This document shows positions 1 to 64,000 of a DNA stretch of 64,000 nucleotides, one piece after another. Source of the stretch: Natronococcus sp. CG52. GTDB lineage: Archaea > Halobacteriota > Halobacteria > Halobacteriales > Natrialbaceae. Under the pieces are notes generated by a model. It was given only the letters and a program-made list of their open reading frames with translations, was not told the origin of the DNA and did no database searches. The stretch lies in NCBI RefSeq assembly GCF_023913515.1, contig NZ_CP099391.1, positions 3,658,001 to 3,722,000 on the forward strand, given 5' to 3'. The translations under genes and the position numbers were made by a program. The number at the start of each line of letters is the position of its first letter. Position 1 is the first letter of the stretch.

Positions 1-76
1 CGAGCGCGCCCGTGCCAGCGATCGAGAGGACGGTTCGGCGTCGAATACCGGAGGGCGTGTTGGAGGTCCTGGTCAC
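1..76 (-). CDS. 5' end of a Tat-exported protein (partial, leaves the window)
   Basis: Reading leftwards from a GTG at 76, the frame is open to the window edge and encodes 25 residues. They contain the twin-arginine motif RRRTVLSIAG followed by a small hydrophobic run, which is what a haloarchaeal Tat signal peptide looks like. The ATG two bases upstream reads ATG-TGA, so GTG is the only sensible start. A TATA-like CTTTATTAG lies about 27 nt upstream, right for a leaderless transcript. The mature protein is outside the window, so its function cannot be named. Confidence 0.6.
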   Translation of the reverse strand, partial: MTRTSNTPSGIRRRTVLSIAGTGAL

Positions 77-210
77 ATGCGTCCGTTGGAGCCGACTAAT
101 AAAGGGTTGTTAAGTCAGTTCCCACCTGTCGGGAAACGCGCGATCAGTTTCTGGCCGTTTCGAACCAGTTTGGTCAAAAAGAGGGTGGCGACTCGGCCGT
201 CGGTACCGAG

Positions 211-1710
211 TCAGCGGTTCAGCGTGTGAATCGCGTGGCCGAGCGCGTTCTCGGCGGCTTCCATCACGGCCTCCGAGAGCGTCGGATGCGTGTGGACCGT
301 CGACGCGACGTCCTCGAGGGTCGCGCCGAGTTCGATCGCGAGGCCGAGTTCGGCGATGAGTTCGGACGCTTCCGGGCCGACGATCTGTGCGCCGAGTACG
401 TAGCCCTGCTCGTCGTCGGCGACGATTTTGACGAACCCGTCCGACTCGCCGGTCGTCAGCGCCCGGCCGCTGGCCCGGAACGGGAACTTGCCGACGACGG
501 TTTCGAAGCCGGCCTCCTCGGCCTCGGCTTCGGACATCCCCACCGTACCGATCTCGGGTTCGGTAAAGACCGCGGCCGGCATCGCCTGGTAGTCGACCGC
601 CGACGGCTCACCGGCGATTACCTCGGCCGCGACCTGACCCTCCGTGCTCCCCTTGTGGGCGAGCATCGGTTCGCCGGCCACGTCCCCGACGGCGAGGATG
701 TGCTCGACGTTCGATCGCGTGCGCGAATCCGTCTGGATGAAGCCGCGGTCGTCGGTCTCGACGCCGGCCTCCTCGAGGTTCAGCGTGTCCGAGACCGGTT
801 CGCGGCCGACGGCGACGAGCACCTTCTCGGCGTCGAGTTCGAGCGTCTCGTCCTCTCCGCTCGCGGCTTCGCCGTTCGCTTGTTCCGAGGCGCCACGCGC
901 CTCGCTCCCACCGTCGGCCGCAGCCTGTTCGGCTGCCTCGGCGACGACCTGGATGCCGTCGCCCGTCTCGGTCCACTCCGAGGCCGCGTAGCCGAAGTGA
1001 AAGTCGATCCCGAGATCGTTCGCGCGTTGCTTGACCGGCCGTTTGAGATCGTCGTCGTAGCCAGGCAGGATGCCGTCGAGCATCTCGATGACCGTCACGT
1101 CGGTGCCGAGTTTGGCGTAGACGCCGGCCAGTTCCATCCCGATGTAGCCGGCACCGACGATAACCATCGAGTCGGGCACGGAGTCGAGCGCCAGCGCCTG
1201 CGTCGAGTCGAGCACGGGCTCGTCGCCGTAGTCGAATCCGGGAATCTGGATCGGTCGAGAGCCCGTCGCGACGATGGCGTGTTCGAACTCGAGGGTTTCC
1301 GAGCCCTGCCCCTCGCCGCTGTGAGAGACCCGGACGGTGTTCTCGTCGGCGAAGGTCGCGGTTCCCTCGAGCAGGTTGACGCCGTTGGCCTTACAGAGCT
1401 TCTCGACGCCGCCCGTAAGCTGGCCGACGACCTCGTCCTTCCACTCCATCATCTTGGCGAGATCGATCGCGGGGTCGGCGTGAATCCCCATCTCCTCGGC
1501 GGTCTCCGCCTCGTGGGCGACGTCGGTCGCGGTGATCAGCGCCTTCGAGGGGATGCAGCCGTCGTTCAGGCAGGTCCCGCCGTAGGCGTCCTTTTCGACG
1601 AGCGTTACGTCCAGATCGAGCTGACCGGCCCGGATCGCGGCTACGTAGCCCGCGGGTCCGGCACCGACGACCAGCACGTCCGTTCCGGTTGTGACATCTC
1701 CGACGACCAT
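211..1710 (-). CDS. lpdA: Dihydrolipoyl dehydrogenase (E3 of the 2-oxoacid dehydrogenase complex)
   Basis: FAD-dependent enzyme that reoxidises the dihydrolipoyl groups of E2 and passes electrons to NAD+. The 499-residue product has the N-terminal FAD motif VVGAGPAGY (about residues 14-22), the redox pair Cys47/Cys52 in GGTCLNDGCIPSK, an NAD-binding GAGYIGMELA segment, and the C-terminal catalytic HTHPTLSE. An acidic Ala/Gly/Glu-rich insertion just before DAEKVLVAVGREP makes it longer than the usual 470 or so residues, a common halophilic adaptation. It is the last gene of the E1alpha-E1beta-E2-E3 run, 37 nt after E2, so it is probably cotranscribed. Confidence 0.96.
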   Translation of the reverse strand: MVVGDVTTGTDVLVVGAGPAGYVAAIRAGQLDLDVTLVEKDAYGGTCLNDGCIPSKALITATDVAHEAETAEEMGIHADPAIDLAKMMEWKDEVVGQLTGGVEKLCKANGVNLLEGTATFADENTVRVSHSGEGQGSETLEFEHAIVATGSRPIQIPGFDYGDEPVLDSTQALALDSVPDSMVIVGAGYIGMELAGVYAKLGTDVTVIEMLDGILPGYDDDLKRPVKQRANDLGIDFHFGYAASEWTETGDGIQVVAEAAEQAAADGGSEARGASEQANGEAASGEDETLELDAEKVLVAVGREPVSDTLNLEEAGVETDDRGFIQTDSRTRSNVEHILAVGDVAGEPMLAHKGSTEGQVAAEVIAGEPSAVDYQAMPAAVFTEPEIGTVGMSEAEAEEAGFETVVGKFPFRASGRALTTGESDGFVKIVADDEQGYVLGAQIVGPEASELIAELGLAIELGATLEDVASTVHTHPTLSEAVMEAAENALGHAIHTLNR

Positions 1711-1747
1711 CAGTTCGTTCCCTCGCGCGGTAGTGTACTAAGTTTCA

Positions 1748-3391
1748 TCATTCGAGCAGTAGTAGTTCGGGGTTCTCGAGGTATTCCATCACGGTGTTGG
1801 TAAACTCTGCGCCGATCGCGCCGTCGATCAGCCGGTGGTCGAACGACAGCGACAGCGTCATCACCGAGCGCGGTTCGATCGACTCGGTGCCGTCTTCGTC
1901 GGTAACGACGCGGGGCTTGCGTTTGATCTCGCCGATCGCGAGGATCCCCGCCTCGGGGTAGTTGATGATCGGCGTGGCGTACTCGCCGCCGATTCCGCCG
2001 ATGTTCGTGATCGTGAACGTCGATCCCTGGAGTTCGCCGGGGCTGATCGTGCGCTCGCGGGCCTTCTGGACGAGTTCGTTCATCTCCGAGGAAAGCTGGA
2101 GCAGCCCCTTTCCGTCGGCGTCGTCGACGACCGGAACCATCAGTCCGACGTCGGTCGCCGTGGCGACGCCCACGTTGTAGTAGTCGCGGTAGACGACCTC
2201 CTCGTTCTCCTCGTCGATCACCGCGTTCATCTCGGGGTACTCCTTCAGCGCCGCCGTCGCCGCTTTCATGATGAACGGCATGTACGTGAGGCGGATCCCC
2301 TGCTCCTCGGCGCGCGGTTTGAGTCGCTCCCGCGCCTCGACGAGTTCGGTCACGTCGACCTCGTCGTGGTGGGTGACGTGTGGCGCGCTGTACTTCGACT
2401 CGACCATCGCGTCGGCGATGGTCCTGCGGACGCCCTTGAAAGGCTCCCGGCGCTCGCGTTCGCCCTCGGCGAACTCGCCGGTCCCTTTCGAGACCGGTTC
2501 GCCGGCTTCGACCGCTTCGACGTCGGCTTCCTGCGCCTGACGCTGGGCCTCGGCGTACTCCTGGACGGCTTCGGGCGTAACGAACGCCTCGCCGTCGCGC
2601 TCCTCGGTCGCGGGCACGGCGTCGATGTCGACGCCCCCCTCCTCGGCGATCCGCCGGGTTGCGGGTGCCGCCAGCGTTCGGTCGCGGTCGGCCGACTCGA
2701 CCTGGGCCGGCGCGGACGTCGACTGGGTCGTCTGCGTCGCGGCCGCCGCTTCGGCGGCCTCGGCGGAACTCGAGTCCGTCCCCGCGTCGGGTTCGGGCTC
2801 GGCGGTCGACGCCGCGGGCTCAGTCGCCTGCGCCGGGACGTCCGAACCGCCGGCGGCGGCCTCTACGTCGGCCGCGGTGATGCGACCGCCGGGGCCGCTG
2901 CCCTCGAGTGCGGAGAGGTCGATTCCCTCCTCGCGGGCCATCCGTCGAACGCGCGGCGGGGCGAAGACCCGGTCGTCCGGCGGTGCTACCTCGGCGGTTT
3001 CGGCGCCGGTCGCACCGGCGTCGCCGGCGGGTTCGCCCGCCGCGTCGTCCTGCGCCTGATCGGGAGAATCGACGCCCGACGGTTCGCTCGCTCGTTCCTC
3101 CTCGGACGTCGTCGGTTCGGCCGCGGCGGCGGACTCCTCGTCGGCCTCTTCGCCTTCGACGTCGAAGACAACGAACACGTCGCCGACGGGGACGATGTCG
3201 CCCTCCTCGTAGCGACGCTCGCGAACCGCGCCGTTGACCGGCGCGGGCACCTCGACGAGGGCCTTATCCGTCTCGACCTCCGCAACCGGCTGGTCCTCGC
3301 TGACCTCGTCGCCTTCTTCGACCAGCCACGAGACCAGTTCGCCCTCGGCTACCCCCTCGCCGACGTCGGGGAGTTTGAACTCGCGTACCAT
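1748..3391 (-). CDS. Dihydrolipoamide acyltransferase (E2) with two E3/E1-binding domains
   Basis: Core subunit of the 2-oxoacid dehydrogenase complex, 547 residues. An N-terminal lipoyl domain carries the lipoylation site TDKA (Lys43). A long Ala/Glu/Pro/Thr-rich linker follows, then a peripheral-subunit-binding domain at about 143-178 (PPRVRRMAREEGIDL ... GPGGRITAADV), another linker, and a second similar module at about 240-280 (APATRRIAEEGGVDI). The C-terminal catalytic domain starts near 315 and ends with the active-site motif DHRLIDG (His519, Asp523). One nucleotide separates it from E1beta. Which acyl group it transfers (acetyl or branched-chain) cannot be read from the sequence. Haloarchaea normally oxidise pyruvate with a ferredoxin oxidoreductase, so the in vivo substrate is open. 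Confidence 0.95.
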   Translation of the reverse strand: MVREFKLPDVGEGVAEGELVSWLVEEGDEVSEDQPVAEVETDKALVEVPAPVNGAVRERRYEEGDIVPVGDVFVVFDVEGEEADEESAAAAEPTTSEEERASEPSGVDSPDQAQDDAAGEPAGDAGATGAETAEVAPPDDRVFAPPRVRRMAREEGIDLSALEGSGPGGRITAADVEAAAGGSDVPAQATEPAASTAEPEPDAGTDSSSAEAAEAAAATQTTQSTSAPAQVESADRDRTLAAPATRRIAEEGGVDIDAVPATEERDGEAFVTPEAVQEYAEAQRQAQEADVEAVEAGEPVSKGTGEFAEGERERREPFKGVRRTIADAMVESKYSAPHVTHHDEVDVTELVEARERLKPRAEEQGIRLTYMPFIMKAATAALKEYPEMNAVIDEENEEVVYRDYYNVGVATATDVGLMVPVVDDADGKGLLQLSSEMNELVQKARERTISPGELQGSTFTITNIGGIGGEYATPIINYPEAGILAIGEIKRKPRVVTDEDGTESIEPRSVMTLSLSFDHRLIDGAIGAEFTNTVMEYLENPELLLLE

Positions 3392-3392
3392 G

Positions 3393-4379
3393 TTAGAACC
3401 CCATCGCGTCCCGGATGCCGTCCTCGATGCGGGCCGGTTCGGGCAGGTAGTAGTCTTCGAGCGCGTACAGCGGGAACGGCGTGTCGAATCCCGTGATTCG
3501 CTCGACCGGAGCCTCCTGGTAGAGCAGCGCCTCCTCCTGGATCGTCGCGGCGATCTCGGCGCCCAGACCGCCCGTCTTGGGCGCCTCGTGGACGACCGCC
3601 GCGCGCCCGGTTTTCTTGAACGACTCGATGATGGTCTCCTCGTCGAGCGGCGACAGCGTCCGGAGGTCGACGACCTCGACGTCGACCTCGCCCTCGAGAT
3701 TCTCCGCGGCCTCGAGCGTCGGTCGACTCATCGCACCCCACGTGAAGACGGAGATGTCCGATCCCTCGCGGCGGACGGCAGCCTCGCCGATCGGGACCTC
3801 GTAGGGTTCGTCGGGGACCTCCTCGCGGAACGCGCGGTAGATGAGCTTCGGCTCGAGGAAGATCACTGGATCCGGCGAGCGGATCGCGCTGGTCAGCAGC
3901 CCCTTCGTGTCGTACGGCGTCGAGGGGATGACGACCTTGAGTCCGGGCTGGTGGACGAACATCGCCTCCGAGGACTCTGAGTGGTGTTCGGGCGCGCGGA
4001 TCCCGCCGCCGTAGGGTGCGCGAAGGACCATCGGACACGTGTATCGGCCGCGCGAGCGCGTTCGCAGGCGCGCGGCGTGGGAGACGATCTGGTCGAATCC
4101 GGGGTAGATGAAGCCGAGGAACTGGATCTCCGGCACGGGTCGCATCCCGTAGGCGGCCATCCCGATCGCCGTGCCGACGATTCCCGACTCGGCCAGCGGC
4201 GTGTCGATGACCCGGTTCTCGCCGAACTCGTCGTACAACCCCTCGGTGGCTCGGAAGACACCGCCGTTCTTGCCGACGTCCTCGCCCATGACGACGACGT
4301 CGTCGTTGCGTTCCATCTCGCTTTGTAACCCGTCTCGGACCGCCTGTACCAGCGTGAGATTCTCTGATTCTGCAGCCAT
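3393..4379 (-). CDS. 2-oxoacid dehydrogenase E1 component, beta subunit
   Basis: Thiamine-diphosphate-dependent decarboxylase subunit of 328 residues that pairs with E1alpha encoded just upstream. It contains GEDVGKNGGVFRATEGL near the N-terminus, DTPLAESGIVGTAIGMA (the region holding the conserved glutamate that activates the cofactor), and the C-terminal transketolase-like segment VVHEAPKTGGLGAEI. The start ATG lies 3 nt after the E1alpha stop and the stop is 1 nt before E2, so translation and assembly are probably coupled. Length and domain order are normal. It could serve pyruvate or branched-chain 2-oxoacids. Confidence 0.95.
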   Translation of the reverse strand: MAAESENLTLVQAVRDGLQSEMERNDDVVVMGEDVGKNGGVFRATEGLYDEFGENRVIDTPLAESGIVGTAIGMAAYGMRPVPEIQFLGFIYPGFDQIVSHAARLRTRSRGRYTCPMVLRAPYGGGIRAPEHHSESSEAMFVHQPGLKVVIPSTPYDTKGLLTSAIRSPDPVIFLEPKLIYRAFREEVPDEPYEVPIGEAAVRREGSDISVFTWGAMSRPTLEAAENLEGEVDVEVVDLRTLSPLDEETIIESFKKTGRAAVVHEAPKTGGLGAEIAATIQEEALLYQEAPVERITGFDTPFPLYALEDYYLPEPARIEDGIRDAMGF

Positions 4380-4382
4380 GTC

Positions 4383-5492
4383 TTAGCCCTCCAGTAGCGC
4401 GTCGTCGCCGTGTCGCTCGCGAATCGATTCGAACCACTCGAGCTGTTCCTGTAATCGTTTGGGCATTCCCTCGTAGACGTGTGCGAAGATCTCCTCCGGG
4501 TCGGGACGCTCGACCGCTTCCGCGGCGTCGATGGCGTCGGCCACGTCCTCGGTGATCCGGCTCTCGATCGCGTCGACGCGCTCGTCGTCGAGGACGCCGT
4601 TGTTACGCAGGAACGTCTCCATCCGCGGAATCGGATCCTTCTGCTTCCAGTGTTCGACCTCGTCGTCGTCACGATACACCGAGGGGTCGTCCGCCGTCGT
4701 GTGCGCACCGAAGCGGTACTGAATCGCCTCGATGAGCGTCGGTCGGAGTTCGCCTTCGCCCGGGTTCTTCGCCTTCTCGACGGCGTCGCGGGTGACCTTG
4801 TAGACCGCGAGCGGGTCCATCCCGTCGACCTGGACGCCCTCGAAGCCGTAGGCCGTAGCCTTCTGGGCCAACGTGTCGCTCGCGGTCTGGCGCTCTCGCG
4901 GAACCGAGATCGCCCACTGATTGTTGTTACAGAAGAAGACGTTCGGGGTATCGAAGACGCCGGCGAAGTTCAACCCCTCGTGGAAGTCACCCTCGCTCGT
5001 CGCGCCGTCGCCGAAGTAACAGAGGAACGCCTTCTCCTCGTCCTGCAGACGGGAGGCCCACGCCGCACCCGTCGCGTGTGGGATCTGAGTGGCGATCGGG
5101 ACGGCCACGGTGAAGATGTTGGCGTCCTCCGGGATCTGGTTGCCACGTTCGTGACCCATCCAGTACAGCAGGGTTCGCTTGAGCGACATCCCGCGAACGA
5201 GCGCGGAGCCGTGCTCGCGGTAGCTCGGGAACAGCCAGTCGTCGGTGTCCAGCGCGTGCGCGCTGCCGATCTGGGCGCCCTCCTGGCCGGACAGCGGGGG
5301 ATACGTACCCATCCGACCCTGTCGCTGCAGGCTCACCGCGCGCTCGTCGAAGTGGCGAACGAGCCGCATCTGCTCGTACATCTCGACGAGTTCGTCCTCG
5401 GAGAGCTCCGGTACCTCGGCGCCCTCGAGGACGCGTCCGGCGTCGTCGAGAATCTGTACTCGCTCGCTGGGGTCTCGTTGTATCGTACTCAC
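4383..5492 (-). CDS. 2-oxoacid dehydrogenase E1 component, alpha subunit
   Basis: Carries out the thiamine-diphosphate-dependent decarboxylation of the 2-oxoacid and reductive acylation of E2. The TPP motif runs from [13 protein letters not shown] to the double asparagine in [12 protein letters not shown] chose the GTG at 5492 ([15 protein letters not shown], 369 aa). The frame stays open to an ATG at 5681, but those 63 extra residues resemble no E1 N-terminus and have non-coding codon use. It opens the E1alpha-E1beta-E2-E3 cluster. The 400 bp upstream contain several AT-rich promoter-like blocks, a 12-bp palindrome and 14-bp tandem repeats before lipA. Confidence 0.94.
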
Positions 5493-5663
5493 GGGTAAAC
5501 CCACCTGTACATACCCTAACGAATTATCGCTCGCGTTAAAGGATTTTCGTAAATAGTTTACTATCAAAGAGATTCTTGCCCGACATACCGAGAGTGTTCG
5601 ATGAACCGGGCTCGAACCGGGTGATCGTCCGAAAGGTGAGGGGTAGGGGTTCGGTTCGCGCAA

Positions 5664-5675
5664 TATTTGCAAATA
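5664..5675. promoter_or_regulatory. 12-bp perfect palindrome TATTTGCAAATA, possible operator
   Basis: TATTTGCAAATA is identical to its reverse complement and sits in an AT-rich island (5656-5690) that stands out in this GC-rich genome, about 170 nt before the E1alpha start. A symmetric AT-rich site suggests a dimeric regulator, but the distance from the start codon is large. No partner regulator gene is nearby. Confidence 0.3.
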
Positions 5676-5760
5676 AATCATCGGAATACTGGACGAGCGG
5701 TCGATCTCGAGTCGAATTCGAAACCGGAGGCTGCGAGCGTACTCGAGGCGAGAACACGAG

Positions 5761-5844
5761 ACGGGCGACGGATAACGGGCGACGGATAACGGGCGGCGGA
5801 TAACGAGCGACGAGTAATGAGCGAAGGGTGACGAGCGGCGGACA
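5761..5844. repeat. Six-copy 14-bp tandem direct repeat
   Basis: The unit ACGGGCGACGGATA occurs twice perfectly (5761-5774, 5775-5788), then once with one change (5789-5802). Three more degenerate copies run to 5844 (ACGAGCGACGAGTA, ATGAGCGAAGGGTG, ACGAGCGGCGGACA). It lies between the lipA stop and the E1alpha promoter region. The gradient from perfect to degenerate suggests recent slippage at one end. 14 bp is not a multiple of three, and no coding role is apparent. Confidence 0.85.
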
Positions 5845-5892
5845 CCGAGCCCCGAGTCGTCGAGTCACCGGTTTCCCGGCGATCCGCGTCGA

Positions 5893-6861
5893 TTACTCGG
5901 CCAGTTCCGTCGGCGATTTCGACTCCGACCGCGCGGCGCGGCGCGCCTCCGCCACGCTCTTGCCTTCCCGCAGGATGGCGTCGACGAAGAGTTCGCCCGC
6001 CTTGTACGACGAACGCACCATCGGACCGCTGGCGCAGTAGAGGAAGTCGAGTTCCTCCTCGGCGACCCGCCGCCACGTCTCGTACTTGTCCGGGTGGTCG
6101 TAGCGCCGGACGTCGAGGTGGCTCCGCGAAGGCTGGAGGTACTGTCCCAGCGTGACGACGTCGACGCCGCGCTCGCGGCAGTCCGCGAGCGTCTGGTAGA
6201 CCTCGTGGTCGTACTCGCCGTGGCCGAGCATGATCGAGGTCTTCGTGTAGGTATCGGACTCGCGCTCGACCTGCTCGAGTACCTTCAGGCTCTGTTCGTA
6301 CCCCGCGCGGCGGTCCCGGACGGGGAACTGGAGCCGTTCGACGGTCTCGATGTTGTGCGCGATGACGTCCGGATCCGCATCGATTATCTTGCGCACGAGG
6401 CGCTCCTCGCCCCGGAAGTCCGGAATCAGGACCTCGACGAGGATGCCGGGATGGCGCGCTTTGATCTCGCGGATCGTCTCCGCGAAGTGACCCGCTCCCT
6501 GGTCGGGCAGGTCGTCCCGGTCGACGCTCGTGAGGACGACGTAGTCCAGTCCGATCTCGGCGACGGCTTCCGCGACGTTTTCGGGTTCGTCGGGGTCGAG
6601 GGGCTCCATCCCGCCGGTCTGGACGTCACAGAAGTTACAGGCTCGAGAGCAGCGATCGCCCATCAGCATGAACGTGGCCGTCCCGCCTTCACTGTCGCCG
6701 GTCCCGGCACCGCCCGACCAGCACTCTCCGAGATTCGGGCAGTTCGCCTCCTCACAGACGGTGTGGAGGTTCCGCTCGCGGAGGGTCTCCCGGATGTCGG
6801 TGAACTCCCGACCCGACGGGGGTCGCATCTTGAGCCAGTCGGGCTTTCGAGCGCTGCTCAT
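5893..6861 (-). CDS. lipA: Lipoyl synthase (radical SAM)
   Basis: Inserts two sulfur atoms into the octanoyl group bound to E2 lipoyl domains. The 322-residue product has both iron-sulfur cluster motifs of LipA: the auxiliary-cluster pattern C-x4-C-x5-C at Cys36/41/47 (CEEANCPNLGEC) and the radical-SAM pattern C-x3-C-x2-C at Cys71/75/78 (CSRACNFC). Between them is a short Gly/Ser/Glu insertion (GAGTGDSEGG). The YVVLTSVDRDDLPDQGAGHF segment is also typical. It lies directly upstream of the E1-E2-E3 genes on the same strand, which fits modification of their E2. No lipoate ligase or octanoyltransferase is in the window. Confidence 0.96.
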   Translation of the reverse strand: MSSARKPDWLKMRPPSGREFTDIRETLRERNLHTVCEEANCPNLGECWSGGAGTGDSEGGTATFMLMGDRCSRACNFCDVQTGGMEPLDPDEPENVAEAVAEIGLDYVVLTSVDRDDLPDQGAGHFAETIREIKARHPGILVEVLIPDFRGEERLVRKIIDADPDVIAHNIETVERLQFPVRDRRAGYEQSLKVLEQVERESDTYTKTSIMLGHGEYDHEVYQTLADCRERGVDVVTLGQYLQPSRSHLDVRRYDHPDKYETWRRVAEEELDFLYCASGPMVRSSYKAGELFVDAILREGKSVAEARRAARSESKSPTELAE

Positions 6862-6945
6862 ACTCCGAACGTGGTGGTCCGGAGGGAAAAATAGTTATGA
6901 TCCACCACCCCGGATCCGCCGGCGCGTACGTTCCATCCGATAGAA

Positions 6946-6958
6946 ATATTTATTTTAC
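6946..6958 (+). promoter_or_regulatory. TATA box of the MATE transporter gene
   Basis: AATATTTATTTTA lies about 25-35 nt before the ATG at 6982, the spacing expected for an archaeal core promoter giving a leaderless or nearly leaderless mRNA. The oppositely directed lipA promoter shares this 120-bp gap; on the minus strand ACTATTTTTCC lies about 30 nt before its ATG. Confidence 0.6.
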
Positions 6959-6981
6959 TTACTAATAATCGTGGGTACGAT

Positions 6982-8382
6982 ATGCTCGATCTCGACCGCG
7001 AGGAGATTACGACGGGATCCATTCCGAAGGCGCTCGCCCTTCTGGCGGCGCCGTTGCTCGTCCAGAATCTCGTTCAGGTCCTCCAGCAGGTCGTCGACAC
7101 CCTCTGGCTCGGCCGACACAGCCTCGAGGCGGTCGCCGCGGTCGGGTTGACGTTCCCGCTCATGGGACTGCTGGCGGCGGTCTCGATCGGCGCCGGCATC
7201 GGAACCCAGGTGCTCGTCTCTCAGCGCGTCGGTGCGGGAAACGAGCGAAGCGCGCGTCGTGCGGTAGGAAACGGAATCGTCGTCGGCTTCGTCGCCGGGT
7301 CGCTCGCCGGACTCGCGGTCGCGTACTTCGCAGCCGACATCGTTGGCGTCTTCGGCGCCGGCGAACTCGTCACCCGGTACGCCGCCGCGTACCTCGTGGT
7401 CGCCGCGCTCGTGTTTCCCATCCTGGGTGCGAGCAACTGCCTCGAGTCGAGTTTCACCGGCTGGGGAGACACGCGAGCGGCGCTCTACATCAACGTCGTT
7501 GCGGTCGCAGTAAACCTCGTTCTCGATCCGTTCCTGATCTTCGGCTGGTGGCTGTTCCCCGAACTCGGCGTCAGCGGCGCGGCGCTGGCGACGGGGATCG
7601 GCTACGGCTTCGGCTTCCTGTTCGGCCTCGGAATGGCGGTGCGGGGACGCGACGGGTTCGTTCTCTCGCGAGACGTCTGCAAGTTCGACCTCGAGGACTG
7701 TCGCGAGATCGTCGACATCGGCTGGCCGACCGCCGGCCAGTACGTCTCGAGCCAGTCGGCGCGCGTCGGAATGGTCTGGCTCGTCGCGCTCGTCGGCGGC
7801 GCGACGGGACTGGCAGCGTACACGATCGGCGCCCGGGTCGCGACGATCGCGTTCGTTCCGGCGATGGGACTCCAGCAGGCCGCGCAGAGCATGGTCGGCC
7901 AGAACCTCGGGGCGGAACTCCCCGAACGGGCGCGGCGGACGACATGGATCGGCGTCGGCATCGCGAGCGTCAGCCTCACGGCCGTGGGGGCGATCCAGTT
8001 GGCGATTCCCGAAACGCTGTCGGTGCTGTTCGTCCCCGACGCGACGCAGGCCGAGGTCGCGATCGCCGCCGACTACCTCCGGATCCTCGCGTACGGCTAC
8101 TGGGCGATCGGGGCGACGTATCTCCTTCAGGCCGGGTTCAACGGCGCCCGACGGACGCGGACCAGCCTGATCGCGACCCTGCTACAGTACTGGATCATCC
8201 GGTTGCCGATCGCACTCGGCGCGGCGCACCTCCTGAACATGGGCGTCATCGGCGTCTTCTGGGGCGTGACGATCTCGAACATCGTCGCCGCGCTCGGACT
8301 CGGCGTCTACTACTGGTACGAGACCGAGACCGGAATGAACGTCCGGGCGGTCGAAACCGCGGCTTCGGAGCCCGCGGACTGA
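6982..8382 (+). CDS. MATE-family multidrug/organic cation efflux transporter
   Basis: Membrane antiporter of 466 residues with about twelve hydrophobic helices in two similar halves, the usual MATE size. The family-like N-terminal sequence is clear: IPKALALLAAPLLVQNLVQV then VDTLWLGRHSLEAVAAVGL, followed by the internal repeat AAAYLVVAALVFPILGASNC. It is expected to expel cationic drugs or metabolites using a Na+ or H+ gradient; Na+ is plausible in a halophile but is not shown by the sequence. It stands alone behind its own TATA box. The substrate is unknown. Confidence 0.93.
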   Translation: MLDLDREEITTGSIPKALALLAAPLLVQNLVQVLQQVVDTLWLGRHSLEAVAAVGLTFPLMGLLAAVSIGAGIGTQVLVSQRVGAGNERSARRAVGNGIVVGFVAGSLAGLAVAYFAADIVGVFGAGELVTRYAAAYLVVAALVFPILGASNCLESSFTGWGDTRAALYINVVAVAVNLVLDPFLIFGWWLFPELGVSGAALATGIGYGFGFLFGLGMAVRGRDGFVLSRDVCKFDLEDCREIVDIGWPTAGQYVSSQSARVGMVWLVALVGGATGLAAYTIGARVATIAFVPAMGLQQAAQSMVGQNLGAELPERARRTTWIGVGIASVSLTAVGAIQLAIPETLSVLFVPDATQAEVAIAADYLRILAYGYWAIGATYLLQAGFNGARRTRTSLIATLLQYWIIRLPIALGAAHLLNMGVIGVFWGVTISNIVAALGLGVYYWYETETGMNVRAVETAASEPAD

Positions 8383-8444
8383 CTCGATTCCCGGTATCGA
8401 CGCGCCGCGACAGCTTTACGGCGAAGAATAGAATAACAAGAGCC

Positions 8445-8963
8445 ATGCCTCCTTCGTCACCGGACTGGCTCCACCTCTCGGACGACGAACGGATCGTCTG
8501 GGAGAGCCGACCCCACCCGATCACGATGGGGATCAGGGTGCCGATCGCCCTCCTGATCGTCCTCGGCGGGTTCGTACTCGCCGGCTGGAGCGCGGCCGAC
8601 GGCACCAGTGTCCTCACGTACGCCGGGATCCTCCTCGCGCTCGTCGGAGCCGCCGCCGCGTTCGTCCGGTACATCTTCTGGCGAAACACTCGATACGTGA
8701 TCACCTCCGCGGAGCTGTACAAGAAACGCGGCGTCGTCTCGCGGGACGTCACCCAGTTCCGACTCGACCGGGTCCAGAACACGACCCTGGAACAGGACGC
8801 GATCGGCCGACTGCTCGGCTACGGCGATCTGACGGTGTACACCGCCGGCTCCGGCGACCCGGAGCTCACCTTCGAGCGGACGCCTCGCCCCGAACGAGCG
8901 GGCAGCGCGCTCTCGGACCAGCTGAACGAAGCCGTCGACGGAACTCGAACCCGGACGCCGTGA
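8445..8963 (+). CDS. Bacterial-PH-domain (DUF304/YdbS-like) membrane protein
   Basis: 172-residue protein with two membrane segments (about 32-49 and 56-79) followed by a cytoplasmic bPH_2 domain. The domain hallmark is clear: RYVITSAELYKKRG, then VQNTTLEQ and GRLLGYGDLTVYTAG. The start ATG at 8445 (MPPSSPDWLHL) fits the family, and an AT-rich GAATAGAATAAC lies just upstream. A long arginine-rich frame that reads into it from within the MATE gene is an artefact of high GC. The function of this family is not established; membrane-associated scaffolding is a guess from the PH fold. Confidence 0.88.
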   Translation: MPPSSPDWLHLSDDERIVWESRPHPITMGIRVPIALLIVLGGFVLAGWSAADGTSVLTYAGILLALVGAAAAFVRYIFWRNTRYVITSAELYKKRGVVSRDVTQFRLDRVQNTTLEQDAIGRLLGYGDLTVYTAGSGDPELTFERTPRPERAGSALSDQLNEAVDGTRTRTP

Positions 8964-9030
8964 CTCGCGTCACGTCTCGGACAGATCGCGAAGGAAACGC
9001 CTTTCACTGCCGACTGCCCGTTTCAGTCTG

Positions 9031-11388
9031 ATGGAGGTCGCCGAGGTTTTACCCGAGTTCGCCGACGCCTTCGCCTTCGAGGAGTTCAACCGAATGCAAC
9101 GCGAGGCTCTGCCCGCGTTGCTCGAGTCCGAGGAGAACGTGGTCGCGAGCGCGCCGACGGCTTCGGGCAAGACCGCGCTCGCCGAGCTCGCGATCTGCAA
9201 GGCGCTGGCCGACGGCGGCACCGCGCTCTTTATCGCGCCGATGCGAGCGCTAACCAACGAGAAGGAAGACGACTGGGACCGCTTCGAAAAACTCGACTAC
9301 TCGGTCTACGTCGTCACCGGGGAACGGGACCTCAATCCGCGGCGGGCGCGTCACGCGGACATCCTCGTGATGACCCCCGAAAAGCTCGACTCGGCGACCC
9401 GAAAACACGACTCTCGACGGTACGACTTCGTCACCGACATCGACCTCTGCGTCATCGACGAGGTCCACCTCCTCGACGCCGACCGCCGGGGATCGGTGCT
9501 CGAGGTGACGATCTCCCGGCTGCGGCGGCTCTGCGATCCCCGGATCGTCGCTCTCTCGGCGACGATGCCTAACGTCGACGACGTCGCGGCGTGGCTCGAC
9601 GCGCCCGACGAGACCACCTTCGAGTTCGGCGACGAGTACCGGCCCGTCGATCTGAACGCCGGGGTCAAGACCTACACGCACGGCGAGAACTCCTTCGCGG
9701 ACAAGTACCGCCGCCTGTACCGCGCGCTCGACCTCGCGGAACCGCACCTCCGCGAGGACGGCCAGTCGCTCGTCTTCGTCTCCTCTCGCCAGGACACCGT
9801 TCAGGCGGCCAAGAAGGCCAGAGACGAGATCGCCGAGCGCGACGTGCCGATGGGCGCCCGCGGCGACTACGACTTCCACACCGAGTCGAAGGAACTCGAC
9901 AACGACACCCTCCGCAACTCCGTCCTCGACGGCGTCGCCTTCCACCACGCGGGACTCTCGAAAAACGACCGCGACCTCGTCGAGGAGTGGTTCAAGCAGG
10001 GACACGTCGAACTGCTGTTCTCGACCTCGACGCTGGCGTGGGGAGTGAACCTTCCGGCCCGTTGCGTCGTGATTCGGGACACGAAACTCCACGATCCGCT
10101 CGAGGGCGAGGTCGATATGAGCCCGCTCGACGTGCTCCAGATGCTCGGGCGCGCGGGCCGGCCCGGCTACGACGACGTCGGCTACGGCTGGGTTGTCTGT
10201 GACACCGCCGAGGCAGACAAGTACCGCCGGCTGCTGCGCGACGGCAAGGAGATCGAGTCCAGACTCGCGGAGAGCCTGGAAACGCACCTCAACGCCGAGA
10301 TCGCGATGGGGACCATCACCGACTTAGAGGACGTGATGGACTGGCTCGAGACGACCTTCTACTACGTTCGCGGGCAGTCACAGCCCGAGGAGTACGACTT
10401 CCCCAACCTCCGCCAGCGCGTCCGGGACTGCCTCGAGGAACTGGTCGACCGAGGGTTCGTCACGATGGGCGAGTCGGGCGACCTCTCGATCGAGGCCACC
10501 CCGCGCGGAATGCTCGCCTCGAAGTACTACCTGCGCCTCGAGACGGCCGCTCGGTTTGCGGAACTCTGTGACGACGCTACGGTCGGCGACCTCGAGGCGG
10601 CGGATATCCTCGAGGCCGTCGCGACCGCCGCGGAGTTCGACTCGGTGTCGTCCCGGCAGGCCGAACGGGACGCCATCAGCGCGGTGCTCGTAGGCCAAGA
10701 GACCGACGACCTCGAGGCGGGCGAGCGAAAGGTGCTGGCGATCCTGCGCGGCGCCGCGAGCGGCTCCGTTCCGGGCGAACTCAGGAGCGACGCCTGGGTC
10801 ATCCGCCAGAACGCGACGCGGCTCGTCTCCGCCCTCGGTGCCTTCCTCGACCGACTGGCAGGGCCGCAGGCCGCGAACCTCGCCCGGCGCGTCGAGGCGC
10901 GAATCGAGAACGGCGTCGCCGAGGACGCGGTCGGGCTGACCGCCATCGACGGGGTCGGCCCCGGCCGGGCGAGCAAACTCTCGAAGGAGGGGCTGTCGAC
11001 GCCGGGCCACATCGTCGGCGCCGGCGTCACCGGCCTCGTCGACGCGGGTCTTTCAGAGGGCGTCGCCGAGCGCGTCTACGAGGGCGCGCAGTCGCTCCCC
11101 GCGGCCGAACTCGAGTGGGGGCCCTTCCCGGAGACGATCGGCGTCGGCGAGAACGACGTCTGTGAGGTCACCGTCCGAAACGTCGGCGAACCCGCGCGGG
11201 CGGGCATCCGCGTCACGGTAAACGGGGTCGAGATGACGAGCACGAACACCTACCTGCGCGATGCCGAGACGGTCCCCGTCGGCGTTTTCGGTGCCGACGC
11301 CGACGAACTCGAGTTTACCGTCAGCGTCGTCTTTCCCGAGGAGCCGCTGGTGCCGCTCGAGGAGACGCGGACCGTCGATGTCGTCTGA
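9031..11388 (+). CDS. Ski2-like (Hel308-related) superfamily 2 DNA/RNA helicase
   Basis: 785-residue ATP-dependent helicase. Motifs in order: Walker A APTASGKT (41-48), Walker B DEVH (143-146), SAT (176-178), and motif VI QMLGRAGRPGYD near 370. A Sec63/winged-helix-like middle follows, then a helix-hairpin-helix module at about 630-680 (IDGVGPGRASKL, VGAGVTGLVDAG). The last 90 or so residues form a beta-rich Ig-like domain (VCEVTVRNVGEPARAGIRVT) not found in Hel308 itself. The HhH module suggests nucleic-acid binding and a role in repair, replication restart or RNA handling. Canonical Hel308 starts with a Q motif; the N-terminus here is shorter, so I call it Ski2-like rather than Hel308. Confidence 0.9.
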   Translation: MEVAEVLPEFADAFAFEEFNRMQREALPALLESEENVVASAPTASGKTALAELAICKALADGGTALFIAPMRALTNEKEDDWDRFEKLDYSVYVVTGERDLNPRRARHADILVMTPEKLDSATRKHDSRRYDFVTDIDLCVIDEVHLLDADRRGSVLEVTISRLRRLCDPRIVALSATMPNVDDVAAWLDAPDETTFEFGDEYRPVDLNAGVKTYTHGENSFADKYRRLYRALDLAEPHLREDGQSLVFVSSRQDTVQAAKKARDEIAERDVPMGARGDYDFHTESKELDNDTLRNSVLDGVAFHHAGLSKNDRDLVEEWFKQGHVELLFSTSTLAWGVNLPARCVVIRDTKLHDPLEGEVDMSPLDVLQMLGRAGRPGYDDVGYGWVVCDTAEADKYRRLLRDGKEIESRLAESLETHLNAEIAMGTITDLEDVMDWLETTFYYVRGQSQPEEYDFPNLRQRVRDCLEELVDRGFVTMGESGDLSIEATPRGMLASKYYLRLETAARFAELCDDATVGDLEAADILEAVATAAEFDSVSSRQAERDAISAVLVGQETDDLEAGERKVLAILRGAASGSVPGELRSDAWVIRQNATRLVSALGAFLDRLAGPQAANLARRVEARIENGVAEDAVGLTAIDGVGPGRASKLSKEGLSTPGHIVGAGVTGLVDAGLSEGVAERVYEGAQSLPAAELEWGPFPETIGVGENDVCEVTVRNVGEPARAGIRVTVNGVEMTSTNTYLRDAETVPVGVFGADADELEFTVSVVFPEEPLVPLEETRTVDVV

Positions 11389-11498
11389 AAGGAGGCGATT
11401 TGCGCACCGGAACTACCGACTCGGTGTTCGGAGTCCGGCTCGTCGCGTGGAGTGCGAAACGTACCGCCGGGAGTTCTGTCAAGTCTCGAGTCTTATTG

Positions 11499-12143
11499 CT
11501 AGAAAGTGGTGACGCGGTCGCGGTGATACGCCTCGGCGTACTCGACGAAGTTCCGGAGTATCCGTAGCCCGAGCGGGCCGCTCTTTTCGGGGTGGAACTG
11601 CGTTCCCATCACGTTTCCAGTCTCGTTCGTAGCGATAGCGGCGAAGTCGAACCCGTAGTCACAAGACGCGACGGTGTGAGCGTCGACAGCCGACCCGTAA
11701 GAGTGGACGAAATACACGTACTCTCCGTCTTCGATGCCCTCTACGATCGGATGTTCCCGTTCGATCGTGAGCTGGTTCCAGCCCATGTGTGGCACTTTGA
11801 CATCGGTGTGAGGGAGGCGTTCGACTCGTCCCGGAACGAGATCGAGCCCCTCGGTCGTTTCGCCGTCCGGAACACCCTCGCTACTCTCGGTGAACATGAG
11901 TTGGAGGCCCACGCAGATTCCGAGTATCGGAGTATCTTCGGCCGCCTCGACGAGAACGTCGTGGAACGGTCTGGAGTTGCGAACGCACTCTCCGAACGCG
12001 CCCACGCCGGGAAGAACGAGCGCCTCTGCGTCGGCAATCTGCTGTGGATCATCCGATATCTCTACCGTCGCGTCGGCTTGTTCGAGTCCGCGCTGAAGAC
12101 TCCGGATATTTCCAACCCCGTAATCGATGATCGTTACCTTCAC
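11499..12143 (-). CDS. hisH: Imidazole glycerol phosphate synthase, glutaminase subunit
   Basis: Hydrolyses glutamine and channels ammonia to HisF in histidine biosynthesis. A class-I glutamine amidotransferase fold is evident: IIDYGVGNIRSL at the start, LVLPGVGAFGECV, the nucleophile Cys77 in GICVGLQLMF, and the catalytic His184/Glu186 in TQFHPEKSG. I start it at the GTG at 12143 (214 aa), where family members begin one or two residues before the first beta strand. An in-frame ATG at 12167 would add eight residues. TATA-like GGAATAACC lies about 33 nt before the GTG. No other his gene is nearby, which is usual in haloarchaea. Confidence 0.93.
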   Translation of the reverse strand: MKVTIIDYGVGNIRSLQRGLEQADATVEISDDPQQIADAEALVLPGVGAFGECVRNSRPFHDVLVEAAEDTPILGICVGLQLMFTESSEGVPDGETTEGLDLVPGRVERLPHTDVKVPHMGWNQLTIEREHPIVEGIEDGEYVYFVHSYGSAVDAHTVASCDYGFDFAAIATNETGNVMGTQFHPEKSGPLGLRILRNFVEYAEAYHRDRVTTF

Positions 12144-12389
12144 GTACGCAGTTCGAACCGGATCCACAAATGGTTATTCCCCGTGTTGCCCGCGTACGCA
12201 CGTCTCCCGAGCTACGTTCAGCGCAGGGAGGGCGAGATACTCGCGGGGTCGCGCCGAACTCACCCTCTCCGTCCGGCACGCCGTTTTTGACAGGGTTTGT
12301 ACGGATTACGATCCGGAGCGTTACGCCGTCCACCGGCATACAGCAGCCGTTTCACGAGCAGTTCGTCACCGCAGATCGGCGGCTTCGAG

Positions 12390-13046
12390 TTACGCGTCCT
12401 CGACGAACTCGAGCACCGTCTCACGAACCCCGTCGGGCGAGTCGACGACCTCGTCGGCCGGCGAGTAGTCGATACCGTCGTGGGCGTCGATCCGGTAGGC
12501 GACGACGAGCGTCTCCGCGCGGTCCGCCGCTTTGATCCCGTTCTCGGAGTCCTCGACGACGACGCAGCCCTCGGTCGGTACGTCGAGTTCGTCGGCGGCG
12601 TACTCGAAGACGTCCGGTTCCGGCTTGCTCGAGGCGTCGATCTCCTCGGCGCTGATCACGCGGTCGAACCCGTCCTCGAGGTCGAATCGCTCGAGGACCA
12701 TCCCGATCCAGTCGTGGGGCGAGGAGGAGACGACCGCCGTCGAGACGTCGCGGTCGTCCAGTTCCGCGAGCAGGTCGTGGGTCCCGTCGAGCAACTCGAC
12801 GCGCTCGGTGTAGAGCGTCTCGGCAGCATCGGCGAACTTGTCGACGTGTTCCTCGCGGGAGATCGCCGTTCCGTACTCCTCGTCGAGGTAGTCGTAGATC
12901 TCCCGGTAGTTCATGCCGGTCACTTCGGCGACGTCGACGTCCTCGTCGGGGACGGCCGCGGGGAGGATCTCCTCGCGCTGAAACTCGACCCAGTAATCTT
13001 CGGAGTTGACGAGAACGCCGTCCATGTCGAACAGGACTGCACTCAT
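12390..13046 (-). CDS. HAD-superfamily hydrolase (beta-phosphoglucomutase/phosphatase-like)
   Basis: 218-residue phosphatase of HAD subfamily IA. Motif I is FDMDGVLVNSEDYW with nucleophile Asp7 and acid/base Asp9; motif II serine lies in AVVSSSPHDW; the motif III lysine is in KPEPDVFEYA; motif IV is VVVEDSENGIKAA. An alpha-helical cap lies between motifs I and II. The likely substrate is a small phosphorylated metabolite (sugar phosphate or phosphoglycolate), not determined by sequence. The promoter region carries TATA-like CTATACG on the minus strand at about 13071-13077, inside a perfect inverted repeat that abuts the palindromic element at 13087. Confidence 0.9.
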   Translation of the reverse strand: MSAVLFDMDGVLVNSEDYWVEFQREEILPAAVPDEDVDVAEVTGMNYREIYDYLDEEYGTAISREEHVDKFADAAETLYTERVELLDGTHDLLAELDDRDVSTAVVSSSPHDWIGMVLERFDLEDGFDRVISAEEIDASSKPEPDVFEYAADELDVPTEGCVVVEDSENGIKAADRAETLVVAYRIDAHDGIDYSPADEVVDSPDGVRETVLEFVEDA

Positions 13047-13072
13047 GTACGTCAGGGTAGCCGGGACGGACG

Positions 13073-13090
13073 TATAGCCGTTTGGCTATA
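13073..13090. promoter_or_regulatory. Inverted repeat TATAGCC-GTTT-GGCTATA over the HAD promoter
   Basis: Perfect 7-bp arms (13073-13079 and 13084-13090) around a 4-nt spacer cover the TATA box of the HAD gene, 26-45 nt before its ATG at 13046. The right arm shares its last four bases with the end of the 84-bp palindromic element, so the element helps form the symmetric site. It could be an operator or simply a product of insertion at a TATA sequence. Confidence 0.45.
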
Positions 13091-13169
13091 GTAGTCACTG
13101 AAAATCGATGCACACCCGATCGCACGACGGCTGTGCGATCGGTGCGTGCATCGTTTTAGTTGGTACCAC
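13087..13169. repeat. 84-bp palindromic intergenic element, copy 1
   Basis: Imperfect hairpin of 83 bp. The core is a perfect 10-bp stem, CCGATCGCAC (13116-13125) and GTGCGATCGG (13133-13142), around the loop GACGGCT. Outer arms are largely complementary: ATGCAC with GTGCAT, and TAGTCACTGAAAA with TTTTAGTTGGTACCA. It is the same element as 38120-38203 (arms about 80 percent alike), but the loop is the reverse complement of the loop there. It holds no open frame. Size, symmetry and near-terminal repeats suggest a MITE-like or REP-like element; no transposase lies in the window. Confidence 0.85.
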
Positions 13170-13177
13170 AGCGGTCG

Positions 13178-13774
13178 TCAGCCGAAAACCTCGCCGCGGC
13201 GCTCGTGTTCCATCTCTTCTTCGACCGCCGCAGCGACCTCGGCGCCGAACTCCCGCTCGAGCAGCCACAGCGCCAGGTCGATCCCCGCCGTGACGCCGCC
13301 GGCGGTGAGCACGTCGCCGTCGTCGACTACGCGCTCCTCGACGACGTTCGCGGCCGACTCCTCGAGGTCGTCGATCGCGACCTGGTGGGTCGTCGCGGGG
13401 CGCCCCTCGAGCAGGCCCGCCTCGGCCAGGATCATCGCGCCGGTGCAGACCGAGGCGACCGTCGCTCCGTCGGCGTACCGCTCGTCGAGGACGTCCGGCA
13501 GCACGCCCTCCTCGACGACGGCGCGGACGCCCTCGTTCGCGGCCGTCCAGCCGCCGCCGGGGACGAGCAGCAGGTCCGGCTCCTCGAGCGTTCCCTGCGG
13601 TTCGACCCGGAGATCGTGGCTCGCGGTGACGAGGTCGGTCTCCTCGAGCGTGACCAGCCGCGTCCCGATCGACGCGCCGGCCTCCGCGCCGTTCTCGAGG
13701 ACCTCGTAGGGTCCGATCGCGTCGAGTTCGTCGAAGCCGTCGAATAACAGTATTTCTGCGGTAACGTCGACCAT
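13178..13774 (-). CDS. DJ-1/PfpI family protein (class-I glutaminase-like fold)
   Basis: 198-residue single-domain protein. It starts MVDVTAEILLFDGFDELDA, has an acidic residue near position 16, and carries the nucleophile-elbow cysteine Cys110 in VASVCTGAMILAEAGLL; a later GGVTAGIDLALWLL segment is typical of the isonitrile-hydratase/AraC-type branch. Members are glyoxalases, hydratases or stress proteins, so the reaction is not fixed. I start at the ATG at 13774: GAAATACG about 33 nt upstream is a fair TATA box. The same frame is open for another 300 bases upstream, without a usable start codon (see the region entry). Confidence 0.82.
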   Translation of the reverse strand: MVDVTAEILLFDGFDELDAIGPYEVLENGAEAGASIGTRLVTLEETDLVTASHDLRVEPQGTLEEPDLLLVPGGGWTAANEGVRAVVEEGVLPDVLDERYADGATVASVCTGAMILAEAGLLEGRPATTHQVAIDDLEESAANVVEERVVDDGDVLTAGGVTAGIDLALWLLEREFGAEVAAAVEEEMEHERRGEVFG

Positions 13775-14093
13775 GTACGGGACGTCTTCGCCGTCGTAGA
13801 AACGTATTTCGCCGGACAGTTCGGGCCCGATCGTCGCCGCGAACCCGGGCGCGTATATCTCGAGATCCGCTCCGGACGCCGCGAGCAGAACGTCCTCCCA
13901 GCCGAACGCACCGACCAGTACGGCGATCAGAGCGACGGCGACCGTAAACGCCGCCGCGACGCGGACGAGATCGCCGTCGGCGTCGAGATCGGGATCGGGG
14001 TCGGGATCGTTCGTGGCGATCGAGCGGTGAAGTCGAGCGGGCCGCGTTTCCGCCGTCTTCGCTCGTGACGGGACGCGGACCGCGAACGGGGGA
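13775..14093 (-). other. Open, membrane-segment-like frame upstream of the DJ-1 gene, no start codon
   Basis: Between the inositol monophosphatase stop and the DJ-1 start, the DJ-1 frame stays open. It reads an Asp/Pro stretch (NDPDPDPDLDADGD) and then a convincing hydrophobic segment (VRVAAAFTVAVALIAVLVGA), with GC-rich third positions like a real gene. There is no ATG, GTG or TTG in frame until the ATG at 13774. It may be the remains of a membrane-anchored N-terminus, or chance in high-GC DNA. Confidence 0.35.
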
Positions 14094-14882
14094 TTACTTT
14101 CGGTCCGCGAGTGCGTCTCGAGGGATTTCGACGAGTGCGTCGAACACCGCCTCGTTGCCGGCGGCGACGAACCAGCCCTCGCCGCGCTCGGTCTCGAGGC
14201 CACTCTCGTCCGCAAAGAGTTCGCCGAGTCGCTGCTCTTCTCGATCCGGACGGTAGCAGACGATACCATCCAGCCGACCGCGAGCGAGCAGCCCCCAGTG
14301 GACCGTCGGGCTCCAGCTCTCGAGGCGGCGCTTGCACCGGTCCTCGACGGCCCGGTTAATCGCCTCCGAGATCGCCGCGCGGTCGGGCTCCCGCTTCACG
14401 TCGTGACCGATGACCGAGGCGACGGTCGCCGTCGACGGAGTCGCGTCGCTGTCGGCCCGCACGGGCCGTCCGTCGTACCTGACGCCCTCGTCTCGCCATC
14501 CGACGTACAGGTCGTCGAGCAGCGGCACGTAGACGACGCCGAGGACGGGATCGTCGTCCTCGAGGACGGTCACCGCCGAGGCGAACGACGGCAGCCCCGA
14601 CTCGAAGTTGTTCGTCCCGTCGAGCGGGTCGACGAGCCACTCGTGCGCTCTGTCTCCGTCGTGAACGCCCGATTCTTCGGCGTCGATCCGGTGGTCCGGA
14701 AACCGCGACCGGACGACCTCGAGCATCCGCACCTCCGATTCGACATCGGCGCTCGATTTGACGTCGTGCTCGAGGCGGTCGGCTTCCGTGTCCCCGGCGC
14801 GATAGGCGTCGCGCAGGTACCTGCCGCCCGCGATACAGGCCTCGATCGCAGTCACCTCGAGTTCCGAGAGGGATGGCTCCAT
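14094..14882 (-). CDS. Inositol monophosphatase-family phosphatase
   Basis: 262-residue Mg2+/Li+-type phosphatase fold. Metal-binding motifs are complete: the EE pair in DAEESGV, then VDPLDGTNNFESG (D-P-L-D-G-T), and near the C-terminus a W-x-P-x5-W-G segment leading to GRLDGIV. Archaeal members hydrolyse inositol-1-phosphate and/or fructose-1,6-bisphosphate; the sequence does not settle which. The gene runs leftwards from ATG 14882 and is followed by the DJ-1 gene on the same strand. The end of the frame overlaps the open stretch described at 13775-14093. Confidence 0.92.
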   Translation of the reverse strand: MEPSLSELEVTAIEACIAGGRYLRDAYRAGDTEADRLEHDVKSSADVESEVRMLEVVRSRFPDHRIDAEESGVHDGDRAHEWLVDPLDGTNNFESGLPSFASAVTVLEDDDPVLGVVYVPLLDDLYVGWRDEGVRYDGRPVRADSDATPSTATVASVIGHDVKREPDRAAISEAINRAVEDRCKRRLESWSPTVHWGLLARGRLDGIVCYRPDREEQRLGELFADESGLETERGEGWFVAAGNEAVFDALVEIPRDALADRK

Positions 14883-14943
14883 GACTCGCGTACGTCACCG
14901 ATCCGTCATCTTGAACATTTCTATGACGGGGGCCGAACACACG

Positions 14944-14985
14944 CGAGTCGGCTGGGGAGGATGCGGTGAGTCCGCGTGTTCGGTA
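14944..14985 (+). repeat. GGCTGGGGAGG dispersed element, partial copy A
   Basis: CGAGTCGGCTGGGGAGG (14944-14960) followed by a diverged tail with CCGCGTGTTCGG matches the 3' half of the fuller copies at 23233-23366 and, inverted, 15112-15222. The upstream half of the element is missing. Confidence 0.6.
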
Positions 14986-15111
14986 GAAGAAGAGCAGTCC
15001 CGTCGAACGCTCTCCTCCGTACGGACGATTCCGGATCGGAGCGCTATTCGGTGCAAGAAGGTACCGGACAGCGCGTTCGAAAGAGAGTGACTGAAACGAC
15101 GTGTCCTGCTA

Positions 15112-15222
15112 TCGTGACAACACGGAATTGCCACGCCCTCCCCAGCCGACTCGCTCGCACAGTATCGTCGACCGCCCTCGCTTTCGCTCGGTCGGCCGAC
15201 AGCGCGCGCCACCTCGTGAGGT
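15112..15222 (-). repeat. GGCTGGGGAGG dispersed element, full copy B
   Basis: Read on the minus strand it begins GGTGGCGCGCGCTGTCGG, continues CCGACCGAGCGAAAGCGAGG, and ends GAGTCGGCTGGGGAGGGCGT with a GTGTT tail. It is close to base-for-base like 23233-23366 on the plus strand, except that it lacks a 22-bp insert (GCGAACGAGCGCAGCGAGTG region) found there. No plausible protein is encoded. Confidence 0.85.
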
Positions 15223-15308
15223 AGCCAGTCCGAAGCGGGACGTCGTCGACCACTATTGATCGCGAAGCACACCGCACCTTTCTTAGTCATGTTCCGAACC
15301 GATAGCAT

Positions 15309-15617
15309 ATGAACGACCGACAGCGACAGGTCGCGGCGTTCGTTGACGAACACGACCTCGAGACCCCGCTCGAGTACAGGCTGCTCGACCTCGTCTCCGA
15401 GGTCGGCGAACTCGCCAAGGACGCGAACGAGTCGACCGGCTACGGCGCGTCGCCCGCCGACCTCTCGATCGAGTCCGACGAACTCGGCGACGCCCTGTTC
15501 GCGCTGCTGGCCGTCGCCGACGCCCTCGAGATCGACGCCGACGCGGCGCTCGAGGAGGCCCTCGAGAAGTACGAGCGGCGACTCGAAGACGGGGGATCGC
15601 CGGGCTCCGGCGAGTGA
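15309..15617 (+). CDS. MazG-like nucleotide pyrophosphohydrolase
   Basis: 102-residue all-alpha NTP pyrophosphohydrolase. The Mg2+-binding signature is split as usual: LVSEVGELAKDANES (E-x2-E type) and, one helix later, ESDELGDALFALLAVADAL (E-x2-D). Such enzymes cleave non-canonical or excess NTPs to NMP and pyrophosphate. The start ATG at 15309 is the first in frame. It converges with the HD-domain gene with only 13 nt between stops. Substrate is unknown; MazG-like proteins of this size commonly act on dCTP or related nucleotides. Confidence 0.88.
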   Translation: MNDRQRQVAAFVDEHDLETPLEYRLLDLVSEVGELAKDANESTGYGASPADLSIESDELGDALFALLAVADALEIDADAALEEALEKYERRLEDGGSPGSGE

Positions 15618-15630
15618 GAAGCAGGGTCGA

Positions 15631-16806
15631 TCAGGGGGTGGGGTCGTCCTCGACCGCGAGGACGGTCGCGGCCGCCTCTCGAACCGACTCGAGCTGCGCC
15701 GGCGGGGCGTAGACGCCGAGTCGCCAGATCTCGCGCGCGCAGGCGTCGAGGCCGGCGACCAGCGGCGAGCGATCGGCGAGGCGCTGCGATTCGCCGTCGA
15801 CGACGACGCGGGCCCTGGACTCGGGCGAGGACGGGTCGCCGGGGCTGTCGAGGATGACGGACGCGGGATCGACGCCGGCCGCGCTCGCGATCTCGCGCTC
15901 GAGGTCGCGCGTCCGGTCGTAGTCGATCGCGACGAACTCGTCGGGGACGGCGTCGCGCCTGGCCCAGACCGCGCGCTTGTAGAGCCGGCGGTTGCGCAGC
16001 CGGGCCGCCAGGTCGGCCGTGGGCTCGTGGTCGGCGAGCGTCGCGAGCAGTTCCTCGTCGGTCAGCCGAGCGAACCGTTCTGCCGGGAGAACGCCGTCGA
16101 CGAGGAGCCGTTCGCTCGCCCGGTCGAGCATCGCGCCGGCGATCCGGGAGACGTGGTGGCGGTAGACCGTCGCGTTCATGAGCGTCCGGGCGATCAGCGC
16201 GCTCTCGGCGGTCGCGACGTTGCCGTCGGCGAGCGCGAGGTCGCCGTCGACGATCTGGAACGCCCGGATCAGCCGTCCGTGATCGATCGTCCCGTAGGGG
16301 ACGCCGGTGTGGTGGGCGTCGCGCACCAGGTAGTCCATCCGGTCGACGTCGAGCCCGCCCGAGACGAGTTCGCCGAGCGGGCCGCGCCCGTCGACGGTCG
16401 CCGCGACCGCGTCGGGGTCGACGCCCCGCTCCTCGAGGACGGTCCCGAGGTCCGTCTCCTCGAGCAGCCACTCGATCTCGTCGTGGTGGCGACCGAGGTG
16501 TCGCTCGATCGCGCGCTCGGTCTGGTGACCGAACGGGCCGTGGCCGGCGTCGTGGACCAGCGCCGCGGCGCGGAGACGGTCGGAGAGATCGTCTTCGAGG
16601 TCGAGGTGGTCGACGGCTCGCGAGGCGAGGTGGTAGACGCCGAGACTGTGTTCGAACCGGGTGTGGTTCGCAGAGGGGTAGACGAGCTGGACGGTGCTCA
16701 GCTGTCGGACGTACCGGAGCCGTTGCATCGGCTCGGTGTCGAGCAGCGCCTCCGCCATCGGACAGAGTTCGATGTAGTCGTGGACGCTATCCTTGATCGT
16801 CGTCAT
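15631..16806 (-). CDS. HD-domain phosphohydrolase (dGTPase/SAMHD1-like)
   Basis: 391-residue metal-dependent phosphohydrolase. N-terminal YIELCPMAEALLDTEPMQRL is followed by NHTRFEHSLGVYHLA and ALVHDAGHGPFGHQTE, the H...HD metal-binding pattern, and later LGELVSGGLDVDRMDYLVRD with the last aspartate. This architecture (YdhJ/SAMHD1-related) is typical of dNTP triphosphohydrolases, but the substrate has not been read from sequence. I chose the ATG at 16806 (MTTIKDSVHDYIEL); a TTG nine bases earlier is less likely. It lies beside a MazG-like enzyme, so both may trim nucleotide pools. Confidence 0.9.
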   Translation of the reverse strand: MTTIKDSVHDYIELCPMAEALLDTEPMQRLRYVRQLSTVQLVYPSANHTRFEHSLGVYHLASRAVDHLDLEDDLSDRLRAAALVHDAGHGPFGHQTERAIERHLGRHHDEIEWLLEETDLGTVLEERGVDPDAVAATVDGRGPLGELVSGGLDVDRMDYLVRDAHHTGVPYGTIDHGRLIRAFQIVDGDLALADGNVATAESALIARTLMNATVYRHHVSRIAGAMLDRASERLLVDGVLPAERFARLTDEELLATLADHEPTADLAARLRNRRLYKRAVWARRDAVPDEFVAIDYDRTRDLEREIASAAGVDPASVILDSPGDPSSPESRARVVVDGESQRLADRSPLVAGLDACAREIWRLGVYAPPAQLESVREAAATVLAVEDDPTP

Positions 16807-16899
16807 ACGCGACAACTCGGCGGACCGGGGTCTTAGACGCGGTGGTCTCCGGCGGCCGAGAGCGAGGGCGGGGCGGCTGCCAGCGACGTTCGACGGCGG

Positions 16900-17421
16900 T
16901 TACCGCCCCTGGACGGCCGGCTCGAGGAGTTCGTGATCGATCTGCTCGTAGGTCGCCTCGAGCGATCCCGAGTTGTCGACGACGACGTGGTCGCGCTCGA
17001 GCGGATCGAACGACTCGCGCAGCTGCAGGTACTGTTCGAACCGGGCGTCGCTGACGGCGTCCGTACGGTTCTCGATTCGCACCTTGACGACCTCGAGGTC
17101 GCAGTCGACGTGGACGAACGTGAGTTCGGCGTCGACCGCCCGCGCGATCTCGACGGCCCGGTCGCGGTACGGTTTCGACTGGAACGTGGCGTCGAGAACG
17201 ACGTTCGTGCCGGACTCGAGGTCCGAGCGCGCGAGTCGGAGCAGTTCTTCGTACGTTGCCTCGGACTCCTCCGAGGAGTACGTCGGTTCGGGGAAGAGCC
17301 GCTTTCGAACCCGGTCGCTGCGGTAGCGTTCCGCCTCGAGGTGCTCCGCCGTATAGGCGGACGCGACGGATTTGCCCACACCCGGCAATCCACAGTAGAC
17401 GATCAGCGTTGGACGAGCCAC
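16900..17421 (-). CDS. P-loop kinase (AAA/zeta-toxin-like ATP-binding protein)
   Basis: 173-residue small-molecule kinase fold: Walker A GLPGVGKS right after the first strand (PTLIVYCGLPGVGKSVAS), a lid region RSDRVRKRLFP, VVLDATFQSKPYRDRA (Walker B-like DAT), and VKVRIENRTD. This pattern is shared by zeta toxins, Pxp/PSTK-like kinases and gluconate-type kinases. I start at the GTG at 17421 (VARPTLIVYC); upstream in-frame codons to 17682 have poor codon use and would bury the P-loop far from the N-terminus. The substrate is unknown, and no antitoxin-like partner is adjacent. Confidence 0.83.
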   Translation of the reverse strand: MARPTLIVYCGLPGVGKSVASAYTAEHLEAERYRSDRVRKRLFPEPTYSSEESEATYEELLRLARSDLESGTNVVLDATFQSKPYRDRAVEIARAVDAELTFVHVDCDLEVVKVRIENRTDAVSDARFEQYLQLRESFDPLERDHVVVDNSGSLEATYEQIDHELLEPAVQGR

Positions 17422-17558
17422 GGTACCTATCGAGAGTACTCGTACTAAATCCGAACGGATTCCCGCGACGCGTCCCGAACGAGGTTCCGGGACACACCGA
17501 GCGAATCTCCTGTGTCGGCATATTATTCCACCGAGATAACTAAATATGAATACCGAAG

Positions 17559-17578
17559 TGATAACATATAAATTATCA
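17559..17578. promoter_or_regulatory. Inverted repeat over the phnD promoter, candidate operator
   Basis: TGATAA (17559-17564) and TTATCA (17573-17578) form a perfect inverted repeat around CATATAAA, which is itself the likely TATA box 35-45 nt before the phnD ATG at 17613. A dimeric repressor bound here would block TBP. The surrounding 17520-17590 is strongly AT-rich compared with the flanking genes. Control by phosphate or phosphonate supply is inferred from the operon, not seen. Confidence 0.5.
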
Positions 17579-17612
17579 TTGATTTTATGTCGGTTCGCTT
17601 TTCGTACTACGT

Positions 17613-18620
17613 ATGGCGCAGAGACCACGCGGCGGTGACAGCAGCCGACGATCGTTTTTGGCAGCTTCCGGGGGAGCCACACTCGTAGGTCTGGCGGGGT
17701 GTGTCGGCGGACTCGGCGGATCCGACGACGATGCCGTCCGGTTCATCCTCAACCCGGCGGAGGAACAGACCGACATCGTCGAAGAGTACACGCCGATGAA
17801 GGAGTACCTCGAGGAGGAGACCGGTGCAACCATCGACCTCATCCGCGCCGGCAGTTACGTCGAAACCCTCGAGGCGCTCGACTCGAACCAGGCGGATCTA
17901 GCGGACACGTCGCCGACGGCGGTGCCCGGCGGCGAAGGGTTCGCCGACGTCGTCGGCATGCGAACGGCCTTCGGCGGTCCGCTGTACTTCGCGACGATCT
18001 CGACGCTGCCGGACAGCGGGATCGAAAGCCTCGAAGATCTCGAGGGTGAGACGATCACCACGGGATCGCGGTTGTCGTTCAGTGGAACGCTGACCCCGAC
18101 GCTGATGCTCAGCGAGGCCGGACTCGACGTCGGAAGTTTCCCGGACGGAGATGCGAACGACCTGGATATCCAGACCGCGGAGGATCACGACACCTCTCGC
18201 GAGCAGATGATCAACGACGATACGGTTGCGGCCGCTGCGACGGGCGCGTTCGCCTCCGCCCCGCAGATCCCACAGGAACAGTTCGAGGAGTACGACGAAT
18301 TCGTCGAACACTCCGCCGAGTACGACGGTGCGGGCGACGGAGTCGACGACGAGAACCCGGAGCTACAGTTGCTCGCCGTCTCGGATCCGCTTCCTCGGGC
18401 ACCGATTATGGCCCGCAGCGAGTGGGACGCCCCCGAGCGCGAGGATATCGAGGAGGCGCTTCTCGACGCCGAAGAGGAGGATCTGGTGCCCGAAGACGTC
18501 GACGAAGACAAGGAACTCTGGTTCACCGGCATCGAGGAAGCCGACCGGAGCGATTACGAACCCGTCCAGGAGGTTCTCGACGAACTCGGGCTCGAATTCG
18601 AAGACTTTGAGGAAGAGTAG
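17613..18620 (+). CDS. phnD: Phosphate/phosphite/phosphonate ABC transporter, substrate-binding lipoprotein
   Basis: 335-residue extracytoplasmic binding protein of the PhnD family. The N-terminus is a Tat lipoprotein signal: SSRRSFLAASG and lipobox LAGC (about residues 10-30), so it should be exported folded and lipid-anchored. VRFILNPAEEQTDIVEEYTPMKEYLEEETG then resembles the PhnD/PtxB/HtxB start. The mature domain is rich in Asp/Glu. The C-terminal part includes PLPRAPIMARSEWD. It is the first gene of a D-C-E operon. The ligand (phosphonate, phosphite or hypophosphite) cannot be told apart by eye, and no C-P lyase genes are in the window. Confidence 0.92.
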   Translation: MAQRPRGGDSSRRSFLAASGGATLVGLAGCVGGLGGSDDDAVRFILNPAEEQTDIVEEYTPMKEYLEEETGATIDLIRAGSYVETLEALDSNQADLADTSPTAVPGGEGFADVVGMRTAFGGPLYFATISTLPDSGIESLEDLEGETITTGSRLSFSGTLTPTLMLSEAGLDVGSFPDGDANDLDIQTAEDHDTSREQMINDDTVAAAATGAFASAPQIPQEQFEEYDEFVEHSAEYDGAGDGVDDENPELQLLAVSDPLPRAPIMARSEWDAPEREDIEEALLDAEEEDLVPEDVDEDKELWFTGIEEADRSDYEPVQEVLDELGLEFEDFEEE

Positions 18621-18658
18621 CGGACACGTTCTAACAGACCGCGCAAGAATATTTAACA

Positions 18659-19426
18659 ATGTCCGCTATCCGAGTAGAAAACCTCACAAAACGGTACGGT
18701 GAGACCGTCGCGCTTGACGACGTCTCGTTCGAAATCGCCGAGGGGGAGTTCGTGATCGTTCTCGGCATCTCGGGATCGGGGAAATCGACGCTCCTCCGGT
18801 GCATCAACGGGTTGACTGCGCCGACGAACGGCGAGGTAATCGTTCAAGGCGAGCCGGTCACGTCCCACCGAAACGACGTCTCGATGGTCTTCCAGCAGCA
18901 CAATGTCATCGGCGATATGAGCGCGTATTCGAACGCGCTTACCGGCGCACTGAGTCGAGCCGACTTCGTGGAGAGCCTGCTCCGCTTCAACGACCGAGAA
19001 GACAAAATAAAAGCGCTGAACGCGCTCGACACGGTTGGACTGCTCGACGAGGCAGAACAACGCGCCGGCCGCATGAGCGGAGGACAACAGCAGCGGGTCG
19101 GCATCGCGAGAGCACTCGTTCAGAATTCGGATATTCTCCTCGCCGACGAACCGGTCGCGAGTCTCGACCCGGGTAGCGCACAGACGGTGATGGGGTATCT
19201 CCGTACTGCAGCCGAGGAACGCGGGTTGACCGCGATTATCAGTCTGCACCAGGTGAATCTCGCTCGGCAGTTCGGACAGCGGTTCATCGGCCTCGCCGAC
19301 GGCGAGCTGGTCTTCGACGGCTATCACGACGATCTGACACTCGACGTAATCGACGAGCTGTACGGTGGCATCGATATGGGAGAGTTCCTGTCGGGCGGAG
19401 ACAACAAAAGCGAGGCGACACGATGA
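18659..19426 (+). CDS. phnC: Phosphonate-type ABC transporter ATPase
   Basis: 255-residue nucleotide-binding subunit. Walker A GISGSGKST (near residue 40), Q-loop in VFQQHNVIGDMSAYSNAL, signature MSGGQQQRVGIARAL, Walker B ILLADEPVASLD and an H-loop in IISLHQVNLA. The FQQHN and PVASLDP segments are the usual PhnC forms. It starts 38 nt after phnD and overlaps phnE by 4 nt (ATGA), so the three genes should be one mRNA. Confidence 0.94.
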   Translation: MSAIRVENLTKRYGETVALDDVSFEIAEGEFVIVLGISGSGKSTLLRCINGLTAPTNGEVIVQGEPVTSHRNDVSMVFQQHNVIGDMSAYSNALTGALSRADFVESLLRFNDREDKIKALNALDTVGLLDEAEQRAGRMSGGQQQRVGIARALVQNSDILLADEPVASLDPGSAQTVMGYLRTAAEERGLTAIISLHQVNLARQFGQRFIGLADGELVFDGYHDDLTLDVIDELYGGIDMGEFLSGGDNKSEATR

Positions 19427-20310
19427 GCGAGGACAAACTCATCGAACAGCGGTTAGAAGAGATCCGTCTGACCCGTCGGGTTCAGTGGGTCATGTACGGA
19501 CTGTTCTCGCTGCTGTTTCTGATCGCTATCTACGGCTCGGTACGGTTGATGGATTTCTCGTTCGGCTATCTCTACCGGCAGTGGCCGTACTTCACCGATC
19601 AAGTCGTGAACTACGTCCCGGACATCGAATTCCTTATCGAGCGAAATCTGCCGCGTGAAGCAGGGATTACGCTCGCGATGGGATTCGTCGGAACCGTGTT
19701 CGGTATTCCGCTCGCGTTAGCCCTCGGCGTCCTCGGAAGCGGACGGGTTACTCCCTTCCCGTTTAATTTCATCTTTCGGTCGATCATGGCCGTCTCCCGT
19801 GCGATTCCCGCGCTGGTCTGGTTTTTCATCTTTATCCCGCTGAGCGGACTCACGGCCATCACCTCGACCATCGCGATCGCCGTCAGCACGATCGGAAACC
19901 TCGGTCGGCTGTTTACCGACGAGCTCGAGGAGGTCAAGGAGGGACCGATCGAGGCGATGGAAACCACCGGCGCGTCGAAATCACAGACGGTTACCTTCGG
20001 GATGCTCAGTCAGGTCAAAACGTCCTTCATCGCGTGGACGCTGTATATCTTCGAGGTGAACGTCCGACAGGCCGTCACCCTCGGGTTGATCGGCGGCGGC
20101 GGAATCGGCGTCGTCATCGAAGTTCAGCAAGGACTACGCGCCTACGACAACATGATGGCCGGCATCCTCGTCGTCTTCGTGCTAATCGTCGTCGTCGAGA
20201 TGATCAGTCAGCGCATTCGATCCTACCTCCGCGACGACGAGGAAGCCGACGGGCTGATTCAACTCATCGTCGGGTTCCCCCAGCGGATGGCCGAGTCGGC
20301 GATCAAATAA
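19423..20310 (+). CDS. phnE: Phosphonate-type ABC transporter permease
   Basis: 295-residue inner-membrane subunit. An N-terminal helix (WVMYGLFSLLFLIAIYGSV) precedes five or six further segments, and the EAA loop that contacts PhnC is visible as EAMETTGASKSQTVTFGML. GLIGGGGIGVVIEVQ near the end is typical for PhnE. The ATG overlaps the phnC stop. Only one permease gene is present, so it should act as a homodimer. Confidence 0.93.
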   Translation: MSEDKLIEQRLEEIRLTRRVQWVMYGLFSLLFLIAIYGSVRLMDFSFGYLYRQWPYFTDQVVNYVPDIEFLIERNLPREAGITLAMGFVGTVFGIPLALALGVLGSGRVTPFPFNFIFRSIMAVSRAIPALVWFFIFIPLSGLTAITSTIAIAVSTIGNLGRLFTDELEEVKEGPIEAMETTGASKSQTVTFGMLSQVKTSFIAWTLYIFEVNVRQAVTLGLIGGGGIGVVIEVQQGLRAYDNMMAGILVVFVLIVVVEMISQRIRSYLRDDEEADGLIQLIVGFPQRMAESAIK

Positions 20311-20340
20311 GCGGCTCTTCTCTCGCGTTCTTCGCGATAC

Positions 20341-21054
20341 TCAGTCGAGGTCCAGTTCCAGCGCTCGCGCACGCTCGAGGAACAGCGCCTTCGCATCGGT
20401 CTCGGGGTCGATATCGTCGGGGACGTACTCGAGGGCGGGTTTCTCACGCTCGCCGTTCGGAAAGTGCACGGCCAGCTCGTACCGACCGATCTCGGCGTCG
20501 ACGGCCTCGACCAGCCGCTCGTCCGTACTCGTCACCTCGAGTCCCGCGGCCTCTCGGACGGCCGCCTGCAGTCGCGTCTCGGCGCGAGTGTACCCCGGAA
20601 GGCTGCGCTTGACCGGCGCGGGCACGTCCGAGAGGTAGGCCTCGCTGGCGTCGTGGAGCAGTCCCCAGCGCCGGGCCGCGCGGCTCCCGCCGCGGGCCTC
20701 GACCTCGCGGCTGACGTGAATCGAGTGACGGGCGACGCTGTAGAACCACCTCCCCTGGCCGGTGAATCGGCTGAGGTTCGCGAGGGCGTGGGCGACGTCG
20801 GCCAGATCGATGCGCTCCGGCTCGGGTTCGAGCGGCGTGATCGTGCTCCCCGATCGCGTGTCGATGGCGCCGTGATCGTCGGTTCGCTCGACGAGCAGGT
20901 CCTGGAGCCGACCTACGACGGTCTCGGTCCGCCGTCGAAGCTCGGCGTCGGGCCCCTCGCCCGCTCGGAGCGCCTGCGCCAGGGTCACCACCTCGTCCTC
21001 GAGTCGCCGGCGCTCCCCCGGAGGCCCCTCCGAATCGTCGTCTGGACTGACCAT
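20341..21054 (-). CDS. HD-domain hydrolase (YfbR-like nucleotidase family)
   Basis: 237-residue protein whose HD motifs match the YfbR/5'-deoxynucleotidase type: RHSIHVSREVEA (first His), WGLLHDASEAYLSDV (the HD pair and following acidic residues), then PAPVKRSL. An unusual 100-residue N-terminal part is Asp/Glu/Arg-rich and possibly helical (RRLEDEVVTLAQALRAGEG). I start at the ATG at 21054 (MVSPDDDSEG); the frame upstream runs opposite the next gene's promoter and is not protein-like. The stop is 30 nt from the phnE stop, in convergent orientation. Confidence 0.85.
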   Translation of the reverse strand: MVSPDDDSEGPPGERRRLEDEVVTLAQALRAGEGPDAELRRRTETVVGRLQDLLVERTDDHGAIDTRSGSTITPLEPEPERIDLADVAHALANLSRFTGQGRWFYSVARHSIHVSREVEARGGSRAARRWGLLHDASEAYLSDVPAPVKRSLPGYTRAETRLQAAVREAAGLEVTSTDERLVEAVDAEIGRYELAVHFPNGEREKPALEYVPDDIDPETDAKALFLERARALELDLD

Positions 21055-21184
21055 ACTGTCACCGGTTCGAGAGGAGAGCCAAAGGTGTGACGCTGTCGGT
21101 GCCGGACTTCGACCGCCGGTCGGCAGCGGGAATCGGACCGCCGTCGTCCTCGAGTTTAAGTACCAGACCGCGGCCAACGGGGGT

Positions 21185-21949
21185 ATGATCGACGACGCCA
21201 TCCGCGTGCTCGCGGGCGACTGTACCGTCATCGCGGAAGGAACCGACCGATCGGAGTACCGCGGCCGCGTAACGACCATCGTCAAGCCGGACAACACCGT
21301 GCTCGTCCACGACGTCGACGGCTACCAGCCCGTCGCCTGGCTCACCCGCGCCGACAGCGTCTCGAGCGATCGTTCGGACGGGTTCACGCTCGTCGCGAAG
21401 AAGGACACCCAGACGCTGCGCATCGCCGCCCACGAGCAGGACGGGTTCGCCCACTACCCGGCCTCCGCGGCCGGAACGCCCGTCGGAACGTGTCCCGACT
21501 GCGATAGCGCGCTCGTACGTTCCTCGGGCGTCCACTGCGTCGGCTGCGGCAACCGCTACGGCGTCCCGACCGACGCGACGATCCGCGACGACCGGTGTGA
21601 GTGCGGACTGCCGCGGATGCGCGTCGAGCGCGGTCTCGCGTTCGACGTCTGTCTCGACCGGAACTGCGAGTCGCTCGACGAGGCCGTTCGCGAGGCGTTC
21701 GACCGCGAGTGGGACTGTCCCGAATCGGACTGCGACGGCGACCTCCGTATCCTCCGGCGGGGAGGCCTGATCGCCGGCTGCGAGCACTACCCCGACTGCG
21801 AGACCGGATTCGCGATGCCCACCGGCGTCGTCGACGGCGAGTGCAGCTGTGGGCTCCCGACGTTCGAAACGTCGACGGGGACACGCTGTCTCGACGCGAC
21901 CTGTGAACGGGTACTGGAGGGGCCGCTCGAGGTCGGCACGAACGACTGA
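21185..21949 (+). CDS. NucS-like DNA-binding domain fused to four topoisomerase-type zinc ribbons
   Basis: 254 residues. The first 90 or so resemble the N-terminal domain of archaeal NucS/EndoMS (YRGRVTTIVKPDNTVLVHDV, then GYQPVAWL). The rest is four Cys quartets like those of the C-terminus of type IA topoisomerases: Cys103/106/118/121, 138/140/156/161, 178/183/199/205 and 220/222/235/240. The RecB-like nuclease domain of NucS (D-x10-30-E-x-K) is absent. So it should bind DNA, perhaps branched or single-stranded, without cutting it. TTTAAGTA about 30 nt upstream is a good TATA box. Annotation as a NucS nuclease would be misleading. Confidence 0.8.
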   Translation: MIDDAIRVLAGDCTVIAEGTDRSEYRGRVTTIVKPDNTVLVHDVDGYQPVAWLTRADSVSSDRSDGFTLVAKKDTQTLRIAAHEQDGFAHYPASAAGTPVGTCPDCDSALVRSSGVHCVGCGNRYGVPTDATIRDDRCECGLPRMRVERGLAFDVCLDRNCESLDEAVREAFDREWDCPESDCDGDLRILRRGGLIAGCEHYPDCETGFAMPTGVVDGECSCGLPTFETSTGTRCLDATCERVLEGPLEVGTND

Positions 21950-22096
21950 TCCACCGACTCGATAGCGATTCGGCCATCTACCGAGCGAGAGCCGACCGAT
22001 CAGCCGTCGCTGCGGTGGGCAGGAATGAAAGGGACAGGGGCTGTCAGGGTATTCGAATCACCGTTCGCGTTGGCTCTCCGGAAGAAGCGATCCACA

Positions 22097-22109
22097 GCCA
22101 CTTAGTGGC
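22097..22109. promoter_or_regulatory. Palindrome GCCACT-T-AGTGGC at the endA promoter
   Basis: Six-base perfect arms with a single central T lie 20-32 nt before the endA ATG (22129), exactly where its TATA box should be (CTTAGT). Core promoters seldom carry such symmetry, so a protein site is possible. A second short repeat (GGCC-GAC-GGCC) follows directly. Confidence 0.35.
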
Positions 22110-22128
22110 CGACGGCCAAGCCACCGGT

Positions 22129-23169
22129 ATGTCACTCGAGGGGCGGTTCGAGGACGGCGTCGTTCGCGTCGGCGGCGACGCTCGCCAGCGCTATCACGAC
22201 TCGCGGGGGTACGGCTACCCGCTCGAGGGGAACGAGATCGCCCTCGCTCCCATCGAGGCGGCTCACCTGCTCTACCGGGGCGACCTCGAGGCCGTCGTCG
22301 ACGAGAGCGGCGACCGCCTCGAGTTCCGGTCGTTCCTGGCTCGCGAACCCGGGCCCGACTTCGGCGTCCGCTTTCTTGTCTACGCCGACCTCCGCTCGCG
22401 GGGGTTCTATCTCTCGCCCGCAGCGGAGCCGTGGCTCGACGATCCGCCGGAAACCGACTTCGCCGTCTTCCCGCGGGGTAAGGGACCCGGCGACGGGAAG
22501 GTCGCCTACGCGCTCCAGGTCATCGGCGAGCGAACGGACGTGCCGGCACGCGACCTCGAAGCGGGCGTCCTCGCGGTCGTCGACGAGGAGAGCGAAATAA
22601 CGTACTTCGAGGTCGCACGGCGGGATCCGACGGGTTCGTCGGCGTCGTCGCTGCCGGAGGGCTGCGAGGCGGACCTGCTCGCGGACCGCGTCGTCGTCTG
22701 GGAGCCGCCGCTCGCCCTGTACGAGGAGACGTTCTACGGCCAGCCGCTCGAGGGCCGGGAGTACGACGAACCGACGTTACAGTGTTCGCTGCTCGAGGCG
22801 GCCTACCTCGCCGAGGGGGACGCGATCGACCTCGAGCCGACGACGGTTCGCGAACGTGGCCGAAAGGTCGAGGGCGAGCGGTTCGACCGACGGTTCCGAG
22901 TCTACACTGAACTGCGCGAGCGTGGCATTGTACCCAAGACGGGGTACAAGTTCGGCGCGGACTTCCGAACCTACGCCGACGTCGACTCCGTCGACGACCT
23001 CGGTCACTCGGAGCTACTGGTGCGCGTCCATCCGGACGACTACGTCTTCGAGCCGCGCGACCTCGCGCTCGACGTGCGGCTGGCCCACGGCGTCCGGAAG
23101 ACGATGGTGTTCGCGCTCGTGGGTGCGGAGAGCGTCGAGTGGTGGTCGATCGAGCGGCTGACGCCCTGA
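22129..23169 (+). CDS. endA: tRNA-splicing endonuclease
   Basis: 346-residue intron-excising endonuclease that cuts archaeal tRNA and rRNA precursors at bulge-helix-bulge motifs. It is the long, internally duplicated form found in haloarchaea: two similar halves with DLRSRGFYLSP in the first and ELRERGIVPKTGYKFGADF in the second, the latter holding the catalytic Tyr segment. The HSELLVRVHPDDY stretch carries the catalytic His. I start at the ATG at 22129 (MSLEGRFEDG); an upstream GTG extension would overlap the promoter. TrpRS-1 follows on the same strand; haloarchaeal tRNA-Trp has an intron, which makes the neighbourhood sensible. Confidence 0.93.
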   Translation: MSLEGRFEDGVVRVGGDARQRYHDSRGYGYPLEGNEIALAPIEAAHLLYRGDLEAVVDESGDRLEFRSFLAREPGPDFGVRFLVYADLRSRGFYLSPAAEPWLDDPPETDFAVFPRGKGPGDGKVAYALQVIGERTDVPARDLEAGVLAVVDEESEITYFEVARRDPTGSSASSLPEGCEADLLADRVVVWEPPLALYEETFYGQPLEGREYDEPTLQCSLLEAAYLAEGDAIDLEPTTVRERGRKVEGERFDRRFRVYTELRERGIVPKTGYKFGADFRTYADVDSVDDLGHSELLVRVHPDDYVFEPRDLALDVRLAHGVRKTMVFALVGAESVEWWSIERLTP

Positions 23170-23232
23170 AGAATCGCACGACGGTTCCGTACAGGCGAAC
23201 TGCGTATCACTTCGGACCAACCTATTTCCTGC

Positions 23233-23366
23233 GGTGGCGCGCGCTGTCGGCCGACCGAGCGCGAGCGAGGGCGGTCGACGACGCTGTGCGAGGGGCGAAC
23301 GAGCGCAGCGAGTGAGTCGGCTGGGGAGGGCGTGGTAATCCCCCGTGTTCGTGCGAGGAGGACCTG
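23233..23366 (+). repeat. GGCTGGGGAGG dispersed element, full copy C
   Basis: Begins GGTGGCGCGCGCTGTCGG, passes GGCGGTCGACGACGCTGTGC, includes a 22-bp insert with GAGCGCAGCGAG, and ends GAGTCGGCTGGGGAGGGCGT then CCCCGTGTTCGTGCGAGGAG. It is nearly identical to the reverse complement of 15112-15222. It lies between two gene ends that face each other. Confidence 0.85.
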
Positions 23367-23451
23367 CTCCTGGAGAATTACCGCGAAAGTCCCTGGCCCG
23401 CTCGCCGACTGCGACTCGCTGCGCGCTTCTTTCGCTCCGCTCAGTCTCGTT

Positions 23452-23501
23452 CGAAAGGCGCTTCGCGCCTTTCGTGATCACGAGAGAGCGAAGCTCTCTC
23501 G
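23452..23501. repeat. Two adjacent perfect hairpins
   Basis: CGAAAGGCGC-TTC-GCGCCTTTCG (23452-23474, 10-bp stem, 3-nt loop) is followed after GTGATCA by CGAGAGAGC-GAA-GCTCTCTCG (23481-23501, 9-bp stem, 3-nt loop). The loops TTC and GAA are reverse complements of each other. They sit between the converging endA and methyltransferase genes and could end transcription from either side, although no T-run follows. Confidence 0.8.
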
Positions 23502-23656
23502 AACGACAGTGCTTGCGTCGTCTCGCTCGTCAACCGGGCCAGCCCCTTTCAGTCCCACCCGGCGGCGGTTGGCCGGTACTGCAGACTCGACGTCGGACGT
23601 TCCATTCGCCTCTCTACGTAACGAACGACCAGTTCGGGTTCAGAACCAAACTGCTG

Positions 23657-24052
23657 CTATTCGGTCCCCGGAATCGAGGCCCCCTCGTGCTCGAGTAGGC
23701 GACGCTTCAGCTTCAGCCCGCCGGCGTAGCCGGTGAGCGAATCGGTGCTCACGACGCGGTGGCAGGGGACGATCACGGGAAGCGGATTGCGGCCGCAGGC
23801 CTGTCCGACGGCGATCGGCGCGGTCTCGAGGTCGGCCGCAAGTTCGCCGTACGTGCGCGTTTCTCCGCGTGGAATCCGCTCCATCGCCCGCATCACCGCA
23901 CCTGTAAAGTCGCCGGGATACTCGATTTCGAGGTCGAACTGCGCCCGCTGCCCGGCTTCGTACTCCCGCAGTTGCTCACGAACGGACGACGGATCCGCGT
24001 CGATCCGCACCTCGTCGAGTTCGAGTTCGCTCCCGAAGATTCGAATGCGCAT
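23657..24052 (-). CDS. ogt: Methylated-DNA-protein-cysteine methyltransferase
   Basis: 131-residue suicide repair protein that moves alkyl groups from O6-alkylguanine to its own cysteine. The active-site motif PVIVPCHRVV is intact, preceded by the DNA-binding helix RTYGELAADLETAPIAVGQACGR and followed by TGYAGGLKLKRRLLEHEG. The N-terminal domain (IFGSELELDEV) is short, as in haloarchaeal members. The start ATG at 24052 is 106 nt from the divergent TrpRS gene, so the two probably share a promoter region. Confidence 0.93.
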   Translation of the reverse strand: MRIRIFGSELELDEVRIDADPSSVREQLREYEAGQRAQFDLEIEYPGDFTGAVMRAMERIPRGETRTYGELAADLETAPIAVGQACGRNPLPVIVPCHRVVSTDSLTGYAGGLKLKRRLLEHEGASIPGTE

Positions 24053-24158
24053 CGGTCAGTCGTTCGTCGTCGGACGACTTAGCCCGTACGGTGGGTCGAG
24101 ATCGACGGCGAGACCGAAGGCGAAGGCTTTTGCGCTCCGGCGCGCCAAAACCGTGGTA

Positions 24159-25790
24159 ATGACCGGAGACGACCCATGCGAGGAGCCCGACTCAGCGGAA
24201 CCGCGAACCGGGCAGCCGGTAGCGGACGGTGTTGAGCGATTCGCCTCGGCGCTCCGTTCCGACGGCGGAGCAGCAGGCGCAGACGACGTCGCACTGGATC
24301 CGTGGGGCTCCTCGGCCGTCTCCGACTACCGCAAACTGTTCGAGGAGTTCGGCATCGAGGAGTTTGACGAGATACTCGAGGAGGTTCCGAACCCCCACTA
24401 CCTGATGCGTCGGGGCGTCATCTTCGGACACCGCGACTATCGACCGGTCGCGGAGGCGCTACGCAACGGGGAGGACGCGGCCGTCCTCTCAGGATTCATG
24501 CCCACCGGCGATCCGCACATCGGTCACAAGCTGGTGTTCGACGAGATCGTCTGGCACCAGCAACAGGGCGCCGACGCCTACGCGCTGATCGCCGACCTCG
24601 AGGCCAACTCCGCCCGCGGGATGAGCTGGGACGAGATCGACGAGCACGCGCGTAACTACCTCCTCTCGCTGCTTGCGCTCGGGTTCGATCCCGAGGAGGG
24701 AGAGCTCTACCGCCAGTCGACCAACCGCGAGGTCCAGGACCTCGCGTTCGACCTCGGCGCGGACGCCAACTTCTCCGAGTTCCAGGCGATCTACGGCTTC
24801 GACGGCGAGACCGACGTCTCCCACATGCAGTCGGTCGTCACGCAGATGGCCGACATCCTCTACCCGCAACTCGAGGAGCCCAAACCCACCGTGATCCCCG
24901 TCGGCCCGGACCAGGATCCACACGTCCGACTGGCTCGCGACCTCGCCGAGCGGACCCGATTCTTCAAGGTCTCGGAGGCGTACGCGAGCTTCGAACTCGA
25001 TCCCGAGGAACGCGCCCTCGTCGCCGACTACTACGAGCGCCTCGATCCGGCCGAGTTCGACGACGACTCGCTCCGCTGCGTCCACGTCGCCGGGGCGATC
25101 GAGGAGACGCCGCTCGAGGAACTCGACGTCGCGGCCGACACGCTCAGCTCGGTCCTGACGAAGCTCGAGGAGGGCGGAATGGAGCCGATCCGTCCGCGGA
25201 CGCGCTTCTCCGACCGACGGGCGACCGAGGAAGCGTTCGACGCGCTCATCGACGCCATCGACGGCGAGAAGCGCGTCTACGAGAGCCACGTCGACGCCTT
25301 CGAGATCGACCGCGCCGAGGCCGAGGAACTCGCCCGACAGGTCGAGGTCGACAACGGCGGCTACGGCTTCCGTCCGCCCTCCTCGATCTACCACCGCTTC
25401 ATGACCGGGCTGACGGGCGGCAAGATGTCGTCGTCGGTGCCGGCGAGTCACATCTCGCTGCTGGACGATCCCGAGGACGGCTACAGCAAGGTGAAGTCGG
25501 CGACGACCGGCGGCCGCGAGACGGCCGAAGAGCAGCGCGAACTCGGCGGCCGCGCCGACGAGTGTCCCGTCTACGAACTGTACGCCTACCTGCTCTCGGG
25601 GGACGACGACGAGTTCGCCAAGCGCGTCTACGACGAGTGCGTCGGCGGGGAGCGGCTCTGTGGCGACTGCAAGGAGCAGGCCGCCCAGCTCATGAAGGAG
25701 TTCCTCGAGGAGCACCAGGAGAAGCGCAAGGAGGTCGCGGAGCTGCTCGAGGCGGCGGATATCGAACTCGAGTCGCCGCGGCGGGGGTAA
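24159..25790 (+). CDS. trpS: Tryptophan--tRNA ligase, copy 1 (endA-linked, long form)
   Basis: 543-residue class-I aminoacyl-tRNA synthetase. HIGH-type motif PTGDPHIGHKLVFDEI, KMSKS-type motif GGKMSSSVPAS, and VIPVGPDQDPHVRLARDLAE of the TrpRS/TyrRS fold are all present. The ATG at 24159 (MTGDDPCEEP) begins a 60-residue acidic N-terminus before VSDYRKLFEEFGIEEF. The frame upstream overlaps the methyltransferase gene and is not coding. C-terminal helix EFLEEHQEKRKEVAELLEAA. A second TrpRS lies at 55804-57033. This copy is longer, with an extended helical insertion after the HIGH motif. Confidence 0.93.
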   Translation: MTGDDPCEEPDSAEPRTGQPVADGVERFASALRSDGGAAGADDVALDPWGSSAVSDYRKLFEEFGIEEFDEILEEVPNPHYLMRRGVIFGHRDYRPVAEALRNGEDAAVLSGFMPTGDPHIGHKLVFDEIVWHQQQGADAYALIADLEANSARGMSWDEIDEHARNYLLSLLALGFDPEEGELYRQSTNREVQDLAFDLGADANFSEFQAIYGFDGETDVSHMQSVVTQMADILYPQLEEPKPTVIPVGPDQDPHVRLARDLAERTRFFKVSEAYASFELDPEERALVADYYERLDPAEFDDDSLRCVHVAGAIEETPLEELDVAADTLSSVLTKLEEGGMEPIRPRTRFSDRRATEEAFDALIDAIDGEKRVYESHVDAFEIDRAEAEELARQVEVDNGGYGFRPPSSIYHRFMTGLTGGKMSSSVPASHISLLDDPEDGYSKVKSATTGGRETAEEQRELGGRADECPVYELYAYLLSGDDDEFAKRVYDECVGGERLCGDCKEQAAQLMKEFLEEHQEKRKEVAELLEAADIELESPRRG

Positions 25791-25978
25791 ATCGCCGCTC
25801 GAAGTTCGTTTCTATACCGGCTCTGACGAGAGCGCGTCGACTCACTTACTGCGTACGTCTGATTTTGCGATCGGTGTAGCGGAGTCTCGGACGGTGCAGC
25901 AACACACTGAATCGACCGCTCGACGGCTAGCGTCAGTTGATAACACAGACCAAACAGACTTACGAGTTTCTTTCTAAG

Positions 25979-25989
25979 ATAAATTTAAC
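25979..25989 (+). promoter_or_regulatory. TATA box of the amino-acid permease gene
   Basis: ATAAATTTAAC is centred about 30 nt before the ATG at 26015, the usual archaeal spacing. The permease should therefore be made from a nearly leaderless mRNA. Confidence 0.65.
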
Positions 25990-26014
25990 AGCAGTCCTAC
26001 TGAAACGTGTGATT

Positions 26015-27430
26015 ATGAGCGAGACAACACACAGCGGCCTCGTAAAGGCGTTATCCTCGAAAGAGGTGCTGATACTGTCGTTCGGTGCGATGATCGGGTG
26101 GGGCTGGATCATCTTGACGGGAGAGTGGATCAACGAAGGGGGGCCGCTGGGGGCGATCACGGCGTTCCTTCTCGGCGGGGTCGTCGTCGGAGCAGTTGCG
26201 ATAGTATACAGTGAACTCGCTTCCGCGATGCCGTTGGTCGGCGGCGAGCACGTGTACAGTCTGCGCGCTCTCGGTCCGGTCGGATCGTTCGTCTGTACGT
26301 GGGCAATTATCTTCGGTTACGTTACCGTCGCCGCCTTCGAAGCCGTAGCTCTTCCGTCTGCGATGGCGTTTATCATCCCCGGATTCAATGCGGTGCCGCT
26401 GTGGTCCGTGGCCGGCGAACCCGTCTACGGAACCTGGGTGCTCGTTGGAGTGCTCGGCACCGTCGGGGTGACCTATTTGAACTACATCGGTATTCGGCCG
26501 GCAGCACAGTTTCAGATAATCATGACGACGATCATCGCGTTCGCGGGGATCGTGCTGATCGCCGGTGCGATCGTCGGTGGTCAACCGTCGCCGGATAGCT
26601 CGTTTGGCGCGGGGACTGCGGGTATCTTTGCCGTGATTCTGATGGTCCCGTTCATGTTCGTCGGGTTCGACGTAATCCCTCAATCGGCCGAAGAGGCCAA
26701 CGTCCCTCCTCGGACGTTAGGCCTTTTGATCGTTCTCTCGGTGGGACTGGCCGCAGCGTTCTACGTGGCCGTTATCTGGGGTGCCAGTCGTGCACTTCCC
26801 GGAAGCGCGCTCGTCGAAAGTCCGCTCCCCGCCGCCGAGGCGATGGCCGTCTTGTACGACAGTCAACAGATCGGACAGCTGATGGCCCTCGCCGGAATCG
26901 CAGGAATCCTCACCAGCTGGAACGCGTTTATCATCGGCGGAAGTCGAGCCCTCTTTGCGCTTTCCGAGTCCGGAATGCTCCCCGGAGTGCTCTCAAAAGT
27001 CCATCCGGAGTACAATACGCCGAGCAACGCGATTCTCCTCGTCGGAGGGCTCTCCGTACTCGCCCCGCTCTTCGGGGAGCAGATGTTGACGTGGATCGTC
27101 AATGCCGGAGGGCTCGGGATCGTCACCGCCTGGTTCCTGGTCGTCGTGTCGTTTCTCGTTCTGCGCTACCGCGAGCCGGAGATGAACCGGCCGTACGAAG
27201 TTCCGGCAGGATACCTCATCGGGACGATCGCGCTCGTGATGACCGCTGCGTTCGTCTATCTGTACCTTCCAGGGGGCGAATCCGAGCTGCTCTGGCCTTA
27301 CGAGTGGATGATCGTCCTCGTCTGGATCGTACTCGGTGTCGTGCTCTATGCAGCATCAGGAGGAGCGACGTCGGAGACGACCGAGGATCTCGTCGAAAAG
27401 CTCGAGTCGTTGGAAGAATCTGACGATTAA
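26015..27430 (+). CDS. APC-superfamily amino-acid permease
   Basis: 471-residue transporter with about twelve membrane helices. TM1 has the substrate/ion-binding break of the APC fold (LSFGAMIGWGWIILTGEW), TM6 is MVPFMFVGFDVIPQSAEEAN, and TM8 continues GIAGILTSWNAFIIGGSRAL; all are typical of the basic APC family. The end is an acidic tail (TTEDLVEKLESLEESDD). The ATG at 26015 fits the TATA box at 25979; a frame extension to 25937 would start inside the promoter. The transported amino acid is unknown. No universal-stress gene, often fused or adjacent in haloarchaea, is present. Confidence 0.9.
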   Translation: MSETTHSGLVKALSSKEVLILSFGAMIGWGWIILTGEWINEGGPLGAITAFLLGGVVVGAVAIVYSELASAMPLVGGEHVYSLRALGPVGSFVCTWAIIFGYVTVAAFEAVALPSAMAFIIPGFNAVPLWSVAGEPVYGTWVLVGVLGTVGVTYLNYIGIRPAAQFQIIMTTIIAFAGIVLIAGAIVGGQPSPDSSFGAGTAGIFAVILMVPFMFVGFDVIPQSAEEANVPPRTLGLLIVLSVGLAAAFYVAVIWGASRALPGSALVESPLPAAEAMAVLYDSQQIGQLMALAGIAGILTSWNAFIIGGSRALFALSESGMLPGVLSKVHPEYNTPSNAILLVGGLSVLAPLFGEQMLTWIVNAGGLGIVTAWFLVVVSFLVLRYREPEMNRPYEVPAGYLIGTIALVMTAAFVYLYLPGGESELLWPYEWMIVLVWIVLGVVLYAASGGATSETTEDLVEKLESLEESDD

Positions 27431-27805
27431 CCGCACGACTCGATTCCGTACTTGTGGGGTTCGGCGTCGTAAAACGACTCCCAGTCGAGTCACAGTATCG
27501 CATTCGCGTGCGAACAAACGGTTGTAAATCCCTGTCACCGTCCCGCAAAGCTTTTGCTCCGGACGGGGTATCCTGCGAACGTGGCACCCGAATCCCACGC
27601 CCGTGCCGGTGTCGCGCGCCAGCCACCGCTCTCGAAGGCGGGATTCGGTTTTTTCTTCGTCCGGTGACCCCGGGTCGGTGGAGTCTCGAGGGGCCACACC
27701 GGCTTCTCGAGCCGAAACCGACCGCACCGACGCCGGACGATTCGCGTCGACGCGAGTCGAGTCGGAACCGCTAACTGACCGACCAACAGCAATTCAGGTA
27801 AGCGA
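27431..27805. other. Leader region of pheST; no gene supported
   Basis: The 375 bp between the permease and pheS have no credible ORF. A T-run (GGTTTTTTCTTCG, near 27648-27660) could terminate the permease mRNA. On the minus strand a short, startless frame at 27427-27486 reads LDWESFYDAEPHKYGIESCG and a stop that overlaps the permease stop; it looks protein-like and may be the end of a lost gene. The pheS promoter must lie in the last 100 bases. Confidence 0.45.
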
Positions 27806-29317
27806 ATGCAACTTCCCGAACAACAGGTCGCGGTCGTAGAGGCCGCGAGTGCAGACGAGGCAACGTCCGTCGACGCCCTCGCTGCGGCGACCGACCTCCC
27901 GCCGGAGACCGTCACCGGGGCGGCCTTCGAACTCGAGGAGGACGGACTGGTCGCCGTCGCCGAACGCGTCGACGAAACGATCGCCCTCACCGAGGAGGGC
28001 CGCGAGTACGCCGCGGACGGACTGCCGGAGGTTCGTCTCTACGAGGCCGCCCTCGAGGCCGGCGCCGACGCCGATCCCGTCTCGATGGGACAGGTCATCG
28101 GCGCCTCCGGACTCGAGGGGGCCCAGGTCGACATCGCGCTCTCGAACTACGCCCGGAAAGGCTACGGTGTGATCGACAGCGGCGAGATCACGGCCGATCC
28201 CGACGCCGATCCCGCCACGGATTCGGAGAGGAACGCGCTCGAGTCGCTGGCCGGCGACGGGGTGCTCGAGGGGAGCGAGGACGTTCTCGACCGGCTCGAG
28301 CGCCGCGGTCTCGTCGAGATCACCGTGTCGACCGTCCGCGAGGTGACGCTGACCGAGCAGGGCGTCACGGAGCTGATGGCCGGTATCGAGACCGCCGAGA
28401 CGGTCGGGGAGGTCACGCCAGAACTCCTGACCAGCGGCGAGTGGGAGGACGCCGAGTTCGCCGAGTACAACGTCGAGGCCGACGCCGAGTCCGTCGAGGG
28501 CGGCCGCGTCCACGTCCTGCGCGAGACGTCCGAGCGGGTCAAGGACGTCCTCGTCGGGATGGGATTCGAAGAGATGGACGGCCCCCACGCCGACGCGGAC
28601 TTCTGGATCAACGACTGCCTGTTCATGCCCCAGGACCATCCCGCGCGGACCCACTGGGACCGGTTCGCCCTGGAGCAGCCGACGCACATCGACGAACTCC
28701 CCGAGGACCTCGTCGAGCGCGTCGAGCGCGCCCACAGGGAGGGCGTCGGCGAGGACGGCGAGGGCTATCACTCGCCGTGGGACGAGAGCTTCGCGCGGGC
28801 GCTCGCGCTTCGCGGGCACACGACCTCGCTGTCGACGCGCTACCTCTCCGGCACCGAGATCGGCGAGATCGAACCGCCCGCCCGCTACTTCAGCGTCGAG
28901 AAGGCCTACCGCAACGACACCCTGGACGCGACGCACCTGCTCGAGTTCTACCAGATCGAGGGTTGGGTGATGGCCGAGGATCTCTCGGTACGGGATCTGA
29001 TGGGCACCTTCGAGGAGTTCTACGCCCAGTTCGGCATCGAAGACATCCAGTTCAAGCCGCACTACAACCCCTACACCGAACCGAGCTTCGAGCTGTTCGG
29101 AACCCACCCGACGACGGGCGAACTGATCGAGATCGGTAACTCCGGCATCTTCCGCGAGGAGATGCTCGAGCCGCTGGGCGTCGACTGCGACGTGATGGCC
29201 TGGGGTCTCGCCTTAGAGCGGCTGGCCATGCTCACCACCGGCGCGGAGGACATCCGCGACCTCCACGGTACGCTCGCCGATCTCGAGTTCCTGCGGAACG
29301 CGGAGGTGACCTACTGA
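27806..29317 (+). CDS. pheS: Phenylalanine--tRNA ligase, alpha subunit
   Basis: 503-residue catalytic subunit of class-II PheRS. N-terminal winged-helix repeats (LPEQQVAVVEAASADEATSV and the following 200 residues) bind tRNA. The catalytic core has motif 2 (YFSVEKAYRNDTLDATHLLE) and motif 3 (VDCDVMAWGLALERLAML), plus GFEEMDGPHADADFWINDCL. Length and order are those of archaeal PheS. Its stop TGA overlaps the pheT ATG by one base, so the two chains are translated as a coupled pair. Confidence 0.96.
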   Translation: MQLPEQQVAVVEAASADEATSVDALAAATDLPPETVTGAAFELEEDGLVAVAERVDETIALTEEGREYAADGLPEVRLYEAALEAGADADPVSMGQVIGASGLEGAQVDIALSNYARKGYGVIDSGEITADPDADPATDSERNALESLAGDGVLEGSEDVLDRLERRGLVEITVSTVREVTLTEQGVTELMAGIETAETVGEVTPELLTSGEWEDAEFAEYNVEADAESVEGGRVHVLRETSERVKDVLVGMGFEEMDGPHADADFWINDCLFMPQDHPARTHWDRFALEQPTHIDELPEDLVERVERAHREGVGEDGEGYHSPWDESFARALALRGHTTSLSTRYLSGTEIGEIEPPARYFSVEKAYRNDTLDATHLLEFYQIEGWVMAEDLSVRDLMGTFEEFYAQFGIEDIQFKPHYNPYTEPSFELFGTHPTTGELIEIGNSGIFREEMLEPLGVDCDVMAWGLALERLAMLTTGAEDIRDLHGTLADLEFLRNAEVTY

Positions 29318-31197
29318 TGCCAACCGTCGATATCGACCCGGACGAACTGCGAGAACTGACCGGCCACGAGGAGAAAAACGACGACGAACTCATCGACGAC
29401 CTGTTCGGCCTCGGCCTCGAGTTCGAGGGCTGGACGGAAGACGACGAGTTCGAACTCGAGTTCGCGCCTGACCGCCTCGATCGGCTTTCGGTCGAGGGGG
29501 TCGCGCGATCCATGCGGTACCACTACGGCGACGCCCGCGGCGTTCACGTCCCGTCGACGAACAGCGCGGAGTGGACCATCGAGGTCGACGAGTCGGTTCC
29601 CGACGAGCGACCGTACGTCACGGGTGCGGTGGTCCGCGACGTCGATCTCGACGAGGAGAGTCTCGACTCGCTGATTCAGTTGCAAGAAAAGCTCCACGCG
29701 ACGATGGGGCGCAAGCGCGCGAAGGGCGCGATCGGGATTCACGATCTGACGATGCTGAAGGGGAGTTCAGCCGTAGAGGAAGGCACCCCGTCGATCGAGT
29801 ACGTCGGCATCGAACCCGACGAGGACCGGTTCGTCCCCCTCGACTCGGACGCCGAGATGACGCCGGCCGAGGTGCTCGAGGACCACCAGACCGGCCAGAC
29901 CTATGCGGATCTCGTCAGCGAGTACGAGCGCTACCCCGCGATCTACGACGATATCGGGCTGTTCTCGTTCCCGCCAGTGATCAACGGCCGCCGCACCGAG
30001 GTCTCGACGGACTCGAGAGACCTGTTCGTCGAGATGACGGGCACCGACCAGTGGACGATCGACAAGATGCTGAACATCGTCTGCTACGCGCTCACGGCCC
30101 GCGGCGCGACGCTCGAGGACGTGACAGTCGAATACCCAGATAGCGAGTCCGCGAACGCGGACTCGGACGGGAGCCGGACGCAGTCCGGCGGGCGCGACCT
30201 CGTCCGGCCCGATCTCTCGACCAAGACCAAGACCGTCTCCCACGACCGTATCGAGACCGTTCTGGGGATCGATCTCGACCCCGACGAAGTGATCGATCTG
30301 GCGGAGCGATCCGGTCTCGATGCCGAGAAAGACGAGGACGAGGTCGAAGACGAACCCGAGGAGAGTATTACTCCGCTGGAGCAACGAGATGGACTCGAGG
30401 AACGGAGTTCCGCGGACGGTTCGAGCGGGCCGCGAGAGAACGACGAAGCCGCGCCGGTTGGCGACCTCGTCTACGAGGTCACCGTCCCGCCCTACCGCGT
30501 CGACGTGCTCCACCCGCTGGACGTCATCGACGACCTCGGGCGGGCCTACGGCTTCAACGACCTCGAGCCGACTTACCCCGACGTGGGGACCGTCGGCGGG
30601 CGTCACGAGCGCTCTCGACTCGAGCGCGCCGTCCGCACCCAGCTCGTCGGACTCGGCTTCGAGGACCTGCTGAACTTCCACATGAGCAACGAGGAGGTGA
30701 ACTACGAGCGAGTCGACGTTCGACCGGGCAAGGAGTTCTACGGTGCCGGCGAACCCGCGACGATCAAGGAGCCCTACAGCGAGGACTACACCATCCTCCG
30801 GACGTGGTGTCTCCCCTCCCTACTGATGGTTCTCGAGAACAACACTCACCGCGCCTACCCCCAGCACCTCTCCGAGGTCGGCTTCGCCGCCGAAGTCGAC
30901 GGGCGCGAGAACACGGGCGTCGCGGAGGGCCGTCACGTCGGAGCCGTCCTCGCGAGCCACGACGCCGGCTACGAGGACGCCAAGGCACGACTCCAGGCGA
31001 TCGCCCGGGACTTCGACGTCGACCTCGAGACGCCCGCGACCGACCACCCGACGTTCATCTCGGGCCGCGCGGCGGACGTCGTCATCGACGGCGAGACCGT
31101 CGGCGTCGTCGGCGAGGTCCACCCGAAGGTGCTCGTCGAGCACGACCTCGAGGTGCCCGTCGCGGCGTTCGAGTTCGACCTCGATGCGCTTCGATAG
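29317..31197 (+). CDS. pheT: Phenylalanine--tRNA ligase, beta subunit with two acidic insertions
   Basis: 626-residue partner of PheS. B3/4 editing domain (KGAIGIHDLTMLKGSS region), B5 domain (VPPYRVDVLHPLDVIDDLGR) and the C-terminal catalytic-like core are recognisable. It is longer than the usual 545-590 residues because of two low-complexity insertions rich in Asp, Glu, Ser and Gly, at about 274-292 (ANADSDGSRTQSGG) and 334-380 (DEDEVEDEPEESI and onwards). Both fall at domain borders, so they are probably loops. Confidence 0.96.
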   Translation: MPTVDIDPDELRELTGHEEKNDDELIDDLFGLGLEFEGWTEDDEFELEFAPDRLDRLSVEGVARSMRYHYGDARGVHVPSTNSAEWTIEVDESVPDERPYVTGAVVRDVDLDEESLDSLIQLQEKLHATMGRKRAKGAIGIHDLTMLKGSSAVEEGTPSIEYVGIEPDEDRFVPLDSDAEMTPAEVLEDHQTGQTYADLVSEYERYPAIYDDIGLFSFPPVINGRRTEVSTDSRDLFVEMTGTDQWTIDKMLNIVCYALTARGATLEDVTVEYPDSESANADSDGSRTQSGGRDLVRPDLSTKTKTVSHDRIETVLGIDLDPDEVIDLAERSGLDAEKDEDEVEDEPEESITPLEQRDGLEERSSADGSSGPRENDEAAPVGDLVYEVTVPPYRVDVLHPLDVIDDLGRAYGFNDLEPTYPDVGTVGGRHERSRLERAVRTQLVGLGFEDLLNFHMSNEEVNYERVDVRPGKEFYGAGEPATIKEPYSEDYTILRTWCLPSLLMVLENNTHRAYPQHLSEVGFAAEVDGRENTGVAEGRHVGAVLASHDAGYEDAKARLQAIARDFDVDLETPATDHPTFISGRAADVVIDGETVGVVGEVHPKVLVEHDLEVPVAAFEFDLDALR

Positions 31198-31202
31198 GGC
31201 CG

Positions 31203-34058
31203 CTACCGAATCTCGCCGTACGTTCGCACCAGTTCTCCTTCCGCATATCGGCGTTGTTCGAAGCCGAGCGCGTTACACACCAGCGTGTGGCCCATAAAGG
31301 AGACGGCGTAGTCCGCCATTCCGAAGGGGTGAAGCTCGGTCTGCCGAGCCGGCGGGAGGACCGAACCGAGCACGGTGATCTCTGACTCGTCCGCGGCGAG
31401 CGTGCCGGCGCCGACGCCGGAGCCGACCGGTGCCAGGTTGCCGCCGTCGTCGTCCCACTCCGTGAACGTGCCCGCGATCGAGCCGCCGGCGTCCGCGAAG
31501 GCGTCCGGATCGACGGTCGTCGCCGGCTGGTCGACACCGGTGGTGTAGCCGAGCTGTGAGCCCTTCCAGATCTCCCGCTGTCGGGTCCTGATTCCCGCTA
31601 GCAGCGGGTGATCGAACTCACGATCCTCGAGGTTCACGAACTGCATCTGGACGTCGCGGACGTCTTCGGTCGTAATCGACGCGGCTTCGCCGACCTCGAG
31701 TTCGCCGAGCAAGTTGACGCCCGAATCGGTGAGGACGAGGTCGCCGCCGGCGTCGACGAACGCCTCGATCGCCTCGAGATACTGCGGATCGTCGACGCCG
31801 TCGTCGTGCGAAACGACGAGTTTGTCGTAGCGGCGTTCGCCCGAGTTTCCGCGCAGTAACCGACCGATGCGCACGTCGTGGACGCGCAGTCCGTCCAGCG
31901 AGCCGTCCTCGAGGACGGGTCCGAGATCGGCGAAGAACTGCATCGGGTTGACGGTGTACTCGCGCTGCTCGTAGCCGAGGACTTCCTCGGGGTCGGGAAC
32001 GTCGCCGTCGACGTCGAGCATCGTCGTACCGACCGCGACTTCGGCGTCGCTCTCGACCTCGACCTCCCACCGGCCCGCCCGCGGTCGGCGGACGAAGAAT
32101 TCCTCGAAGTCGTGTTTCCGCGCCGACGAGTCGTCCGGGTCCGCCGTCGCATCGATGTCGATCTCGCGAACGACGGTTCCGGACGGATTTCTCACGCGAA
32201 CGACGCCCTCGGTCGCGTTGCGGATCCCGTCGAGGTGGACGAACAGGGAGTGTGAGGCGTCGGACGCGTCCGCCGAGACGCTCGAGGCACCGACGGGGCC
32301 GGGCTGGATCACGTCGTGGCGCCGTCGCATCTCCGTCGCGCGCTCCTGGCCGTGGCCGCCGCCCTGTCCGGGGTGCTCGTCGGCGTGAGGAAGATCGGCC
32401 GACGACCGCGTGAGTTCGTCCGTCGTGACGTAGGCGGTGTTCTGGTCGCCGGTCGCGACGGTCGCGTTCGTCTCCCGCGCGGTCATCTCGGCGTACTCGC
32501 GCATCGAGATCCGGTAGGCCGTTTCGTAGTGACGCACCCAGTACGGTTTCCAGTCCTTCCGGGCGTCCTGGTAGTGATTCGAGAGGATGATCTCCGGCGC
32601 GACGGTAATCGCGCCGAGTCCGCCGAACTCCTCGGGTTGGCCGGCCCAGCCGAGAAAGCCGCCGGTGATCTGGTAGGCGAGCGAGTCGTAGATCGTCCCC
32701 CAGTCGAACAGGCCGTCGTAGCTGTCGCCCTCCGGCACGAACGGGAATCCGTACATCTCGTCGCCGGCCGTAGCGATGTCGTCCGCGATCGCGTCGACGC
32801 TACCCCAGTGGTCGTGCATTCCCTCGCCGATCTGGATGTTGACCTCGTCTAAGTCGTGAGTGCCGTCGTGATCGAACGGCGCGTTCGTCTCGAGGTTGAA
32901 CACCACGTGGTCCGCGGTGTACATGCCGTGGTAGTCACAGAGGAACGCCACGTTGTCGTAGCCGCGGAAGTGGTCGACGATCGCGAGCGAGTCCGGAACG
33001 AGATCGTGGAACTCCTCGGGCGCGCCGTCGGGTTCGGCCGGCCGGAAGCTCGGGTTCGTCCAGCCCATCGTCGGGTACTGGCGGTTGGTGTCGACCGGTT
33101 GTCCGTCGAAGAGACTCGCGTTCCCGCGCTGGAAGTTGGTGTCGTGGCCTTCGACCCACGGAATCTCGGTCTGGGGCTTGCGCGAGACCCAGCCGTCCGG
33201 GTTGGTAAACAGGAAGAGGATGACGATGTCGTCGAGCAGCTCCTCGAACTCGTCGGCTTCGCCCGCTGCGATGTCCTCGATGAGCCGACAGCCGGCCTCC
33301 GTGCCGGCCCGCTCGTCGCCGTGGATGCTGAGCGAGAACACGACTTTCTCCTTCTCGGCGAACGAGGAATCGTCCCGGACGTCGTTCGTGACCTCGGTGA
33401 CGTAGATGTCCCGCCCGTCGGACTCTTCGCCCGCGAACTGGTTCGTCCAGCCCGGCGACTGTCCGATCGCCTTCGCTCGGATCCGGTCGGGGTTGTCCGC
33501 CTCGAGGTGCTCGAGCGCCTGGACCGACTCCTCGTAGGCGAGGTAGTTCCGGGCCTCCTCGACCGGCGGGAAGACGCCGTCCTCGTAGGGCGCCTCGAGT
33601 TTCCACCAGGGGTTCGCGCCGGGTGAGAAGTCCATCCGTTCGACCCCGTCCAGTTCGAGGACGTCACCGACCTCGTCGGCGGTGAGGTGTGCGTGTGCGG
33701 CCGGCGCGGGCGACTCGCGAGTGACCGCCTTCGGAGCGCGCTCGAGGTCCGGATCGGGTTCCTCCGCGTACTCGTCCGCGAAGGCCTCGAGCGCCTCCCC
33801 GTCGGCGAACTCGATGACGGTCGCGGTCTCGTACTCGTCGGGGGTGTGGTTGACGACGAACGCGTACTCGTCGGTTAACGGCTCCCCCGTTACGTCGGCT
33901 GTCGCGGCACCGGGGAGCGCGAGCGCGGCCCCCGTGGCGGCGGAGAGGCTGAGAAACGTTCGGCGGTCGATACCGCCCTCGAACGCCTCGTCCGGGTGTT
34001 CGTCCGCGGGACCGCCGTCGACACCGCTGGATCGGAAGCTGTCTGGATTCCGTATCAT
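31203..34058 (-). CDS. Secreted M14-family zinc carboxypeptidase with C-terminal GATase/ThuA-like domain
   Basis: 951-residue exported protease. A Tat signal (IDRRTFLSLSAATG, residues 30-43, cleaved near AATA) leads to a 180-residue acidic prodomain. The M14 zinc site is HGDE (His246, Glu249) with the third ligand in FLCDYHGMYTADH near 375. The last 250 residues (DKLVVSHDDGVDDPQ, FVDAGGDLVLTDSGVN) look like a ThuA/glutaminase-type fold. I start at the ATG at 34058, which puts the RR motif near residue 31; a frame running to 34223 begins before the promoter. It probably degrades peptides outside the cell. Confidence 0.88.
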   Translation of the reverse strand: MIRNPDSFRSSGVDGGPADEHPDEAFEGGIDRRTFLSLSAATGAALALPGAATADVTGEPLTDEYAFVVNHTPDEYETATVIEFADGEALEAFADEYAEEPDPDLERAPKAVTRESPAPAAHAHLTADEVGDVLELDGVERMDFSPGANPWWKLEAPYEDGVFPPVEEARNYLAYEESVQALEHLEADNPDRIRAKAIGQSPGWTNQFAGEESDGRDIYVTEVTNDVRDDSSFAEKEKVVFSLSIHGDERAGTEAGCRLIEDIAAGEADEFEELLDDIVILFLFTNPDGWVSRKPQTEIPWVEGHDTNFQRGNASLFDGQPVDTNRQYPTMGWTNPSFRPAEPDGAPEEFHDLVPDSLAIVDHFRGYDNVAFLCDYHGMYTADHVVFNLETNAPFDHDGTHDLDEVNIQIGEGMHDHWGSVDAIADDIATAGDEMYGFPFVPEGDSYDGLFDWGTIYDSLAYQITGGFLGWAGQPEEFGGLGAITVAPEIILSNHYQDARKDWKPYWVRHYETAYRISMREYAEMTARETNATVATGDQNTAYVTTDELTRSSADLPHADEHPGQGGGHGQERATEMRRRHDVIQPGPVGASSVSADASDASHSLFVHLDGIRNATEGVVRVRNPSGTVVREIDIDATADPDDSSARKHDFEEFFVRRPRAGRWEVEVESDAEVAVGTTMLDVDGDVPDPEEVLGYEQREYTVNPMQFFADLGPVLEDGSLDGLRVHDVRIGRLLRGNSGERRYDKLVVSHDDGVDDPQYLEAIEAFVDAGGDLVLTDSGVNLLGELEVGEAASITTEDVRDVQMQFVNLEDREFDHPLLAGIRTRQREIWKGSQLGYTTGVDQPATTVDPDAFADAGGSIAGTFTEWDDDGGNLAPVGSGVGAGTLAADESEITVLGSVLPPARQTELHPFGMADYAVSFMGHTLVCNALGFEQRRYAEGELVRTYGEIR

Positions 34059-34307
34059 TTGGTATCGTGGGTGCGCCCCACGAGAACGAATCACAATGAT
34101 TTCGGATAAATAAAATGATGAACGAGAGAATGTATCTGGAAGGTGCATATTTACGTTGCTGAGAGGCGGGAGAGTTCGGGAGGCGCGTCGCTCGGAGGCA
34201 AGTGAGTTCAGTCTCAGAAACACTGAAACGCGGCAGCGAGGCTCGAAGCGTTCGTATCGGCGCCGATCGATACCGGTTAGAATCGAGAACGAGGTCGGCG
34301 GCTCCCG
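34059..34307. other. Promoter/leader of the M14 gene and 3' end of the AbrB-like gene
   Basis: On the minus strand TTTTATTTATCCG (about 34104-34116) is the likely TATA box of the M14 gene, leaving a leader of about 20 nt. CGTGGG-TGCGC-CCCACG (34066-34082) is a perfect 6-bp hairpin in that leader, directly before the start codon at 34058. It could limit ribosome access. The rest shows nothing. Confidence 0.5.
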
Positions 34308-34505
34308 TTAGAATTCGTGCTCTACATCGTTTTCGTCGGCCTTCTGAATGATAATCTTGCCATCCCGGACGCGGACGAACACCTCGTCACCGATATCCAT
34401 GCCCGCGACTGCGAGTTCGTCCTCGTGGAGATTCAGATGAACGTTGTGATAATTGCCGTCTTCGTCTTTGGCACCGCTTGGACTCAACTTCTTTTTCCGT
34501 ACCAT
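34308..34505 (-). CDS. AbrB/MazE/SpoVT-like DNA-binding protein
   Basis: 65-residue swapped-hairpin protein: MVRKKKLSPSGAKDEDGNYH, then VHLNLHEDELAVAGMDIGDE and FVRVRDGKIIIQKADEND. The order Lys-rich start, beta hairpin, GDEVFVRVRDGKIII is the AbrB pattern. Such proteins act as dimeric regulators or antitoxins, but no toxin gene is next to it. A TATA-like CTTAAGTATATCC (34535-34550, minus strand) is 30 nt upstream, so a leaderless mRNA is likely. Its target is unknown. Confidence 0.85.
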   Translation of the reverse strand: MVRKKKLSPSGAKDEDGNYHNVHLNLHEDELAVAGMDIGDEVFVRVRDGKIIIQKADENDVEHEF

Positions 34506-34695
34506 CGCGGGATTCTAGGTCGAACTTCGCCGTAGGATATACTTAAGTGTTTTCTACGTCACAGCGAACGATATCGTCTTAACAGTGAATTACAGGAAAA
34601 TACGCGACAGCGAGCGCATCGCGTGGAGAGAACACCACGGAAAGACCCGCGGCGGTATCACTTAAAGATGACGGCGCAGTCGGTCGGTTTTGGGG

Positions 34696-34707
34696 GATAT
34701 CTTTATG
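34696..34707 (+). promoter_or_regulatory. TATA box of the MC1 gene
   Basis: GATATCTTTATG is about 25-33 nt before the ATG at 34730 and supports that start over 34745. Confidence 0.6.
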
Positions 34708-34729
34708 TCGGATCGTGTGCTGAACTGAC

Positions 34730-35053
34730 ATGGAGGCGAAAACTATGGTACGTGAAGATGGCAAGCGAAACTTCGCACTGCGCGAATCGAGTGGCGACGA
34801 GACGAGCGTCTTCTCGGGGAACACCCCTCGTCAGGCCGCCCTCAAGGCGGCCCGTCGGCTCGAGCCCGGCTCGAGCGAGGACGCTGCTGATCGGGTCGAA
34901 CTCCGACTCCGAGAGAAGGGAACGGACAAGGTCCACATCTACGACGGCTGGGCCTGGGAGGAGACGGCTCCGGACGACAAACCCGACTGGATGCCCAGCG
35001 AGATCACGGAGGCGAACGTCTCGAAGAAAGGAATCGAACACTTAGAGGAGTGA
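34730..35053 (+). CDS. Chromosomal protein MC1
   Basis: 107-residue DNA-bending architectural protein of haloarchaea and methanogens. Core motifs are clear: KRNFALRESSGDETSVFSGN, TPRQAALKAARRL, LREKGTDKVHIYDGWAWEE, and DNKPDWMP-type DDKPDWMP. A strong TATA box (GATATCTTTATG, 34696-34707) is 27-30 nt before the ATG at 34730; a second ATG at 34745 (MVREDGKRNF) is possible but would lengthen the leader. It binds DNA as a monomer. In a high-salt cell it is expected to be acidic, as here. Confidence 0.93.
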   Translation: MEAKTMVREDGKRNFALRESSGDETSVFSGNTPRQAALKAARRLEPGSSEDAADRVELRLREKGTDKVHIYDGWAWEETAPDDKPDWMPSEITEANVSKKGIEHLEE

Positions 35054-35258
35054 ACGGACGACCGGCAGATGGGTTTTCAGAGAACTCGAGCCGCCGCGGA
35101 TAGCGGTGTCGATGTCGGTCCATCGAGCGCGGACGCCCGAAACGTTCGGTACGACTCTTCTCGTCCGGGATCAAGAAGACGCGCTCGCGGAGCGCACACT
35201 CGCGTCAGTTCTGCACCCAGCGACGGTCTTTTGCTGTGGAACCAGTAAGGGATAGATA

Positions 35259-36077
35259 ATGAGTACTGTAACTCTCGGTCCCGAAGGGACCTACTCGCAT
35301 CGCGCAGCGGGCGCGATCGCCGCGGACGACGAGATCGACTTCCGGCAGTCGGTGACCGCGATCGTCGAGGCCGTCGCGACCGGCGAGTACGACCGCGGGA
35401 TCGTTCCCATCGAGAACAGCATCGAGGGGAGCGTCAGCGAGAGTCTCGACGCCGTCGCCGAGTACGACGTCGCGATCACTCGCGAGATCGTCACCCCGAT
35501 CAGGCACGCCCTGCTCGCCCAGGGGACGGAGTTCGACACGATCGCCAGCCACTCCCAGGCGCTGGCCCAGTGTCGCACCTACCTCGAGCGCGAGCATCCA
35601 GACGCGACCCTCGAGGCCGTCGCGAGCACGGCCCAGGGCGTCGAGTTCGCTCGCGAGGATCCCTCGGTTGCGGGGATCGGCCACCCGGCGAACGCCGACA
35701 TCGAGAACGGACTCGAGGTGCTCGCCGAGGACATCCAGGATCAGGACTCGAACGCGACCCGGTTCTTCGCGCTCGCACCCGTCGAGGAGCGCTCGAAGGG
35801 CGGCGGGAAGACCACGCTCGTCGTCTACCCGAACGCGAACTATCCGGGTCTCCTGCTCGAGTTGCTCGAGCCGTTTGCAGATCGAGATATCAACCTCTCT
35901 CGCGTCGAGTCGCGTCCGAGCGGCCAGCGACTGGGTGACTACGTCTTCCACATCGATATCGACGCGGGACTGTACGAGTCCCGGGCCACCGAAGCGATCG
36001 CCGAAATCGAGGAACTCGCCGAAAATGGGTGGGTGCGACGGCTCGGTTCGTACGACACGGAACACGTAGTGGAGTGA
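35259..36077 (+). CDS. pheA: Prephenate dehydratase
   Basis: Converts prephenate to phenylpyruvate in phenylalanine synthesis. 272 residues: STVTLGPEGTYSHRAAG at the start, GIVPIENSIEGSVSESLD in the middle, the catalytic NATRFFAL, and a C-terminal ACT domain (TTLVVYPNANYPGLLLELLE, with the allosteric RVESRPSGQRLGDYVF). No chorismate mutase domain is fused. The ACT domain implies feedback control by Phe. It lies 4 kb from pheST on the same strand, though as a separate unit. Confidence 0.95.
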   Translation: MSTVTLGPEGTYSHRAAGAIAADDEIDFRQSVTAIVEAVATGEYDRGIVPIENSIEGSVSESLDAVAEYDVAITREIVTPIRHALLAQGTEFDTIASHSQALAQCRTYLEREHPDATLEAVASTAQGVEFAREDPSVAGIGHPANADIENGLEVLAEDIQDQDSNATRFFALAPVEERSKGGGKTTLVVYPNANYPGLLLELLEPFADRDINLSRVESRPSGQRLGDYVFHIDIDAGLYESRATEAIAEIEELAENGWVRRLGSYDTEHVVE

Positions 36078-36168
36078 GCACTCCCATCTCCGACGGCTCG
36101 TGAATCGCCTCGGGTACGACCTCGATGCGCTCGCCCCGTTTCGTCTCGAACGGCCGATTCCGAAGACG

Positions 36169-36972
36169 TCAGTAGTGTCCCATGACGCCGGCCGTTCGTG
36201 CTCGTTCCGTGAAGTACCGGAATAGAACGTATCCGAACGCAAAGTACGCGAGTCCGACCAACACGAGTACGGACAGTTCGAGGAGTTCGAGATCCCAGAG
36301 GCGAAGTTCTTCGTTCATTACGCGTTGAAGCAGATAGCTCCCCTGGACGAGCGGAAGGAATTTGAGCGCGAAGACGTTCTCCGAGGCCGGCCCCGCGGCG
36401 ATGAGCGCGACGAAAACGAATTTGACGAGGCCGAAAATCGAACTGATGTTTTTGTATCGGATCGTGGCTCCACCGAACAGCAGTCCGAGACCTACCGTAG
36501 AGAGAAGCGTGAACGTGACGATCGGAAGGATGCTGACTAGATCGAGCGAAATCGAGGTTCCCGTCGTAAGAAGCATCAGCGCGAGCATCGTGAAACCGAT
36601 GAAAAACGTCACGAGGAGTGAACTGACCGACAGGAGTACTGCGACGTGACCGAATTTGACCGGTGAGAGGTACAGCCGCTCTAACGTCCCCCACTTTGCC
36701 TCCGTCGCGAAGAGGCCCGCGAGCGTTTTGTAAGAGGCATTTCCCATAATAAAGAGAAAGAACCCGACGATGAGTGCCCCGAGCGTACCGCTGAATCCCG
36801 GACCGAGAAGCGAGCGACCGCCGAGATAGACGAGAAGGAACAGCGCGTACAGACCGATTATTGCCCCGGCGGTATTCAGCGGATACCGCTTCATGATGAG
36901 AATATCACGCGTCACTAGGGCCCGTAGTATCGAGACAGAGCTGGACACTCTCCCTCCCCCACCTCGTATCAT
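36169..36972 (-). CDS. ABC-2 type exporter, membrane subunit
   Basis: 267 residues with six hydrophobic segments (GAIIGLYALFLLVYLGGRSL, LLSVSSLLVTFFIGFTMLAL, and others), as in ABC-2/NatB/DrrB-like permeases. Helix 2 is followed by ASYKTLAGLFATEAKWGTLE, the kind of loop that meets the ATPase. It starts within the last codon of the ATPase gene (ATGA overlap, 36969-36972), so the two form an exporter. The first 25 residues are Arg/Ser-rich and could start later at an internal Met (RDILIMKRYPLNTAG). Cargo is unknown. Confidence 0.87.
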   Translation of the reverse strand: MIRGGGGRVSSSVSILRALVTRDILIMKRYPLNTAGAIIGLYALFLLVYLGGRSLLGPGFSGTLGALIVGFFLFIMGNASYKTLAGLFATEAKWGTLERLYLSPVKFGHVAVLLSVSSLLVTFFIGFTMLALMLLTTGTSISLDLVSILPIVTFTLLSTVGLGLLFGGATIRYKNISSIFGLVKFVFVALIAAGPASENVFALKFLPLVQGSYLLQRVMNEELRLWDLELLELSVLVLVGLAYFAFGYVLFRYFTERARTAGVMGHY

Positions 36973-37994
36973 CGTTCACCCCGCGCCGCACGGGATTCGT
37001 CGACGTGCGGTCGATCGTACACGAGAGACGCGAAAACGGTCTCGAAATCCGTATCGTCCATTCGTATCGACCTGATTTGCAGACCGCTCCGTACGAGTAC
37101 ACCCGTCAAGCCGTGAACGCGATTTGCGTTCGAAACGGCGACGGTCAGTTTCGTACAGCCTCGGTGTTCGACCCAGGAGACGACGTCGTACGCTCGTTCG
37201 ATTTCGTTCCGGGTCGAGGCCGCGACGCGTCCCTCAACGATCAGTTCGTACACCCTCGTCTGGAGCACGTCGAGTAGATTCTCGATAGCGTCGTCGGCCA
37301 CGATTTCGCCGTCGTCGAGGACGATGCCGCGATCGCAGACGGACTCGATCATACCCAGGTCGTGACTCGAAACGAGAATCGTTACGCCCCGCTGAGCCGC
37401 TAGTTCGGTGAGCGTCTGCTGCAATTCGAACGACCCCTCGACGTCGAGTCCGAGCGTCGGCTCGTCCAGGAACAGAACGTCGATATCTTGTGCCATTGCC
37501 GTGGCCAGCGAGACTCGCTGTTTCTCGCCTCGAGAAAGATCGTTTACCACGTCGTCCATCTTTTCGGTCAAGTTCAACCGCTCGAGGAACTGATGATCCC
37601 GTTTGCGCTCTTCGGTACCAACCTCGCCGTTCAACCGGCCGAAGAACTCGAGATTTTCGCGTATCGTCAACCGCCAGTAGGTGCTCCGCGCTCCTTCTAA
37701 CACCGCAGCCATCTTCGCGTGAGCGCGATTCGGGTTTTCGACGACGTCGACGCCACCGACCGAAATCGAGCCGCTCGTCGGAGTGATGAGACCGAGTATC
37801 GATTTGATGAGCGTCGTCTTTCCGGCGCCGTTCGGGCCGAGCAGACCGACGATGCGTCCGGCTTCGACGGTTAGACTTACGCCGTCGATAGCGCGAACCG
37901 TCTCTTCTCGCCCGCCGTACGACTTGACGAGGTCCTCGATGGAGACGATCGAATGCGGGTTCGTCTCTCGTTCTACTTCTTCGCTTCCGATCAT
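36969..37994 (-). CDS. ABC-2 type exporter, ATPase subunit (DrrA/NatA-like)
   Basis: 341-residue ATPase. Walker A GPNGAGKTT (about residue 54), Q-loop followed by SGSISVGGVDVVENPN, signature DLSRGEKQRVSLA, Walker B VLFLDEPTLGLDVEGS and an H-loop in ILVSSHDLGMI. The C-terminal 100 residues (VLQTRVYELIVEGRVAASTR) match the extra domain of the drug/lipid-exporter class. It has its own 4-nt-overlapping permease and faces, across 480 bp, the CPBP gene and a second exporter. It could expel a peptide, lipid or drug; nothing in the sequence says which. Confidence 0.92.
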   Translation of the reverse strand: MIGSEEVERETNPHSIVSIEDLVKSYGGREETVRAIDGVSLTVEAGRIVGLLGPNGAGKTTLIKSILGLITPTSGSISVGGVDVVENPNRAHAKMAAVLEGARSTYWRLTIRENLEFFGRLNGEVGTEERKRDHQFLERLNLTEKMDDVVNDLSRGEKQRVSLATAMAQDIDVLFLDEPTLGLDVEGSFELQQTLTELAAQRGVTILVSSHDLGMIESVCDRGIVLDDGEIVADDAIENLLDVLQTRVYELIVEGRVAASTRNEIERAYDVVSWVEHRGCTKLTVAVSNANRVHGLTGVLVRSGLQIRSIRMDDTDFETVFASLVYDRPHVDESRAARGER

Positions 37995-38119
37995 ACACCG
38001 GTCCCTGTGCCTCGCTATGATACATATAATTCCGCGCCGGTACAGCGCTCGAGACGACTATTGACGATCGAACCGCTGTATTACGGATAGAGATCGGGCG
38101 CAGAAGTCCTTCGGACACC

Positions 38120-38203
38120 TATAGTAGCCACTGGAAGTCAATGCACATCCGATCGCACAGCCGTCGTGCGATCGGTGTGTACATCGTTCCAGTTGGTACT
38201 ATA
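38120..38203. repeat. 84-bp palindromic intergenic element, copy 2
   Basis: Begins TATAGTAGCCACTGGAA and ends TTCCAGTTGGTACTATA, so the ends form near-perfect terminal inverted repeats. The core stem is CCGATCGCAC/GTGCGATCGG, loop AGCCGTC. Compared with 13087-13169 the arms run in the same direction, but the loop is the reverse complement. The outermost TATAGTA and TACTATA are intact here and partly lost in copy 1. Confidence 0.85.
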
Positions 38204-38270
38204 ATGCGATATCCCGGTACCTAATTCGTTTGATAGTTCGTAAGTTTATATATGGATACGAGCAATCCGA

Positions 38271-38288
38271 GGTTGGGTGCTACCAACC
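38271..38288 (+). repeat. Hairpin just before the 25-codon frame
   Basis: GGTTGG-GTGCTA-CCAACC, a 6-bp stem with a 6-nt loop, ends two bases before the ATG at 38290. With TATA at about 38245-38252 the transcript should start close to this hairpin, so it would be the 5' end of the mRNA. Confidence 0.5.
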
Positions 38289-38289
38289 C

Positions 38290-38367
38290 ATGCTACAGTA
38301 TATCGAAGCCAGTTACGATGGCGACACTATAAGCGCAACCCTCAGTATCGACATCGGTCCGTTCTAA
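38290..38367 (+). CDS. Possible 25-residue peptide MLQYIEASYDGDTISATL...
   Basis: A short frame starts at ATG 38290 behind a TATA box (38245-38252) and a hairpin, and stops inside the perfect hairpin GTCCGTT-CTA-AACGGAC (38357-38373). The predicted peptide is acidic, ends in IDIGPF, and has no cysteine. An alternative ATG inside the TATA box (38251) gives a different 26-residue frame. Codon use is ordinary for intergenic DNA, so the case rests on signal arrangement. It lies between two ABC exporters and a CPBP protease, the kind of setting where small secreted or modified peptides occur. I do not recognise it. Confidence 0.22.
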   Translation: MLQYIEASYDGDTISATLSIDIGPF

Positions 38368-38373
38368 ACGGAC
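38357..38373 (+). terminator. Hairpin over the stop of the 25-codon frame
   Basis: GTCCGTT-CTA-AACGGAC is a perfect 7-bp stem with a 3-nt loop that includes part of the TAA stop. No U-tract follows, so it is a stability or processing element at least as likely as a terminator. Confidence 0.4.
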
Positions 38374-38476
38374 GGACAGCAGGAGTATAGCCCACAAACA
38401 ATCCGCTTTCGGACGCGAAACCGATCCTGTTCGGAAAGGAACGTTCATCCGAAGACTTCAGTTAGAAGATACGTCA

Positions 38477-39364
38477 ATGGTTACGGACTGCGAGAACGAA
38501 GAAGCGGTACGATCGATAGACGAGTGGAAGGCCGGAATCATCCTACTCACGCTCCTCGGTGCTGCGTTGCTCATACTGGTCGGTTCGCACATCGCATCGA
38601 ATCGATACCTGTCGATACCGTGGCTGCTGCCGGAGGCAGAAGGAGCGCTCGTCGGTATCCCAGCGGCACTCCTGCTCTACCTGTCTCTTCCGAGGTTCCT
38701 CAGTATCCCGTACGGCGCAGTGTTCATCGAGATGCCCGACAGATCGACGCTTCGATGGGTGTGCTTCGGAATCGTCCTTGCGGCGAGTGTCGCCACCGGG
38801 GCCGTCGTACTGCTACCCGGAACGATAACGGTACAGTACGACGGCCTGCAGACCCTCTCGACGATCCTGCTTAGTGCGATTCTGTTGGGGCTGCTCGCGG
38901 CGATCACGGAGGAACTGGTGTTTCGAGGATACATGCTCTCGTTCGTCGGGTATCGGTGGGGATGGCCGAAGGCCATCGTCCTGACTTCGGTGCTGTTCGG
39001 GGTATTACACAACGCGAAGGTCGAAGGGACGGGCGCCTCGGAACTCTACGTGCTCATCGCGGCGTCTGCAGGCCTGCTGTACGCTCTCGTCACATACTAT
39101 ACGGAAACCGTCTGGAACGCCGTCGCTCTTCACGCGATGTGGAACGCGGTGTTTCACGCCGACGTTCTCTCGATCAGACCGTTCGACGAACGGGCGAGTG
39201 AAGCAGTAATAACGTACGAGTATACCGACTCGAGTCACCTGTTCGGCGCCGACTGGACCGCCGTTACCGGATCGCCGTTCGTTCTCCTTACTCTGGTAGC
39301 CGTGTCAGCTGCCGTGTACGTTACGTATGACGAAATTAGTCTGAAAACGTCCGGTGTCAAATAG
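38477..39364 (+). CDS. CPBP-family intramembrane metalloprotease (CAAX-like)
   Basis: 295 residues, about eight membrane helices. The three CPBP motifs are complete: EELVFR (Glu145, Glu146, Arg150), FGVLHNA (His178, Asn179) and HAMWNA (His219, Asn223). In bacteria and archaea these enzymes serve in bacteriocin immunity or maturation of peptides and membrane proteins; Rce1 is the eukaryotic relative. It begins the plus-strand run CPBP, ABC ATPase, ABC permease, with 47 nt to the ATPase, so joint expression is likely. A weak TATA-like stretch is near 38450. Confidence 0.88.
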   Translation: MVTDCENEEAVRSIDEWKAGIILLTLLGAALLILVGSHIASNRYLSIPWLLPEAEGALVGIPAALLLYLSLPRFLSIPYGAVFIEMPDRSTLRWVCFGIVLAASVATGAVVLLPGTITVQYDGLQTLSTILLSAILLGLLAAITEELVFRGYMLSFVGYRWGWPKAIVLTSVLFGVLHNAKVEGTGASELYVLIAASAGLLYALVTYYTETVWNAVALHAMWNAVFHADVLSIRPFDERASEAVITYEYTDSSHLFGADWTAVTGSPFVLLTLVAVSAAVYVTYDEISLKTSGVK

Positions 39365-39411
39365 AAGTTGTTTTCATATTTATATAGGATAGGTAAGCTA
39401 GCAATCACGAG

Positions 39412-40347
39412 ATGGCTGCAATACGAACGACCGACCTGACGAAGCGGTACGGATCTCACACGGCGGTTTCGGAGCTAAATCTCACGGTGAACGGCGGAGA
39501 GGTGTACGGATTTCTGGGTCCGAACGGAGCCGGCAAGTCGACGACGATCGGAATGCTGCTGTCGTACATCTACCCGACCGAGGGGACCGCTCGAGTCTTC
39601 GGGAAAGACGTCCACGAGGAACCGGTTGCGACCAAACGCCGCGTCGGCGTCCTACCGGAGTCGTGCCAGCTGTACGATCGACTGAGCGGGCGAAAGCACC
39701 TCCAGTTCGCCATCGACGCGATGGAGGCGGACGACGACCCTGACGCACTGGTCGGCCGCGTCGGACTCGAACCCGACGCGGCCCGACGGCCGGTGGGCGA
39801 GTACTCGACCGGGATGAAACAGCGACTGAAGATCGCGGTAACGCTGGTCGGCGAGCCCGACCTGCTCGTTCTCGACGAACCGTCGAGCGGGCTCGATCCA
39901 GCAGGGATTCAGTTGCTCAGGGAGATCGTCCTCGAGGAACGCGACCGCGGTGCTGCGGTTTTCTTTTCGAGCCACATCCTCGAGCAGGTCGAGGCGGTTT
40001 GCGACCGCATCGGCATCCTCGTCGACGGGCGGCTCCGAACGAGCGGCGACATCGAGGTGCTCAAATCGGATACCGGTCCCGCGGTCGAGCTCGACATCGA
40101 GGTCGATGCCCTTTCGTCGGAGCTCGTGACTGCCCTCGAGTCGATCGACGCCGTCACCGCGTGTACCGCTATGGAAGGGATTTCAGCGGGTTCTACTCCT
40201 ACCATCACGGTGTCGCTGTCGACCGCTTCCGCGAAGGCCGAAATCCTGCGGACGGTCGAGGAGTATGCAACGGTCGAGGACTTCACCGCCGAGGAGCCGT
40301 CGCTCGAGTCGCTGTTCGACGATCAGGTCGCGGAGGCCAAACGATGA
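39412..40347 (+). CDS. ABC-2 type exporter ATPase (second system)
   Basis: 311-residue ATPase: Walker A GPNGAGKST, SYIYPTEGTARVFGKDV, signature YSTGMKQRLKIAVTLVG, Walker B LLVLDEPSSGLDPAG, H-loop SHILEQVEAVCDRIGIL. The C-terminal tail (VELDIEVDALSSELVTALES) is like NatA/CcmA-type exporters. TATA-like TATTTATATAGG lies about 30 nt before the ATG at 39412, so it may also be transcribed apart from CPBP. It overlaps its permease by 4 nt (ATGA at 40344-40347). Confidence 0.93.
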   Translation: MAAIRTTDLTKRYGSHTAVSELNLTVNGGEVYGFLGPNGAGKSTTIGMLLSYIYPTEGTARVFGKDVHEEPVATKRRVGVLPESCQLYDRLSGRKHLQFAIDAMEADDDPDALVGRVGLEPDAARRPVGEYSTGMKQRLKIAVTLVGEPDLLVLDEPSSGLDPAGIQLLREIVLEERDRGAAVFFSSHILEQVEAVCDRIGILVDGRLRTSGDIEVLKSDTGPAVELDIEVDALSSELVTALESIDAVTACTAMEGISAGSTPTITVSLSTASAKAEILRTVEEYATVEDFTAEEPSLESLFDDQVAEAKR

Positions 40348-41213
40348 CGGCGATCGACATCGCGCGCAAAGACGTCGCCGACGCCGTTCGATCGAGAGCG
40401 CTGTGGGCAGCGACCGCGATTTTTCTGGGATTCACGGTCCTGGCACAGTTCCTCGTGGTTACGGTGATCGAGAATCCGGACCCCGAGCTCGCCACGCACT
40501 TCCTCGAAGGTCCCGCGACCGAGGTCGTGCTTCCGATCGTCGGATTGATCGTCGGCTACCAGGCGATCGTCGGCGAACGCGAGACGGGGAACGTCAAATT
40601 CCTCCTCGGGCTTCCCCACTCCCGGCTCGACGTCGTGGTCGGGAAGTTTATCGGACGGTTCGCCGTGCTCTCGGTCGCACTCCTGAGCGGGTTCCTGGCA
40701 GCCATCGGTGTCATCGTCGCGACGCTCGGCGTTCCGCCGATCGTTCCGATCGTAACGTACGTCCTGTTCGTCCTCCTGTCGGCAGCGGCCATCGTTTCGA
40801 TCGCGATCGGAATTTCGGCCGTCGTCGGCACCAGGGGCCGTGCCATCAGCATCGTCGTCGGCGGGTACATCTTTGCGACGATGCTCTGGTCGTACGTCGT
40901 CGACGGGGCCTATTACGCCATCAATCGGGACGTTCCGGGAGCGGATCCGCCGACGTGGGTCGCGGTGCTCGATCACCTCAATCCTCTCACCGCGCTGCGT
41001 ACGAGTGGGAACGTGGTGCTCCCTGAAGCGAGCCATATCTCGATTACCGTGACGGAAGAGGGGGTCTCCGCGGCGCAGACGGGACAAGCACCAGCCGGGA
41101 CGACGGAGACCCTCGTTCACGAACCGTTGTTCCTGATAGGAGTGCTCGTACTGTGGACCGTCCTGCCGCTCGCGGTCGGGTATCTTCGATTCCGCGACGC
41201 CGACCTCTCGTAG
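40344..41213 (+). CDS. ABC-2 type exporter permease (second system)
   Basis: 289-residue membrane protein with six segments. The N-terminus IARKDVADAVRSRALWAATA and following ETGNVKFLLGLPHSRLDVVVGKF are characteristic of the ABC-2/NosY-like permease family of haloarchaea. I start it at 40344, inside the ATPase stop, since the frame reading from 39999 is only an artefact in the ATPase gene. A 70-residue extracellular loop (PEASHISITVTEEGVSAAQT) lies before the last helix. Confidence 0.9.
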   Translation: MTAIDIARKDVADAVRSRALWAATAIFLGFTVLAQFLVVTVIENPDPELATHFLEGPATEVVLPIVGLIVGYQAIVGERETGNVKFLLGLPHSRLDVVVGKFIGRFAVLSVALLSGFLAAIGVIVATLGVPPIVPIVTYVLFVLLSAAAIVSIAIGISAVVGTRGRAISIVVGGYIFATMLWSYVVDGAYYAINRDVPGADPPTWVAVLDHLNPLTALRTSGNVVLPEASHISITVTEEGVSAAQTGQAPAGTTETLVHEPLFLIGVLVLWTVLPLAVGYLRFRDADLS

Positions 41214-41358
41214 ACGCTCCCTCGAGTTCGGCGTCGACACTGTGTTCCACAGATCCCAATCGCGCGCCCGCACTCTTGCCGTCTTCGAGCACCGTTCTAC
41301 CGGGGGTCGCGACGATCGCGTGCAAACCGTTTTTTCGCATCGCCGCGCTATCAGGAGT

Positions 41359-41814
41359 ATGGCACTCACCGCAGGCGACGACACGCCGACCGTAACCGCG
41401 CGCAACCAGGACGGCGAGGAGGTGACTCTCGAGTTCGAGGAGCCGACGGTACTGTACTTCTACCCCCGGGACGAGACCCCCGGCTGTACGGTCGAAGCGA
41501 ACCAGTTCCAGCGCGAACTCGAGACGTACCACGACGCCGGCGTCTCCGTCTACGGCGTCTCGACCGACGACGTCGGCTCCCACCAGTCGTTCTGCGACGC
41601 GGAGGACCTCGAGTTCGACCTGCTCGCGGATCCCGACGGCGACCTCGCGTCGGCGTTCGACGTCGACGTCCGAGACGGGGCTGCCGCCCGGACGACGTTC
41701 TTCCTCGGCGACGGCGAGGTCAAGGCGGCGTACGAGAACGTCGACCCCGACGGCCACGCGCGCCAAGTGTTGCTCGACGCGCTCGAGGACGACCGCGTGA
41801 CGCTTCCGGAGTAG
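41359..41814 (+). CDS. bcp: Thioredoxin-dependent peroxiredoxin (BCP/PrxQ type)
   Basis: 151-residue peroxide reductase. The peroxidatic Cys43 is in YPRDETPGCTVEANQF, and the fold continues VSVYGVSTDDVGSHQSFCDA. The usual PrxQ resolving cysteine five residues later is missing (TVEAN), but Cys79 might serve. So it may work as a 1-Cys enzyme or an atypical 2-Cys one. I chose the ATG at 41359 (MALTAGDDTP). The last 20 bases before it are compatible with a leaderless mRNA. Confidence 0.92.
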   Translation: MALTAGDDTPTVTARNQDGEEVTLEFEEPTVLYFYPRDETPGCTVEANQFQRELETYHDAGVSVYGVSTDDVGSHQSFCDAEDLEFDLLADPDGDLASAFDVDVRDGAAARTTFFLGDGEVKAAYENVDPDGHARQVLLDALEDDRVTLPE

Positions 41815-41905
41815 CCGGGCGGCCGACTGTTCGCGGAACCGTTTCTGGAGTCTCCGGCCGATCGACTGCGATGGGCGTAATGGGTGGTTGGGTATACCAA
41901 GCACA

Positions 41906-41918
41906 CTTTTTATAACGG
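41906..41918 (+). promoter_or_regulatory. Orphan TATA box
   Basis: CTTTTTATAACGG matches the haloarchaeal core promoter well, and stands 257 nt before the Hsp20 start, too far for that gene. It may drive an untranslated RNA or a long leader. Confidence 0.35.
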
Positions 41919-42142
41919 CAGAGATGAAACGTGCGTCTGTCGCTGGACGATAGCAAGTCCGGTGATCGACTGGTAGCGTATCGCGTGTGAAATGGCCAGA
42001 CACGACGATACGGGCCGCGCCTCCTCGGGGAATGGAGAAGAGAGACACGAGCGAGGAGTCGAGTCACCTGTTCGCGCGGCCCCTTTCAGCGCTGGAAGCC
42101 GCTGACGGCGAGACGAGCGTTCTGTTGTTTCGCTTCGAGCAG

Positions 42143-42151
42143 AATTTATCC
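42143..42151 (+). promoter_or_regulatory. TATA box of the hsp20 gene
   Basis: AATTTATCC lies 24-32 nt before the ATG at 42175, with CGAGCAG just upstream as a possible BRE. Confidence 0.55.
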
Positions 42152-42174
42152 CCGTCCACCTCCTACGTCGAGGT

Positions 42175-42606
42175 ATGCGACGAAACCCGTTCGACGAGAT
42201 CGAAGAGATGCTCGACCGCGTCAGCCAGCAGGTCGAAGAGGGGATGACCGGCGGCGGGCTTCAGGTTCCGAACTCGGTACCGGTCGACGTCGCCGATACG
42301 GGCGAGGAGTACGTCGTCACGGCCGACCTTCCCGGCTACGACACCGAAGACATCGACCTGACGCTCGCGGATGGGACGTTGCGTCTCGAGGCCCGCCGTG
42401 CCGACGAGACGGAAGTGGAGACGACGGACGAGGCGGGACGATACCTCCGTCGCGAGCGAACCCGAAAGTCGGTGAATCGACGAATTCGCCTGCCCGATCC
42501 GGTCGAGGAGGAGTCGGTGTCGGCGGGCTACGAGAACGGCGTTCTCACGGTTCGACTACCGAAGGTTTCGGGCGGCGAGGACTCGAGAGAGATCGATATC
42601 GAGTGA
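42175..42606 (+). CDS. Small heat shock protein, Hsp20/alpha-crystallin family
   Basis: 143-residue ATP-independent holdase. N-terminal RRNPFDEIEEMLDRVSQQVE is the usual short archaeal helix; the alpha-crystallin domain runs from VPVDVADTGEEYVVTADLPG to VSAGYENGVLTVRLPKVSGG, with the A-x-x-x-n-G-v-L motif visible. It ends in a short tail without an I-x-I. It precedes leuS by 180 nt, on the same strand, under a separate promoter. Confidence 0.94.
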   Translation: MRRNPFDEIEEMLDRVSQQVEEGMTGGGLQVPNSVPVDVADTGEEYVVTADLPGYDTEDIDLTLADGTLRLEARRADETEVETTDEAGRYLRRERTRKSVNRRIRLPDPVEEESVSAGYENGVLTVRLPKVSGGEDSREIDIE

Positions 42607-42783
42607 ACGACGACCGCGGAAACCGGCGTGAGTTCGTGCGCGGCCGCCTTCTGTCGAGGCTATCGCGGCGTCCTGGAATCCAGCCCGCCCCGTTTTCGCC
42701 TCGCGGGCCGGCGACAGTACGTATCGACCAACCGTTGTATGGAAAGCTATAGGACGGCCTCGGCACCAAGCGTATATAAGCAA

Positions 42784-45441
42784 ATGAGCGACGCGGGATA
42801 CGACCACGCGGCGGTCGAACGACGCTGGCAAGAGGCGTGGGACGAGGCGGACGTTTACCGAACGCCCGACGACGTCGACGATCCGACGTACGTCCTCGGG
42901 ATGTACCCGTATCCGTCGGGCAAACTTCACATGGGCCACGTCCGGAACTACACGATCACGGACGCGTACGCGCGCTACCGACGGCTTCGCGGCGACGAGG
43001 TTCTCCACCCGATGGGCTGGGACGCGTTCGGCCTCCCCGCGGAGAACGCGGCCAAGGAACGCGACACCAACCCTCGAGACTGGACGTTCGACTGCATCGA
43101 AACCATGCGCGACCAGATGGAGTCGATGGGCTTTGGCTACGACTGGGACCGCGAGATCGCGACCTGCACCCCCGAGTACTACCGGTGGAACCAGTGGCTG
43201 TTCACGCGGTTCCACGAGGAGGGATTGGTCGAACGCCGCGACGCCGAAGTGAACTGGTGTCCCGAGTGCGAAACCGTCCTGGCCGACGAGCAGGTCGAAG
43301 GCGAGGCGGAACTCTGTTGGCGCTGTGACACCCCCGTCGAGCAGCGCGAACTCGATCAGTGGTTCCTGCGGATCACCGAGTACGCCGACGAACTGCTCGA
43401 GGGTATCGACGGCCTCGAGGGGTGGCCGAACTCGGTGCGCCAGATGCAGCGCAACTGGATCGGCCGGCAGTACGGCACCGAACTCGAGTTCCCAATTGAC
43501 GGCTACGGCAGCGTCGAGGCGTTCACAACCCGCGTCGACACCATCCACGGCGCGACCTTCTTCGCGCTCGCACCGGACCACCCGATCAGCGAGAAGCTGG
43601 CGGAGGAAGACGACGAGATTCACCAGTTCGTCCACCACGAGGCCGACCGCGAGGGGGACGAGCCGAACGGCGTCGAGACCGAACTGACCGCGACGAACCC
43701 CGTCACCGGCGAGGAGATCCCGGTCTACGTCGCCGACTTCGTCCTCTCGGACGTCGGCACGGGCGCGCTGATGGCCGTTCCGGGTCACGACGAGCGCGAC
43801 CACGCCTTCGCGACGAAGATGGACGAGGAGATCGTTCCGGTCATCGCCCCCGAGCCGGACGACTGGGACGGCGAGACGGTTCCCGACGCTCCGGACGTCG
43901 GCGAGGAAGCATTCACCGACGACGGCGTGCTCGTGAACTCGGGCGAGTACTCCGGCCTCGAGAGCGAGACGGCCCGCGAGCGGCTGACGGCCGAGATCGA
44001 GAGCGCCGAGGAGGCGACGCAGTACCAACTGCGCGACTGGGGGATCTCCCGCCAGCGCTACTGGGGGACGCCGATCCCGGTCGTCCACTGCGACGACTGC
44101 GGGCCCGTGATGGTCCCCGACGAGGAGCTGCCGGTCGAACTGCCCGAGTTCATCAACACCACTGGGAACCCGCTGGACGCCGCCGAGGAGTGGAAACAGA
44201 CGACGTGTCCGGACTGCGGTGCGGATGCGGTTCGGGAGACCGACACGATGGACACCTTCGTCGACTCCTCGTGGTACTTCCTGCGGTACGTCTCGCCCGA
44301 CCTCGCGGACGCCCCGTTCGATCTCGAGCAAGCAAACGACTGGATGCCCGTCGACCAGTACGTCGGCGGGATCGAGCACGCCGTGATGCACCTGCTCTAT
44401 TCGAGGTTCTTCACGAAGGTGCTGGCCGACAACGAGGGCCTGGAGCATCGCGAGCCGTTCACGAACCTGCTCGCCCAGGGGATGGTCCAGCTCGAGGGCG
44501 AGAAGATGTCCAAGTCGAAGGGCAACGTCGTCTCCCCGCAGCGAATCGTCGAGGAGTACGGCGCGGACACCGCCCGCCTGTTCATGATGCAGGCCGCCCA
44601 GCCCGAACGGGACTTCGACTGGAGCGAGGAGGGCGTCCGCTCGACATACGCCTTCCTGAACCGGCTGAAGGGGATGGTCGAGACCGCTGCCGAGACCGAG
44701 CCTGGCGGTGACGACGACGCAATCGCGAGCTATGTCGCAAACGAGATCGACGCGACGATCGCCATCGCGAGCGAGAAGTACGACGATCTGACGTTCAACC
44801 GGGCGCTGCGCCAGACGCAGGACCTGGTTCGGACCCTGCGCCAGTACGAGGACTACGCCGAACCCCACGCCGAGACCTACGAGCGCGGACTGTCCGCCGT
44901 CGTCCGACTGCTGGCCCCCGTCGCTCCGCACCTGGCCGAGGAGCTGTACGCCGAACTGGGTAACGACGAGTTCGTCGTCGACGCCGACTGGCCGACCGCC
45001 GAAGTCGACCGTGACCGCGTCCGGAAGCGCCGTCAGCTGGTCGAGAACACGCGCGAGGACGTCCGCCAGATCGTCGACGTCGCCGGGATCGAGGATCCCG
45101 AGCAAATCGACGTCGTCGTCGCGCCCGAGTGGAAGTACGACGCGCTCGAACTGGCGATCGAGAGCGACGCCGGCAACCTGATCGGCGAACTCATGCAGGA
45201 GTCACACATCCGCGAGCAGGGCGACGCCGCGGCCGACTACGGCCAGGATCTGCAGGCCGAACGCGAGGCGCTGTCGATGACGCTCGCGCCCGACGAAGAG
45301 TACGACGCGCTCGAGTCCGCCGCCTGGCTGATCGAGCGCGAGTTCGAGGCGCCCGTCCGCGTCGTCCGCGCGGACGAGGCCGACGAGAGCGTCCTCAAGA
45401 ACGCCGAACCCGGCCGACCGGCGATCGAGATCGACGACTGA
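42784..45441 (+). CDS. leuS: Leucine--tRNA ligase (bacterial-type)
   Basis: 885-residue class-I synthetase. HIGH motif MYPYPSGKLHMGHVRNYTIT, editing domain (TRVDTIHGATFFALAPDHPI), LPVELPEF and zinc-like CPECE/CWRC motifs, KMSKS motif EKMSKSKGNVVSP. The bacterial order of the editing domain after the zinc region fits the known bacterial ancestry of haloarchaeal LeuRS. The ATG at 42784 (MSDAGYDHAAV) is the only start compatible with the family N-terminus. The TATA-like GTATATAAG at 42773-42781 is too close to act for it, so the working promoter is probably AAGCTATAGG near 42748. Confidence 0.95.
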   Translation: MSDAGYDHAAVERRWQEAWDEADVYRTPDDVDDPTYVLGMYPYPSGKLHMGHVRNYTITDAYARYRRLRGDEVLHPMGWDAFGLPAENAAKERDTNPRDWTFDCIETMRDQMESMGFGYDWDREIATCTPEYYRWNQWLFTRFHEEGLVERRDAEVNWCPECETVLADEQVEGEAELCWRCDTPVEQRELDQWFLRITEYADELLEGIDGLEGWPNSVRQMQRNWIGRQYGTELEFPIDGYGSVEAFTTRVDTIHGATFFALAPDHPISEKLAEEDDEIHQFVHHEADREGDEPNGVETELTATNPVTGEEIPVYVADFVLSDVGTGALMAVPGHDERDHAFATKMDEEIVPVIAPEPDDWDGETVPDAPDVGEEAFTDDGVLVNSGEYSGLESETARERLTAEIESAEEATQYQLRDWGISRQRYWGTPIPVVHCDDCGPVMVPDEELPVELPEFINTTGNPLDAAEEWKQTTCPDCGADAVRETDTMDTFVDSSWYFLRYVSPDLADAPFDLEQANDWMPVDQYVGGIEHAVMHLLYSRFFTKVLADNEGLEHREPFTNLLAQGMVQLEGEKMSKSKGNVVSPQRIVEEYGADTARLFMMQAAQPERDFDWSEEGVRSTYAFLNRLKGMVETAAETEPGGDDDAIASYVANEIDATIAIASEKYDDLTFNRALRQTQDLVRTLRQYEDYAEPHAETYERGLSAVVRLLAPVAPHLAEELYAELGNDEFVVDADWPTAEVDRDRVRKRRQLVENTREDVRQIVDVAGIEDPEQIDVVVAPEWKYDALELAIESDAGNLIGELMQESHIREQGDAAADYGQDLQAEREALSMTLAPDEEYDALESAAWLIEREFEAPVRVVRADEADESVLKNAEPGRPAIEIDD

Positions 45442-45541
45442 CATCTCGGTCGCGATCGGCCGTAGTACCGGTCAGGGAGCCATTTTATGCGCCCGCTCGT
45501 CGTGTCGGAGGACACAGCGGCTTCGCTCCGCGAGGAGGACG

Positions 45542-46303
45542 ATGAACGTACGATCCCGCACGGATCCCTCGAAATGGCCGGACTCAGGAGTACCGAGTCC
45601 GAAGGCACCGCACGTCGCCGCGATGACCTGGCGGGACGGACTGTTCGTCCACTGGCCCGTCGACCCCGACGACGTTCGTCCCCGCGTTCCCGACCGGTTG
45701 ACCCTCGAGACGCGAGACGGCCACGCCTGGCTCAGCGTCCTGCCGTTCGTGCTCACGAACGCCGGACTTCGCGGCACGCCGTCGATCACGAGGACGGCGT
45801 TCGCCGAACTCAACGTCCGGACCTACGTTCGGTACCGGGGAGATCCCGCCCTCTTTTTCTTTAGTATCGACGTCGGGAACCCGATGATCGCCGAAACGGT
45901 CGGTCGGGCGACCCGCCTTCCCGTCTACTCCGCGCGAATGAACGTCAGTAGCTCCGAGCGGCAGGTCGTCTTCTCGAGCGAGCGTCGAGGAACCGAGGCG
46001 AGTAATCCGGCCCGGTTTATCGCGAGGTACCGTCCCGACGGCGACGTCTTTACCGCCGAGCCGGACACGCTCGCGTACTGGCTTACCGAGCGACGGCGGT
46101 TCTACGCCCCGTCGAACGGCGGCGTGCTGGCCGGCGAAATCGCACACGACCCGTGGCCGCTCCAGCCGGCCGACGTGACGATCCACGAGAACACGATGCT
46201 CGCCGTCAACGGACTGCCGTCGCCGACGGACGAACCGGTCATCCACTACTGCGACCAGCTTTCGATGACGGGGTCGATCCTCCGTCGACTGCCCGACGGC
46301 TGA
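45542..46303 (+). CDS. DUF2071/YqjF-family protein
   Basis: 253-residue single-domain protein: DGLFVHWPVDPDDVRPRVPD, then GHAWLSVLPFVLTNAGLRG, LNVRTYVRYRGDPALFFF, and NSNARFIARYRPDG-like NPARFIARYRPDG. This is the YqjF/DUF2071 (acetoacetate decarboxylase-like fold) layout, of unknown biochemical role. The start at 45542 gives a 27-residue extension before MTWRDGLF; an ATG at 45623 is equally possible. It lies alone, 100 nt after leuS. Confidence 0.83.
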   Translation: MNVRSRTDPSKWPDSGVPSPKAPHVAAMTWRDGLFVHWPVDPDDVRPRVPDRLTLETRDGHAWLSVLPFVLTNAGLRGTPSITRTAFAELNVRTYVRYRGDPALFFFSIDVGNPMIAETVGRATRLPVYSARMNVSSSERQVVFSSERRGTEASNPARFIARYRPDGDVFTAEPDTLAYWLTERRRFYAPSNGGVLAGEIAHDPWPLQPADVTIHENTMLAVNGLPSPTDEPVIHYCDQLSMTGSILRRLPDG

Positions 46304-46514
46304 ACTCCAGTCGGTACCGGACGTCGGCTCGGGATCTCACTCGTTCGAACTGGAATCGCAAACCCGTCGTAGAGGGATACTGGTTAGAAATTGATAATAA
46401 GCACCACGCGTACATAATAGACTACCATTTTACTTCCGTATTTTTAATTATATAGTCACAAAACCGGCAGATTTGTTTACTGAGATTCGAAAGAACTCTT
46501 CATCGCTACCCTGT
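46304..46514. promoter_or_regulatory. AT-rich leader of the sugar-porter gene
   Basis: 46385-46490 is the most AT-rich stretch around, with TATTTTTAATTATATAG (46439-46455) and TTGTTTACTG (46473-46482) as two possible core promoters for the MFS gene at 46515. The base composition differs sharply from both flanking genes. Confidence 0.45.
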
Positions 46515-47951
46515 ATGACAACAGAAAACACAAGCCACAAATCTGATGAACGGAACTCGTTCGTCTACGTGGTCGCGGCGCTGGCCGCGCTCAACGGGTT
46601 ACTGTTCGGGTTCGACACCGGCGTCATCTCCGGTGCGATGCTCTACATTCGGGAGACGTTCGAACTGGCGACGATCCTCGGCTACTCGATGAACCCTGCG
46701 TACGTCGAAGGCGTCATCGTCAGTGGCGCGATGATCGGCGCAATTATCGGTGCGGCACTCGGTGGACGCCTCGCCGATCGGCTCGGTCGACGACGGCTCA
46801 TTCTGGTCGGCGCCGTCGTCTTCTTCGTCGGGTCGTTGATTATGGCGATCGCGCCGACCGTCGAGGTGTTGATCCTCGGACGAATCGTCGACGGGATCGG
46901 GGTCGGGTTCGCCTCGGTCGTCGGTCCGCTGTACATTTCCGAGATCTCGCCGCCGAAGATACGGGGATCGCTCGTTTCGCTGAACCAGCTGACTATCACG
47001 AGCGGGATCCTCATCGCCTATCTCGTGAACTACGCGTTCTCGAGCGGCGGCGAGTGGCGGTGGATGCTCGGTCTGGGCATGGTCCCCGCAACCGTCCTGT
47101 TCGTCGGAATGCTGTTCATGCCCGAAAGTCCCCGGTGGCTCTACGAGCAGGGTCGTGAGGCGGACGCTCGGGACGTGCTATCCAGGACTCGTACCGAGGG
47201 ACAGGTTGCCGCCGAACTTCGCGAGATCAAAGAAACCATCCGGACCGAGTCCGGAACGCTCCGGGATCTGCTCCAGCCGTGGGTGCGCCCGATGCTCGTC
47301 GTCGGTATCGGTCTGGCGGTGTTCCAGCAAGTCACCGGTATCAACACGGTGATGTACTACGCGCCGACGATCCTCGAGTCGACCGGCTTCGAGGATACCG
47401 CCTCGATCCTCGCGACCGTCGGTATCGGCGTCGTCAACGTCGTGATGACCGTCGTTGCGGTTCTGCTGATCGATCGTACCGGCCGCCGTCCGCTGTTGCT
47501 CACGGGACTGGGGGGGATGACGGTCATGCTCGCCGTCCTCGGAGCCGTGTTCTACCTTCCCGGACTGTCCGGCGGACTCGGCTTGCTCGCGACCGGGAGC
47601 CTGATGCTGTACGTCGCCTTCTTCGCGATCGGTCTCGGGCCGGTGTTCTGGCTGATGATCGCCGAGATCTACCCGATGGAGGTCCGAGGAACGGCGATGG
47701 GCGTCGTCACCGTGCTCAACTGGGCTGCGAACCTGATCGTCTCGCTAACCTTCCTCAGGCTCGTCGACGTCTTCGGTCAGTCGGGGACGTTCTGGCTGTA
47801 CGGCGCGCTGACCCTGCTCGCGCTCGTCTTCTGTTACCACCTCGTTCCCGAGACGAAGGGACGGTCGCTCGAGGAGATCGAGGCCGACCTGCGCGAGACC
47901 GCGTTCGGAAGCGACGCCGACCGTCGCGACGCCGTCGGGAGCGACGACTAG
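46515..47951 (+). CDS. MFS sugar-porter family transporter
   Basis: 478 residues, twelve membrane helices. Sugar-porter signatures are complete: GGRLADRLGRRR in loop 2-3, PESPRWLYEQGR after TM6, the substrate helix FQQVTGINTVMYYAPTI, and PETKGRSLEEIE after TM12. It should take up a hexose, pentose or inositol by H+ or Na+ symport; the sugar is not specified. The ATG at 46515 (MTTENTSHKS) fits; a longer frame would start in the AT-rich leader. No sugar-catabolic gene is adjacent. Confidence 0.94.
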   Translation: MTTENTSHKSDERNSFVYVVAALAALNGLLFGFDTGVISGAMLYIRETFELATILGYSMNPAYVEGVIVSGAMIGAIIGAALGGRLADRLGRRRLILVGAVVFFVGSLIMAIAPTVEVLILGRIVDGIGVGFASVVGPLYISEISPPKIRGSLVSLNQLTITSGILIAYLVNYAFSSGGEWRWMLGLGMVPATVLFVGMLFMPESPRWLYEQGREADARDVLSRTRTEGQVAAELREIKETIRTESGTLRDLLQPWVRPMLVVGIGLAVFQQVTGINTVMYYAPTILESTGFEDTASILATVGIGVVNVVMTVVAVLLIDRTGRRPLLLTGLGGMTVMLAVLGAVFYLPGLSGGLGLLATGSLMLYVAFFAIGLGPVFWLMIAEIYPMEVRGTAMGVVTVLNWAANLIVSLTFLRLVDVFGQSGTFWLYGALTLLALVFCYHLVPETKGRSLEEIEADLRETAFGSDADRRDAVGSDD

Positions 47952-48014
47952 TCGATCGCTGAATTTTTCGAAAATCGGGTTCGGATCGCAGTTCTCGACC
48001 GACGACCGGCGCGC

Positions 48015-49007
48015 TTATCGGTCGGTGTGGATCAGGCCGAAGTCGTAGCCGGACTCGTTCGCTCGAGCGTTCTCGTAGACGACGTGCGCCGCCGCGACGT
48101 CCTGGATCGCGAGGCCGGTCGAGTCGAAGACCGTGACGCCGGTGTCCTCGGTGCGGCCCGATTTCTCCCCGACGACGAGTTCGCCGATCTCGCCGTAGAT
48201 GTCGTCGTCCGAGAGCGTTCCCTCGTGGTACGGGACGTTGACCTCCCCCGAGTGGGTGCACTGCTTGTGGTCGTCGATAACGATCGTCGACTCGAGCAGG
48301 AGGTCGTCCGACAGCTCGTGTTTCCCTTCCGCGTCGGCGCCGATCGCGTTAATGTGGGTGTGCTCGCCGACGTCCTCGAGGTCGACGATCGGATCCCTGA
48401 CGGGCGTCACCGTCGAGAGGACGTCGCAGTGGCCGGCCTCGGAGATCGAGCCGGCGCGGACGTCGAACTCGTCGCCGTAGGCGTCGACGAACCGCTGGAC
48501 GCGATCCTCGTCCTTGTCGGCGACGACGACCTCTTCGATCGGGCGAACCGTGCTGATCGCGTCGAGCTGGGTGTACGACTGGACCCCTGCGCCGATGACG
48601 CCGAACGTCGTGGCGTCCTCGACGGCGAGGTAGTCGGTGGCGACGGCCGCCGCGGCGCCGGTGCGCTTCATCGTCAGCGCCGTCCCGTCCAGGATGGCGA
48701 GCGGGCGCGCCGTCTCGGGATCGGAGTAGATCATCGTCCCCAGGACCGTCGGCAGGTCGTGGTCCGTCGGATTGTCGGGGTGGACGTTGACCCACTTGAC
48801 GCCCGCGGCATCCCACTCGCCCGCGTCGAGGTAGGCGGGCATCGACCGGAAGTCGCCGTTGTACTGCGGGAGGTCGATGTAGGACTTGGCCGGCATCTGG
48901 GCGTCGCCGCGCTCGTAGGCGCCGAAGGCGTCCTCGACCGCGCCGATGACGTCCGCCATCCGCGCGTGCTCGTCGACGTCGTCGCTATCCAGGAGAAGCG
49001 TGTTCAT
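48015..49007 (-). CDS. Ornithine cyclodeaminase/mu-crystallin family (alanine dehydrogenase-like)
   Basis: 330-residue NAD(P)-dependent enzyme. Substrate-binding R/K residues lie in YERGDAQMPAKSYIDLPQY and DGTALTMKRTGAAAAVATDY; the dinucleotide fold is FGVIGAGVQSYTQLDAI. The archaeal relative AF1665 is an alanine dehydrogenase, and bacterial ones make proline from ornithine, so both reactions are possible. CAACTAAGTAGTC on the minus strand (about 49029-49041) is a plausible TATA box. Confidence 0.9.
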   Translation of the reverse strand: MNTLLLDSDDVDEHARMADVIGAVEDAFGAYERGDAQMPAKSYIDLPQYNGDFRSMPAYLDAGEWDAAGVKWVNVHPDNPTDHDLPTVLGTMIYSDPETARPLAILDGTALTMKRTGAAAAVATDYLAVEDATTFGVIGAGVQSYTQLDAISTVRPIEEVVVADKDEDRVQRFVDAYGDEFDVRAGSISEAGHCDVLSTVTPVRDPIVDLEDVGEHTHINAIGADAEGKHELSDDLLLESTIVIDDHKQCTHSGEVNVPYHEGTLSDDDIYGEIGELVVGEKSGRTEDTGVTVFDSTGLAIQDVAAAHVVYENARANESGYDFGLIHTDR

Positions 49008-49157
49008 GGTGGCGAATTTTGCGAGGGACTACTTAGTTGAATCGGATGTCGGAACCGGCCAGCGCTCACGGCGTTCGGCGGTCTCGGCTCAGGGTGAGAT
49101 ACGGCTCATCGGATACCGACGGCAGTATTATCTCTGCATACATCGAAGTAGCGGTCG

Positions 49158-49337
49158 ATGGTTTCCGCGAACGAAGAGGAAGAATCCCGGCACGGCACTG
49201 GTGCGGGGATGTCGACCGGGCTCGCTCTCGGCGTCGCTATCGGTGTCGCGATGAACGAGTTGGCTATCGGTATTGCGCTCGGAATCGTCTTCGGTGCGAG
49301 CATCGAAGCTGGCTGGCCTCGAAAACGGCTGTCGTAG
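49158..49337 (+). CDS. Small glycine-zipper membrane protein, 59 aa
   Basis: An ATG at 49158 opens 59 codons with a Glu-rich start (MVSANEEEESRHG) and one long hydrophobic region in which Gly recurs every fourth residue: GLALGVAIGVA, then AIGIALGIVFGASIEAG. That is a glycine-zipper helix pair, ending in a basic tail (WPRKRLS). AGTATTATCTC at 49124-49133 is a good TATA box, 25-34 nt upstream. Codon use fits the genome. Such proteins occur widely in haloarchaea, with no known role; oligomerisation in the membrane is inferred from the helix pattern. Confidence 0.72.
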   Translation: MVSANEEEESRHGTGAGMSTGLALGVAIGVAMNELAIGIALGIVFGASIEAGWPRKRLS

Positions 49338-49636
49338 TTCGGTCGTCGTTCAGTACGTTCTCTTCCGCCAGTTCGGGATTCGCAGATCGAAACGAAGGGA
49401 GTGGCCGTGCCGTACAGAATCTCCGTATTCAGCACGCTACTCTCGAAGGCGCTTCGGCATTGCGGGTGGAATCTGCTGAACGGAGGGCGCGAATGCGACA
49501 CGAATATCGGTCGGATTTCTCGAACCGAGGGCCGACGTCACCTACTCGAGAAGAACGATACGAGTCGGCGTTACGATAATACTACCGACACGTTTTAACT
49601 GAACGGTACTTATTCGCGTTAGAGAAATTGTACGCC
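49338..49636. other. Intergenic region, nothing recognised except the next promoter
   Basis: Almost 300 bp without convincing codon bias in any frame. TTTTAAC (49594-49600) and TACTTATTCG (49607-49616) precede the propeller lipoprotein gene; the second is at leaderless distance from ATG 49637. Confidence 0.5.
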
Positions 49637-50806
49637 ATGAACACGAATCACACTGGAAGAGTGAGTCGGCGTCGCGTACTCCAGACGGTCGCCGGAAGCG
49701 GGTTCGTCTCGATCGCCGGGTGTGGGAGTCTCTCGTCTGACGACACCGAGCCCGGTGAGTTGAAGTGGGAGTTCAATCGATCACTCGTGGAATTCTCCTC
49801 GCCGACGGTAGTGGACGGAACCGTTTACCTCGGGTTCGACCACAGTGACGCGTTGTACGCGGTGGACGCGGAAACGGGCGAGGAAGAGTGGGCGTTCACC
49901 GAGCCGTCGTGGCGAGTAACCGTGTCGCCGGCAGTAGCTGACGGGACCGTCTACGTCGGATCGTGGGACGAGACGGTGTACGCGGTGGACGCGGAGACCG
50001 GCGAGTCGGAGTGGGAGTTCACCGACTCGTCCGGTGAAATACGTTCGACGACGGCGGCCGGTGGAATCGTCTACGTCGGGTCGTGGGACGGAACCGTATA
50101 CGCGGTGGGCGCGGAGACCGGCGAGTCGGAGTGGGAATTTACCGGGCCGTCCGAAGGACTGCACTCGTCGCCGACGGTGGCCGATGGGATCGTCTACGTC
50201 GGGTCGTGGGACGGAACCCTATACGCGGTGGATGCAGAGACGGGCGAACGGGAGTGGGCGTTCACCGAACCGTCCGGAGAAGTAGAGTCTTCGCCGACGG
50301 TGGCGGAAGGGACCGTCTACGTCGGATCGTGGGACGAGACGGTGTACGCGGTGGATGCAGAGACTGGGGAGCGGGAGTGGGAATTCACTGACCCGTCCGA
50401 TACGGTACGTTCTTCGCCGACGGTCTCGGCGGGGACCGTCTACGTCGGGTCTGCGGATACCACGTTGTACGCGGTGGATGCAGAGACGGGCGAACGAGAG
50501 TGGGCGTTCACCGAGCCGTCCGCGGGCGTGAATTCGTCGCCGACGGTGGCCGGTGGAATCGTCTACGTCGGGTCGTGGGACGGAACCGTATACGCGGTGA
50601 GCGCGGAGACGGGCGAGCAAGAGTGGGCGTTCACCGAGCCGAACGGCATTATGCAATCGTCGCCGACGGTAGCGGAGGGCACCCTATACGTCGGGAGTGC
50701 CGACGGGAGCCTGTACGCAGTCGATGCGGGCGTCGACGGATCGAGCGAAGACTCGAGGGTCGTGTTAGGGACGCTCGGCCATCACGACGAAACGGTCACT
50801 AATTGA
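49637..50806 (+). CDS. Tat-exported lipoprotein with eight PQQ-like propeller repeats
   Basis: 389 residues. Signal VSRRRVLQTVAGSG and lipobox SIAGC indicate Tat export and a lipid anchor. The remainder is eight tandem units of 40-41 residues of the type SSPTVADGTVYVGS, DGTVYAVDAETGE, WAFTEPS, a beta-propeller with one unit per blade. At DNA level the period is 123 bp (120 for unit 3, which lacks one residue), with high identity among units 4-7, so it expanded recently or is kept alike by conversion. No PQQ-dehydrogenase active-site features are seen; it is probably a binding or scaffold protein. The ATG at 49637 beats a TTG at 49628. Confidence 0.88.
   Translation: MNTNHTGRVSRRRVLQTVAGSGFVSIAGCGSLSSDDTEPGELKWEFNRSLVEFSSPTVVDGTVYLGFDHSDALYAVDAETGEEEWAFTEPSWRVTVSPAVADGTVYVGSWDETVYAVDAETGESEWEFTDSSGEIRSTTAAGGIVYVGSWDGTVYAVGAETGESEWEFTGPSEGLHSSPTVADGIVYVGSWDGTLYAVDAETGEREWAFTEPSGEVESSPTVAEGTVYVGSWDETVYAVDAETGEREWEFTDPSDTVRSSPTVSAGTVYVGSADTTLYAVDAETGEREWAFTEPSAGVNSSPTVAGGIVYVGSWDGTVYAVSAETGEQEWAFTEPNGIMQSSPTVAEGTLYVGSADGSLYAVDAGVDGSSEDSRVVLGTLGHHDETVTN
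49770..50760 (+). repeat. 123-bp tandem repeat array inside the propeller gene
   Basis: Landmark GTCTACGTCGG recurs at 49949, 50069, 50192, 50315, 50438 and 50561, giving spacings of 120, 123, 123, 123 and 123 bp. Flanking diverged units bring the total to eight. Units carrying TCGTGGGACGGAACC and TCGTGGGACGAGACGG alternate, which suggests duplication of multi-unit blocks. Confidence 0.85.
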
Positions 50807-50953
50807 CCACCGTCGTTCGTCGACGCCGTTCTCGAGCCCACCGTTCGAAGCGGGGCGAGAATCAACTACGGGCGCGACGACGAACCGCAGGAAGAGTGAA
50901 TATGGGCCGACTCGAGCGGTGAACGACGGCTCGAGCGGAAGAATCGCCCGATC

Positions 50954-51016
50954 CGAAAGAGCGGGAGCGCTCCGTGCTCTTTCGAAGATTCTGTCGAGGG
51001 TGCGCCGGAGGCGCAC
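50954..51016. terminator. Two hairpins downstream of the thermosome gene
   Basis: CGAAAGAGC (50954-50962) pairs with GCTCTTTCG (50976-50984), and the enclosed GGAGCGCTCC is itself a perfect palindrome. A second hairpin, GTGCGCC-GGA-GGCGCAC (51000-51016), is nearer the thermosome stop (51037). On the minus strand they follow the gene by 20 and 53 nt. There is no U-run, so they may protect the 3' end rather than terminate. Confidence 0.6.
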
Positions 51017-51036
51017 GTACGGTGCGGAAGGTCGGC

Positions 51037-52710
51037 CTACATCATGCCGCCCATACCGCCGCCCATGCCGCCCATGCCGCCACCCATGCCGCCGCCGGGT
51101 GGCATCTCCTCGTCATCGTCGTCGTCGGCAACCGCGAGGTCGCCGGCGGCGATGACGTCGTCGATGCGCAGCAGCATGACGGCCGCTTCGGTAGCGGACT
51201 CGATCGCCTGGGTCTTCACGCGCAGCGGCTCGTAGACGCCTTCCTCGCTCATGTCGATGGTGTCGCCGGTGAAGGCGTCCAGTCCGGACGCCGTGTCGCC
51301 GGCGTCGTGGTCGGCGCGCAGCTCGACCAGCGAGTCGATGGGGTCGAGACCGGCGTTCTCCGCGAGGGTTCGCGGGATGACCTCGAGTGCGTCCGCGAAG
51401 GCCTCGACGGCCAGCTGCTCGCGGCCGCCGACGGAGTCGGCGTAGTTACGCAGGGCGAGCGAGAGCTCGACTTCGGGTGCGCCGCCGCCGGCGAGGACCT
51501 TACCGTCCTCGAGGGTGGTGCGCACGACGCCGAGGGAGTCCTCGATGGCGCGGTCGACCTCGTCGATGACGTGCTCGGTGCCGCCGCGAAGGATGAGGGT
51601 GACGGCCTTCGCGTCGTCGACGTCCTCGACGAAGATGCGCTGGTCGCCGGCGATCTCCTTCTGGGCGACGTTGCCGGCGAAGCCGAGGTCGTCCTCGGTG
51701 AGGTCGTCGACGCTCGTGACGGGCGTGGCGCCGGTCGCGCGGGCCAGCTGGGACTGGTCGCTGGACTTGACGCGACGGACGGCGATGATGCCCTCCTGGG
51801 CGAGGTAGTGCTGGGCCATGTCGTCGATGCCGCCGTCGACGAAGACGACGTCGGCGCCGGCGTCGGCGACCTTCCCGGCCATCTCCTGGAGCTGCTGTTC
51901 TTCCTGCTCGAGGAACTGCTCGAGCTGGTCGGGGTCGGTGACGTTGACCTCGGCGTCGATCTCCGTCTCCTTGATCTCGAGGTCGCCGTCGACGATCGCA
52001 ACCGACGCGTCCTCGGCGAAGTACGGCATGTTCTCCGAGACGCGTTCTTTGTCGACGATGACGCCCTCGACGAGTTCGGAGTTCTCGATCGAGCCGCCGA
52101 CGACCTTCTCGACCTTGATGTTGTCCGTGTCGACCTCGTCGTCGTCCGCGACGGACTGGACGGCGTCGACGACGAGCCCCGCGAGCAGGTCGCGGGCGCT
52201 CTCCGCACCCTTGCCGGTCATCGCCGTAGCGGCGATCTGCTGGAGGATCTCCTCGTCGTCCTCGTCGACGTCGATCGCGATCTCCTCGAGGGCGTCCGTG
52301 GCCTCCTCGGCGGCCTGGCGGTACCCCTGGGCGAGGGTCGTCGCGTGGATGTCCTGGTCGAGGAGGTCCTCGGCCTGGCTGAGGAGTTCGCCGGCGATGA
52401 CGACGGCGCTGGTGGTGCCGTCACCGACCTCGTCCTCCTGAGTCTCGGCGACTTCGACGATCATGTCCGCCGCCGGGTGGTCGATTTCCATCTCCGAGAG
52501 GAGGGTCACACCGTCGTTGGTGACGATGACGTTGCCCGACGAATCGACGAGCATCTTGTCCATCCCCTTCGGTCCGAGCGTCGTTCGTACCGACTCGGCG
52601 ACGGCCTTTCCGGCCTGAACGTTCATCGACTGCGCGTCTTTACCGGAGGTTCGCTGGCTGTCCTCCGAGAGAACGATAAGGGGCTGGTTGCCCATCTGCT
52701 GTTGAGCCAT
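51037..52710 (-). CDS. Thermosome subunit (group II chaperonin)
   Basis: 557-residue ATP-dependent folding machine subunit. Equatorial ATP motifs [24 protein letters not shown], and the later [16 protein letters not shown] are complete; the apical lid region follows the usual order. The C-terminus is a Gly-Gly-Met tail ([13 protein letters not shown]), typical of haloarchaeal CCT and expected in the cavity. I start at ATG 52710 ([11 protein letters not shown]); a GTG at 52716 is less likely as the predicted transcript begins near 52715. Haloarchaea have up to three paralogues; which one this is cannot be told. Confidence 0.96.
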
Positions 52711-53202
52711 AGTCACCCGAAGGATTGATTGTTATTCTATATAAAAGTTTCGTAACCGGCCCGCTCGAGGCGTGCGAATGGTTTACAGTCAGGCGGTCCT
52801 GCTGGCCCGTTGAAGGTGTATTATAATCGCTGTAGCCAGCCGATGAAGCGAGTTCGCTGAGGGTCGGTTAAGTAGGAGTCGTCCCGAAAAGCAATCGGGG
52901 TAGTGTATCCGGTTCGAACGGGAGGAGCCGACCCGAACCGGTTCCCGGCCCGACGACGCCGACATTGCCCTCCCGGCGTTCGAGATTTCGGATCGCTTCC
53001 AGCGACTTCCGTGACGATTTCGAATCGGGAAACCGACCGGCTCTCGGGCGGCACGGTCGGCCGCCCGTTCGATCGGTGCGTCCACTGCAGGGGCAGACCG
53101 TAGCTCGAAGATGTGCCACGGACCCGCCGCTCACGGGGTACAGTCACTGCAGGAAATGCATCTGCGACCGGTCGTCGAGAGGAGGGTGTTTCGAGGGTCG
53201 AC
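52711..53202. other. Region upstream of the thermosome gene; no gene supported
   Basis: Apart from the promoter above, the 490 bp show no credible gene. Frames on both strands are rich in Arg, Ser and Cys with poor codon use. Short repeated CACTGCAGG words appear near 53083 and 53145, without wider similarity. No tRNA-like fold was found. Confidence 0.45.
52737..52752 (-). promoter_or_regulatory. Heat-shock-type core promoter of the thermosome gene
   Basis: On the minus strand CGAAA (52748-52752, BRE-like) leads into CTTTTATATAG (52737-52747, TATA), about 27-37 nt before ATG 52710. CGAAA directly before a TATA is known for haloarchaeal cct promoters. Confidence 0.75.
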
Positions 53203-53769
53203 TCAGACCTGCTCTTCGCCCGATCCAGGGTACCGGTGGTACTGCATGCCCTGGTGTTTCATCTCGTTGTGTCGCTCCTCGAGGAACGAGTAGACGGCGC
53301 CGTGTGGCGCTCCGTCCAGGAGCATCTCGGCGGCGCTGCGGACGGCGTCGACCTGGGGTGGCGTACCGATGATCCCGAGCGTCGAGCCGTAGATGACGAC
53401 GTCGGCGCCAGAGAGTTCCTCCATGAGTTCTCGGGTGCGGCCACCCTCCCCGATGAGCCGGCCCTTCTTTCGCTTCATGTCGTTCGTGTTGCGCGCGGCG
53501 GCGTCGATGTCGACGAGGTCGAAGAGGATCATGTCGTCCTCGAGCAACTGCAGTGCTTCCTCGGGCGGGAAGCCACGGCCGATCGCACGAACGATCTCCG
53601 GGCCCTTGAGGCCGCGAACGGGGTCGCCAACTGTCTCGACGGCGACGGATCCGTTCTCCGAGTCGATGTCCAATCGGACCTCGGCTTCCGCCTCGATTTC
53701 GCGCATCGTCTCGCCGCCCTCACCGATGAGAACGCCGATGCGGTCCTGCGGAATCTTCACGTGCTTCAT
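53203..53769 (-). CDS. KH-domain rRNA-processing protein (Pno1/Dim2-like)
   Basis: 188 residues with two KH modules. KH1 is MKHVKIPQDRIGVLIGEGGE with the GxxG loop GEGG; KH2 has KKGRLIGEGGRTRELMEELS. The end HNEMKHQGMQYHRYPG is typical of the archaeal protein that binds the 3' end of 16S rRNA. I start at ATG 53769; the frame reading further is antisense to the PAC2 gene. In many archaea it lies beside the RIO1 kinase and eIF1A; here RIO1 is 3.5 kb away on the same strand. Confidence 0.9.
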   Translation of the reverse strand: MKHVKIPQDRIGVLIGEGGETMREIEAEAEVRLDIDSENGSVAVETVGDPVRGLKGPEIVRAIGRGFPPEEALQLLEDDMILFDLVDIDAAARNTNDMKRKKGRLIGEGGRTRELMEELSGADVVIYGSTLGIIGTPPQVDAVRSAAEMLLDGAPHGAVYSFLEERHNEMKHQGMQYHRYPGSGEEQV

Positions 53770-53856
53770 ACCCCACGGTACTCGCCGGGCGAGGTTAAGA
53801 CCTTTGTCCGTGATCAGCAGTGGAACAACTATGATCCGCTCCGACGTACGCACCCT

Positions 53857-54618
53857 ATGACGAGTGAACCGCGATACGAGGTCGCCGTCTCGAGCGACGA
53901 ATCGCTCGAGGGAACGCTCGTAGTCGGCCTCTCGAACGTCGGACTCGCAGGCCTCACCGCCGTCGATCACCTGGTCCACCGGCACGAGTTCGAGCAGATC
54001 GGTCACGTTCGGGCCCGAAACTTTCCGACGAGCACGCCGTTCAAAGACGGAACCCCGCGACAGCCGATCCGGCTCTACGCGGCCCCGGAGCACGACTGCT
54101 ACGTCCTCACCAGCGAGACCGTCGTCCCGGTGTGGACCGCGCCGACGTTCGCGGACGCCGTCCAGAATTTCGTCGCCTCGAGCGAACTCGAGGAGATCAC
54201 GGTCTTTCACGGCGTGCCGGTTCCGCACGGGCCCGACGAACACGCGCTCTTCTTCGTCGCGACCCCCGAGTATCGAGCGCGGCGACTCGACGACACCGAG
54301 ATCGCACCGCTCGGCGGGGGCGTCCTCGACGGCGTTCCCGGCGAGTTCGCGAACCGGAGTCTGAGCGGCGAGCTTCCGCCGGTAGGGACGCTCGTCACGC
54401 CGATCCACCCGCCGGGACCGGACTTCGACGCGGCCCTTCGATTCCTTGCGTTTCTTCGGGAGCAGTACGGACTGGCGATCGAGGACGAACAGCTTCGCGA
54501 ACGCTCCGAGGCGATGAGTCGGTACTACGACGAGCTCGCGGACCGGATCGAGACCCTCGGGTCGGATGGACTCGCACCGAGCGATCGGAACCTCCCCGTC
54601 GATCGGATGTTCATGTGA
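53857..54618 (+). CDS. PAC2-family protein (proteasome assembly chaperone-like)
   Basis: 253 residues: GTLVVGLSNVGLAGLTAVDH (nucleotide-phosphorylase-like fold of PAC2), ARNFPTSTPFKDGTPRQPIR, then ITVFHGVPVPHGPDEHALFF and a C-terminal helix (AMSRYYDELADRIETLGSDG). Archaeal members are implied in proteasome assembly by relation to PAC2 and are not proven. ATG 53857 lies 87 nt from the KH gene's start in divergent orientation, so the two probably share a promoter region. Confidence 0.86.
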   Translation: MTSEPRYEVAVSSDESLEGTLVVGLSNVGLAGLTAVDHLVHRHEFEQIGHVRARNFPTSTPFKDGTPRQPIRLYAAPEHDCYVLTSETVVPVWTAPTFADAVQNFVASSELEEITVFHGVPVPHGPDEHALFFVATPEYRARRLDDTEIAPLGGGVLDGVPGEFANRSLSGELPPVGTLVTPIHPPGPDFDAALRFLAFLREQYGLAIEDEQLRERSEAMSRYYDELADRIETLGSDGLAPSDRNLPVDRMFM

Positions 54619-54634
54619 GAGGTGACGAACGACG

Positions 54635-55063
54635 TTACGGCTGCCGGGAACGAGCGACCGCCTCGCCGAGTCGCGGGAACGAAAGCGTCGCCAGGGCCGC
54701 GACGACGAACGCGACTACGAGCGAGAGCGTCGGCGTCCCGACCGCGGTCGCGACCACCACGCCGCCGGGGGCCGCCGCGAGGAAGACGGCGTTGTAGTAC
54801 ACCAGTCGCAGGCCGATCAACGAAGGAGAGAACGTCACCCAGCCGAGGGTCTCCGTTCCCAGCGGGCGGATCGATCCGCCGCGAACGAGGGCCCCCCCGA
54901 AGACCATCGTCGTCCACGCGACCAGCGCGGCCGCCGTCACGCCGTAATTTCCACCCGTACCGGTCGTCGCGATGTACATCAGTACCGGCAGTCCGAGGAT
55001 CGAAACTTCTCCGAAGATGGACGCGACGTCGTGGAGAAAACAGCCGAACCGGCTCTTCTCCAT
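54635..55063 (-). CDS. Hypothetical membrane protein
   Basis: 142 residues with four likely membrane segments: SILGLPVLMYIATTG, YGVTAAALVAWTTMVFGGAL, LVYYNAVFLAAAPGGVVV and LSLVVAFVVAALATLSF. The start MEKSRFGCFLHDVASIFGE looks natural. An upstream ATG (55162) would add 33 mainly Arg residues and is less likely. No family recognised. It is separated from the PAC2 stop by 16 nt in convergent orientation. Confidence 0.65.
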   Translation of the reverse strand: MEKSRFGCFLHDVASIFGEVSILGLPVLMYIATTGTGGNYGVTAAALVAWTTMVFGGALVRGGSIRPLGTETLGWVTFSPSLIGLRLVYYNAVFLAAAPGGVVVATAVGTPTLSLVVAFVVAALATLSFPRLGEAVARSRQP

Positions 55064-55226
55064 GCTCGCTATCGACCCGTATCCGTACCAGGACTGTCGT
55101 CTTCGGGTGTAGGCGGGGCGCGTCCGCCTTCCGGGCGGACGATCGCGGCGATCTCGGCCCATGTCGGTCGCAACGGCTACCGCAGATAAATAGCCGGTGA
55201 CTCGCTGCAAGCCGAGTATCCTCCGA

Positions 55227-55730
55227 CTACTCGAGGACGGACCGGAACCGAACCGACTCCGAGAGCGTGTCGATGACAGCGACCGTTCGATGGTCGTCGT
55301 CGACGGTCGGGAAGTGGGCACCGGGGTTGAGCACCGTCGTTCGCCCCACCTCGGTGTGGTCGCGCTGATGGTGGTGGCCGTAGCAGACGAAGTCGTACTC
55401 TTCGGCCGCGGCGAGCGCCTCGACCTCCGCTTTCGATTCGCCGTGGAGCGCCGCGAAGGAGAGGCCGTCGAACTCGAGGGTTGCGAATCGGCCGTGGAGC
55501 GCGCTCTCCCCGCCGAGAGCGTCGAACCCCGCCTCGAGGCCGGAGATCTCGCCGTCGTTGTTCCCGAGAACGCCGTGGAGTTCGAACCCGTCGAAGGAGG
55601 GGAGCACCGGCGGCGCGACGAAGTCGCCGCAGTGGACGACGACCTCGACGCCCTCCTCCTCGAAGATCTGGCCCGCTCGCTCGGCCGCCGCGACGTTGTC
55701 GTGGGTGTCGGAGACGATGCCGATATTCAT
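55227..55730 (-). CDS. Metallophosphoesterase, YfcE/MJ0936 type
   Basis: 167-residue calcineurin-like phosphodiesterase. Metal motifs: IGIVSDTHDN (D-x-H), VVVHCGDFVAP (GD), GVLGNNDGE (GNND), ALHGESK and YGHHHQRDH (GHxH). The archaeal MJ0936 relative hydrolyses bis-p-nitrophenyl phosphate; the natural substrate is unknown. It begins at ATG 55730, 73 nt after the TrpRS-2 stop. Confidence 0.93.
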   Translation of the reverse strand: MNIGIVSDTHDNVAAAERAGQIFEEEGVEVVVHCGDFVAPPVLPSFDGFELHGVLGNNDGEISGLEAGFDALGGESALHGRFATLEFDGLSFAALHGESKAEVEALAAAEEYDFVCYGHHHQRDHTEVGRTTVLNPGAHFPTVDDDHRTVAVIDTLSESVRFRSVLE

Positions 55731-55803
55731 ACGTAGTCGCGCGCGGGCGAGCCACTAAGACGTTCGGGAGGGAGAAGAGGAGAGAAGAAGCGAATTGCGG
55801 CGG

Positions 55804-57033
55804 TTACGTCCGCAGCGACGCCGGAACGCCGGCGGACTCGAGCGCCGTCCGTCGCTCTTCGGCGGTCAACCGGTAGGGCTCGAGTTCGTCCGCGAGCGGT
55901 CCGAGGGCCGCCCGACGGCGCTGGTGTTCGGCGAGGAAGTCGGTGATTCGCTCGATCGCGATCCCCTTCAGCTCGGCGCTGAGCAGGTCGCCGGACCGAT
56001 ACTCGCGAGCGAGGCGCTCGAGTTCGTCGTCGTCCGCCTCGAAGAAGTATCGGAGGTACCGGAACGGAACGTCGACCGACGGGTCGCCGCCTCGCTCGCG
56101 GTGTTCCTCGAGCGTCGCCCGGCCGCCGGTGTAGGCGCGGGTTCGGATCGTCTCGGCGACGGTCTCGGGATCGTCGGTGAGTGCAATCGACGCCGAATCG
56201 CCGGAGGAACTCATCTTTCCGGGCCCCTCGAGTCCCGGGAGGAAGCGACCGAGCAGGGCACCCGGCTTCTCGACGGGCAGGGCCCCCTTCGCCGCGACGT
56301 CGCGGCAGATCCGCACGTGCGGATCCTGGTCGACGGCGATGGGAACCAGCGTCGGCTGGCGACCCGAAACGAGTTGCGGAAGCAGGAGGTGCGTCGCCTG
56401 CACGGCGGGGTAGAACTGCAGTCCGACGGTATCCTGCTCGCCGTAGACGGCCTCGACGGTTGCGGGCGTGAGGTGTTTCGCGAGGCGAACGGCGATCGGA
56501 TAGATGACGTCCGCGTCCGCGGAATCGACGACGATCCGCGTCCGGTCGGGATCGAGGCCGACGGCGAGGATATCCCGCAGGTTCTCGCGGGTGTGCTCGC
56601 CGATCTCCGCGAACGACCGGTCCTTCGCGAGGAACTTCTCGTCGTCCGAGAGAGGGACGGTGACGGTCGCGCCCGTCTCCTGCTGGAAGCGCTTCGCGAG
56701 ATAGAGCGGCAGAGCGTGGCCGAGGTGCATCGGACCGGACGGTCCCCTGCCGGTGACGACGGCGTGGGGAGCGCCCGATTCGGCGGCCTCGAGATAGCGA
56801 TCGACGCCCCGTCCGGCGTAGAACGTCCGCCGGCGGATCGCCGGATGATCGGGCAGGCGGTCGATCTGCTCGTCGGTGAGGGGGTCGGCACCGAAGCGCT
56901 CGAGCAGTTTCGCATAGTCGACGTCGCCTTCGACGTCGTACGGCGTAACGGTGAAGTCGTCGGCGGCAGTCGTGTCGTCGACGTCGGCAATCGTACGGTC
57001 GGTTCTGTCGGTCGAATCGGTCGGGTTCGGCAT
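55804..57033 (-). CDS. trpS: Tryptophan--tRNA ligase, copy 2 (canonical archaeal size)
   Basis: 409 residues. FTVTPYDVEGDVDYAKLLER at the start is typical of archaeal/eukaryotic TrpRS. HIGH motif GPSGPMHLGHALP, the middle VPIAVDQDPHVRICRDVA, and KMSKS motif GPGKMSSSGDSA are intact. An acidic 25-residue N-terminal extension (DSTDRTDRTIADVDDTTAAD) is halophilic. This is the second TrpRS in the window and is closer to the canonical length than the copy at 24159-25790. Either both serve tRNA-Trp, or one has another job. Confidence 0.94.
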   Translation of the reverse strand: MPNPTDSTDRTDRTIADVDDTTAADDFTVTPYDVEGDVDYAKLLERFGADPLTDEQIDRLPDHPAIRRRTFYAGRGVDRYLEAAESGAPHAVVTGRGPSGPMHLGHALPLYLAKRFQQETGATVTVPLSDDEKFLAKDRSFAEIGEHTRENLRDILAVGLDPDRTRIVVDSADADVIYPIAVRLAKHLTPATVEAVYGEQDTVGLQFYPAVQATHLLLPQLVSGRQPTLVPIAVDQDPHVRICRDVAAKGALPVEKPGALLGRFLPGLEGPGKMSSSGDSASIALTDDPETVAETIRTRAYTGGRATLEEHRERGGDPSVDVPFRYLRYFFEADDDELERLAREYRSGDLLSAELKGIAIERITDFLAEHQRRRAALGPLADELEPYRLTAEERRTALESAGVPASLRT

Positions 57034-57115
57034 TCTATTTCGAATTCGATGGCGGCGGCTGACCCGCGATACGTGGAGAAGAACGGAGGGAGCGCCCGTC
57101 GCCGCGGCCGCCGGG

Positions 57116-57196
57116 TTAGGCCGCGTCGCCCGCGGTGACGAGACTGTTCGCTCTCGAGACGTCCCGGCGCCAGTGCCACTCGAGAGCGGACGGCAT
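57116..57196 (-). CDS. Possible 26-residue micro-gene
   Basis: ATG 57196 starts MPSALEWHWRRDVSRANSLV and ends after six more residues at a TAA (57116-57118). Third positions are mainly G/C, and TTGTTATCGCC on the minus strand (about 57219-57229) is at leaderless promoter distance. It sits alone in the 207 bp between the RIO1 kinase stop and the TrpRS-2 start. No family is recognised; at this length chance is a serious alternative. Confidence 0.3.
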   Translation of the reverse strand: MPSALEWHWRRDVSRANSLVTAGDAA

Positions 57197-57240
57197 CGAG
57201 TAACCAGTGTCGCGCGGCGATAACAAGCGTTTCGGCCGGC

Positions 57241-58116
57241 TCAGTCTCGAGACGGATCCGGATCCGGATCCGTCACGAACTCGAGCAACTCGTCGGGATC
57301 GGTCTCGAGTCCCTGCCGGGAGAAGAAGTTCGCGACGTTCTCGCAGTCCCGCTCGAGGAAGGTGCGGCTGTTGGGATGGTGGACGGTCACGGCCTGGCCG
57401 AGGTCGATGACGACGAGCTGGCCCTCGTCGAAGACGACGTTGTACTCGCTCAGGTCGCCGTGGATCAGCCCCGCCGAGTAGAGTCGGCGCATGTACTCGC
57501 GCATGACCTCGTAGGCGGTCTGTGGGTTCTCGATGTGGACCTCGCCGAGGCGCTTCGCGCGGCCCTCGTCGTCGCCGATGTACTCCATCACGAGGACGTT
57601 GCGCTCGGTCGCGATCGGCTCCGGCACCCGGACGCCCGCCCGGGCCGCCCGTCCGAGGTTGGCGTACTCCTTTTTGGTCCAGGCGAGGACGACGTCCTTC
57701 TTCTTGCCCCCTAGGCCCTCGAAGCGCGGATCGCCCTCGAGGTAGTCGCGCATCTGCCGGAAGTTCGAGGCGTTGATCCGGTAGACCTTGACGGCGACGT
57801 CGCGGTCGTCGCCGAGCGCGTGGTAGACGTTCGCCTCCTTGCCGGTCGAGAGCGGGCCGCCGAAGGCCTCGACGTAGCCGTCCTGGACCAGTTTGTACAG
57901 CGCCGCCAGCGTCGCATCGTCGAACACCGACTGCTCGACCTTGAACTGGTCGGCGTCCTTGATCCGCTCTTCGAACTGCTCGAACTTCCGATCGCGCTTG
58001 CGGGCGATTCGATCGGCTTCGGTGTCCGAGACGTCGATCTCCTCCCACTCGTCCCCCGGCGTCTCGGCTTCCTCGAGATCGACCAGTCCGTACTCCGATT
58101 CCGGTCCCTGTTCCAT
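57241..58116 (-). CDS. rio1: RIO1-family serine/threonine protein kinase
   Basis: 291-residue atypical kinase that in archaea and eukaryotes serves late maturation of the small ribosomal subunit. An acidic N-terminus (LEEAETPGDEWEEIDVSDTE) precedes the N-helix; the RIO1 P-loop is GPLSTGKEANVYHAL, the catalytic loop LIHGDLSEYNVVF and the metal-binding VIDLGQAV. The catalytic HGDLSEYN has the usual Asp/Asn. The C-terminal tail is Asp/Pro-rich (TDPDPDPSRD). It begins at ATG 58116. Confidence 0.94.
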   Translation of the reverse strand: MEQGPESEYGLVDLEEAETPGDEWEEIDVSDTEADRIARKRDRKFEQFEERIKDADQFKVEQSVFDDATLAALYKLVQDGYVEAFGGPLSTGKEANVYHALGDDRDVAVKVYRINASNFRQMRDYLEGDPRFEGLGGKKKDVVLAWTKKEYANLGRAARAGVRVPEPIATERNVLVMEYIGDDEGRAKRLGEVHIENPQTAYEVMREYMRRLYSAGLIHGDLSEYNVVFDEGQLVVIDLGQAVTVHHPNSRTFLERDCENVANFFSRQGLETDPDELLEFVTDPDPDPSRD

Positions 58117-58354
58117 CTACTCGGTCCTACTCGCTCTGGCGGGTAAAGTACTGGGTATCCTCTACCCGAGCCCGGGTCGCGTCGCCGCTTACCGCGACGG
58201 CGTTCGACGTCGGCTCTCCCGAGACTCCGTCGAGATGCCGAGAACAACCGTCGGCCGCGTCAGTTTGTCGACCCCGTTTACTCGCCCGAACCGGGTCGGT
58301 GTAGCCCCCGCACAGACTTATGTGCAGGTTCGTGGTCAGAAGATCTGCAGAACT

Positions 58355-59770
58355 ATGAGTGACGTTAACACGCCAAGTGACGGGGAACCGGACCAGGATC
58401 ACGACCACGCACATCACGACCACGACCACGAGGGGCCCGGCTACGCGACGCCCCAGGCCGCCATCGAGGAAGGAGGACGGGAGGAACTCGCCTACGTGAT
58501 GAGCCTCTACGTCGGCACGGACGTCGACGCGCCCGACTTCGTAGCGGTCGTCGACCTCGATCCCGACTCCGACACCCACGGAGAGATCCTCGACCAGGTC
58601 GAGCTACCCAACCGCGGCGACGAACTTCACCACTTCGGCTGGAACGCCTGTTCCTCCTCGTGTCACGTGGAGGGTCTCGAGCGCCGGCACCTGATCGTCC
58701 CCGGTCAGCGCTCCTCGCGGATCCACGTGATCGACGCGAAGGATCGGCGGAACCCGGAACTGGTCGAGGTGATCGAACCTGAGGAGGTCTTCGAGCACGA
58801 CCTCTCCGCACCGCATACCGTCCACTGCATTCCGGACGGGGAGATCCTAATCAGCATGCTCGGGGACGCCGACGGCGAGCTTCCGGGCGGGTTCCTCGAA
58901 CTGAACGACGACTTCGAGATCGAAGGGCGGTGGGAGCCGCCGGGCGAGGTCGAGATGAACTACGACTACTGGTACCAGCCCCGGCACAACGTGATGGTTT
59001 CCAGCGAGTGGGCCGCGCCGAAGACCTACTACCCGGGGTTCGACATCGAGGACGTCGAGGCGGGCAACTACGGCCAGAAGATCCACTTCTGGGACTGGGA
59101 GGAGGGCACCGTCGAGCAGACCATCGACCTCGGCGAGGAGGGAATGATCCCGCTCGAGGTGCGCTTCCTCCACACGCCGGAATCGACCCACGGGTTCGTC
59201 GGCGCCGCGCTCTCGTCGAATATTTTCCACTTCTGGTGGGACGACGAGGGGGACGAGTACCGCGCCGAGAAGGTGATCGACTTCGAGAGCCGAGAGCACG
59301 ACGACTGGGACATGCCGGTTCCCGCCCTGCCGACCGACATCCTGATTTCGATGGACGATCGCTATCTGTTCGGCTCGAACTGGCTCCACGGCGAGGTCTG
59401 GATGTACGACGTCTCTGACCCCGCGAACCCGCGCCGGGCCGACTCGCTCTCGGTCGGCGGCACCTTCGGCGAGGTCCAGGAAGTCCAGGGCCGCGAACTG
59501 GCCGCCGGCCCGCAGATGATTCAGCTCTCGCTGGACGGCGAACGGCTCTACTGGACCACCTCGCTGTTCTCGTCGTGGGACAACCAGTTCTACCCCGAGG
59601 AGGGTGAACGGGGATCGGTGATGCTGAAAGCCGACGTCGACCCGCGAAAGGGCACCCTCGAACTCGACGAGGACTTCCTCGTCGACTGGGGAGAGTGTCC
59701 GGCAGGGCCGGCCCGCGCACACGAGATCCGGTGGCCCGACGGCGACTGCACGAGCGACGTCTGGCAGTGA
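58355..59770 (+). CDS. SBP56 family protein (methanethiol oxidase/selenium-binding protein)
   Basis: 471 residues. A His/Asp-rich N-terminus (DHDHAHHDHDHEG) is followed by YVMSLYVGTDVDAPDFVAVV, HHFGWNACSSSCHVEG, HLIVPGQRSSRIHVID, and DYWYQPRHNVMVSSEWAAP and HFWDWE segments of the propeller. The cysteine motif, C-S-S-C in human and plant SBP56, is C-S-S-S-C here. Bacterial and human relatives oxidise methanethiol to formaldehyde, H2S and H2O2. I start at ATG 58355 (MSDVNTPSDG). It is followed 8 nt later by a ferredoxin gene. Confidence 0.92.
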   Translation: MSDVNTPSDGEPDQDHDHAHHDHDHEGPGYATPQAAIEEGGREELAYVMSLYVGTDVDAPDFVAVVDLDPDSDTHGEILDQVELPNRGDELHHFGWNACSSSCHVEGLERRHLIVPGQRSSRIHVIDAKDRRNPELVEVIEPEEVFEHDLSAPHTVHCIPDGEILISMLGDADGELPGGFLELNDDFEIEGRWEPPGEVEMNYDYWYQPRHNVMVSSEWAAPKTYYPGFDIEDVEAGNYGQKIHFWDWEEGTVEQTIDLGEEGMIPLEVRFLHTPESTHGFVGAALSSNIFHFWWDDEGDEYRAEKVIDFESREHDDWDMPVPALPTDILISMDDRYLFGSNWLHGEVWMYDVSDPANPRRADSLSVGGTFGEVQEVQGRELAAGPQMIQLSLDGERLYWTTSLFSSWDNQFYPEEGERGSVMLKADVDPRKGTLELDEDFLVDWGECPAGPARAHEIRWPDGDCTSDVWQ

Positions 59771-59778
59771 GCCGAGCG

Positions 59779-60156
59779 ATGGCTCGCTACGAAGTCGCCC
59801 TCGACTGGGTCGGCGGTCCGAGTCGGACGATCGACGTCGACGAGAACGAGACGGTGCTCGAGGCGTCCCAGCGGACCGGCCGCTCCTTGCCGTACGGCTG
59901 CCGCACCGGGGCGTGTGGGACCTGTGTGGGACGGCTGCTCGCGATCGACGGGACGGCGGCCGACGACGATGCACGCGACGAGGAGCCGACCAACGTCGCG
60001 GACGCGTTCGCCTATCGACGGACGCCGAAAGCGCTGAAGTCACGACACCGAGACGACGGCTACGTGCTCCTGTGTATCGCCGCCCCACGAACGGACTGTC
60101 GGATCGCCGTCGGCTCGCGTGTCCAGGCCGAACTGGTGGACAATCCGTGGAAGTGA
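59779..60156 (+). CDS. 2Fe-2S ferredoxin
   Basis: 125-residue plant-type ferredoxin: YGCRTGACGTCVG gives C-x4-C-x2-C, and the fourth ligand is in YVLLCIAAP. The sequence TIDVDENETVLEASQRTGRS starts the fold. A 25-residue acidic insertion (TAADDDARDEEPTN) separates the third and fourth cysteine. ATG 59779 is 8 nt after the SBP56 stop, so the two should be cotranscribed. An electron carrier for the SBP56 protein is an inference. Confidence 0.9.
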   Translation: MARYEVALDWVGGPSRTIDVDENETVLEASQRTGRSLPYGCRTGACGTCVGRLLAIDGTAADDDARDEEPTNVADAFAYRRTPKALKSRHRDDGYVLLCIAAPRTDCRIAVGSRVQAELVDNPWK

Positions 60157-60221
60157 TTCGTCTCGAGTCGGATCGATTCGCTCGCGGCCCCGCTCAACCG
60201 AGTCGTCGTCAGTAACGTTAA

Positions 60222-62336
<2,115 letters not shown>

Positions 62337-62565
62337 TCGAACTGGGGAGACGGACACCAGCGGTGGCGCGTGCCGTCTCGCGATGAACGGCGGTGAATCG
62401 CGAGACGAAGCCGCGCGAGCGAATCGGCTGGGGAGGACGTGGAATCCCGAGTGCTCGTGCGAGCAGGACGCTCGGATTCACGAACCCAGGCACGTGCGCA
62501 CGGTTCGAGTTCGTGATCACGTCCCGAGCCACGATTACGGGGAGACGACCGACAGCGTTCCCAAC
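62337..62565. other. Convergent intergenic region with repeat copy D
   Basis: The 229 bp between ligA and the Get3-like gene contain the repeat element at 62361-62473 and little else. Convergent gene ends plus a repeat copy is the same arrangement as at 23170-23656. Confidence 0.55.
62361..62473 (+). repeat. GGCTGGGGAGG dispersed element, diverged copy D
   Basis: GCGGTGGCGCGTGCCGTCTC at the start and GCGAATCGGCTGGGGAGGAC with CGAGTGCTCGTGCGAGCAGG at the end match the two ends of copy C; the middle is shorter and diverged. Confidence 0.7.
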
Positions 62566-63543
62566 CTATTCCTCTGGAAGCCGTCCGGCGATCGACTCGA
62601 GCGCCTCGAGCCCCTGCACCTCGCCCTCGCGTTCCGGAAGCGTGACAACCTCGAGGCCGGGAAACGTCTCCCGAATCTCCCCCACCCGCCGTTCGTGGCG
62701 CTCGCGTCGCGACTGACAGCGCGAACAGTCCTCGTCGGGGTTCTCGAGCACCTGGTTTACCACGAGCCGTTCCACCGACACGTCGGCCTCGCGAAGCCGG
62801 TCGACGAGCCGCTCCGACTCGGCGATGGCCATCCCCTCGGGGAGCAAGACAACGCGGAACTCGGTCCGCTCGGGATCGACGAGCAGTTCGCGGGCGCGCT
62901 CGAGGCGCGCCTGGAACGCGGCGAGGTCGTCTTCCTCCTCCCTGCTTCCGGACATCATCGACATCGGGCCGAGCATCGCGCTCCGGGCCGCGTTCCCGAT
63001 CCGGCGAACCTGTCCGCGAAGCGAGCGCGCCGTCTCGAGCGCCAGCCCCATCACCTCGGGCGTGTCGAACAGCCTGAGGGTGTGGCCCGTCGGCGCGGTG
63101 TCGAAGACGACGACGTCCCACTCCCCCGAGTCGACGAACTCGACGAGCAGGTCCAGCGCAGCGATCTCGTCGCTCCCGGCCGGCGTTCCCGAGGCGAAGA
63201 GCCGCTCGATCTCCTCGTCCTCGAGTCGAATGCCCGCCCGGCGGAGGTCGGCGGCCAGCGCCCGGGTCAGGTCCTCGTAGCGTTCCCTGCGCGTCTCCGG
63301 ATCGATCTCGACGGCCCAGAGCCCGCCCGATTCCGCGGCTGAACCGGTTGCTACGCCGTCGAGATCGAGCGCCGTCGGCTCCGGGCCGAGGTCGGCGTCG
63401 AACGAGTCGGCCAGCGAGTGAGCCGGATCCGTCGAGACGACGAGCGTCTCCCGGCCCTCGGCCGCGAGACGGCGGCCGGTCGCCGCCGCGCAGGTCGTCT
63501 TGCCGACGCCGCCCTTGCCGCCGTAGAGGATGCAGTCGGTCAC
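62566..63543 (-). CDS. Get3/ArsA-family ATPase
   Basis: 325-residue P-loop ATPase. Deviant Walker A GGKGGVGKTT, switch I STDPAHSLADSFDADL, switch II DTAPTGHTLRLFDTP, and the CxxC in DCSRCQSRRERH. The CxxC and lack of arsenite-site cysteines (Cys-x-Cys pattern of ArsA) favour Get3-like membrane-protein targeting over arsenic efflux. Helix-rich MSMMSGSREEEDDLAA marks the client-groove region. The ATG at 63543 is leaderless-compatible. Confidence 0.92.
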   Translation of the reverse strand: MTDCILYGGKGGVGKTTCAAATGRRLAAEGRETLVVSTDPAHSLADSFDADLGPEPTALDLDGVATGSAAESGGLWAVEIDPETRRERYEDLTRALAADLRRAGIRLEDEEIERLFASGTPAGSDEIAALDLLVEFVDSGEWDVVVFDTAPTGHTLRLFDTPEVMGLALETARSLRGQVRRIGNAARSAMLGPMSMMSGSREEEDDLAAFQARLERARELLVDPERTEFRVVLLPEGMAIAESERLVDRLREADVSVERLVVNQVLENPDEDCSRCQSRRERHERRVGEIRETFPGLEVVTLPEREGEVQGLEALESIAGRLPEE

Positions 63544-63657
63544 GCGCTCGAGTACGCCGCTCGGACACCTAATTCAATTCGCAGGGTGTCTCGAGTATCT
63601 CGCCGACTGAGGGGAACGGCGGACTGCAGTAAAACGGGCTCCCGGACGACCGCGGCG

Positions 63658-64000
63658 TTAGAGGTCGACCCGATCGAACCGGTAGAGCGCGACGGCGATC
63701 GGCGCGACGATCCAGAACAGGAGGATCAGGAACGCGAACCAGTCCTGGAGGTAGAACGGGATGTCGCCGCCGAACATGACCTCCTCGAGCTGGACGTCCA
63801 GGTCGGACTCCGCGGCACCCGTCACGATCGACAGCGCGTTGTTGTAGGCGTATCCGGGATCGATCGACTCGATGAAGAAGGCCCAGTCGGGCAGCCGTTC
63901 GGGTTCGAACGTCTCGCCGTTGAGCGTCATCGTGTACGTCTCGCCCGAGATGTAACCGCGGTCCATCAGGAGCCGAAGGGCCGACATGATGGCGTTCCAG
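63658..64000 (-). CDS. ABC-2 type permease, C-terminal part (runs off the window)
   Basis: The frame is open to the right edge. It ends with the helix WFAFLILLFWIVAPIAVALY and RFDRVDL. An extracellular segment (NGETFEPERLPDWAFFIESI, DPGYAYNNALSIVTGAAESD) comes before it. This is the C-terminal pattern of haloarchaeal ABC-2/NosY-like permeases. An ATG at 63987 is unlikely to be the true start because the frame continues (WNAI) to the edge and a whole set of helices is missing. The ATPase would be further right. Confidence 0.8.
   Translation of the reverse strand, partial: WNAIMSALRLLMDRGYISGETYTMTLNGETFEPERLPDWAFFIESIDPGYAYNNALSIVTGAAESDLDVQLEEVMFGGDIPFYLQDWFAFLILLFWIVAPIAVALYRFDRVDL

Follow-up and report, generated by a model that had tools for sequence, protein, structure and literature searches.

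A haloarchaeal NucS_N/zinc-ribbon protein as a probable non-catalytic subunit of a Brr2/ASCC3-like Ski2-type helicase

Ski2-like helicases move 3′ to 5′; among the eukaryotic members, Brr2 and Slh1 have RNA and ribosomes as substrates. ASCC3 and Slh1 have zinc-finger protein partners, ASC1 and Rqt4, respectively, with ASCC3 and ASC1 seen together in PDB entry 8alz and the RQT-bound ribosome in 7zpq. Archaeal Ski2-like helicases include Hel308/Hjm and ASH-Ski2, the latter of which is bound to aRNase J and carries an N-terminal Cys2-Cys2/zinc-finger extension. Two further described systems share parts with the protein studied here: NucS/EndoMS (PDB 5gke and 2vld; Pfam PF21003 plus PF01939), with a PH-like N-terminal domain, and the type IA topoisomerases, with Cys4 zinc ribbons (PF01396).

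The stretch of DNA analyzed (the window; 64,000 nt of the Natronococcus sp. CG52 genome) encodes at 21185–21949 a protein that we refer to as NZ, and further upstream a Ski2-like helicase. In the literature searched, neither NZ nor its fusions are described; the coverage of archaeal Ski2 helicases was incomplete, and the helicase clade may have been described before. The features discussed below are as follows:

9031–11388, + strand: helicase of 785 a.a., Ski2-like of the Brr2/ASCC3 type, putative partner of NZ and unfused orthologue of the fused helicases
11098–11385, + strand: helicase C-terminal beta-domain (residues ~690–785), present in Brr2/ASCC3 cassettes and beyond the listed Hel308 matches
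21155–21176, + strand: NZ promoter, with TATA-like TTTAAGTA at −30 to −23 and conserved CGCGGCCA at −16 to −9
21185–21949, + strand: NZ gene, ATG start, 254 a.a., NucS_N plus four zinc ribbons
21197–21442, + strand: NucS_N (PH-like) domain, NZ residues 5–86
21491–21547, + strand: predicted zinc ribbon 1 (Cys103, 106, 118, 121)
21596–21667, + strand: predicted zinc ribbon 2 (Cys138, 140, 156, 161; Cys kept in 81/81 orthologues)
21716–21799, + strand: predicted zinc ribbon 3, topoisomerase IA type (Cys178, 183, 199, 205; Pfam match under the cut-off)
21842–21904, + strand: predicted zinc ribbon 4 (Cys220, 222, 235, 240; Cys kept in 81/81 orthologues)
22129–23169, + strand: endA, tRNA-splicing endonuclease, conserved downstream neighbor of NZ
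24219–25790, + strand: presumably trpS, tryptophanyl-tRNA synthetase, second conserved downstream neighbor (start approximate)

Searches for RNA genes around the NZ locus were negative: no structured RNA exceeded gathering scores in 17000–26000, and no tRNA was found in the window.

NZ residues 5–86 match the Pfam NucS_N domain above its cut-off (E = 7.8e-07; 29.4 bits against 23.9), and a profile of 40 NZ orthologues retrieved EndoMS 5gke (E = 2.2e-4) and NucS 2vld (E = 7.2e-4) from the PDB sequences. The AlphaFold2 model of NZ, also built from 40 orthologues (mean pLDDT 87.1, pTM 0.59), superimposes its first domain on EndoMS 5gke by Foldseek (E = 1.2e-6, rmsd 1.9, 95 columns). The original prediction, made from the sequence of this stretch, had assigned the first 90 residues to a NucS N-terminal domain, to be checked by structure prediction, and had described the nuclease domain as missing; both points hold, as NucS_C is absent from NZ in a Pfam scan at E up to 10. 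The true NucS that it suggested looking for elsewhere also exists, the sole NucS_C match in this genome (C1:2276900–2277232) lying inside a full-length NucS. NZ thus shares with NucS/EndoMS the PH-like fold, the KPD...PV.W motif, and a stacking tryptophan, but lacks NucS_C.

The 16 cysteines of NZ form four Cys4 modules (103–121, 138–161, 178–205, and 220–240), and these are predicted to bind zinc. The four modules had been called topoisomerase-like, which stands as regards the Cys4 arrangement but has profile support in module 3 only: residues 178–206 match Zn_ribbon_Top1 PF01396 at E = 8.5e-4 and 19.5 bits, below the cut-off of 32, and modules 2 and 4 appear topoisomerase-like by cysteine spacing. 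Module 1 (102–122) gave a weak match to the Auto_anti-p27 zinc family (E = 0.01, below the cut-off). NZ resembles the type IA topoisomerase ribbons in Cys4 spacing and in the GC..YP.C pattern of module 3; unlike these enzymes, it has no topoisomerase core, and its four modules are conserved as one array.

A genome scan returned 166 NZ relatives, of which the best 80 were kept, all haloarchaeal by record title; the closest among these 80 was that of Natronococcus pandeyae (96% identical). Across the 81 aligned orthologues, no row lacks any of the last 12 cysteines, the first four are kept in 94%, and every position of the loop D-G-Y-Q-P-V-A-W-L-T-R is identical in at least 98% of rows. Cysteines of ribbon 1 are lost, with ribbons 2–4 intact, in four Halobellus rows and in Halomarina halobia (L067, L074, L075, L077, and L080). 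Among 392 genomes of the phylum Halobacteriota searched with the NZ profile, near-full-length matches were confined to the order Halobacteriales, where NZ was found in 79 of the 81 sampled genomes and is thus nearly universal in haloarchaea; in genomes belonging to neither this order nor family f10, no match was better than E = 1.1e-11. Two NZ matches fall in two pieces (G313:C1:3030430-3030987 and G185:C5:15524-16402) and may be broken genes or sequencing errors. A viral or plasmid origin was considered and set aside, as none of 14 pattern matches in viral contigs was confirmed as a relative and the plasmid collection gave no match.

Each half of NZ is found separately fused to the C-terminus of one helicase family, the zinc array in f10 and NucS_N in f17. 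In seven f10 genomes, the whole zinc array (NZ residues ~95–243) was matched at 125–139 bits within frames of 534–1046 a.a. The frames examined are Ski2-like helicases carrying the array at the C-terminus, where an HMM of the zinc part scored 117–130 bits in six of them. NucS_N is the part fused to this helicase family in two f17 genomes; the one scanned (G019) exceeds the Pfam NucS_N cut-off (E = 7.8e-07) and also contains an HRDC domain, and an HMM of the N-terminal part of NZ gives the two fused domains 46 and 44 bits, a higher score than that of the genome's own NucS (35 bits). Because related archaea carry either half fused to this helicase, we read NZ as the detached counterpart of the C-terminal module of its relatives. 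Two observations count against a subunit: no chain among the matches listed combined the helicase, NucS_N, and the zinc array, and the helicase threshold (E up to 1e-100) was passed by two of the four f17 genomes with NZ-profile matches. In a tree of 32 NucS_N domains, three groups each formed one clade, a result compatible both with NZ branching beside the fused domains and with NZ branching beside NucS.

Searched with the f10 helicase, the Natronococcus genome gave the window helicase at 9031–11388 as its top match (46% over f10 residues 5–739, i.e., without the tail). In a tree of 31 helicases, eight haloarchaeal and six fused sequences formed one clade (100/100), apart from 13 Hel308 and four outgroup rows. 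We took the four outgroup rows to be ASH-Ski2-like from their N-terminal Cys2-Cys2 motif; the window helicase, also an archaeal Ski2-like helicase, begins at the helicase core and falls outside them. Besides the window helicase, the genome encodes a Hel308 and a presumed ASH-Ski2.

The window helicase shares its Ski2-like core with Hel308/Hjm but differs in domain content. It contains Pfam Sec63 (PF02889, 57.9 bits; cut-off 25), with PF21280 (archaeal helicase domain 4) not listed at E up to 1, and the genome's own Hel308 is the reverse, with PF21280 at 2.2e-38 and Sec63 missing among hits with E up to 0.01. Likewise, the window helicase scores short of the NCBIfam Hel308 models NF040935 (245 vs. 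1200 bits) and NF002654 (376 vs. 887 bits), and the Hel308 locus passes NF002654 with 1192. By phmmer, the best PDB matches of the window helicase are human Brr2, ASCC3, and yeast Slh1 (499–507 bits over two stretches), with fungal Brr2 at 354–431 bits over one stretch and Hel308 at 221. The order is reversed for the own Hel308 (Hel308 520, Brr2 255), and the fused f17 helicase follows the window helicase (ASCC3 564, Hel308 255). In the predicted structure (pLDDT 87.9, pTM 0.80), residues 1 to 783–785 align with Brr2, Slh1, and ASCC3 (Z 29.9–34.6, rmsd 4.6–7.2, 672–764 residues), i.e., over the whole length including the C-terminal beta-domain, whereas the listed Hel308/Hjm chains align up to residue 690 at most (Z 30.0–32.2, rmsd 5.7–6.8, 611–641 residues). 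Since the Z ranges overlap, the assignment rests on extent, domains, and scores. Judged by scores and predicted fold rather than by a tree, the window helicase is Brr2/ASCC3/Slh1-like and not a Hel308, although it is archaeal and has one cassette where the eukaryotic proteins have two.

This helicase was found (E up to 1e-100) in 80 of the 81 sampled Halobacteriales genomes, none of which has NZ without it; one genome has the helicase without NZ (G018), which counts against a subunit, and one has neither (G134). In 60 of 79 genomes, it precedes NZ on the same strand by no more than 15 kb. The remaining 19 count against the subunit reading: in eight the two genes are on opposite strands (two of these within 1.2 kb), in five they are on other contigs, and in six the helicase is far or downstream. 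Among nine loci picked as close, the distance from the helicase stop to the start of the NZ match was 33–93 nt in eight and 979 nt in the ninth. Within the flank examined, the helicase was upstream on the same strand in 32 of the 80 NZ loci. In 19 of these 32, as in the window (12390–13046), a gene on the opposite strand, presumably for a HAD-like phosphatase, lies between helicase and NZ.

A tighter neighbor than the helicase is endA, which counts against the subunit reading: it follows NZ on the same strand in 75 of the 80 haloarchaeal loci (median gap 120 nt), as here, where its adjacency had been correctly predicted, and trpS follows within the examined flank in 57 of 80. NZ could on this basis be a factor in tRNA splicing or tRNA-Trp maturation: its ribbons and NucS_N would bind RNA, namely the intron-containing precursors on which EndA acts, and the product would be charged by TrpS. 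The f10 fused helicase also adjoins endA in five of five loci (with a trpS-like match in two of the five). However, both fusions are to the helicase and none to EndA or TrpS, and in the flanks examined around the f17 fused helicase no endA match was found (1.3–3.7 kb a side in L124). The f10 neighbors likewise point elsewhere: on the side away from endA, all five loci (L118–L122) carry genes that we take to be of the XPB and Bax1 types, and XPB and Bax1 are a DNA-repair pair. The evolutionary distances of NZ, compared over the 17 of 80 loci in which NZ, helicase, EndA, and TrpS were all complete, track those of the helicase (partial r 0.64, 0/2000 permutations) but, after allowing for the helicase, not those of EndA (−0.08) or TrpS (−0.06). 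We consider a tRNA role for NZ unlikely. For the helicase-subunit reading, the coupling is unspecific and weak support, because other gene pairs were also above chance (helicase–EndA 0.57, 0/2000; helicase–TrpS 0.32, 6/2000; EndA–TrpS 0.27, 14/2000).

NZ has its own promoter, as originally predicted, with TATA-like motifs at −36 to −21 in 68 of the 80 upstream regions compared to 2 of 80 in a control stretch (−70 to −55). No copy of this element was visible ahead of the helicase, either in the window or in 25 loci inspected by eye, which counts against a subunit. Taken with the 19 of 79 genomes without close same-strand linkage, a separate promoter would suit an independent single-strand or topology factor, one that lies near the helicase as the remnant of a gene split and has no functional contact with it. 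Such independence is hard to reconcile with NZ never occurring without the helicase in the 81 genomes, with the NucS_N loop and 12 cysteines being so strictly conserved, and with the rate coupling, itself unspecific, and we consider it very unlikely. In the promoter itself, the TATA element and CGCGGCCA keep a constant spacing to the start codon. With up to two mismatches allowed, this pattern occurs at six sites in the genome compared to none for the reversed pattern, and five of the six lie 8–9 nt before the start codon of an open frame longer than 60 a.a. (L174–L178). The genes at these sites other than NZ presumably encode small secreted-looking, pilin-like, lamin-tail/PLD-like, and TctA-like membrane proteins.

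The NucS_N domain could also suggest a role beside NucS, and here the residues of the base pocket are informative. In simulations of EndoMS, Tyr41 and Trp77 stack on the flipped base, and Asn76 and Trp77 hydrogen-bond to it (PMC6829318). Trp77 corresponds to Trp52 of NZ, a Trp in 81 of 81 rows, and Asn76 to Ala51, an Ala likewise in 81 of 81; where EndoMS has Tyr41, NZ has Ala in 40 rows, Phe in 25, and Tyr in one. In further NZ genomes, the Ala51 position is Glu (G332) or Gly (G060) but never Asn, and Trp is kept. As Trp is retained and Asn replaced by Ala, base stacking by NZ remains plausible, and EndoMS-style mismatch reading by it is unlikely. NucS_C went unmatched in seven of the eight genomes with NZ that were selected for low NucS_N scores (the search covering these eight and the Natronococcus genome, out of the 79 that are NZ-positive), and NZ therefore does not seem to depend on NucS. 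A role for NZ beside NucS/EndoMS in the repair of mismatches or branched DNA, such as that of a partner or competitor that does not cut, is suggested by the NucS_N homology and the invariant tryptophan, but we rejected it as the main reading and give it hardly any credence given these seven genomes, the altered Asn76 and Tyr41 positions, and the 1.4 Mb separating nucS from NZ.

We consider that NZ is probably a non-catalytic nucleic-acid-binding subunit working with the Brr2/ASCC3-type helicase at 9031–11388. The original prediction of a mismatch, fork, or topology accessory factor is borne out as regards an accessory role but not as regards mismatches or topology. Its observation of the domain make-up is confirmed; its NucS-centered interpretation is replaced by that of a helicase subunit, the most likely reading, because the fusions and gene order point to the Brr2/ASCC3-like helicase in the same window. 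NZ would dock on the helicase, perhaps via the C-terminal beta-domain of the latter, and its NucS_N domain, with the conserved Trp52, would grip a junction or unpaired base, with the zinc ribbons holding the freed single strand. NZ would thereby target or clamp the motor, and the helicase would do the work. The substrate is rather more likely to be branched or damaged DNA than RNA or ribosomes, given the NucS_N domain, the topoisomerase-type ribbon, the HRDC domain, and the repair-type neighbors in f10; a role on RNA is conceivable because endA and trpS adjoin NZ and because of the RNA and ribosome substrates of Brr2 and Slh1.

The pairing of the window helicase with NZ resembles ASCC3–ASC1 and Slh1–Rqt4, by analogy only. 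Extended further, the analogy would make this a third Ski2-like helicase of Halobacteriota, a Brr2/ASCC3/Slh1-type enzyme that has a complete Sec63 unit and a separate zinc-ribbon subunit and serves as an archaeal stand-in for the machines clearing alkylated DNA or stalled ribosomes, with a position near the root of Brr2 and ASCC3; we offer this as a speculative and unlikely proposal. With the subunit reading, a gene found in almost all haloarchaea acquires a defined partner that can be tested, an archaeal helicase for which the nearest relatives of known structure are eukaryotic Brr2, ASCC3, and Slh1, not Hel308. In a haloarchaeal model organism, for example Haloferax volcanii, the role of the helicase can be tested directly, as can the question whether machines of the Brr2/ASCC3 type that have zinc-bearing partners are older than eukaryotes.

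Besides NucS and NZ, we noted a further protein matching NucS_N in several genomes of f2 and a few others (G078:C2:353488, G089:C1:2013171, G028:C1:679320, G210:C1:258034, G350:C1:346649, and G230:C5:84901).
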